Below, piece by piece: positions 1 through 30,366 of a DNA stretch of 30,366 bases. The stretch is from a virus. The notes under the pieces are model-generated. The model made no database searches and was not told the DNA's origin. It saw only the letters and a program-made list of their open reading frames with translations. Where the stretch lies: the IMG/VR virus record IMGVR_UViG_3300044675_003597, positions 1-30,366 of that record. One strand, 5' to 3'. The translations under genes and the position numbers were made by a program. Position 1 is the first letter of the stretch. Every line of letters begins with the position of its first letter.

Positions 1-72
1 TCGGGAACCTGTTTCCGTTGTGGCGGGAATGGGATCGACCCTCGTCGGTCGAAGAAGGGAGGCGCGAAGTGA
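1..72 (+). CDS. C-terminal end of a small protein with a CxxCGGNG zinc-knuckle motif (cut by window edge)
   Basis: Frame 1 is open from the first base to a TGA at 70-72. It encodes only the last 23 residues of a gene that begins outside the window. These include CFRCGGNG, a CxxCxGxG pattern as in DnaJ-type zinc knuckles and many small phage proteins, followed by a basic tail. The stop overlaps the next gene's start in a GTGA arrangement, as at many junctions here, which supports it being real. The function cannot be told from so short a piece. Confidence 0.6.
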   Translation, partial: SGTCFRCGGNGIDPRRSKKGGAK

Positions 73-368
73 AGGCCAGGACAGAGAAGGACTTCGGGTC
101 CACACGCTACGGGTTCGGCGGAGTTCGAACCTACCTAACGAAGAAGGCCAGGGTCCGCGCGGATCGCGCGATCCTTCGCGCCGCGAACGAACTCGGGTGG
201 ACCGCGTCGGAGTTCCGACTCTGGTCCGAGTCGAAGTTAGGTCGATGGTACGGAGACCTCTTCCTGTTTAACGCGAAGGCCCTCCGCGGTCGACGCGCCG
301 TCGTCGTCGCGCGAGAGTTCCTCGACGAGGTCGCCTGGTCGGAATACCGAAAGGCGATCGTCGGTTAG
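69..368 (+). CDS. Small basic protein of unknown function upstream of the terminase genes
   Basis: I do not recognise this 99-residue protein. I chose GTG at 69 because AAGGGAGGCG lies just upstream at 55-64 and the start overlaps the preceding stop (GTGA). The open frame runs back to an ATG at 18 that has no ribosome binding site. The protein is rich in Arg, Trp and aromatic residues. A central stretch (about residues 30-60) alternates helices in a way that could be an HTH-like fold, but no clear DNA-binding signature is visible. Its place directly before the ParB-like and terminase genes suggests a late-operon or packaging link, which is inference only. Confidence 0.65.
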   Translation: MKARTEKDFGSTRYGFGGVRTYLTKKARVRADRAILRAANELGWTASEFRLWSESKLGRWYGDLFLFNAKALRGRRAVVVAREFLDEVAWSEYRKAIVG

Positions 369-371
369 GAT
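366..371 (+). promoter_or_regulatory. Possible -10 box (TAGGAT) six bases before the ParB-like gene start
   Basis: TAGGAT ends six bases before ATG 378, the geometry of actinobacterial leaderless promoters (TANNNT, then 6-7 nt, then the start codon). No -35 box is visible. The same bases contain AGGA, which could act as a weak ribosome binding site, so the reading is ambiguous. Confidence 0.3.
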
Positions 372-377
372 CTGGAT

Positions 378-878
378 ATGGAAACACCCTGGAAGAATCG
401 GATCATCGGGGCGGGCGTAGAAGAACCCGCCCAACTTCTCGCGAACCCAGAGAACTTCCGCGCGCATCCCTCCGCACAGAGGAACGCATTAGCGGCGGTC
501 CTGGCCGAGGTTGGATTCGTCGCGCCTGTGATCGTTAACCGAACCACGGGACACCTTATCGACGGACATCTCCGAGTCGAACTCGCCCTGGCCAGAGACG
601 AACAGGAGATCCCTGTCTCCTATGTCGAACTCTCCCAGGACGAGGAACGCCTCGTCCTCGCGACCTTCGATCCTCTGGGCGATCTCGCCTTCCCCGATAA
701 GGATCGACTTCGCGAACTCCTGGAAGGCGTCTCTTCTCCCGACGCCACAATCCAGGCCCTCCTCGCGAACGTCGCGACGGAGGCGGGACTCGCCGCCGCC
801 TCGGGGTCCTCGGATCTCTCGACGCCGCGGTCGGTAAAGTGTCCATCGTGCGGGGACGAGTTCGTCCCGAAGAGGTAG
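378..878 (+). CDS. ParB/Sulfiredoxin-fold N-terminal domain protein beside the terminase
   Basis: The 166-residue protein opens like phage ParB-N-type proteins. It has a NPENFRAHP segment near residues 24-32 and then VNRTTGHLIDGHLRVELA, which fits the GHLR-type core of the ParB/Srx fold. Relatives of this fold bind nucleotides or cut DNA, and such genes often sit next to terminase genes in phages. The C-terminus carries one CPSCG zinc-ribbon half near residues 154-158. The next gene begins three bases after the stop. There is no partner ParA and no parS-like site here, so a partition role is unlikely. A packaging, DNA-modification or nuclease role is inferred from neighbourhood. Confidence 0.8.
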   Translation: METPWKNRIIGAGVEEPAQLLANPENFRAHPSAQRNALAAVLAEVGFVAPVIVNRTTGHLIDGHLRVELALARDEQEIPVSYVELSQDEERLVLATFDPLGDLAFPDKDRLRELLEGVSSPDATIQALLANVATEAGLAAASGSSDLSTPRSVKCPSCGDEFVPKR

Positions 879-881
879 TCG

Positions 882-1367
882 ATGGGAAGTCGAGGACCCG
901 CTCCGAAACCGACCAGGCTAAAACTTCTCGCGGGCGAGACTCGTCCGTCGGTGGTTAACTACGCCGAACCGATTCCCGCGGGCGGACCACTTACCGCGCC
1001 CGCCGATTTACGACCAGAGGCGCGCGTCGTATGGGAGAGAGTCGTCGACGCCCTGGGTCCGACAGGAGTCCTAACGTCCGCCGATAAGGATCTTCTTCGC
1101 CTATACTCGGAGGCGTTCGTTCGCTACCAGGAGGCGGAGGCGATGTTGTCGAAGACAGGCCCGCTCCTAAAAGGTCGAGACGGGAACTTCGTTAAGAACC
1201 CGCTCCACCAAATCGTCCGAGATAACGCGGACGCGGTGAAGAAGTACGCGCGGGAGTTGGGCCTTACGCCCGCCGCCCGCGTAGGATTGAGGTCCGAGAT
1301 TGGAGAACAGGCGAACTCCGCGACGGCGAAACTCGACGCGATCATCCGCGCGACCCGTCGCGCCTAA
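882..1367 (+). CDS. terS: Terminase small subunit, P27 family
   Basis: This 161-residue protein begins GSRGPAPKPTRLKLLAGE, the hallmark N-terminus of P27-type small terminase subunits. A helical body follows, ending with conserved KKYARELGLTPAAR. These proteins form rings that recognise phage DNA and hand it to the large subunit for packaging. Size and position (directly upstream of the large subunit, overlapping it by about 68 bases) match the family. Translation may be coupled to the large-subunit gene, whose start lies inside this one. Confidence 0.93.
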   Translation: MGSRGPAPKPTRLKLLAGETRPSVVNYAEPIPAGGPLTAPADLRPEARVVWERVVDALGPTGVLTSADKDLLRLYSEAFVRYQEAEAMLSKTGPLLKGRDGNFVKNPLHQIVRDNADAVKKYARELGLTPAARVGLRSEIGEQANSATAKLDAIIRATRRA

Positions 1368-2829
1368 GTCCGACGGACCCCTGGTCGCGGAGTTTATCGA
1401 GACGTTCTGTCGCCTAACGAAGGGAGACCAGGCGGGACAACTTATCGAACTCCGTCCGTGGCAACGCGAGATCCTCGACGGCCTCTTCGAACTCCTCCCG
1501 AACGGACGAAGGAAGAACCGACGCGGACTCCTTCTCCTACCCAGGAAGAACGCGAAGTCTACCCTCGCCGCGGGCGTCGCCCTCTTCGGTCTCTTCCAGG
1601 AAGTCGGGGCCGAGGTCCTTATCTGTGCGGGCGACCGACAACAGGCGCGAATCGTCTTCCGAGAATGTTCTCGGATGGTCGATCTCGACCCTGTCCTCTC
1701 GAAGAAACTTCGGGTGATGCGCGACGTTATCGAGTACCCAGAGACGGGATCGGTTCTCCGCGTCCTCTCGTCCGACGGGTCCCGCGCCGAAGGAACGAAT
1801 CCCTCGATGGTGATCTTCGACGAACTCCACGTCCAACCCGACGACCGACTCTGGAACGCGGTTAACCTCGGGTCGGGCGCGCGGAAAGATCCTCTCGTCC
1901 TGGGCATCTCGACGGCGGGATCGAAGACGGATTCCCACGGACAGGACTCTCTCTGTTTTCGACTCTTCCAGTATGGGATGAGAATCCAGGCGGGCGAGGT
2001 CCAGGACGAGGCGTTCTTCTTCCGATACTTCCACGCGCCCGAGTCCCTCGCCTGGGATTCTCCCGAGGCGTGGGCCGCGGCGAACCCCGCCTTCGGAGAC
2101 TTCCTCGATCCAGAGGACTTCGCGGCGGCGGCGCGGTCGATCGCGCCCGCCGAGTTCCAGACGAAACGCCTTAACCGTTGGGTCTCGACGACTACGGCCT
2201 GGCTACCGACTGGGGCGTGGGAACGGTTGGAGACGGGACGGAAGATCGAGAGGGGCGAACCTTGCGTTATCGCCTGGGACGGATCGTTCCAGTTAGACGC
2301 ATCGGCGGCGGTCGCCTGTACCCTGGACGGATTTATCGAACCTCTCCTCCTGTACGAACGCCCTCTCGACGATCCCCATTGGAAGGTCGATATCGGACAG
2401 GTAGAACAGGACCTCCGAGACCTGGTCGAGGTCCGCGGACTTAACGTCCTGGAACTCGCGGCGGACCCGTTCCGTTGGTCGCGTTCGTTGGAGGCCCTGG
2501 ATCGAGAGGGACCCTACGCGGGGAAGGTGGTTAACTTCGCCCAGAGTCCTATCCGTATGGTGAGCGCGTGCCAGAAGGTAGTCGAGGCGATCTCCCAGGA
2601 CGAACTCCATTGGGGCGGGACGCCGCATTTAACCGCCGCCTTAACGCGCCATCTAGCGAACGCTACGGTTAAGATCGACAGGTTCGGACCCAGGATCGTT
2701 AAGGAACACAGGGGGTCCGTTCGTAAAATAGACCTCGCGGTGGCGATGACGATGTCCTTCGACCGCGCGCGGTACTATGCTAACGAGGCCGAGAAGCCGA
2801 TTAAGAGTGTGGAGTTTGTGAGTCTATGA
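1300..2829 (+). CDS. terL: Terminase large subunit (ATPase and nuclease)
   Basis: This 509-residue packaging motor pumps DNA into the prohead and cuts it. The ATPase half shows a Walker A-like PRKNAKST at residues 81-88 and Walker B VIFDE at 171-175. The nuclease half has acidic residues in likely RNase H-fold positions: D327 (AWDGSF), D389 (LAADPF) and D478 (RKIDLAVAM). The start given is TTG, with GAGG about 8 bases upstream. It lies inside terS, and no ATG or GTG fits nearer the end of terS. The stop overlaps the next gene in ATGA. Length is normal for HK97-type terminases. The exact start is the least certain point. Confidence 0.95.
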   Translation: MENRRTPRRRNSTRSSARPVAPKSDGPLVAEFIETFCRLTKGDQAGQLIELRPWQREILDGLFELLPNGRRKNRRGLLLLPRKNAKSTLAAGVALFGLFQEVGAEVLICAGDRQQARIVFRECSRMVDLDPVLSKKLRVMRDVIEYPETGSVLRVLSSDGSRAEGTNPSMVIFDELHVQPDDRLWNAVNLGSGARKDPLVLGISTAGSKTDSHGQDSLCFRLFQYGMRIQAGEVQDEAFFFRYFHAPESLAWDSPEAWAAANPAFGDFLDPEDFAAAARSIAPAEFQTKRLNRWVSTTTAWLPTGAWERLETGRKIERGEPCVIAWDGSFQLDASAAVACTLDGFIEPLLLYERPLDDPHWKVDIGQVEQDLRDLVEVRGLNVLELAADPFRWSRSLEALDREGPYAGKVVNFAQSPIRMVSACQKVVEAISQDELHWGGTPHLTAALTRHLANATVKIDRFGPRIVKEHRGSVRKIDLAVAMTMSFDRARYYANEAEKPIKSVEFVSL

Positions 2830-2960
2830 AGTCGAATCTCCTCGAACTAGCGGGCGTCGGGATGCTACTCTGGTCCGCGTACCTGGTCCATCCCGCGATC
2901 ATCGTCGGACTAATCGGTGTCGCATTAATCGCCATCGGATATTCGAGAGGTAATAAGTGA
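2826..2960 (+). CDS. Small two-segment membrane protein between terminase and portal
   Basis: This 44-residue ORF starts at ATG 2826, overlapping the terminase stop (ATGA), and ends overlapping the portal start (GTGA). Overlap at both ends argues strongly that it is translated. Almost the whole protein is hydrophobic, with segments around residues 9-21 and 23-39, and it ends in a short basic tail. It should insert in the membrane. I know of no defined function. Small membrane proteins at this position are seen in some siphoviruses, but a role in assembly or lysis would be a guess. Confidence 0.7.
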   Translation: MKSNLLELAGVGMLLWSAYLVHPAIIVGLIGVALIAIGYSRGNK

Positions 2961-4243
2961 GCATCCTTCGCCGCGTACTCGGAACAGAAGAGAGTCGAGT
3001 CCTGGGCGGACTCGGACTTATTCCCCAGGCCTTCGACCGCGCGCCCGTCTTCGCGACCTCGAAGGTAAACGAGAAGACAACCCTCGGACTAGCGGCGGCG
3101 TGGTCCTGTATCACGCTCCTATCGGACGTCGCCTCGACCCTCCCGATCGATGGGTTCACACGGGACAACGGAACGCGACGACCATATCGACCAGGCGGAG
3201 AGAAACCTCTCTGGATGTTGACGCCTTACGCCGCCGAACCGAACGTCGGAATCCAGAGTCTCATCTCGGAGATCGTCGTCTCGATGTATCTAGCGGGAGA
3301 GGCGTTCGTGTACGCGCCGAAGGACCCAGAGACACTCCAACCTCTCGAAGTCCGCGTCCTCGATCCGAACGCGGTTAAGATCGTTCGTCGCGGTCGAGAC
3401 GTTGTCTATGTCGTGCGAACGGGACAGGACGTTAAGTCCGTCGAACTCGGACCCGATACGATTCTCCACATCCCGTTAATCCGATTCCCTGGACAGGATC
3501 ACGGGATTAATCCGATCGAGGCCCTTCGTCGAACGATCGGTCTCGGGATCACACTCGAAGAGTCCGCGACCGCCTTCTTCGCGAACGCCTCGACTCCGTC
3601 GGGTGTTATCGAGACGTCGGAACCACTAACACCCGAACAGATTAAGTCCCTTAAAGAGGGATGGATTCGCCACCATACGGGCGGGAACGCCCACGCCCCA
3701 GGAATCCTGTCGGGCGGCGCGACGTTTAAGGCCCTCTCCTTCCGACCAGAAGACGCCCAACTCCTCGCCTCGCGAGAGTTCGGAGTGGCCGAGGTCGCGC
3801 GTATCTTCCGCGTCCCACCCGCCCTCCTCGCGATGACGACCCCAGGGTCGATGTCCTTCGCGTCGGTCTCGGAGTTAAACCATATGTTCGTCGCCTATAC
3901 CCTCCGCCCTCTCGTCGAGAAGATCGAACGCGGACTGTCTACTCTCGTCCCTCTTCCGAATGGGTTCGTTAAGTTGTCGATGGACGCCCTCGTTCGAGGG
4001 AATCTTCTGGACAGGTACAACGCCCACCGAATCGCAATCCAGGAAGGCTGGGAGTCGATTTCCGACGCGCGCCGTATGGAGGACCTCCCACCAATCGACG
4101 ATCCCGCCGCGTCCGCCTATCGACAACCTCTTAACCAGGCGGACTCTGTTCTCGCCTCCGCGCGACAGAAGGCCGATATCTACGCCGCCCTGGTGGGCGC
4201 GGGGATGGACCCCGCCGAGGCGAAGAAGATCGCGAAACTGTAA
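2957..4243 (+). CDS. Portal protein, HK97 family
   Basis: This 428-residue protein forms the dodecameric ring at the head vertex through which DNA enters and leaves. It follows the HK97 portal pattern: an N-terminal AAAWSCITLLSDVASTLP segment, then INPIEALRRTIGLG, FFANASTPSGVIET, and the RVPPALLA motif with an ELNHMF helix. I chose GTG 2957 because GAGAGGTAA lies just upstream and the start overlaps the preceding stop. The C-terminus ends in a helical GMDPAEAKKIAKL tail. Order (terminase, small membrane protein, portal, protease, capsid) is standard. Confidence 0.96.
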   Translation: MSILRRVLGTEESRVLGGLGLIPQAFDRAPVFATSKVNEKTTLGLAAAWSCITLLSDVASTLPIDGFTRDNGTRRPYRPGGEKPLWMLTPYAAEPNVGIQSLISEIVVSMYLAGEAFVYAPKDPETLQPLEVRVLDPNAVKIVRRGRDVVYVVRTGQDVKSVELGPDTILHIPLIRFPGQDHGINPIEALRRTIGLGITLEESATAFFANASTPSGVIETSEPLTPEQIKSLKEGWIRHHTGGNAHAPGILSGGATFKALSFRPEDAQLLASREFGVAEVARIFRVPPALLAMTTPGSMSFASVSELNHMFVAYTLRPLVEKIERGLSTLVPLPNGFVKLSMDALVRGNLLDRYNAHRIAIQEGWESISDARRMEDLPPIDDPAASAYRQPLNQADSVLASARQKADIYAALVGAGMDPAEAKKIAKL

Positions 4244-4246
4244 GAG

Positions 4247-4525
4247 ATGCCACGATTCGCGACGCGCCATTATGCGGTCGGAACGGCGACTCCTGTCGCC
4301 ATTGGGACCGCGCTCCCGAATATCGTTCACGAGATCACGGTCTTTAATAACTCGAACGCCGAGATCTTTATCGGTGGCGCGGCCGTCGATACCGTCGACG
4401 GATTTAATCTTCCGAAGAAGACCGTCGCCCTAACCTTTAACATTACGAACGGCGATATCCTCTACGCCATCGCGGACGCCTCGGGCGCGGTCCTCGAAGT
4501 CTACGATTACCAGGTGAATATCTAA
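4247..4525 (+). CDS. Small beta-rich protein between portal and protease, possibly a virion decoration or fibre protein
   Basis: This 92-residue protein has alternating hydrophobic and polar residues typical of beta strands and almost no charge, for example VHEITVFNNSNAEIFIGG followed by KKTVALTFNITNGDILYA. Small beta-sandwich proteins placed among head genes are often capsid decoration, head-fibre or head-tail accessory proteins, which is the most likely but unproven role. It starts three bases after the portal stop and its own stop overlaps the next start (TAATG). I do not recognise a named family with confidence. Confidence 0.75.
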   Translation: MPRFATRHYAVGTATPVAIGTALPNIVHEITVFNNSNAEIFIGGAAVDTVDGFNLPKKTVALTFNITNGDILYAIADASGAVLEVYDYQVNI

Positions 4526-6123
4526 TGTCGGAGATCATCGTCGACCTCGACGATACCCTGGTCCTTTCGGGCGACCGCCCGAACGTCCCACTCATCGACG
4601 CCCTTAACGCCGAGGTTATGTCGGGCGATCGACAGATCGTTATCGTCTCTGGGCGTAGCGTCGACCGCCTCGAAGAGACGCGCGCCTGGATACAGGAACA
4701 CGGCCTCGCGGGTGTCGAGGAGATCCACCTCTCCGATTTCCCAGAGGGTCCGAATGCGTCCGTCGCCTTTAAACTCTACAAAGCGGAACGGTTAATCCAG
4801 GAGGGGATGGATGTCGAAGAGGCGATCGACAACGATCCAGAGGTTCGTCGCGGATACGCCGATCTCGGGTTGGAGGTCTACACGCCCGACGAATATATCG
4901 AGGACCACCCAGAGGAAGACGAGGACGAAGAACTCCGCGCGATCGATCCCGAGGGATACGAACCGACAGAGGAGATGAAGGCGGAGGCCGAACAGGCCCT
5001 CGAATGGCGTCGGGTATTTGGTCGAGGCGGAACCCTGGTCGGGGTCGCGCGGGCGCGGGATATCGCCGCGGGCCGTCGCCTTCCGTTTAACACGGTCCGT
5101 CGAATGTCTTCCTATTTCGCCCGACACGAAGTCGACAAGGAGGCGGAAGGATTTAATCGAGGCGAGGACGGCTACCCTAGCGCGGGTCGAATCGCCTGGG
5201 GTCTGTGGGGAGGAGATAGTGGTCGCGCCTGGGCGTCGCGTATTATCGAAGAGGCCGTCGAAGATAAGGCGGTCCGTAGCGTAGAGGTAGAGATGGGAAT
5301 CGAGTTTCGAACCGCACGAATGGAACTCCGCGCCGTAGACGATACGGGGATGGAGTTCGAGGGATACGCCGCCCTCTACGACTCTCCGTCCGCCGAAGGT
5401 ACGACGCCAGAGATCGTTAAGGACACAGCGTTTAACCGATCCATCGCCGCCGTCGAACGCGGCGAGTGGGACGTTCGCGCCTACCAGGACCACGATCCGA
5501 AACTCCTTCTCGGAACTACGAAGTCGGGAACCCTATCGTTAAAGTCCGACGGTAAAGGTCTTCTCGCGAAGATCAAACTAAACCCCGAGATCTCCTTCCA
5601 TCGCGACCTCGCGGCCATCGTAAAAACGATGGGAAATAGTTTGGGGATGTCGTTCGGTTTCTGGAATACGAACGCGAACCGCGTTAACGATGACGGAGTT
5701 CGAGAACTCCGCGACGTTAAGTTGGTCGAGGTCTCGGCCCTAACTGGTCTCGCGCCGTACTACCCTGGAACTATTTCTCTCGTCTCTGTCCGTGGTCTCG
5801 CACAGAAGGCGGGCGTCGATTCGTCCGATCTTCGCGACGCGGTCGCCGCCCTTCTCGCGGGTGAGGCGACGGAGGACCACGCCTCCATCTTGGCCTCCGC
5901 GATCGCCGCATCTTCGCGCGACGTCGAGGGTGTCCCGACCGTCTTCGGCGGGACGAAGGAAGAGATCTCCGCGCCTGTCGAGGAGACTCCCGCCCAGGTC
6001 GAAGAGGCCCCAGTCGCGGTCGAGGAAGAGGCCGCCCCAGTCGTCCAGGACGCCGCTCCTCGTCGCGTACCACGAACCCTTCGCGAGAAGGAACTGGAAC
6101 TCCGCCGCCACGCGGTAAAGTAA
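4525..6123 (+). CDS. Fusion of HAD-like phosphatase, a phage ARHEVD-type domain and an HK97 prohead protease (S78)
   Basis: One continuous 532-residue frame holds three parts. Residues 1-120 look like a HAD hydrolase: D7-L-D9-D-T, then IVIVSGR near 39-45, and a late acidic IDNDPE with D102 and D104. Residues about 150-246 match a domain common in phage proteins, with FGRGGTLVGVARARDI, SSYFARHEVDK and GEDGYPSAGRIAWGLWGG. From about 257 to 435 comes a prohead protease of the S78 family, with probable catalytic H323 (DHDPKLLLG) and S376 (GMSFGFW) followed by EVSALTG. The tail to 532 is Glu/Pro/Val-rich and probably acts as scaffold-like linker. The protease part should mature the capsid. The HAD activity is predicted only, resembling small 5'-nucleotidase or PNK-type phosphatases. 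No internal start with a good ribosome site splits the parts. Confidence 0.88.
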   Translation: MSEIIVDLDDTLVLSGDRPNVPLIDALNAEVMSGDRQIVIVSGRSVDRLEETRAWIQEHGLAGVEEIHLSDFPEGPNASVAFKLYKAERLIQEGMDVEEAIDNDPEVRRGYADLGLEVYTPDEYIEDHPEEDEDEELRAIDPEGYEPTEEMKAEAEQALEWRRVFGRGGTLVGVARARDIAAGRRLPFNTVRRMSSYFARHEVDKEAEGFNRGEDGYPSAGRIAWGLWGGDSGRAWASRIIEEAVEDKAVRSVEVEMGIEFRTARMELRAVDDTGMEFEGYAALYDSPSAEGTTPEIVKDTAFNRSIAAVERGEWDVRAYQDHDPKLLLGTTKSGTLSLKSDGKGLLAKIKLNPEISFHRDLAAIVKTMGNSLGMSFGFWNTNANRVNDDGVRELRDVKLVEVSALTGLAPYYPGTISLVSVRGLAQKAGVDSSDLRDAVAALLAGEATEDHASILASAIAASSRDVEGVPTVFGGTKEEISAPVEETPAQVEEAPVAVEEEAAPVVQDAAPRRVPRTLREKELELRRHAVK

Positions 6124-6207
6124 ACGTCCCAGATCGACAGGGCGCGCGCGACAGGTCTTCGGATCGTCGCGGTGGCGAACCACCGTCGGGAATCATCGTC
6201 CCTATTC

Positions 6208-6238
6208 TGGGGCGAAATGTAGTTCCCCACTATGGGGA
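6208..6238 (+). promoter_or_regulatory. Two mutually exclusive hairpins over the capsid-gene ribosome site
   Basis: TGGGG at 6208-6212 can pair with CCCCA at 6225-6229. The same C-run, as TCCCC 6224-6228, can instead pair with GGGGA 6234-6238, which lies within the purine-rich ribosome-site region of the capsid gene. The rest of the gap 6124-6251 shows no gene. A short GGTGG/CCACC repeat lies near 6170-6185, and I see no convincing promoter. Confidence 0.35.
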
Positions 6239-6251
6239 GAAGGTGGACAAG

Positions 6252-7448
6252 ATGAGTACGACTCTTCTTAACACTCTTCACGACGGCTATCGTCGCGACT
6301 TTGAGGCCGCTAAGTCTCTCGTCGCCCAGGCCGCCGCGGAGAATCGAGACCTAACCGCCGAGGAAGAGGCCCGTTATGCGGCCCTTAACGGCGCGATGGA
6401 TTCGAAGATCGCGAAGATCGACGACATTAAGAAGTCGGAAGATCGCGCGAATAAGATCGCGGACCTCGCGGGCGCGATCGAAGTCGCAACGGGTAAGACC
6501 GTAGACAACGACGCGGACCTCCTCCGCGCTGTTCTTACGGGCGAGATTCGTTCGGCTAAGTTCGACACGCGCGCCCTGGCCACGGCCACGGCGACGACGC
6601 CTGTCTCGTTCGCGGACTTCGTAGTCGAGGCCCTCGTTGAGGGGAATCCGATCTATGACGGCGCGACGAAGGTTCGAACTTCGGACATCCGAAACATTAC
6701 GGTCCCAGTAGTAGCGGGCACGGCGCCCGCCGCAAGTTTCGTGGGCCAGGGTGGGACCATCCAGGCCGCCGATCCTGTGTTCTCGTCCATTACTCTCGGC
6801 GCGTTTAACGCCGCGACGTTGACGCTCGCATCACGGGAATTGGTCGATAGTGCTGGATTTAATTTGGTGGAATACGTGGGTCGAAGCGCTGGTAGACAGA
6901 TCTCCGCCCTCGCGGGTTCCGCGATGACGATCGGCACGGGAACCGTCGAGCCACTCGGATTCGTATCCGCGCTCGTTAATGCGTCGAAGACGACGACCGC
7001 CGTTAAGGGTGGAACCGCCGCGATCGCCGCTACGTTCTTCGATGCGACCGACCTCGCATCGGCCCTGTACGCTCTGGCTCCTTCGTACCGCAACCCGAAT
7101 ACGGTGTGGCACGTCGCGACTTCGGCTATGTCGAAGTTGCGCAAGATCCAGGACACGACGGGCCAGTTCCTCCTCCAACCGTCCCTCGCGGCGGGCGCTC
7201 CCGAGACTCTTCTCGGGTATCGCGTAAAGGAGAACGTTTATATGGCCGCCGTGGGTAGCGCGTCGAAGTCCGTCGCGATCATCCACGAGCCTTCGTACTA
7301 CGTCCGCGAGGCGGGCGGGGTCGAAGTGGCACAGTCCGCGGACCGCTACTTCGAACTTAACTCGATCGGTATTCGCACGATGTACCACGTCGACGGGAAC
7401 CTTCCCGACACGAACGCGGGCCGCGTGCTGGTATCGGCCAACACCTAA
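6252..7448 (+). CDS. Major capsid protein, HK97 fold
   Basis: This 398-residue protein builds the icosahedral head. It has a charged helical N-terminal region (about residues 5-75) like the HK97 delta domain, which the adjacent protease would remove. The HK97-type body includes SFADFVVEALVEGNPIYDGA and VGQGGTIQAADPVFSSITLG, and the terminal RYFELNSIGIRTMYHVDG strand. I favour ATG 6252 because AAGG at 6240-6243 lies 8 bases upstream. The alternative GTG 6243 would have GGGGAG only 3 bases away. A patch at about 6825-6900 has codons unlike its surroundings. A strong terminator follows. Confidence 0.95.
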   Translation: MSTTLLNTLHDGYRRDFEAAKSLVAQAAAENRDLTAEEEARYAALNGAMDSKIAKIDDIKKSEDRANKIADLAGAIEVATGKTVDNDADLLRAVLTGEIRSAKFDTRALATATATTPVSFADFVVEALVEGNPIYDGATKVRTSDIRNITVPVVAGTAPAASFVGQGGTIQAADPVFSSITLGAFNAATLTLASRELVDSAGFNLVEYVGRSAGRQISALAGSAMTIGTGTVEPLGFVSALVNASKTTTAVKGGTAAIAATFFDATDLASALYALAPSYRNPNTVWHVATSAMSKLRKIQDTTGQFLLQPSLAAGAPETLLGYRVKENVYMAAVGSASKSVAIIHEPSYYVREAGGVEVAQSADRYFELNSIGIRTMYHVDGNLPDTNAGRVLVSANT

Positions 7449-7486
7449 GACTAGGTGGGGATCTACCCTGTGAGGTAGTATCTCGT

Positions 7487-7523
7487 CGAAGGACCCCAGG
7501 GTTCGCCCTGGGGTCCTTCGTTT
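7487..7523 (+). terminator. Strong intrinsic terminator after the capsid gene
   Basis: A perfect 15-bp stem (7487-7501 with 7506-7520) closed by a TTCG tetraloop is followed by only three T residues, so read-through is possible. A smaller stem, CTACC/GGTAG, lies just upstream at 7463-7478. This should give capsid messages a stable 3' end while letting some transcription continue into the tail genes. Confidence 0.85.
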
Positions 7524-7552
7524 AATCCAGGAACGAAGGAGGGAGAGGCACA

Positions 7553-8806
7553 ATGGAAAAGAGAACAGACGTTCTAAAAATCGCCTGGACGTCGAACGCG
7601 CCCTGGGCGGGGACAGGCTACGGATCACAGACCGCCGAGGTCGTCCCACTTCTTAAAGAGGCGGGCCACGAAGTCGCGATCCTCGCGAACTATGGCCTCG
7701 CGGGATCGACGCTCGGATGGAACGATATCCCCGTTCTTCCCCAGGGGATCGATGGTTATTCGAACGATCTAACTCCCGCCCAGATCGCGAACTTTATTGG
7801 TAAGGATGAAAAAAATTTCGGCGGCGGGATAGGGATAACCCTCTTCGACGTGTGGGTCTACAAATCTCCACAATGGGACGAGATCCCTCTTCTCTCCTGG
7901 ACTCCTGTCGACCACGGTCCACTCCCACCCGACGAGGTGGTCGCCTTCTTTAATCGACCTGGTCGGAAGTGGTCGGTCGCGATGTCGAAGTCGGGAGAGA
8001 AGTCTCTCCTCGATGCGGGCCTCTCGCGCGACCGCGTCTTCTACGCGCCCCACTCATTTAACCCAGAGACGTTCCACCCTGGACCGTCGTCGATGCGCGC
8101 GAAGATGTCGATCCCAGAGGACGCCTATATGGTGATCACGAACGCGGCGAATAAGGGGAACACCCCGATTCGAAAGTGTTTCCCAGAGATGGCGGCCGCT
8201 ATGTCGGTCTTTATGTCTCGGCATCCCGACGTCTTCTGGTATCTCCACACCGAAGGATCGGGGATCGCGAACGGAGTCCGTATCGACCGACTTCTCTCCG
8301 CGATGCGGATTCCACTCGACCGCGTTCGCATCGTTCCCCAGTACGAATACCGAATGGGGATCGACCATAAAGTCGTCGCGGATCTAACCCGCGCGGCGGA
8401 CGTCTCCTTACTCACGTCTCGCGGGGAGGGGTTCGGACTACCACTCCTGGAATCGAACGCGGTCGGTGTCCCAGGAATCGGGACACGATGGACGGCCCAG
8501 GAAGAACTAATCGGCCCAGGTTGGGCGATCGATGGACAGTTGGAATGGGACGAGTTCCAGGGTTCGTTCTGGAAGGTCCCGAATATCGAAGCGATCGTCG
8601 CCGCCCTCGAAGAGTCCTACGCCGAGAAGGGAACAGAGAAGGCGAAGGCGCGGTCCGCCGCCGCCGTCGCCCACGCCGCGCCCTACGAAACGCGGAAGGT
8701 CTTCGCGAATCATTGGGTCCCGATCCTGGATCGGATGAAGGACGAACTTCGGAAGACGCCTGTCGCCCAGGGTCCTAACCGCGCCGCGCGTAGGGCGGCG
8801 AGGTAA
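7553..8806 (+). CDS. Glycosyltransferase, GT-B fold (GT4-like), inside the structural operon
   Basis: This 417-residue enzyme would transfer a sugar from an activated donor. It has a GT-B N-terminal half (KIAWTSNAPWAGTGYGSQTA, then EAGHEVAILANYG) and a C-terminal donor-binding half. The latter carries the GT4 E-x7-E motif at E292 and E300 within RGEGFGLPLLESNAVGVP. AAGGAGGGAGAG precedes the ATG. The C-terminus ends PNRAARRAAR, an NRAxRR-type tail I associate with actinobacteriophage proteins. Lying between capsid and connector genes, it may decorate a virion protein such as capsid, tube or fibre. Acting on phage DNA or the host surface is also possible. Substrate and acceptor are unknown. Confidence 0.9.
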   Translation: MEKRTDVLKIAWTSNAPWAGTGYGSQTAEVVPLLKEAGHEVAILANYGLAGSTLGWNDIPVLPQGIDGYSNDLTPAQIANFIGKDEKNFGGGIGITLFDVWVYKSPQWDEIPLLSWTPVDHGPLPPDEVVAFFNRPGRKWSVAMSKSGEKSLLDAGLSRDRVFYAPHSFNPETFHPGPSSMRAKMSIPEDAYMVITNAANKGNTPIRKCFPEMAAAMSVFMSRHPDVFWYLHTEGSGIANGVRIDRLLSAMRIPLDRVRIVPQYEYRMGIDHKVVADLTRAADVSLLTSRGEGFGLPLLESNAVGVPGIGTRWTAQEELIGPGWAIDGQLEWDEFQGSFWKVPNIEAIVAALEESYAEKGTEKAKARSAAAVAHAAPYETRKVFANHWVPILDRMKDELRKTPVAQGPNRAARRAAR

Positions 8807-8868
8807 TGGGGAACCGACGCGGTAAGATGGGCGCGCCCACTCGGGCGATATAAAGAAGGAGTTCCTCT

Positions 8869-9480
8869 GTGGCGGTGGTTAACGGATACACGACGGCCCT
8901 AGCGGTACAGAACGCCCTCGGCCTGGGGACGGCGACACTTACGCCCGACACGGCCGAGATCGAGGCGGCGATTACCGCCGTCTCTCGAACGATCGACGAT
9001 TACTGTGGACGGTTCTTCTATTCGACCGCGGGGACGGTTCTATTTACCGCGGAGGATTATCTCTATACGCCGCTCCCTGGGGACTGGTCTTCGATTACCT
9101 CGATCACAATCGACGACGAGAACTCGGGAACTCCGAACGTTGTCCTCGATCCCGTTAAGGATTACCGCCTCGAAACGAATAAGGCGTTCCCTGGGTGGCC
9201 GTTTACGGGGATCATTATCACGACCTATAACACGTCCTATTCTCTCCCTGTCGGTATTACCGAAGGGGTTAAGGCGATCGGCCAGAGAGGATGGAGTTCT
9301 GTCCCACCCGCGATCCAACAGGCCGCCCTCCTCCAAAGTGTTAGGACCCACTCCCGTAGGGCGGTCCCCTTCGGAGTGGCGGGTTCGCCAGATGGAGGGA
9401 TCGTCCGTCTCCTCTCGCGCCTCGATCCCGACGTCGAACTAATGTGTCGACCGTATCGCGTCGCGGGAATGGTCGGATAA
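8869..9480 (+). CDS. Head-tail connector protein (adaptor, gp6-like)
   Basis: This 203-residue protein starts at GTG 8869, with AAGAAGGA at 8853-8860. Its N-terminal helices (AEIEAAITAVSRTIDDYCGR) are the pattern of gp6/gp7-type adaptor proteins, followed by a beta insertion around YLYTPLPGDWSSITSITID. Such proteins form the ring below the portal. Position between head and tail genes fits. The family is assigned from order and N-terminal pattern, so moderate certainty. Confidence 0.78.
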   Translation: MAVVNGYTTALAVQNALGLGTATLTPDTAEIEAAITAVSRTIDDYCGRFFYSTAGTVLFTAEDYLYTPLPGDWSSITSITIDDENSGTPNVVLDPVKDYRLETNKAFPGWPFTGIIITTYNTSYSLPVGITEGVKAIGQRGWSSVPPAIQQAALLQSVRTHSRRAVPFGVAGSPDGGIVRLLSRLDPDVELMCRPYRVAGMVG

Positions 9481-9483
9481 GTC

Positions 9484-9918
9484 GTGGAAGATTACGCGGT
9501 CCTAACGGCCCTCGCGACCCACTTCCGCAACTCGACACCTCCAACGGGAGAGACGCTCCGCCTGGTCGCGCCGTTCCCTCCCGAGTCCCTGGGCGCGACG
9601 CCCGCCCTGGTCCTCTACCAGGGTTCGGATACCGTCTCCTACGGGGCGTCTAATCGGACGACCACGCTAACCATTACCGCCGTCCTCCACCTTCCTCTGG
9701 TCGAGTTCGCTCGATCCTACGAACGGATCTCGAAGTGGCGGACGTGGATGAGGGATTCCCTTATCGATGGCGTACTATTGGAGAACACCGCGGGAGTCGG
9801 ACAGGCCTCGATCGTCGGGACCTCCACGGATACCACGGACTACGGGGACGCCCCTATGCTTACGATCACAGGTAATATCGAAGTCGTCGGAGTCGAGGCT
9901 ATCTCGCCTTCCGCCTAA
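9484..9918 (+). CDS. Probable tail terminator or neck protein
   Basis: This 144-residue protein begins with a helix (YAVLTALATHFRNS) followed by beta strands and a long mid helix (FARSYERISKWRTWMRDSL), like tail-terminator and head-closure proteins of siphoviruses. It sits three bases after the adaptor gene and directly before the tail tube gene, the usual place for the protein that caps the tail end. No distinctive motif separates terminator from head-closure, so the exact role is inferred. GTG start without a clear ribosome site suggests translational coupling. Confidence 0.68.
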   Translation: MEDYAVLTALATHFRNSTPPTGETLRLVAPFPPESLGATPALVLYQGSDTVSYGASNRTTTLTITAVLHLPLVEFARSYERISKWRTWMRDSLIDGVLLENTAGVGQASIVGTSTDTTDYGDAPMLTITGNIEVVGVEAISPSA

Positions 9919-9935
9919 TAGAAGGAGATTAACTA

Positions 9936-10976
9936 ATGGCCGTCGCGAACTCGGGAAATATTCTGTTCTCGTCCCTGGTCGGTAAGGCCGAGGGAACCGC
10001 GGGAACCTCTCCTTCGTTCGCCTCGGGTGGGCGTAAGTTCCTCGTCGAACCGACGGGTCTTATTACCCTGGGCCAGACCTGGGATCTCGGCGAGTCGCGA
10101 TCGGTCTCTCTTCGAACTCCGATCATCGCGGGCGCGTCGACTCTAATGTCCGTCGAACCCGAGATCTCCGTCTCCGTTCCCGCCGTCTCGATCGACGAAC
10201 TCTCTCTCTGGCTATCAATGGCGACGAACCCAGGGACCGCCGTCGGGACCGCCGCGCCGTATGTCTACACGTACGACTGGGCGATGGGAACGGCCCAGAA
10301 TAACCCGACCTCTTATTCGTTTATCTCGATGGATGCCCAGGGTGGAACCGCCGCGGGCGGCAATGCCTACCTCCTAAACTACTGTCTTCCAACCACCATC
10401 GGCATTACGGCCGATCGTGCGGGGATGACGTCTCTTAGCGCGTCCCTCTTCGCCCAGAACGTCGCCGCGTCAACCGCGGTCCCCGCGGCCGCGACCGCCG
10501 TTCCGACCTCGAAGTTCCTCTCGGGTCGACTGTGGAACGTCGCGACAGGCGTCGCGGCGGGAACGGTCTTCTCTGGCTACACCTGGACGTCGTATAACTA
10601 CGCCCTCGATTTCGATCTCTCGATTACGACGGGAATCCAACGCCAGGCGTACCTCGCGGGGACGACCGTCTTCTCGACACACGCCGAGTCCGCCGCGTTC
10701 GGTGGAGAGATCTCGTTCACGGTCCAGAGTAATAAGGCCGCGAACGATGCCTGGTTTACGAAACTCGGACAACAGCAATACGTCCGCCTATCGTGGACCG
10801 ATGGAACGTATAGCGCGACGATCTATATGTCGATCATCGTCTCCGAAGTCCAACCGATCTCGGGGAACGAAGACGGTCTAACCACGATGGCCATTACAGG
10901 GACGCTCGCCTACGACCCAACGTCGGGGAAGACGATCCAGGTAGTTATCGGGAACAGCCTCGCGACCCTCGCCTAA
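9936..10976 (+). CDS. Major tail protein (tail tube subunit)
   Basis: This 346-residue protein is preceded by GAAGGAG and lies between neck and chaperone genes, the standard position of the tail tube gene. It is beta-rich and poor in charge. It has a repeated strand pattern (ALDFDLSITTGIQRQAYLAG, FGGEISFTVQSN, then SATIYMSIIVSEVQP) and ends in a GLTTMAITGTLAYDP segment typical of tube proteins with an added domain. It should polymerise into the hollow tail through which DNA passes. Confidence 0.88.
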   Translation: MAVANSGNILFSSLVGKAEGTAGTSPSFASGGRKFLVEPTGLITLGQTWDLGESRSVSLRTPIIAGASTLMSVEPEISVSVPAVSIDELSLWLSMATNPGTAVGTAAPYVYTYDWAMGTAQNNPTSYSFISMDAQGGTAAGGNAYLLNYCLPTTIGITADRAGMTSLSASLFAQNVAASTAVPAAATAVPTSKFLSGRLWNVATGVAAGTVFSGYTWTSYNYALDFDLSITTGIQRQAYLAGTTVFSTHAESAAFGGEISFTVQSNKAANDAWFTKLGQQQYVRLSWTDGTYSATIYMSIIVSEVQPISGNEDGLTTMAITGTLAYDPTSGKTIQVVIGNSLATLA

Positions 10977-10977
10977 G

Positions 10978-11000
10978 TTCTAGGGGAGGCGCGACTAGAA
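10978..11000 (+). other. Short inverted repeat between tail tube and chaperone genes
   Basis: TTCTAG at 10978-10983 and CTAGAA at 10995-11000 can form a 6-bp stem with an 11-base loop, just before the AAAGGAGG ribosome site of the chaperone gene. It has no T-run, so it is more likely an mRNA-processing or stability element than a terminator. Confidence 0.35.
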
Positions 11001-11016
11001 GTAAAGGAGGCCCGTA

Positions 11017-11295
11017 ATGGGTAGCGCGCGAACGGTGGAAGTGGTTCTCGACGGCGAGTTCGAGGGATGGACAGCGACGATGAAGGCGGACGGTATTTCC
11101 GCCCGCGTTTTTATCGAACTGTCTTCGGGGAACGTCGAACGCCAAATGGTCGCCCTCGGAAAACTGGTCGTCTCGCACGACTTCCAGGACGGAGACGGGA
11201 ATAAGGTCGAAGATATTCTCGACGCGCCTATGGAGGCCCTCGGGTTGGCGATCGGTAAATGGGGAGAAGCGGTCGCCGCGCTCCCCCCGCGGTAA
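11017..11295 (+). CDS. Tail assembly chaperone, short form (gpG-like)
   Basis: This 92-residue acidic protein lies between the tail tube and tape measure genes, the universal place for siphovirus tail chaperones. They bind the tape measure during assembly and are absent from the virion. A clear AAAGGAGG precedes the ATG. The last in-frame codons are CTC CCC CCG CGG TAA. They contain a slippery run, and a second open frame overlaps in the -1 phase. It is therefore the upstream half of a frameshift pair like lambda G/GT. Confidence 0.88.
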   Translation: MGSARTVEVVLDGEFEGWTATMKADGISARVFIELSSGNVERQMVALGKLVVSHDFQDGDGNKVEDILDAPMEALGLAIGKWGEAVAALPPR

Positions 11296-11477
11296 GGCTC
11301 GACGCACAGCGGCTCGCGTTGGGTCGATCGGTCTCGCCGCATCCACTCCTCCTCTTCCATCTAATCGGGAAAGAGTTCGGGATTCCACCGTGGGAGGTGG
11401 AAGACGCGGACGCGGGCGCGGTAATGCGCGCCTGGATGTTAATGTCGGATCTCGCCCCGAAGGAACGGAGAAAGTAA
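11017..11477 (+). CDS. Tail assembly chaperone, frameshifted long form (gpGT-like)
   Basis: A -1 slip at 11283-11289 joins the short chaperone to an added stretch of about 62 residues. This reads through RLALGRSVSPHPLLLFHLIG and IPPWEVEDADAGAVMRAWML to a basic end (KERRK). The T-part includes the PPWEVE and helix pattern common in these extensions. The overlapping ATG at 11259 in this frame has no ribosome site, so separate translation is unlikely. The long form should be made in a small fixed ratio and bind the tape measure protein. Confidence 0.82.
11283..11289 (+). other. -1 ribosomal frameshift site C-CCC-CCG in the tail chaperone pair
   Basis: Read in the gpG-like frame, 11283-11289 is C CCC CCG, an X XXY YYZ heptamer where both tRNAs can re-pair after slipping one base back. 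The -1 frame then stays open to TAA at 11475-11477. The zero-frame stop is only four bases beyond the heptamer. Location, direction and context match the conserved frameshift of tail chaperones. Confidence 0.82.
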
Positions 11478-12035
11478 ATGGCCCAACGTTCGGACTTCGT
11501 AATCGATCCGAAGTCTATTAACCAGATCGACGCCCTGGCCCTGTCCTTACAGACTGGGTTCGATCAGAAGAGGATTAACAAGGCCCTTAACGCCGCATCT
11601 CTCGCGACCGCTCGCGCGATGGTCGGGCCTGTGCGCGCGGCCGCCCCTGTTAAAACGGGCCGTCTTCGTCGCGCCGTCTACGCCCAAAAAGTTATGAAGA
11701 ACGGACCAGGGGCGTATGTGGGAATCCGTCCAGGTAAGACTCGCGCCGATAAGAGGGGCGCGTATTATCGATGGATCATTACGGCGGGCGTCTCGCGGGT
11801 TCCCTATACCATCCTCCCTCGAAAGGCTTCGGCGATGTTCTTTACTAGCGGGGGAGTCCTCACAATCGGGAGAAGGTTCCAGAGGGTTAACGCTATCCCT
11901 GGGCGCGGGTTCGTCTTCGAAACGGTGAATCGGAACCTAAACACGGCGATTCGAATCTGGAACGATTCCCTCTCCTCTATCATCCAGGCGGGCATCCCCG
12001 CGAAGGGTGGTATTAAAGTTCCGAAGATAAGGTAG
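11478..12035 (+). CDS. HK97 gp10-like tail completion / head-tail joining protein
   Basis: The 185-residue protein carries VRAAAPVKTGRLRRAVYAQK near residues 50-70. It matches the APVxTGxLRRSI signature of the HK97 gp10-like family, with a basic middle and a C-terminal helix. These proteins act at the head-tail junction. It follows the chaperone stop with no gap. In most siphoviruses the gp10-like gene precedes the tail tube gene, so its place after the chaperones is unusual. Function by family is fairly secure, role in this phage less so. Confidence 0.78.
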   Translation: MAQRSDFVIDPKSINQIDALALSLQTGFDQKRINKALNAASLATARAMVGPVRAAAPVKTGRLRRAVYAQKVMKNGPGAYVGIRPGKTRADKRGAYYRWIITAGVSRVPYTILPRKASAMFFTSGGVLTIGRRFQRVNAIPGRGFVFETVNRNLNTAIRIWNDSLSSIIQAGIPAKGGIKVPKIR

Positions 12036-12042
12036 GGGAGAG

Positions 12043-13638
12043 ATGGCGGGTTCCTCGGCACAGATTACATTCGCATTCCTCGCGAAAGACGCCGCCTCGA
12101 AGTCGATTAACGCGATCGGTCGGAACCTTAAAGGTCTCGGCGCGACCGCGCAAAACGTCGCGAGGGGTGTCGCTATTGGTATGGCGGCCATTACAGCGAG
12201 TACCGCCGCCGCCCTGGGATACGCGATTAAACAGGCGTCCGACTTTAACGAGACCCTAAGTAAGACGCGCGTCGTCTTAGGAGATGCCTCGGGCGCGGTC
12301 GAGGCGTTCGCTAAAACGGCGGCGACTACCCTCGGCCTCTCGGAGACGGAGGCCCTTAACGCCGCATCGACGTTCGCGATCTTCGGTAAGTCCGCGGGAT
12401 TGTCTGGGGATAGCCTCGCGGGATTCTCTACCCAACTAACGAGCCTCGCCGCGGACTTCGGTTCGTTCTATAACGCATCGAACGAGGAGGCGATTACCGC
12501 TATCGGCGCGGCCCTACGCGGCGAGACCGAACCGATTAGAAGGTTCGGCGTGTTGCTTGACGATGCGACGTTGAGACAGCGTGCGTTCGCGATGGGACTT
12601 ATTAAGACAACGAAGGAAGCATTAACGCCCCAGAATAAGGTCCTCGCGGCCCAGGCGGAAATCCTGGACTCGGCGCGTAGAACTGGGTCGATGGGAGACT
12701 TCGCGAATACGTTCGGCGGATCTTTCCCGAACCAGATTAAGGCCCTCCGCGCGAACTTCGCGAACCTAACGAAGGACATCGGAAAATCATTCCTCCCCGC
12801 GATCTTAAAAGTATTTAAGGCGTTAACACCAGTCTTCGACGATCTATTTAAAGGCGTAAATAAAGAAACTCCAAAAATGGAAAAGTTCGCGAACACGATC
12901 GCGGATAAACTCGTTAAAAACATTCCGAAGTGGGTCGCAACAGCGAAGAGGGAACTTCCGCCTCTTATCGAGACGGTAAAGGGATTCTTCTCCGAGGCGA
13001 CGAAGTTCTCCGACAGCGCGGTTAAGGCGCTGGGTCCCGAGGGATTAATCACGGTCGGTATCGCCGCGATCGGGTTTAAGATCGGCGGTCTAAAAGGCGC
13101 GCTCGCGGGCGCGTTAACGAAAGGATTCGCGGACGTAGGGTTCGGCCCGTTCGAATCCCTTATTCTCGGGTCGGTCTCCTCCGCCGTCCTCGCGGGTCTT
13201 GCCCAGGGTCTCGCATCCCAGGCCGCCCTCGCCATTATCGCGGCGTTTAAGGCGCGGATGACGGCGGCCGCGACCATCCCCACTCCGATTCCAGGTGGAG
13301 GAACGGGCGCGCCTCCTGTCGTCGCCACAGGCGGCGGTGGAGGACTTCTAAATAACCTCCTTAAACTCGCCCTCCCTATTACGATCCTCTCCCTCGCGGT
13401 AGGTCGCGCCCAGGAGATCCTCGCCGAAACGGAGGCGGCCGATGCGAAGTTTAAGGCGGACTTCCTAAATAATGGACTTATGCCCGACTGGTCGGGTACG
13501 GTTCCGCCGATCATTCCAACAGGCGGGACGACTAACATTAACCAGGAGGTCCAGGTAAACATCGACGGCGACGCGATCGGAACCGCCGTCGTCGAGTGGT
13601 CCTTCCAAAACGCGGGTCCAGGCGGACGGAGGCCGTAG
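12043..13638 (+). CDS. Tape measure protein (short)
   Basis: This 531-residue protein opens with the tape-measure pattern ITFAFLAKDAASKSINAIGR. Ala-rich helices and a conserved FNETLSKTRVVLGDASGAVE / FGKSAGLSGDSLAGFSTQLT block follow. Hydrophobic segments (about 330-400 and 435-455) and a Gly/Pro linker complete it. It sets tail length and probably passes into the host envelope. By the usual rule of about 0.15 nm per residue, the tail would be near 80 nm, which is short. No lytic or peptidase domain is visible. It follows the chaperones, as expected. Confidence 0.93.
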   Translation: MAGSSAQITFAFLAKDAASKSINAIGRNLKGLGATAQNVARGVAIGMAAITASTAAALGYAIKQASDFNETLSKTRVVLGDASGAVEAFAKTAATTLGLSETEALNAASTFAIFGKSAGLSGDSLAGFSTQLTSLAADFGSFYNASNEEAITAIGAALRGETEPIRRFGVLLDDATLRQRAFAMGLIKTTKEALTPQNKVLAAQAEILDSARRTGSMGDFANTFGGSFPNQIKALRANFANLTKDIGKSFLPAILKVFKALTPVFDDLFKGVNKETPKMEKFANTIADKLVKNIPKWVATAKRELPPLIETVKGFFSEATKFSDSAVKALGPEGLITVGIAAIGFKIGGLKGALAGALTKGFADVGFGPFESLILGSVSSAVLAGLAQGLASQAALAIIAAFKARMTAAATIPTPIPGGGTGAPPVVATGGGGGLLNNLLKLALPITILSLAVGRAQEILAETEAADAKFKADFLNNGLMPDWSGTVPPIIPTGGTTNINQEVQVNIDGDAIGTAVVEWSFQNAGPGGRRP

Positions 13639-13641
13639 GCG

Positions 13642-15054
13642 ATGTCGTTTCCCTGGGAACTCCGCGTCGATGGGATTAACTCGGGGGCGAACCTCCTCGC
13701 CCTTCCCGCCTACACGTCTCCGACGACGCCCTACGTCCTCCCCGAGTCTCTCTCTATTTCCCAGGCGGCGAACGGTGGGGGCGCATCGATTTCCTTCGAG
13801 GTGATCCAACCGAACACGGGGAGCGGAACCCCGTGGTTCTCGATGAATACGTTCCCCGACCATTGTCGCGTCCGATTCTTCGATACGCGATTCTCCTCCT
13901 TCGCCTCTGGAACGCCGATCTTCCTCGGCTACATTACGTCGATCGACGCCTCCCTTACGGGATCGGGACAGGGTTCGATCGCGTCGGTAAACGCCCAGGA
14001 CCCTTCGGCCTGGTTAGAGAAAGTCGTCGTCCGAAAGGGAAAGATCGGAAGTACTAGACAGGCGGTCGGGAACTTCTACACGGCGGGTTCTACCGACCAG
14101 GCGATCATTACGGAGATCCTCGGCTATGTAAATGCGAAGGCCTCTGGGTCTTATACCCAGGACGCCGAGACGAAGAAGATCTTTAACGCCGCCCTCTCTC
14201 CGATCTACGCTGGAACGGCGACCGTAATCGGGAAACAGTTAATCGAAGTCGGAACTCTTTCGAGCGTCCTGGACACGATTACCAGTCTCGCCGAGGGGAT
14301 CGATGGAACGGTTCGTCGGTTCTGGGTCGACGAGAACGCACGTCTTAACTATGGCCGAGTCGGAATCGCGCCCGCCGCTCCGACCGCGCCGATCGAGATC
14401 ATTACGTCGGGACTACCAGTCGTCGGATCTTCCTCGGCCGCGACGAAGGTCTACGCGAACTCGATCCAGGTTAATATCGACCACTCTTCCCAGGTCGACC
14501 GTATCGTTTCACGGACGCAATCTTACGACTCCCTCCTCGATCGAGGAACCGCCTCCGCTGGAAACACCTCGGACCCTTACGTTCGAACAGCGGGATCGGC
14601 CTTCCCGAAAGGACCAGGGACCGCCTTCGCCCGACCCGCGGGACCGCGTTCCGAGGCCCTCTTCGACCTGGGTTCCTTCCGTGGACTCGACAACTCGAAC
14701 CGCGCGAACTTTATCGACAGGTTCACAGGGTCCACGTTCGCCCTAAGAGGTAAACCGAAGAGGTCGATCTCCGTCTCGATTACGGGGGCGGCATCTTCTA
14801 CGGCTACGCCCGACCTGTCCTATGGATTCGTCCAGGGATACACGGGAGGTTCTCCCTACACGCTCACGAAAAAGATCTCCGCGGGGCAATATATCCGCAT
14901 CTCCGCGCCCGCCCTGGATATCCCCGACGGTTCGATCTTCCGAATCGAATCGTTAAGAATGGGATTCGAGACTGGATCATCGATCGCGAAGATTGATCTC
15001 CAACTCGATTTCCGAAAGAAAGGACTCCGAGAGATTATTCTCGGGGAGAGTTAA
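13642..15054 (+). CDS. Minor tail / tail-tip protein
   Basis: This 470-residue protein follows the tape measure, where distal-tail and hub proteins lie. It starts SFPWELRVDGINSGANLLAL, reads as mostly beta-structured, and has a central segment (IITEILGYVNAKASGSYTQD, and VLDTITSLAEGIDGTVRRFW) resembling hub-type domains that form the base of the tail tip. I see no peptidoglycan hydrolase motif. It may combine the roles of distal tail protein and hub, since only one more structural gene follows. Confidence 0.75.
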   Translation: MSFPWELRVDGINSGANLLALPAYTSPTTPYVLPESLSISQAANGGGASISFEVIQPNTGSGTPWFSMNTFPDHCRVRFFDTRFSSFASGTPIFLGYITSIDASLTGSGQGSIASVNAQDPSAWLEKVVVRKGKIGSTRQAVGNFYTAGSTDQAIITEILGYVNAKASGSYTQDAETKKIFNAALSPIYAGTATVIGKQLIEVGTLSSVLDTITSLAEGIDGTVRRFWVDENARLNYGRVGIAPAAPTAPIEIITSGLPVVGSSSAATKVYANSIQVNIDHSSQVDRIVSRTQSYDSLLDRGTASAGNTSDPYVRTAGSAFPKGPGTAFARPAGPRSEALFDLGSFRGLDNSNRANFIDRFTGSTFALRGKPKRSISVSITGAASSTATPDLSYGFVQGYTGGSPYTLTKKISAGQYIRISAPALDIPDGSIFRIESLRMGFETGSSIAKIDLQLDFRKKGLREIILGES

Positions 15055-15057
15055 GAG

Positions 15058-16842
15058 ATGCCAGATTACGGAACGGATAAACTCTCTCTCCAAAATACGA
15101 CGGGCGCGATCCAGTCCGCGTCGGGAGATCCTCTTCTTTCGACCAACTCGGACTCCTCCCAGGCCGTCGTCTTCGGCGCAATCGCGACCCGAGAAATCCA
15201 GACAGCGATCGCGAACGGGGCGTTCGATTCGCAACCTCCACTCCCCGACGAGATCATCGACGAGGAGACGAACCCGATCGCCTATTGGTCGGTCTCGGAT
15301 TCTTCGGGTGGAACGATTACCGCGAAGTCGGTCCCAGAGGCGACGAACCCTTCTGGGTTCACGATCGGAATCACGATTCCCACGTCGACTCCCTCTGGCC
15401 TCTCCTGGTCTATGTCGACCTATTTCCCGATTACGGGAAACTCCGCCGAAGTTCTCGCCCTCGATCCGATCGTTTATCTCGACGTAAATATCGGAGTTCT
15501 TGGGACGGCGAATATTAATGTCGTCTTAACGATGGAGTTCGCGGACGTAGACTTCGCGCCTGTTGGCGGTACGGCCTACGGGACCGCGACCTATTCCGAT
15601 CTCGCGATGATTACGATCTCGCCCGCGGAGAAGTCCGTTTCGACGTCGACGGTTATCGCCCCATCCGAGGCGGCCTTCGGGAAGTTGACGATCACGACGA
15701 CGACGGTCGGAACAGTATCGACCACAGGAACACCGATCGTCTACGTTCGAGAGGCGATGGTTCGTCGCGGGTTCTCCTTTATCCCGATCTCCGACAACGT
15801 CGCAAGTCTACAACCCGCCGCGTCGATCTCCCACTCTGGGGGCGACCTTGCGATCGTGTCGGGTTCTCGTTTCCTTGACGGATTGGGGAACGTTCGCCTC
15901 GTCGCGCGGAACGACACCTTCGGCGGGACATCGAGTATGGTTAACCTTTCCATCGCGCAAAATCCAACCGCGCCAACGTCGCCCGATCCTTCCGCCACGT
16001 TGACGATGTCGGGAATGGGACTCTCCCCGACGATCATTCTCTCCTCTACGGAATCCGCGGGAGATGTGAACCTCTACCGCAACACCGCGGACGTATGGAA
16101 GACGGACGACTCTCTTATCGTCGCGTCCGATCTAACGGTGGGCGGATCGGCCACCATCACGGGGAACCTATCCGCGGGTGGGATCTCCTTCACGAACCTA
16201 TCTGTCTCGGGGACAGCGAACATCGTCGGGACCGCGACCTTCGGGACGACGGTTAACTTCTCGGGTGGGTCGGTGAATATCGGGGCGGATGGGAACCTCT
16301 ATCGATCGGCGACCAACACCTTAAAGACCGACGACTCTCTCGAAGTTTCGGGATCTCTTACCGTCGGAGGGACGACGATCCTGGGCGTTCCTCCTGGGGT
16401 GGTCGAGGCGTACCTCGGCGGGACCTCGGCCGTCCCTTCGGGATGGGTTCTCGCGAATGGCGCGTCTCTGTCGACGGCCACCTATCCCGCCCTCTTCGGG
16501 GTCCTCGGATATCGATTCGGTGGGTCGGGCGCGAACTTTAACGTTCCAAATCTAAACGTAGGTTATTTCCTCGTCGGATCGACGTCGACTCCTGGAACCG
16601 CGTTCGCGGCGGGATCCGAGGACTCCTACTTAGACGCAACGTGGAACCACACACACTCTACGAACCCCGCCGCCTTTAACTCGGCAACTAATAGCACAGA
16701 TCAGACCCTCATCACGAGAACGGGAACGGCGTTCGCGGCGGCGACAGGACACTCGCATTCGATCGACGTTCCCGCAACGACCTCTTCTAACGTTGGACCC
16801 GATCCTTACCGAATGCGCGTTAACTACATTATTAAAACGTAA
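15058..16842 (+). CDS. Tail fibre / receptor-binding protein with a collar domain
   Basis: This 594-residue protein is the likely host-recognition fibre. The N-terminal 300 residues are a beta-rich body. Residues about 338-440 hold strand repeats of trimeric-fibre type, including two 26-residue modules. Residues about 445-500 are a phage tail-collar domain (VEAYLGGTSAVPSGWVLANG, YPALFGVLGYRFGG, FNVPNL). The end has HTHS and HSHS motifs, the His-x-His pattern that binds metal in fibre tips such as T4 gp37. It ends DPYRMRVNYIIKT, typical of collar proteins. It is the last large virion gene before the lysis region. Confidence 0.88.
   Translation: MPDYGTDKLSLQNTTGAIQSASGDPLLSTNSDSSQAVVFGAIATREIQTAIANGAFDSQPPLPDEIIDEETNPIAYWSVSDSSGGTITAKSVPEATNPSGFTIGITIPTSTPSGLSWSMSTYFPITGNSAEVLALDPIVYLDVNIGVLGTANINVVLTMEFADVDFAPVGGTAYGTATYSDLAMITISPAEKSVSTSTVIAPSEAAFGKLTITTTTVGTVSTTGTPIVYVREAMVRRGFSFIPISDNVASLQPAASISHSGGDLAIVSGSRFLDGLGNVRLVARNDTFGGTSSMVNLSIAQNPTAPTSPDPSATLTMSGMGLSPTIILSSTESAGDVNLYRNTADVWKTDDSLIVASDLTVGGSATITGNLSAGGISFTNLSVSGTANIVGTATFGTTVNFSGGSVNIGADGNLYRSATNTLKTDDSLEVSGSLTVGGTTILGVPPGVVEAYLGGTSAVPSGWVLANGASLSTATYPALFGVLGYRFGGSGANFNVPNLNVGYFLVGSTSTPGTAFAAGSEDSYLDATWNHTHSTNPAAFNSATNSTDQTLITRTGTAFAAATGHSHSIDVPATTSSNVGPDPYRMRVNYIIKT
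16069..16371 (+). repeat. Two 26-residue repeats in the fibre gene
   Basis: Segments 16069-16146 and 16294-16371 are both 78 bases. They encode modules of shape NLYR-x5-KTDDSL-x5-LTVGG, the kind of repeat that forms beta-layers in trimeric fibres. The DNA copies have diverged but keep the same length and phase. Confidence 0.7.
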
Positions 16843-16853
16843 GGAGTTAAGAA

Positions 16854-17036
16854 ATGCCTTCCGAGTTTATTAGCATCGTCGGACAATGCGAGACGGAGGA
16901 CTGTCTAAACTTCGGCGTCGAGGTCTATCTCTCGTCGCGACTAGACGAACACGGATGTCTCCCGTGGTGGGTGTGTGGAGTGTGTACGATGGAACTTATT
17001 CCTAACCCACATCCTAACGAAGAGGAGATCGAGTAA
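16854..17036 (+). CDS. Small cysteine-rich protein, putative zinc finger
   Basis: This 60-residue protein has AAGGAG nine bases before the ATG. It contains C12 and C17, then C35 and a CGVC pair, with an acidic tail, so it could bind one zinc ion. Similar small proteins occur after fibre genes in phages, with no assigned function. Its stop overlaps the next start (TAATG), which ties it to the lysis genes. Confidence 0.6.
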   Translation: MPSEFISIVGQCETEDCLNFGVEVYLSSRLDEHGCLPWWVCGVCTMELIPNPHPNEEEIE

Positions 17037-17203
17037 TGTCCCCGACGAGCGTCCAGAAGATTATCGACCGTCTCGATTCACACTCGGAGAAGATCGACGA
17101 GATTCGTCGAGACCTGGATCGCATTATGGGAGGCGTGGCCGTAATCGGATTCATCCTGGGCGCGGGTGTTCTGGCGGCGATTCTTAACATCCTCGGCCAG
17201 TAA
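17036..17203 (+). CDS. XhlA-like small protein: coiled coil plus one membrane segment
   Basis: This 55-residue ORF overlaps both neighbours (TAATG at each end). Residues 6-30 form an amphipathic helix ([19 protein letters not shown]). Residues 32-52 are a single hydrophobic segment. This is the architecture of XhlA-type phage lysis accessory proteins, which work with holin and endolysin at the membrane. The placement before other lysis genes agrees. The family link is by architecture rather than a diagnostic motif. Confidence 0.68.
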
Positions 17204-18216
17204 TGCGGCGACTCTCTGTCGTCCTCTCCGCCTTCCTTCTTCTGTCCTTCGTCCCGTCCGCCCGCGGCGGGATGTGGAACTACGTCGAGTCTCCGACCGA
17301 CTTCTGGGTCGAACTACCAGAGGCCGCGGTCCTCGATGCGCGGACCGTTCTCTGTTATCCCGAACCCGTCGCCTCCTGTCCTGGACTCGTCGACTCCCAC
17401 CTCTGGATCTATTCCGAGGCGGGCGATCTCCTCGCCGCGAACGATGATTCCCTGGGCGAATACGGATGGACTCTCGCGTCCCATATCTCGATCGAACTTC
17501 CCGCGGGTCGATATCGAATCCGCGCGGGTCGGTGTTGCGGGAATCCCGACGCGGCCTGGAACCCTTCCTTCGGCTACTACCTCGCGACCTCTGTCGACGC
17601 GGTCTCGACCGTCTCTCCGTCTCCGTCCGTAGAACCCTCCGTCGAACCGTCGATCGAACCCACCCAGGAACCGACTCCAACCCCGACAGAGGAACCCTCT
17701 CCAACACCCGAACCGACCCCAGAACCCACCCCGACCCCGTCTCCTAGCGTCCCCGTAGAGACACCAACGCCGCCCGTAGAGGCGTCCCCGACCCCATCCC
17801 CGAGTCCTACACAGGTCCCAGAAACGCCCTCGCCTACGCCTTCTCCCACGCCTACGGCCACTCCCGCCCCAACTCCACCTCCTCCACCATCCCCGACCGA
17901 ACCTCCGCCCACCCCGACAGAACCACCTCCGAGTCCAACCGAACCTCCACCGACGCCCACCGAACCTCCTCCCGCGATCGAACTCCCGTCTCCCGACGAG
18001 GTAGTCGCCGCCGTTGGAGAGGCGGTCGACGCGGCGGTCGCCGCCGTCGGAGAGGCCGCGGCGAAGGTCGCCCGACTCGGAACAGATCTAACACCCGAGG
18101 AGCGGGAGGAGATGGCCGCGCCTGTCGTCGCGTCGGTTATTATTTCCCAGGTCGGAGGGGCGATCGCCGCGGCGAGTGTCCAGGGATCGGGACCTAGAAG
18201 TCGAAAGGGTCCATAG
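17203..18216 (+). CDS. Exported proline-rich protein with a beta domain and C-terminal anchor
   Basis: The 337-residue protein begins with a clear signal peptide ([21 protein letters not shown]). A compact beta-rich domain follows (about 25-125), with paired cysteines ([15 protein letters not shown]) and strands like pre-peptidase C-terminal or lectin-like sandwiches. A long Pro/Thr/Ser/Glu linker (about 140-263) comes next, ending in four PTEPPP heptads. After that is an Ala-rich amphipathic helix, a hydrophobic stretch ([20 protein letters not shown]) and a short basic tail. It should be exported, span the wall with its linker, and stay anchored. The gene lies among lysis genes without an obvious enzyme motif. 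Superinfection exclusion, lysis timing or adhesion are possible, and I cannot choose among them. Confidence 0.75.
17893..17976 (+). repeat. Four 21-base repeats encoding PTEPPPx
   Basis: Four consecutive units encode PTEPPP plus T, S, T and A. Codons differ between copies, so the amino-acid repeat is kept while the DNA varies. It is the last part of the proline-rich linker. Confidence 0.85.
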
Positions 18217-18413
18217 TGAAGACCTTCCTTAACCGTCTCCGTCCCTATATCTCCGAGATCGTCTCGGGTTCCTGGGTGATCTTTGGCCTCCTGGTCGCGT
18301 GGATGCTAACCCCCGAGGGGGAGTCGCGCGATACAATCGGGGCCGCCCTCCTCGCGTTGTCGATTGTCTGGGCGTTAACGATGCCGATCCGACTCGGAGG
18401 CGGCGAGAACTAA
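18216..18413 (+). CDS. Two-segment membrane protein, holin candidate
   Basis: This 65-residue protein starts at GTG 18216, overlapping the upstream stop (TAGTG). It has two membrane segments, about residues 17-32 (SGSWVIFGLLVAWMLT) and 42-58 (GAALLALSIVWALTMPI), joined by a short acidic turn, with a basic N-terminus. This is class II holin architecture. Several other membrane proteins surround it, so which one forms the lysis hole is undecided. Confidence 0.68.
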   Translation: MKTFLNRLRPYISEIVSGSWVIFGLLVAWMLTPEGESRDTIGAALLALSIVWALTMPIRLGGGEN

Positions 18414-18425
18414 AAGGGGGAACAG

Positions 18426-18647
18426 GTGAACAGAGAGACCGTAATCGTCTACACAGTCGCGGCCCTCGTCGCGGCGGTCTTCGCCTACCTGGTATCGATT
18501 CCGACAGGCATCGTCGCGGGTCTCTCGACGATCGGCGCGACGGTTCTTCTCTGGCATCTCTTCGACACGGTTCGCGGCGCGGTCGCGTCGCATTACGAAA
18601 AGAAGTTCGCGCCGAAGAGGGACGAGTCTAGGAGTTCCGCGCTGTGA
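18426..18647 (+). CDS. Second small membrane protein, holin or antiholin candidate
   Basis: This 73-residue protein starts at GTG 18426 after AAAAGGGGGAACAG. Residues 5-25 and 27-47 are hydrophobic, and the C-terminal third is charged (HYEKKFAPKRDESRSS), as in holins and antiholins. The stop overlaps the endolysin start in GTGA, so the two are translationally coupled. Role is inferred from location and topology. Confidence 0.68.
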   Translation: MNRETVIVYTVAALVAAVFAYLVSIPTGIVAGLSTIGATVLLWHLFDTVRGAVASHYEKKFAPKRDESRSSAL

Positions 18648-19813
18648 AGTTCCGCGTTAAATCGCAACTCGACCACATCGAGAAAGGCGGCATCCTCGAC
18701 GATTGCGGTCCCTCATCCGTAGCGATGCTCGTCGCCTGGGCGTCCGCGTACCAGATCGACCCGACGGCGGGCGACGGAATCGAAATGAAGAAGAAGATTA
18801 CAGGCCAGAAGGACATCGACGGGAAGTCCGATAACGGTTCCTCCCTCGCCCAACTAATCCAGGTCGCCCGAGGATTCGGGGCGAAGGCGCGATGGGCGAA
18901 GTCGTGGGAGGACGTCGTCGCCTCCGCCAAAAATGGCGCGGGCGTGGGCGTGTGGGTCGAACAACCCGCGGGATACCCAGAGGGACAGGAGGTCTCCGCC
19001 TGGCACGAAAAATGGAAGAAGTGGTGGTGGGTTAAACAGAAACAACCTCGACGAACTTACGGCCATATGACGGCCTCGGGATTCGACGTCGAGGAGGGGA
19101 CCTGGTACTGGGCCTGTCCCACCCGCTCGGGTAAGGGGGCGGAGGCGTTCGGTGTGAAGATCTCCGAGGCGAACCTTCGGAAGATCGCGGACTCGAAGAG
19201 GGTCTCGGGTAAGACGAAGACGCCCGACTTTAAACATACGATCATCGTCGAATGGCCAGGTCGAAACGTCGCCCCAGTTCCACCGACGCCCGTCCAGGTT
19301 CCGACTCCTGTCGCGACGCCGCGCGCGTCTATCGTCGAGGTCCTGGATACGAAACCCGTCGCGCCTGTTAAGGCGGTCGAGGTAGTCGCGCCGAAGAAGG
19401 CGAAGGACGAGTCGAAGTTTAAGGAAGAGATCGACGCCCTGGGTCGGGTCGACTGGGGATCGAAGGCGGACGAGGCGGGGAAGATCCTCGCCCGAGGACT
19501 AGAAGAGACAAGGGGAAAGAAAATGATCGACAAGATTAAGTGGATCTTCGCGAATACAGGTATCGACGAGGCCCTGTTAGAGGCGGCCCGAGTGGGTCTC
19601 TCGACAGGGATCGCGGTAATGCTCGCAACAGGCGCGCCGATTCTCGATATGACGGCCGAGGATTTCCGAGTCGTAGGTTCGGGCGCGATCGCCGCGACTC
19701 TCCAAGTGATCGTCCGCGCCCTTAATCCCGACGACCCGAAGTTCGGAGTCGGTAAGGCGAAGGCGGTCCGCGCCGCGGAGAAACTCGCCGCCCTGGGTAC
19801 ACGCGCGAAGTAA
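18644..19813 (+). CDS. Endolysin: papain-fold (C39-like) peptidase with a holin-like C-terminal domain
   Basis: The 389-residue protein has a cysteine-peptidase N-terminus. ILDDCGPSSVAML places the nucleophile at C21. YGHMTASGF places the catalytic His at H141, followed by an Asp in GFDVEEG. It should cut peptide cross-links of peptidoglycan. Residues about 205-245 form a Pro/Val linker, followed by a charged helical stretch. Residues about 294-389 hold two hydrophobic segments (VGLSTGIAVMLATGAPIL and VVGSGAIAATLQVIVRAL), resembling r1t-type holins rather than a wall-binding domain. No signal peptide is visible, so release would need a holin. An in-frame internal start exists at 19523. GTG start overlaps the upstream stop. 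Confidence 0.83.
   Translation: MKFRVKSQLDHIEKGGILDDCGPSSVAMLVAWASAYQIDPTAGDGIEMKKKITGQKDIDGKSDNGSSLAQLIQVARGFGAKARWAKSWEDVVASAKNGAGVGVWVEQPAGYPEGQEVSAWHEKWKKWWWVKQKQPRRTYGHMTASGFDVEEGTWYWACPTRSGKGAEAFGVKISEANLRKIADSKRVSGKTKTPDFKHTIIVEWPGRNVAPVPPTPVQVPTPVATPRASIVEVLDTKPVAPVKAVEVVAPKKAKDESKFKEEIDALGRVDWGSKADEAGKILARGLEETRGKKMIDKIKWIFANTGIDEALLEAARVGLSTGIAVMLATGAPILDMTAEDFRVVGSGAIAATLQVIVRALNPDDPKFGVGKAKAVRAAEKLAALGTRAK
19523..19813 (+). CDS. Embedded, in-frame internal product: predicted 96-residue r1t-like holin
   Basis: Within the endolysin frame, AAGGGGA at 19510-19516 lies six bases before ATG 19523, a near-ideal ribosome site in an A-rich stretch that stands out from the coding background. 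The product begins MIDKIKWIFANTG. It has two membrane segments separated by a short loop with LDMTAEDF and ends in a basic helix (KAKAVRAAEKLAALGTRAK), the layout of r1t-type phage holins. If used, one gene yields both a full endolysin and a separate holin. No experimental evidence is available here. Confidence 0.55.
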   Translation: MIDKIKWIFANTGIDEALLEAARVGLSTGIAVMLATGAPILDMTAEDFRVVGSGAIAATLQVIVRALNPDDPKFGVGKAKAVRAAEKLAALGTRAK

Positions 19814-19816
19814 AAC

Positions 19817-19870
19817 GAATCGGAGGCGAAGGGTAGTCGCCTACCTCTTCCCTCCGATTCCGTTCTTCCT
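19817..19870. terminator. Bidirectional terminator between the late operon and the minus-strand gene
   Basis: GAATCGGAGG (19817-19826) pairs with CCTCCGATTC (19851-19860). The stem continues inward, with a small bulge, to GGTAG/CTACC around a TCGC loop (19837-19840). On the + strand the stem is followed by CGTTCTTCCTTATTT. On the minus strand it is followed by GTTTTAC. It should stop transcripts arriving from both sides. Confidence 0.75.
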
Positions 19871-20067
19871 TATTTGTAGAGTGGACTCTGTGGACTTCTT
19901 AGGACTCCCAGTTCCCAGGCGTGTCCAGAGCATAGGGCCACGGGCCATCCCGTCCGCCTGTCTGGGCGAATCCAGAATCCGTAAGCCTCGATCCCACACT
20001 CCTGGTTCTTCTTCTTAACCGTACAGGTCCGAGTCTTCGGATCGATTCTCTCTGGCATCTCTACCAT
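19870..20067 (-). CDS. Small minus-strand Cys/His protein, putative zinc binder
   Basis: This 65-residue protein has an excellent ribosome site, AAGGAGGT (20073-20080 on the minus strand), five bases before the ATG at 20067. C15, C24 and a CSGH pair (C46, H49) could bind zinc, with a conserved-looking GFWIRPDRRTGWPVALC stretch between. It is the only minus-strand gene in the centre of the window. It has its own promoter and leader hairpin and faces the late operon. A regulatory or host-takeover role is plausible, but nothing in the protein shows it. Confidence 0.75.
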   Translation of the reverse strand: MVEMPERIDPKTRTCTVKKKNQECGIEAYGFWIRPDRRTGWPVALCSGHAWELGVLRSPQSPLYK

Positions 20068-20083
20068 CGTCTACCTCCTTCCT

Positions 20084-20100
20084 CGGGGAACCTCTCCCCG
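20084..20100 (-). promoter_or_regulatory. 5'-terminal leader hairpin (CGGGGA...TCCCCG) of the minus-strand gene
   Basis: Read on the minus strand, CGGGGA-GAGGT-TCCCCG forms a 6-bp stem directly after the predicted transcription start and just before the ribosome site. The same hairpin stands in the leaders at 21647-21661 and 29932-29946. Confidence 0.65.
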
Positions 20101-20108
20101 TTGGTACG

Positions 20109-20137
20109 AGTGTACCACACCCCAGGAGAGACCGCAA
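20109..20137 (-). promoter_or_regulatory. Promoter for the minus-strand gene: TTGCGG, 17 nt, TACACT
   Basis: On the minus strand TTGCGG (20137-20132) and TACACT (20114-20109) are separated by exactly 17 bases. The predicted start near 20102 places the leader hairpin at the very 5' end of the message. Confidence 0.6.
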
Positions 20138-20158
20138 GTCGTCGCCTGGATGTCCACG

Positions 20159-20200
20159 TTATCGATAAGGTAATCTCCACCCATCCCTCCCGTTGGGAGG
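20159..20200 (+). promoter_or_regulatory. Palindrome and leader hairpin before the HTH gene
   Basis: TTATCGATAA (20159-20168) is a perfect palindrome overlapping a TAAGGT (20166-20171) that matches the -10 boxes seen elsewhere here. Then CCTCCC (20186-20191), GTT and GGGAGG (20195-20200) form a hairpin just before the GGAGG ribosome site at 20208-20212. No -35 box is visible. The palindrome could be an operator for the HTH protein that follows. Confidence 0.4.
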
Positions 20201-20216
20201 TCTATATGGAGGCCAT

Positions 20217-20477
20217 ATGTCGAAACTCGAAGACGCCCTCGCGGAGGTCCGTCGCGCGGTAAGTGGTCCGCCCTGTTCGGTCGGACAACTCCTTGCGACC
20301 CTGGACGAAGAGGAGAGGGTCTCTCTTATTAAACTTCTCAACGCCGAGGACTACCCTCGGACTCCATCGTCGGTTCTAGTTCGGGCGATCTCCGCCGCGT
20401 ATGGAATCGATATCCATCGACAGACAGTCGATCGACACCGTCGGTCGGACTGTGTATGTGGGAGGCGTTTCGAATGA
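20217..20477 (+). CDS. Helix-turn-helix DNA-binding protein of a common actinophage type
   Basis: This 86-residue protein starts at ATG 20217, with GGAGG four bases upstream. The frame extends to a TTG at 20193 with no ribosome site. It has a first helical half (LLATLDEEERVSLIKLLN). The HTH-like half is LVRAISAAYGIDIHRQTVDR, followed by HRRSDCVCG. The xVxRHRRxxCxC ending is a pattern I associate with small HTH proteins of actinobacteriophages. It overlaps the phosphoesterase gene in ATGA, so the two work as a unit. It could bind the palindrome upstream or guide the enzyme to DNA. Confidence 0.78.
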   Translation: MSKLEDALAEVRRAVSGPPCSVGQLLATLDEEERVSLIKLLNAEDYPRTPSSVLVRAISAAYGIDIHRQTVDRHRRSDCVCGRRFE

Positions 20478-21502
20478 CGAAGATCGATAAGGCCCTGGAA
20501 GTCGCGAACGAAGAGTCGAACTACGCGGAACTAAAAGAGGCCCACGTTCGGGTCCTACGACAACTCGACAAGGTGAAGAAGTCCCAGGACGAATACGTCG
20601 ACGCTGTGTATCGCGCGGCGAAAGACGCGGCGGCGGGGATGCGAATCCCTCCCGTTCCCGCGCCGAAGATCGATCGTCGAAAGGGAACGCCCGAGGTCGC
20701 GATTCTTATCGCGGCGGATTGGCAAGTCGGGAAGAAGACGCCCACCTATTCGACAGAGATCGCGGCCGCGCGCGTTAAGAAACTCGGAGAGAAAGTCGAA
20801 CGCCTGGTCGCGATCCAGAGAACGGATCATCCAGTCCGCGAGGTTCATCTCTTCCTCCTCGGAGATCTCGTCGAGGGAGAGAATATCTTCCCAGGACAGG
20901 CGCATTTAATCGACGCCTCGATCTATTCCCAGATCTTCTCGACGGCGGAAATGTTGGCGGGCCTCGTCCGTAAACTAGCGGCGAACTTCGAGAAGGTCCA
21001 CGTCTCGGGAGTGATCGGGAACCACGGACGACTCTCTCGATTCGGAGAGTTCCGACCAGAGTCGAACGCGGACGCGATCGCGTATCGCACAGCGGCGATG
21101 ATGGTTCGCGACGAGAAGAGGGTCTCCTGGAAGGAGACGTTCACGGCGGGCGAGAGACATTGGAACGAAGTCGTCGACGTCCTCGGAAAGAAGTGGTTCC
21201 TATTCCACGGCGACCAGTTAAAGGCGTCGATGGGATTCCCGTTCTATTCGCTAAGTAAAAAGATTGGCGGGTGGAATATCTCGACGGCGCGTATGGACTA
21301 CGCGGCCCACGGACATTGGCACACGCCCGCGCGACTCGTCGCCGCGGACGGGAAGATAACCGTCTTCTCTTCTGGGTCGATCGAGTCGTCGAATACCTAC
21401 GCCCAGGAATGGTTAGCGGCGTCGGGCGAACCCGCGCAATGGCTACTCTTCCAGACCGAACACGGACTCTCCGCGGAATACCTTATCCGCCTCGAAGACT
21501 AG
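20474..21502 (+). CDS. Metallophosphoesterase (calcineurin-like)
   Basis: This 342-residue enzyme has the metallophosphoesterase motif set in order: ADWQVGK, GDLVEGE, GNHGR, then FHGDQ and AHGHWHTP. These bind two metal ions and hydrolyse phosphodiesters or phosphomonoesters. The N-terminal 60 residues are a charged helix that may pair subunits. ATG 20474 overlaps the HTH stop, and a GGGAGGCG ribosome site lies upstream. The D-x-H form of motif one is changed to D-x-Q, as in several phage relatives. Nuclease action on DNA, in the manner of Mre11/SbcD, is likely but not certain. Confidence 0.88.
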   Translation: MTKIDKALEVANEESNYAELKEAHVRVLRQLDKVKKSQDEYVDAVYRAAKDAAAGMRIPPVPAPKIDRRKGTPEVAILIAADWQVGKKTPTYSTEIAAARVKKLGEKVERLVAIQRTDHPVREVHLFLLGDLVEGENIFPGQAHLIDASIYSQIFSTAEMLAGLVRKLAANFEKVHVSGVIGNHGRLSRFGEFRPESNADAIAYRTAAMMVRDEKRVSWKETFTAGERHWNEVVDVLGKKWFLFHGDQLKASMGFPFYSLSKKIGGWNISTARMDYAAHGHWHTPARLVAADGKITVFSSGSIESSNTYAQEWLAASGEPAQWLLFQTEHGLSAEYLIRLED

Positions 21503-21520
21503 GTCTTAAACTAGTCCTCC

Positions 21521-21565
21521 GCCGTACCCTGGGACGCCTCCTCCCAGGGTACGGCCCTTCTATTT
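21521..21565 (+). terminator. Intrinsic terminator after the phosphoesterase gene
   Basis: A perfect 14-bp stem (21521-21534 with 21542-21555) with a 7-base loop is followed by CCTTCTATTT. It isolates the HTH-phosphoesterase pair from the early operon that starts 50 bases later. Confidence 0.82.
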
Positions 21566-21607
21566 CCCCGCCCCTGGGGACCCTATTTCGTGCGTAAATC
21601 TGGGGGG

Positions 21608-21661
21608 TTGACGCCTCGGGTACGCCTGTTCTAAGATGGTCGAAGACGGGGAAGTTCCCCG
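21608..21661 (+). promoter_or_regulatory. Early promoter copy 1 with 5'-terminal hairpin
   Basis: TTGACG (21608-21613), 18 bases, TAAGAT (21632-21637), then a hairpin CGGGGAA-G-TTCCCCG (21647-21661) that would begin about three bases after the transcription start. The block is nearly identical to that at 29893-29946. It should drive the long early operon to 25745. Confidence 0.8.
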
Positions 21662-21682
21662 AGAAAAAACTAGGAGGCGAAA

Positions 21683-21865
21683 ATGAACCAGGCGGAAATC
21701 GGAACCACAGTCGAGACGATCTACGGAACGGCCGTCGTCGTCGCGCATCTTCCACACAGCGTCGCTGTTCGCGTCGTGTACGTCGACAAGAAGACACAGC
21801 GAAAGAACGTCGGTAAGGCGGACGTTCTTTATCCGACCGACCTAACGGTCCAGGTGTCCAAGTGA
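21683..21865 (+). CDS. Small beta-type protein, first gene of the early operon
   Basis: This 60-residue protein has a CTAGGAGG ribosome site before the ATG and alternating strands (VETIYGTAVVVAHLP, VAVRVVYVDKKTQ), suggesting a small SH3-like barrel. As the first gene behind a strong early promoter it could be an abundant host-takeover or nucleic-acid-binding protein, which is inference. It ends VQVSK, and its stop sits in a repeated junction shared with the last genes in the window. Confidence 0.72.
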   Translation: MNQAEIGTTVETIYGTAVVVAHLPHSVAVRVVYVDKKTQRKNVGKADVLYPTDLTVQVSK

Positions 21866-21873
21866 TCGCGGCC
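21852..21873 (+). repeat. 22-base gene-junction repeat, copy 1 (copy 2 at 30244-30265)
   Basis: The 22 bases containing GTGTCCAAGTGATCGCGGCC are identical at 21852-21873 and 30244-30265. They encode the VSK end of one gene and the VIAA start of the next in a GTGA overlap. Fourteen of them recur at the 21862/22077 gene junction. Confidence 0.85.
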
Positions 21874-22080
21874 ACACTTACCGCCCACACGATCTCCGCG
21901 GGTGGTCCGCGGTCGATCGTATGCGGCGACTGTGTCCGAGAGATCTTCGAGGCGAACGTCTCGAACTCGAATCTCTCTGTCGCGGTCCTGTCCATCCAGG
22001 ACGTCGAGTCCCTTCGATTCCCGTCCTGTTCATCGTGCGACGTTTCGTTCGTACCTATGTTCTCGGAGGTGTCCAAGTGA
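21862..22080 (+). CDS. Small four-cysteine protein, putative zinc ribbon
   Basis: This 72-residue protein starts at GTG 21862 (GTGA overlap) and contains CGDC near residue 21 and CSSC near residue 57, a two-knuckle zinc-ribbon layout. It begins VIAA, as does the cut gene at the right edge, and ends EVSK. I recognise no named family. DNA or RNA contact is possible for this type of small early protein. Confidence 0.7.
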   Translation: MIAATLTAHTISAGGPRSIVCGDCVREIFEANVSNSNLSVAVLSIQDVESLRFPSCSSCDVSFVPMFSEVSK

Positions 22081-22235
22081 AGAAGGAAGAGACGAAGTCG
22101 AACTTCTGGAACCTGTGTCCAGTAAGTCCTCGACACGGTTATCTAATCGTTAAGAAGAACGCGAACGGCGGCCTTCTCGCGGTGTGCGAGAAATGCTACG
22201 TCCCGTCGCGTCGAGAGAAGAAGGGAGGCGAATAG
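22077..22235 (+). CDS. Small zinc-ribbon-like basic protein
   Basis: This 52-residue protein starts at GTG 22077, inside the repeated AGGTGTCCAAGTGA junction. Longer open frames upstream lack a ribosome site. It has one cysteine with His (LCPVSPRHG) and a CEKC pair, in a ribbon-like order, and ends in a strongly basic tail. Its stop overlaps the next start (TAGTG). Function unknown. Confidence 0.65.
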   Translation: MKKEETKSNFWNLCPVSPRHGYLIVKKNANGGLLAVCEKCYVPSRREKKGGE

Positions 22236-22342
22236 TGTTCGACTTCACGGTTAAGGAAATGTTCCAGGCGGTCGCCGCGACCGTCTTTATCTGGGTCGTC
22301 CTGGTCCTCGTCTTCACGGCGGGGACAGGAGTCGCGCGATGA
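22235..22342 (+). CDS. Very small single-pass membrane protein
   Basis: This 35-residue ORF has AAGGGAGGCG upstream, a GTG start overlapping the previous stop, and an ATGA overlap with the next gene. Residues about 10-32 are hydrophobic (AVAATVFIWVVLVLVFTAGT). The tight overlaps and ribosome site support translation. No function can be assigned. Confidence 0.6.
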   Translation: MFDFTVKEMFQAVAATVFIWVVLVLVFTAGTGVAR

Positions 22343-22827
22343 TCGCGGTTCGATATCCGTCCCTCTACAACACGCGACCAGAGGCGACGATCGAATCCTG
22401 GGCGGACCTCGTCGAGGTCCTCTCGGATCATCGCGAGAACGTCGATAAGGAGCGCGCGCCGATGTGGTCGCCCGTCTCCCTGGTCCCAGGTGGGACTCGG
22501 AAGAACGCGGCCGTCGATACGGTGAACGCCTTCGTTATCGACGTCGACGGAGGGACCGCCTACGCGGACCTCCGACCGCGCCTGGAAGGTCGAGAGTGGG
22601 TCGCGTATTCGACACACTCCCACCGCCCAGAGGCGGAACGATTCCACGTCGTCGTCCGACTCCCCGAACCGATTCGGGGCCAGGACTGGGCGGCGCGATA
22701 TGACGTCCTCCGAGGGACGTTCGGGGCGGGAGATGTTCTTCGCGCCCCTTGCCACTCTTACTTCGTCCCTCAACACCGACCAGGGGCGGAGTGGTTCGTA
22801 GAGGTCGGGAATGGAGGTTCGAAGTGA
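22339..22827 (+). CDS. Primase-like (AEP-type) domain protein without a helicase part
   Basis: The 162-residue protein contains VNAFVIDVDGGTAYADLRP near residues 65-85, then EWVAYSTHSHRPEAERFHVV and VRLPEP. This matches the catalytic core order of phage archaeo-eukaryotic primase/PrimPol-like proteins: a DxD acidic pair, a ST-HSH segment and a R-H-VVV-LPEP strand. Most relatives continue into a helical and helicase region, while this one stops after a short CHSYFVPQHRPGAEW segment. It may prime replication together with other proteins or be a specialised remnant. ATGA overlap and no gap to the next gene place it in the early operon. Confidence 0.72.
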   Translation: MIAVRYPSLYNTRPEATIESWADLVEVLSDHRENVDKERAPMWSPVSLVPGGTRKNAAVDTVNAFVIDVDGGTAYADLRPRLEGREWVAYSTHSHRPEAERFHVVVRLPEPIRGQDWAARYDVLRGTFGAGDVLRAPCHSYFVPQHRPGAEWFVEVGNGGSK

Positions 22828-22958
22828 AGAACTACGGAGAGACAGGTCGGGACTATTACCGACTCCAACAGAAGGCCGCGCGACAGGAACGCGCCGCCTG
22901 GACGATCGTCGCGATGGGGATCTTCCTCTTCGCCCTGGTCGTCCTGGGGGTGATCTAA
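22824..22958 (+). CDS. Small membrane protein
   Basis: This 44-residue protein starts at GTG 22824 in a GTGA overlap. A longer frame upstream has no ribosome site. A charged N-terminal half (KNYGETGRDYYRLQQKAARQ) leads to one membrane segment (TIVAMGIFLFALVVLGVI) at the C-terminus. It is the second tiny membrane protein in this early operon. Function unknown. It may affect host membrane or replication complex location. Confidence 0.62.
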   Translation: MKNYGETGRDYYRLQQKAARQERAAWTIVAMGIFLFALVVLGVI

Positions 22959-23839
22959 TGCCGAGCGTATCGAAGGCGATCGATCCGAAGAGGGTCGGGA
23001 TCTCGAAGTCCCTTATTACCTCGACGGCCCTCTGTAATCGGAAGGGATGGTTCGCGGAGAAGGTTCGAACCTCGGATGGTGGGCGCGTCCCACTCATCGC
23101 GAACGAACGGATCTCCTTCGGGTCCGCCCTTGACGAGGCGATCCTCTCGATCGTCGAGAAGATCCGCGAGAACGAACCGTGGAGGATCGAGGAGGCCCTC
23201 GCCCTGGGCGTTCGCGCGGCGATGGATCGACCGAACGATGGGACGATCGACTGGGGACAGTTCTCGGACGACCTCTGGGTCGCCCTTCGACTGTTCGCGG
23301 ATGACGTCCTGGGCGGCGGTATCGAGGAACCTCGGATTAACTTCCACGGATGCCTCGTCCAGGGTATCGACGGGGAGTCGATCCGCGTCGAACACCCAGA
23401 GTTCGGGACGGTGATCGGGACGCCCGACTTCATCATCTCGGGGAAGGGTCGGGCGAATGGACGCGACCTCGTCCTGGACTTAAAGTCCTCGGCGCGGGCG
23501 AAGTCGGAGAAGGATCTTCGGTCTCCCGAGATGGCCTTCTACGCCTTCCTCTACGCCCAGAAATGGGGAGGAGATATTCCCGACGTGGGATATCTAACCT
23601 ATATCCGATCGAAGACGCCGCGGTTCCAGATCCTCGTCGGAGAGGGAACGGCGGACCACCTTCGGATCGCGGAGGAGTTCTTAAAGACGACGAAGTTCGT
23701 CGTCGCGCGCGAGACGGCGGAGGAGGTCGGGTTCTCGACCTCTCTCTGTCGGTCGTGCGAATGGCGTAAACCGAACCCGACTGTCGGGTTCGATGGATGT
23801 AGCGTCGGTCTCCTAATGGCCGATGAGGAGGAGGAATAA
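22958..23839 (+). CDS. PD-(D/E)XK exonuclease, Cas4/RecB-like with probable iron-sulphur cluster
   Basis: The 293-residue protein has the nuclease core GTPD157 followed by D174-L-K176 in LVLDLKSS, and a following helix with MAFYAFLYAQ, the RecB-type QhxxY-like region. C26 in the N-terminal part and C264, C267 and C281 in the C-terminal part (LCRSCEW, FDGCS) are spaced as in Cas4 and AddB 4Fe-4S nucleases. It would resect DNA ends. Next to a predicted single-strand annealing protein it suggests a lambda-Red-like recombination pair. TAATG overlaps mark both ends. No CRISPR repeats or other Cas genes are in the window. Confidence 0.85.
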   Translation: MPSVSKAIDPKRVGISKSLITSTALCNRKGWFAEKVRTSDGGRVPLIANERISFGSALDEAILSIVEKIRENEPWRIEEALALGVRAAMDRPNDGTIDWGQFSDDLWVALRLFADDVLGGGIEEPRINFHGCLVQGIDGESIRVEHPEFGTVIGTPDFIISGKGRANGRDLVLDLKSSARAKSEKDLRSPEMAFYAFLYAQKWGGDIPDVGYLTYIRSKTPRFQILVGEGTADHLRIAEEFLKTTKFVVARETAEEVGFSTSLCRSCEWRKPNPTVGFDGCSVGLLMADEEEE

Positions 23840-24507
23840 TGTCGAACGGATACGACCTGTCGAACTATGTCGAGGTCTCGGATCGAATCCAGGAGTGGTT
23901 CGTAAAGCATCCAGAGGGACGCATCCTTACCGAGGTCCAGGAGTTAACCGATAAGAGGGTCGTCGTAAAGGCGACCGTCTATCGCGACGCCGCCGAGGTG
24001 ATCGCGGGAGTCGGACACTCCGCCCTCTCGATCCCAGGGACGACGCCCTACACGCGAGGGTCGGAGTTGGAGAACGCCGAGACCTCGGCCGTGGGACGCG
24101 CCCTGGTAATGGCGGGACTCGTCTCGAAGAAGGTCGCCTCGGCGGACGAGGTACGGGCGAAGAGGGTCGAAACGCCCCAGGCGCGCCCGTTCCAGGCGGC
24201 GGCGGTATCGGTAGGGAGTGGACCAGAAGACGCCGCTCCGACGCCCCAGGACCCCTCTACGGACCTCGGGGCGGACGACGCGATCCGATTCGCGGCCGAG
24301 TCGATGGGGTTCGTCGCCCAGGACCAGGCTAAGGGGATGTCCGTATGTTGGAAGCACAACCGACCGTGGAAGTTTAAGTCGGGCGAGACGAACGGGAAGG
24401 CCTGGGAGTTCTGGTCCTGTGGGTCCCGCGACCCAGAGGCGAAGAAGGGATGGTGTGATGAGCGTCCGACTCCCGCCTGGATTTCCGCCCAGAAGGACGC
24501 CCGCTAA
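23839..24507 (+). CDS. Probable ERF/Rad52-like single-strand annealing or ssDNA-binding protein
   Basis: The 222-residue protein contains GTTPYTRGSELENAETSAVG followed by RALVMAGL near residues 67-94. The ENAETSAxGRAL signature is widespread in ERF/Rad52-type and ssDNA-binding recombination proteins of phages. The N-terminal part is an alpha-beta domain, the middle a Pro/Ala linker. The C-terminus is a cysteine-rich ribbon (VCWKHNRPWKFKSG, WSCGS, GWCDE) that could bind zinc. It directly follows a RecB-like exonuclease. Family is supported by the signature; annealing activity is inferred. Confidence 0.78.
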   Translation: MSNGYDLSNYVEVSDRIQEWFVKHPEGRILTEVQELTDKRVVVKATVYRDAAEVIAGVGHSALSIPGTTPYTRGSELENAETSAVGRALVMAGLVSKKVASADEVRAKRVETPQARPFQAAAVSVGSGPEDAAPTPQDPSTDLGADDAIRFAAESMGFVAQDQAKGMSVCWKHNRPWKFKSGETNGKAWEFWSCGSRDPEAKKGWCDERPTPAWISAQKDAR

Positions 24508-24758
24508 TGGCCGTCGAGAGGGATCTCTCCGAACTGGGACAGGCGTATTCCGAACTCGTCGGGAGTCCTGTCGCGGTTCGGGTGATCCTGGTCGGTGGGT
24601 CGTGGTCGGTAAGTCTTACCTCGACGGGGTGGGTCTATGACGATGGAGGGATCTCGATCACGGATGGGACTCTGTCGCGGGCGATCGAAGTCGCCCAGAA
24701 GACCGTCCTCGTCCTGGCCCGTAAGAAGAGGATTAAGGAGGCGAAAGATGAAGGGTAG
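24507..24758 (+). CDS. Small protein of unknown function in the recombination operon
   Basis: This 83-residue protein has an N-terminal helix (RDLSELGQAYSELVG), beta strands (AVRVILVGGSWSVSLTSTGW) and a C-terminal basic helix (TVLVLARKKRIKEAKDEG). TAATG overlap with the upstream gene and overlap with the next gene support translation. I recognise no family. Position between annealing and replication-type proteins suggests DNA work. Confidence 0.65.
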   Translation: MAVERDLSELGQAYSELVGSPVAVRVILVGGSWSVSLTSTGWVYDDGGISITDGTLSRAIEVAQKTVLVLARKKRIKEAKDEG

Positions 24759-25170
24759 GCCCTGGGCGAAGTTAGACGTCGGAACTCCGAGAGACGCGAG
24801 GGTCTCGACCCTGTCCTCGGACGGTGTTCGGTGGGCGTTCGTCGCGGTGATTCTCGCCGCGAAGGAACAGGACCGACCAGGTGGGTTCGAGTCGATCGAC
24901 CACCTACGCGCGGTCGTAAGTCCGTCGGTGGGAGAGGCGATCCAGGAACTCGTCGATAAGGGTCTCCTCTCCGTCGATCCCGACGGTGGAGTCCACGTCG
25001 CGAACTGGAAGAAGTACCAGATCGACCCGACGAAGTCGGAACGTGCGGCCAGGTATCGCGAGAAGATCGCGGCGGAGAAGGCGATCGAGACGCGAGTCCT
25101 TCGATCTCCGACTCCTCGAAACGGTCGGGCGGAGTCGGTCGCGGATATCGTTCGTCGGGTGTCGAAGTGA
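24748..25170 (+). CDS. Winged-helix replication initiation-type protein
   Basis: This 140-residue protein starts at ATG 24748, with AAGGAGG seven bases upstream. The longer frame from 24637 lacks such a site. Residues 1-85 match the DnaD/lambda-O-like winged helix of phage replication proteins: LDVGTPRDARVSTLSSDGVR, WAFVAVILAAKEQ, ELVDKGLLSVD, VHVANWKKYQID. The rest is a charged helix (ERAARYREKIAAEKAIETR) and linker. It should bind the origin or load the helicase, but no helicase loader or helicase is visible. It ends VSK with GTGA. Confidence 0.78.
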   Translation: MKGRPWAKLDVGTPRDARVSTLSSDGVRWAFVAVILAAKEQDRPGGFESIDHLRAVVSPSVGEAIQELVDKGLLSVDPDGGVHVANWKKYQIDPTKSERAARYREKIAAEKAIETRVLRSPTPRNGRAESVADIVRRVSK

Positions 25171-25745
25171 TCGCCCAGGCGTTCGGATACAGGGTCGCGA
25201 TTACCGACGAGGTCCGCGCCCTGGCCCGAACCTTCTATCCGAAGGATCGGGACTTCTCGAAGACGGACCTCGGGATCGAGGCCCCGATCGTCGGGGCGTT
25301 CGGGGAGGCGGTGTTCGCAACAGCGGCGACAGAGATCGGTCTCGGGTGGGACTACGTCGGAGACCGTCGGATCTATGTCGAAGGCGAGTACCAGTCCTGG
25401 GACTTCGAGACGCCCGTCGGGACCGTCGAGGTGAAGTCGAAGGCGTCCCACTATCGACCCCACTCGGAGTTCTTTGCGGGGTTCTCGGAGGCCGCCCTGG
25501 TCTTCGAGAAGGCGGACCTCTTCGTCTTCGTCTCCCTGTTCCCGAAGGCGTCGGAAGAGGACGCCTGGTCGTACCAGGAGGGATACGTCGTCGGGTGGAC
25601 GACCCGCGTCGACTTCCTCGAACGTGCGAACCACGAACCGAAGGGAACGATTATGGGCGGCGGACGGCCGTCGACTCGACCGATGCGGACCTTAAAGGTG
25701 AAGGAGTTAATCCCCTTCTCGGGCATCGCGGGAGGTGTGAAATGA
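25167..25745 (+). CDS. Predicted PD-(D/E)XK nuclease
   Basis: The 192-residue protein shows GAFGEAVFATAATEIGLGW, a helix with Glu, then WDFETPVGTVEVKSK. The order E ... D ... E-x-K fits the restriction-endonuclease-like fold. A later strand (KADLFVFVSLFP) and a basic C-terminal part follow. It might be a restriction-type or repair nuclease. GTG start overlaps the previous stop, and it begins VIA like two other genes behind the same junction. The assignment rests on fold motifs, not a named family. Confidence 0.72.
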   Translation: MIAQAFGYRVAITDEVRALARTFYPKDRDFSKTDLGIEAPIVGAFGEAVFATAATEIGLGWDYVGDRRIYVEGEYQSWDFETPVGTVEVKSKASHYRPHSEFFAGFSEAALVFEKADLFVFVSLFPKASEEDAWSYQEGYVVGWTTRVDFLERANHEPKGTIMGGGRPSTRPMRTLKVKELIPFSGIAGGVK

Positions 25746-25755
25746 ACTAAGAAAC

Positions 25756-25787
25756 GTCCCTGGGACGATTTATCCCGTCCCTTTTTT
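25756..25787 (+). terminator. Intrinsic terminator with a six-T tract
   Basis: GGGACG (25762-25767) and CGTCCC (25776-25781) form a stem followed at once by TTTTTT (25782-25787). GTCCC-T-GGGAC just upstream, and CGTCCCCAGGACG downstream, allow alternative pairings, so attenuation is possible. It ends the early operon started at 21608. Confidence 0.8.
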
Positions 25788-25816
25788 CGTCCCCAGGACG
25801 GCGAAAGGACGGACGA

Positions 25817-25851
25817 GACAAGAGACAATAGACAAGAGACTTATTAATAAG
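25817..25851 (+). promoter_or_regulatory. AT-rich regulatory patch: direct repeats and a palindrome before the next operon
   Basis: GACAAGAGAC occurs twice (25817-25826 and 25831-25840), spaced 14 bases apart. A perfect 12-base palindrome CTTATTAATAAG (25840-25851) follows. The patch is far more AT-rich than its surroundings. A TAATAA at 25845-25850 with GAGACA 17 bases upstream (25822-25827) is a weak candidate promoter. The patch may be an operator or replication site. Confidence 0.5.
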
Positions 25852-25864
25852 AGAGGCGGTACAA

Positions 25865-26320
25865 ATGAACCAGGATAAGAAGACGATCGAGGAGAGGACA
25901 CCGAACGAGGTTCTCCCGATGTTGTACGAAGGGGGAACGGGCGCGCCGTTCTTCGAATATCTCCTCTTTCCGCATTACCAGGAGGCGTTCTCGATCCTAT
26001 GCGATCGACAGAGAAAGTATGGGCCACAGAACATCCTCGGGGCGGGAGTTCCAGGGGTGATCGAACAGGCGAGGAATAAGATCGATCGGGCGCGCGCCCA
26101 ACTTCGAGGAGACTACGTCGGAGGCGAGATTCTCTTAGAGAAGATGGACGAGGAGACGTCGAAGATCTTCGAGGACTCTCTAATCGACCTCGCGAACTAT
26201 GCGTTAATCGCCCTCGCCCTCCACCGTGGGACCTGGGTTCCAGAAATGGTAATGGCGAAAGATAACCCGCTCCGCGCCTACGGCCTGGACGTCTCCTGGT
26301 GGGATGAGTCGCGGATATGA
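25865..26320 (+). CDS. All-alpha NTP pyrophosphohydrolase-like (MazG/DUF1599-type) protein
   Basis: This 151-residue protein has KYGPQNILGAGVPGVIEQAR followed by NKIDRARAQL. Later comes FEDSLIDLANYALIALALHR. Such a KYG...K-x-R... ED-x3-DLANYA pattern is typical of DUF1599/Nmad1 and MazG-like all-alpha nucleotide pyrophosphohydrolases, which clear or modify nucleotides. GAGAGGCGG precedes the ATG, and the stop overlaps the next start in ATGA. It may affect modified or non-canonical dNTPs. Substrate unknown. Confidence 0.78.
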   Translation: MNQDKKTIEERTPNEVLPMLYEGGTGAPFFEYLLFPHYQEAFSILCDRQRKYGPQNILGAGVPGVIEQARNKIDRARAQLRGDYVGGEILLEKMDEETSKIFEDSLIDLANYALIALALHRGTWVPEMVMAKDNPLRAYGLDVSWWDESRI

Positions 26321-26649
26321 GTTCCTCTAAGTGTCGAAGATGCGGCGCGCCGATCCCGTTCGTTTACGGGGAGTCGCGGTTGTGTTCTAATGAGAACGCC
26401 TGTACGAAGGCGGAAGGAGCGCGAATGGAAGACGTAATCGAGAAGGTGGATAAGAGTTCTGTCCTGGATGCGATCCAGGAGTTCGTCGAACGGTTCGGGT
26501 ACGCCCCGACGGTTCGCGAGTTAGCGGGCGGCCTCGGGTGTGGACACTCGACCGTCCAGAAGGCCCTCTTCGACCTGGTCGACGAGGGGAAGATTAAGAG
26601 GGTCCCAGGCGTCGCGCGTGGGATCGTAGTCTCGGGAGGTGTGCGATGA
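26317..26649 (+). CDS. LexA-type winged-helix regulator fused to a zinc ribbon
   Basis: The first 30 residues form a ribbon with C6, C9, C23 and C29. Residues about 48-105 match the LexA DNA-binding domain: FVERFGYAPTVRELAGGLGC, then STVQKALFDLVDEGKIKRVP and ARGIVV. LexA proteins normally continue into a self-cleaving S24 domain, which is absent, so this should be a fixed regulator not inactivated by RecA. An ATG at 26425 would give the winged helix alone, but has no strong ribosome site. Possible targets are SOS-type sites or its own operon. Confidence 0.8.
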   Translation: MSSSKCRRCGAPIPFVYGESRLCSNENACTKAEGARMEDVIEKVDKSSVLDAIQEFVERFGYAPTVRELAGGLGCGHSTVQKALFDLVDEGKIKRVPGVARGIVVSGGVR

Positions 26650-26978
26650 CGGGCGAAGGGATGTGGATTCCTCTCGGGGAGTTCTGTTATCGAGTCGCGG
26701 GAGACGCCGAGGACGTTCGTCTTCGGGTCGAGCGTGGATGCTACGCGAACGGGAACACCGCGGTCCGCGCGGTGATCTCCGACACGGGCGAACCCTACGC
26801 GACTCTATCCTCGAACGCCGAGGAACGCCTGGCCGATGGGGAGTTCTTCCTTAAATACTGGTCGGAGAATAAGGAGATCGCGGACGTCTTCGCCCGCCTC
26901 CACTTCGTCGAACTGGTCTACGTCGAGGAACCGACGACGGGCTACCACGCGCCCGCCCTCTATCGGATCGTCGGGTAG
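26646..26978 (+). CDS. Small acidic protein of mobile-element type, function unknown
   Basis: This 110-residue protein overlaps the previous stop. CYANGNTAVRAVISDTGEPY, then ATLSSNAEERLADGEFFLKY and WSENKEI make a pattern (Y-NG-A, GEPY-x-L-x-N, GEFF-K-x3-EN). It resembles a family of small proteins (DUF4313-like) common in plasmids and phages. That resemblance is from memory and loose. The net charge is strongly negative, which could suit a DNA mimic, but this is not shown. Confidence 0.6.
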   Translation: MTGEGMWIPLGEFCYRVAGDAEDVRLRVERGCYANGNTAVRAVISDTGEPYATLSSNAEERLADGEFFLKYWSENKEIADVFARLHFVELVYVEEPTTGYHAPALYRIVG

Positions 26979-26981
26979 GAT
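26976..26981 (+). promoter_or_regulatory. Possible -10 box (TAGGAT) six bases before the 26988 start
   Basis: TAGGAT followed by six bases and ATG repeats the arrangement at 366-380. The stop of the previous gene overlaps the box. No -35 is visible, and AGGA inside it could also be a weak ribosome site. Confidence 0.3.
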
Positions 26982-26987
26982 CTACGA

Positions 26988-27185
26988 ATGGCGGGTGTAA
27001 AGAAGACAGGCGGCGGTCCGCGCCGCGAACCACGATGGACTCTTCGGGATTGTTCTTCCTGTGGGAAGGAGATCTCGAAGGGTTCCGAGGCCTCGCGCCT
27101 TCGGAGTGTGTGGTGGCCAGAGGAAGGCGGACGACGCTCTGGTTATACCTGGGTCCATAAGGCCCACCTCTTCGGGGCGAAGTAA
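26988..27185 (+). CDS. Small basic protein with a CSSCG zinc knuckle
   Basis: This 65-residue protein has a basic N-terminus, a CSSCG knuckle near residues 22-26, and a Trp-rich C-terminal half with His (VHKAHLFG), so one zinc could be bound. The start has no strong ribosome site. Its stop overlaps the next gene (TAATG). Function unknown. Confidence 0.62.
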   Translation: MAGVKKTGGGPRREPRWTLRDCSSCGKEISKGSEASRLRSVWWPEEGGRRSGYTWVHKAHLFGAK

Positions 27186-27379
27186 TGTCCCCGACGTTCG
27201 ACTTCGAGTGTCTCGGGTGTGGGATCGTCGAGGTCTACGTTCGCCCGTTCGACGACTCGAACGTTCCGACCTGTCTCGAATGCGGACAACCGACGAAGAG
27301 ACTCTTCCCTGTACCGACCGTAGTCTATAAAGGCGACGGGTGGGCGAAGAAGGATCGAGAGGGGAAGTCGAATGGGTAA
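27185..27379 (+). CDS. FmdB-type zinc ribbon protein
   Basis: This 64-residue protein follows the FmdB-family pattern: PTFDFECLGCGIVEVYVRPF, then CLECG, then VVYKGDGWAKKD. The two CxxC pairs would bind zinc. Family members are small regulators or zinc proteins widespread in bacteria and phages, with poorly known roles. TAATG links it to the previous gene, and its end overlaps the next start. Confidence 0.85.
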   Translation: MSPTFDFECLGCGIVEVYVRPFDDSNVPTCLECGQPTKRLFPVPTVVYKGDGWAKKDREGKSNG

Positions 27380-27761
27380 GTTTAAGGATCTCGATATCGA
27401 AGAACAGAACGTCCGATCGCGTCGGGGACGCACGTCGCGACGGCGCGGAAATGATTTCGAGAGATGGATCGCGGCCCGTATCGGTGGAGAGGCGAAACGA
27501 ACGGGGATGTTCGGGACGAAGACCGACGTCGAGGCCCCGTGGATCGCGATCCAGGCGAAGAATGGAAAGTCCTATCCAGAGAGAATCGACGGATGGCTAC
27601 GGTCGATCTCTGTCCGCGGAGACCAACTCCGCGCCGTCGTCCTGGGCGACGCCCCAGGTCCAGGGGTGAAGAGGCGGACACTTATCGTCCTCGACTTCGA
27701 AACCTTCCTGTCCTGGTATGCGAACGGAGGAGAAGATGTCGAGACCATCGTCGAGGAATAG
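27372..27761 (+). CDS. Resolvase-like PD-(D/E)XK nuclease (Hjc/VRR type)
   Basis: The 129-residue protein has a basic N-terminus and then RRGNDFERWIAARIGG with a catalytic-type Glu. GTKTDVEAPWIAIQAKNG follows, giving the E ... D-V ... I-Q-x-K motif of Holliday-junction resolvases and VRR nucleases. A helix with IDGWLRSI and a later strand complete the small fold. It would resolve branched replicated DNA before packaging. It overlaps both the FmdB gene and the following gene. Confidence 0.82.
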   Translation: MGKFKDLDIEEQNVRSRRGRTSRRRGNDFERWIAARIGGEAKRTGMFGTKTDVEAPWIAIQAKNGKSYPERIDGWLRSISVRGDQLRAVVLGDAPGPGVKRRTLIVLDFETFLSWYANGGEDVETIVEE

Positions 27762-27957
27762 TCGGGTCCTGGACCCGCGAACCGAACTCGTCCTCGCCCT
27801 GTCGGAGGCGCGACGCCTCGGCGAGAAGACACTCTCGGAGGCCCCAGAGTTCCTCCGCGGATACGTCGAGGGGATGACGGTCGCGATCGAGATCGTCCGC
27901 GCCCTGGACCCTGGACCGACTCTCGCGATCGACAGAAGGCGAACGGAGATTCGCTAG
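27736..27957 (+). CDS. Small helical protein of unknown function
   Basis: I chose ATG 27736 over 27718 because ACGGAGGAG lies seven bases upstream. The 73-residue protein is largely helical (RTELVLALSEARRLGEKTL, YVEGMTVAIEIVRAL). It overlaps the resolvase gene by 26 bases and abuts the next start. No family is recognised. Confidence 0.62.
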   Translation: MSRPSSRNSRVLDPRTELVLALSEARRLGEKTLSEAPEFLRGYVEGMTVAIEIVRALDPGPTLAIDRRRTEIR

Positions 27958-28473
27958 ATGCGAACCCTCGCGGTCGCGGTTCTGTCCCTCTCTCTCGCGG
28001 TGGGACTTCTGGCCGTAGACGCCCTGGGAAGGCCCAGAGAGGCCGTTCTACCCTGTACCGCTACCTCCACGCCCTCTCCCACTCCCTCGCCTGTCCTGGG
28101 GCCTCCTACGCCTGTCGAGGCCCCGATCGTCGGGATCGCCTCCTGGTACGGGAACCCGAGGAAGTGGGGGGAACCGACGGTCGCCTGGTATACGCGGAAG
28201 ACTAAACACGGCGACCCTGTCGTCTTCTACGCCGCGGCGGGTCCGAAACTCCGAGACTTCCTGGGCGATCCGAACCCGTACCTCGAACACTATCCGCTCC
28301 TCATTACGAACCCGAAGAACGGGCGGACGATCCTTATCGTCGTCGTCGATTGGTGTTCCTGTTCGAAGGGAAGGCCAGGCGAGAAGTTAGTCGACCTAAG
28401 TCCCGCCGCCTTCCTCGCCCTGGGAGTTCCACTCTCTCGCGGTATCCAGAAGGTCTATATCTCTCGTCCGTAA
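27958..28473 (+). CDS. Secreted RlpA-like double-psi beta-barrel protein
   Basis: The 171-residue protein has a signal peptide (RTLAVAVLSLSLAVGLLA), a Pro/Thr/Ser linker and a double-psi barrel. The barrel shows VGIASWYG, then TILIVVVDWCSC with the key Asp, and VDLSPAAFLALG near the end, the RlpA/expansin layout. Relatives bind or cut peptidoglycan as lytic transglycosylases. It lies among early genes, far from the lysis cassette, and has no holin nearby. It could modify the wall during takeover, limit superinfection or help release. Activity is predicted only. Confidence 0.83.
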   Translation: MRTLAVAVLSLSLAVGLLAVDALGRPREAVLPCTATSTPSPTPSPVLGPPTPVEAPIVGIASWYGNPRKWGEPTVAWYTRKTKHGDPVVFYAAAGPKLRDFLGDPNPYLEHYPLLITNPKNGRTILIVVVDWCSCSKGRPGEKLVDLSPAAFLALGVPLSRGIQKVYISRP

Positions 28474-28494
28474 ACGCCCGAGGCGTTCTTCGCC

Positions 28495-28500
28495 TAAGAT
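28495..28500 (+). promoter_or_regulatory. TAAGAT -10 box seven bases before the 28508 start (leaderless type)
   Basis: TAAGAT matches the -10 of early promoter copy 1, lies seven bases before ATG 28508, and no ribosome site is present. A small stem AGGCG/CGCCT (28481-28485, 28491-28495) precedes it. No -35 box is visible. Confidence 0.4.
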
Positions 28501-28507
28501 CCCGCCT

Positions 28508-28990
28508 ATGGGTAATGAGGCGAAACAGGACAGGGACCGTCGATCCGCGGCGAACCTCCAACTCCCCGAGGCGAAGATCTTCGTCGAGGTAGTCCGTCGC
28601 GCCCGAGGCGATGCGCGCGCCCTGTCGGGTGTGGCCGTCGCCCACGACTCTCTCGGACTCCCGTCGTCCTGGATGCGCGAACGAATGGCGGGACGGATTC
28701 GAGTTAAGGCGGTGGACCTAGAAATCCTCGACCGTCTCCTGGGTATCGCGAAGGCGAACCCGTATCACGGGACGAAGTCCTCGACGCCTGTCGTAAAGAA
28801 GGAGGACTCTCTTAACGAAGAGTTAAGGATGTATCGAGTGGCCGTCCGTCGGATGTGTCGCGAGTGTGTGGGTGGAGACGATGACGCGGACGCCCAGGAG
28901 ATCGGGTGTCCCGACGGACGGTGTCCTCTCCGTCGAGTCTCGCCTCTCCCTATGTCGAAGAACCCGATCGAACACCCCGACACCTGGTAG
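28508..28990 (+). CDS. Protein with a C-terminal four-cysteine motif, possible HTH
   Basis: The 160-residue protein has a helical N-terminal two-thirds (AKIFVEVVRRARGDARALSG, DSLGLPSSWMRERMAG) that could hold an HTH. The C-terminal cluster is MCRECVGGD then CPDGRCPL, the C-x2-C-x-G ... C-x4-C-P-L pattern of small phage and viral zinc proteins. It starts without a ribosome site after a possible -10. It ends two bases from the convergent metallopeptidase gene. Function unknown, DNA binding likely. Confidence 0.72.
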   Translation: MGNEAKQDRDRRSAANLQLPEAKIFVEVVRRARGDARALSGVAVAHDSLGLPSSWMRERMAGRIRVKAVDLEILDRLLGIAKANPYHGTKSSTPVVKKEDSLNEELRMYRVAVRRMCRECVGGDDDADAQEIGCPDGRCPLRRVSPLPMSKNPIEHPDTW

Positions 28991-28992
28991 GA

Positions 28993-29472
28993 CTACCGAA
29001 CGCGACGCCTCTTCTTTGCCGCCTTCCGCCTGTGGCATTTACGCGCGGGCGGTTCCTCGGACTTCTTCGGGGCGGAGTGTCCATACCTGGCTAGGTAGAG
29101 AGGACGGGCGGATCGGTATTCCATCGCGAGGACTCGATCGGCGCGGCGCGCCCGAGCGGGTGGGAGGTAGGTTCGATGTAGGGCCATTAGACACACCGCC
29201 CACGTCTTCGAGTGGTAGTCCTCGACGATGAGATGGGCGAGTTCGTGGAGGACGGTCTCCCGATTCTGTCCGCCGCAATACTCGACGAAGTGATCCTCCC
29301 AGGACGCCTGGGCGTCGTAGCACGCAATAGAACCCCGAGGGTGGGAGTGAAGTCGAATCTCTCGGAGATCGATCCCTTCGGCCTCGGCTACCCTTCGCGT
29401 AAACGCGACCACGGGACGCCACCGCCTAACCTGGGCGGGGTCCTTGTCGGGTGGAACTACTAACGGAATCAC
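28993..29472 (-). CDS. SprT-like zinc metallopeptidase
   Basis: This 159-residue minus-strand protein has VLHELAHLIVEDYHSKTW, giving H76-E77-x2-H80 and H87. The zinc-binding H-E-x2-H plus later His resembles SprT/wss1-type minimal zincins. The N-terminal half has a helix (VVAFTRRVAEAEGIDLREIR), and the C-terminal third is very basic, which suits DNA contact. The start given is GTG at 29472 with no good ribosome site, so the true start may lie further in (for example Val21). It is divergent from the HNH gene by 12 bases. Target unknown. Confidence 0.78.
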   Translation of the reverse strand: MIPLVVPPDKDPAQVRRWRPVVAFTRRVAEAEGIDLREIRLHSHPRGSIACYDAQASWEDHFVEYCGGQNRETVLHELAHLIVEDYHSKTWAVCLMALHRTYLPPARARRADRVLAMEYRSARPLYLARYGHSAPKKSEEPPARKCHRRKAAKKRRRVR

Positions 29473-29484
29473 GGGAGGGATTGT

Positions 29485-29784
29485 ATGCGGAGACCTTGTC
29501 TAACGTGCGGGCGACCTGTCGAGGGTTCGTACTGTGAGGCCCACGCCCCCCAGGATTCCAGGCGGCGGCCTGGGTACGGCTACGCCTGGACGAAGATCTC
29601 GGCGGCGATGCGGAAGAGATACCCGTTCTGTTTCCTATGTGGGATCTCGGGCGTTCCACTAAACGTCGACCACCTGGTCCCTCGATCGATGGGGGGGACG
29701 GACGACCCCGCGAACCTCCGCGTCCTCTGTGTCCCTTGCCACGCGGCCTTCGGCAAGAAGAAGAACTCTCGATCGAGGGGGTAG
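29485..29784 (+). CDS. HNH endonuclease
   Basis: This 99-residue protein has two structural cysteine pairs (C49/C52 and C82/C85). The HNH core is VDHLVPRSMGG with H63, N77 in DPANLRVLC, and H86 in CHAAFG. A second N-terminal pair (CLTCG ... CEAH) may bind zinc. GGGAGGG lies five bases before the ATG. Small HNH proteins of this kind often assist terminase cleavage and lie near packaging genes. If the genome is circularly permuted, this one could be near the left-edge genes, but that cannot be seen here. Confidence 0.9.
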   Translation: MRRPCLTCGRPVEGSYCEAHAPQDSRRRPGYGYAWTKISAAMRKRYPFCFLCGISGVPLNVDHLVPRSMGGTDDPANLRVLCVPCHAAFGKKKNSRSRG

Positions 29785-29824
29785 GGGGGCCGAAAGTTCG
29801 TCGACCTACCTCCGCTATATCCGA

Positions 29825-29858
29825 CCCCCTAGCGCGTGCGCGCGTGGGGAGGTTATTT
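29825..29858 (+). terminator. Probable terminator after the HNH gene
   Basis: CCCC (29825-29828) pairs with GGGG (29846-29849). The inner stem GCGC/GCGC (29832-29835, 29840-29843) has a GTGC loop. TTATTT follows shortly. The stem is interrupted, so efficiency is uncertain. TGGGTTC (29858-29864) and GAACCCA (29885-29891) form a further inverted repeat beside the promoter. Confidence 0.5.
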
Positions 29859-29870
29859 GGGTTCGGTGGG

Positions 29871-29946
29871 AAAAATAAAAACGGGAACCCACTTGACGCC
29901 CTGGGTACAGGTGTTCTAAGGTACTCGAAGACGGGGACGTTCCCCG
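29871..29946 (+). promoter_or_regulatory. Early promoter copy 2 with A-tract and 5'-terminal hairpin
   Basis: An A-rich run (29871-29881), like an UP element, precedes TTGACG (29893-29898). Then come 18 bases, TAAGGT (29917-29922) and the hairpin CGGGGA-CGT-TCCCCG (29932-29946). It closely matches 21608-21661 in spacing and most bases. Confidence 0.8.
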
Positions 29947-29969
29947 AGAAGAAACGAAGGAGAACCGAA

Positions 29970-30257
29970 ATGACGAACTCGAAGTTCCAGGCGATTAAGG
30001 CGAACATCATCCAGGGCCGAAACTGTGCCGAGTGTGTCGGTCCTGTTTCCCTGGACGCGGGTAAGAAGAACATCATCATTCGAACGTGCGACCACGCCGC
30101 CGCGGGAATCTTCGCGACCCTGGCCGCGTTGGAGATTACAGTCGCGGACGTTCGAACCTGGAACCACGTCTCCGCCGAAGACGTCGCATCCCGCGCCTGG
30201 GAAGGCGCGTGGAACGGATGCGCGATTACCGTCCGTCGGGACGAGGTGTCCAAGTGA
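29970..30257 (+). CDS. Small Cys/His protein behind early promoter copy 2
   Basis: I chose ATG 29970 because GAAGGAG lies seven bases upstream and the promoter and leader end just before it. The open frame extends back through the promoter without any start signal. The 95-residue protein has NCAECVG and RTCDHAAAG, which could bind zinc, and a helical C-terminal half (AEDVASRAWEGAWNG). It ends RDEVSK in the repeated junction. It is unlike the first gene behind copy 1 apart from that ending. Function unknown. Confidence 0.75.
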   Translation: MTNSKFQAIKANIIQGRNCAECVGPVSLDAGKKNIIIRTCDHAAAGIFATLAALEITVADVRTWNHVSAEDVASRAWEGAWNGCAITVRRDEVSK

Positions 30258-30366
30258 TCGCGGCCCAGGCGACCTGTTGTATCCAGGGGATTCGACCTAG
30301 CGGTCGACTCTGTTCGTGCGAGGCGGTCCAGGTCCTACGCGCCGAGTTCCAGAAGGTCCTCGTCGT
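30254..30366 (+). CDS. Start of a small cysteine-rich protein, cut by the right edge
   Basis: GTG 30254 overlaps the previous stop (GTGA) and opens with VIAAQATCCIQG, then SGRLCSCEAVQVLRAE. No stop occurs before the window ends, so at least 37 residues are encoded. The CC and CSC groups suggest a metal-binding site. The opening VIAA matches the gene at 21862 behind the same junction. Confidence 0.65.
   Translation, partial: MIAAQATCCIQGIRPSGRLCSCEAVQVLRAEFQKVLV

Follow-up and report, generated by a model that had tools for sequence, protein, structure and literature searches.

A phage lysis gene that probably encodes both an endolysin and, from an internal start, a holin

The stretch of DNA analysed here, referred to as the window, is the 30,366-nucleotide IMG/VR record IMGVR_UViG_3300044675_003597, from an uncultured freshwater phage. 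On its + strand, an open reading frame at 18644-19813 starts with GTG and encodes a fused lysis protein of 389 aa, in which a papain/C39-like peptidase is joined by a Pro/Ala/Lys linker to a two-transmembrane (two-TM) domain of holin type. The peptidase domain takes up aa 1-204 (18644-19255), and the linker, which is poorly conserved and modelled with low confidence at aa 227-252, follows at 19256-19498. Just beyond it, a Shine-Dalgarno (SD)-like site, AAGGGGA (19510-19516), is separated by the 6 bases AAGAAA from an in-frame ATG (19523-19525) that codes for residue 294. This ATG opens an embedded reading frame of 96 aa (19523-19813) that shares the stop codon of the full-length gene. Hydropathy of the fused protein peaks at residues 310-328 and 343-361, and AlphaFold2 places the two membrane helices at residues 309-329 (19568-19630) and 338-360 (19655-19723), both after the internal ATG. 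Motif, spacing, frame and hydrophobic segments were all described in the original prediction and were confirmed. The structure model was built from a 64-row alignment and has a mean pLDDT of 81.8; a model from a six-row alignment was too poor to use (pLDDT 54.6).

Four genes lie upstream of the fused gene. The first encodes a small XhlA-like protein with a coil and one TM helix (17036-17203, + strand), the likeness being one of layout (Pfam XhlA E = 0.85), and the second a secreted Pro-rich protein (17203-18216). They are followed by T2, a two-TM protein of 65 aa (18216-18413, + strand) found in many but not all relatives, and T2b, a two-TM protein of 73 aa (18426-18647, + strand) that overlaps the start of the fused gene and is found in the nearest relatives only; both are possible holins or antiholins. 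The Pro-rich protein has a signal-peptide-like start, a PPC/secreted beta-like domain (judged by eye), a long Pro/Thr-rich stretch, a hydrophobic C-terminus and a basic tail, and from these features it could be a host-surface or wall-spanning protein. A similar open reading frame precedes T2 in several fused relatives.

The N-terminal domain was modelled with a pLDDT of 80-98 by block (AlphaFold2) and matches the C39-like structure 3erv (Foldseek E 1.5e-4). With VIA-align, the pseudomurein endoisopeptidase PeiR (Z 13.7) and 3erv (Z 11.9) were recovered. Q8, C21 (18704-18706) and H141 (19064-19066), which correspond to the catalytic Gln/Cys/His, are invariant in 52 relatives, and D148 varies among them. 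The C39-like peptidase proposed in the original prediction is therefore borne out by predicted fold and catalytic residues, which support a papain/C39-like enzyme, although Pfam gave no family for the window protein at E <= 1 and no peptidase family for 10 relatives at E <= 0.1. The peptidase domain begins at residue 1 and the membrane helices are C-terminal, an arrangement that lacks the N-terminal TM signal-anchor of SAR endolysins.

The C-terminal third had been likened to r1t holins, and here only the more general part of the claim survived. A search for the r1t family (PF16945) gave no match to the C-terminal domain of the window, to any of 34 relatives or to 28 whole records at E <= 1, with the r1t holin itself recovered at 4.6e-27 as a positive control. 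Alignment of the domain to r1t holins with hhalign reached a probability of 0.4% (E 0.14), and membership of that family was rejected. Neither Pfam, PHROGs nor NCBIfam gave a trustworthy holin match, whether the domain was searched alone or over the 34 relatives. What supports a holin-type domain is that many relatives carry it as a separate two-TM gene behind the peptidase gene, and that it matches, in structure and sequence, viral proteins named Holin (A0A6J5R152 at 62% identity, A0A6J7X250 at 41% and A0A6J5RU49 at 31%), names that are database annotations. A small two-TM protein encoded beside the endolysin gene, as the free-standing versions are, has the layout of a Class II holin, and the charge pattern of the domain is compatible with an N-in/C-in topology.

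Relatives were gathered from IMG/VR by separate searches with the C-terminal and the peptidase domain, keeping the best 80 of each (160 loci). With the full fused protein as query, five relatives were found in IMG/VR. Sorting with two HMMs gave, among the matches listed, 51 open reading frames with both domains (contig copies included) and 115 with the C-terminal domain alone; of the 60 non-redundant relatives among these matches, 32 are split and 28 are fused. In the 32 split relatives the C-terminal domain is a gene of approximately 100-150 aa that nearly always lies directly behind the peptidase gene. The open frame of this gene extends little or not at all upstream of the domain, which places the start codon opposite M294 or no more than a few residues away; AGGAG, AGGAGG or close variants precede it as SD. 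In many split loci the stop codon of the peptidase gene overlaps this SD (for example AAGTAAGGAGTCAGAATG). The downstream ATG and the peptidase frequently share a frame, and there the loss of stop codons would presumably suffice for fusion, although the direction of change is unproven. Switches between the split and the fused state number at least four on the peptidase tree and at least five on the C-domain tree. The junction also appears to be a site of module exchange, given that in two relatives (L033 and L037) a C-terminal domain like that of the window is joined to a very divergent peptidase (tree branch 2.9). Whole-record searches of 26 records found the C-terminal domain once in each, hence fused genomes have no visible free copy unless the internal start is used. 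A tblastn search of 50,697 phage records with the fused protein, a split peptidase and a split holin found no relative in an isolated phage.

Two features of the split loci are recorded separately. In L092, L093 and L094 the order is reversed, with the free holin gene ahead of the peptidase gene, and for this reason L092 was dropped as a candidate sister of L091 that differs by loss of a stop codon. In one group of free-standing holins, many (L009, L010, L016, L020, L029, L071 and L075) have at their C-terminus a DTDGDGIADELAG-like repeat similar to the TSP3/EF-hand motifs that bind calcium (Pfam TSP3_bac E = 0.037), which is unusual in holins.

Taken alone, the AAGGGGA-ATG motif is only mildly unusual. 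Its anti-SD energy (-7.6) is comparable to those of genuine gene starts in the window, and SD-like purine runs are frequent on the + strand; equally good energies are found at 16% of + strand ATGs and at 8% of - strand ATGs. Shuffling of synonymous codons gave p = 0.083 for the site of the window, and most fused genes taken singly are not significant and show a weak trend. Two in-frame GTGs of the fused gene are also preceded by SD-like sequence, at 19154 (-9.5, inside the peptidase domain) and at 19592 (-7.5), so an SD scan by itself does not single out 19523.

What lifts the internal site above chance is its homology to the start of the free-standing gene together with its retention in relatives. 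Among the matches listed, 19 of the 28 fused relatives have an in-frame ATG at the junction, and 17 of these 19 have an SD with an energy of <= -5, in varied form. These genes contain 133 further in-frame ATGs, of which 23% reach that energy (Mann-Whitney p = 6e-7, which is overstated because the sequences are related). One relative, L042, has the junction ATG and lacks a usable SD. Few linker residues are methionine (13 of 2434, 0.5%), and in the 19 fused relatives the junction ATG lies at a varying distance of 6-13 residues from the first conserved motif, which indicates that a start is kept rather than a fixed residue. The embedded holin start of the original prediction is thus upheld in most fused relatives and lies at or close to the place where the free gene starts in split ones. 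Retention in relatives, which that prediction had left to be checked, is not universal: the remaining nine fused sequences among the matches listed ('GKKGF...') have no ATG, GTG or TTG at the junction, and they form the one clade outside the 19.

This clade without a start (L044-L055, L059 and L083-L086) sits on a fast-diverged branch of the C-domain tree (length 1.33) and has the separate two-TM gene T2 at every locus, making it a natural control for the two-product idea. A second clade, L060-L070, was informative at the codon level, with 35 of 181 codons invariant overall and a single run of four invariant codon columns in the gene, ACG AAA GGA CAA, which spans the SD with its flanking bases and lies immediately upstream of the internal ATG (chance about 8e-4). 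The clade without a start is also codon-invariant in places near the junction, although the Gly codon where the SD used to be varies. Part of the L060-L070 signal could therefore stem from recombination or codon preference, and we regard this signal as supporting and not decisive.

The explanation that we favour, and consider reasonably likely from the comparative sequence evidence, is that a two-gene lysis cassette became one gene that yields a membrane-tethered peptidase and, from an internal start, a free holin. A peptidase gene and the two-TM holin gene behind it would have merged into one reading frame, with the ribosome site and start codon of the holin retained inside it. Initiation at 18644 would produce a papain/C39-like peptidoglycan endopeptidase whose C-terminal holin domain anchors it to the cytoplasmic membrane, and initiation at 19523 would produce the free 96-aa holin, so that one gene probably makes both lysis proteins. 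The free holin would accumulate in the membrane and open it at a set time, and the tethered peptidase would be part of these holin assemblies or border on them, and would reach the wall once the membrane opens. A further and more tentative proposal is that the amount of free holin relative to tethered endolysin is set by internal initiation and that both co-assemble, which would place the enzyme at the edge of the hole at the moment of opening; the two-helix domains at the C-terminus of other endolysins, those of the Enc34/M4Lys type, could be captured holins as well.

The strongest competing explanation, to which we give perhaps a one-in-several chance, is that the tethered endolysin is the sole product, that the internal ATG and its ribosome site are relics, and that T2, T2b or both act as the holin. 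T2 and T2b are indeed present in the window, the clade without a start, which always has T2, implies that a fused-only design exists, and Enc34-type endolysins with a C-terminal two-helix domain act as one protein without an SD-bearing start before that domain (PMC8943055). However, ATG and SD are kept across strongly diverged fused lineages in which the linker is not, and loss of the start coincides with the long C-domain branch, as if the role of the domain had changed only there. T2 is moreover missing from the whole records of L033, L037, L039, L040, L061 and L089, some of which are fragments, and the first four, in records of 26-31 kb, count against this alternative; no other small two-TM gene was found at the loci of L033, L037, L039, L040 and L089. 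We find it improbable that the C-terminal domain is instead an anchor or antiholin, with the short product inhibiting or tuning full-length assemblies and T2 as the real holin. Short isoforms in complex with full-length endolysins are documented (PMC9430671, PMC12203907) and the window does hold other two-TM genes, but split relatives carry the domain as a lone gene directly behind the endolysin gene, and the lysis region of several records yielded no two-TM candidate besides it. A functionless purine run before an internal Met, with the fusion possibly a contig error, is very hard to sustain even with such motifs at 8-16% of window ATGs, against fusions in dozens of independent contigs and an ATG marking the beginning of a domain that other relatives encode as a genuine gene.

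Internal endolysin starts and endolysins with C-terminal membrane domains are both known, and it is the holin as second product of the gene that appears to be new. Two-polypeptide endolysins made from one gene through an internal start include LysP7951 (PMC9430671) and the Lysin384/Lysin241 pair of Ms6 LysA (PMC3111421). The window gene resembles them in having an in-frame internal ribosome site and start between the endolysin domains, a shared stop and a short C-terminal product, and as in that class the SD-bearing start lies outside the conserved domains in most relatives. Their short product is a wall-binding or enzymatic part, whereas that of the window would be a two-TM membrane domain that is a separate gene in relatives; in the LysP7951 report, membrane domains do not come up and the word holin occurs only once, among the references (PMC9430671). 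Enc34/M4Lys-type endolysins share the order of N-terminal enzyme, linker and two-helix C-terminal membrane domain in a lysis cassette, the origin of that domain not being explained (PMC8943055). They differ in their lysozyme-like fold, Gram-negative hosts and separate upstream holin gene. The window peptidase is papain-like in its predicted fold and has no PHA02564 lysozyme-like domain, and the Enc34 gene, when checked, had no SD-bearing internal start before its membrane domain.

Other fusions are more distant. The natural holin-endolysin fusion of Clostridium sporogenes is likewise one protein, but its holin is N-terminal, it belongs to the TpeE family and comes from six genomes of one species, and no internal start is known to have been described for it (PMC9527704). 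EpicDab also has a holin-like segment within another phage protein, in that case the major capsid protein, with release by a protease proposed (PMC9671378). In the literature searched, which includes few subscription journals, no endolysin gene was found described as giving rise to its holin from an internal start. If the favoured explanation holds, embedded-gene lysis cassettes extend from wall-binding subunits to the holin itself, and annotation would miss the holin of these phages because it is hidden in the endolysin reading frame. From the series of split, fused-with-start and fused-without-start relatives, a captured holin emerges as a clear candidate source of the C-terminal two-helix domain, and the question becomes testable.

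By terminase, the nearest cultured phage is Pontimonas phage phiPsal1 (41.7% identity), which has peptidase, coil-TM, two-TM and holin genes at a position matching the lysis region of the window. Its peptidase is of the M23 type, however, the genes are separate and the C-terminal domain has no sequence match there. The terminase kinship and the shared layout of the lysis region suggest, without proving, that the host is an aquatic actinobacterium. A search of bacterial genomes gave one weak match, the fused gene L182:243-1376; its 6 kb contig had been assigned to a Rhodobacteraceae MAG and is likely to be a binned phage contig. At 7553-8806 a glycosyltransferase gene directly follows the major capsid gene, as it does in phiPsal1.
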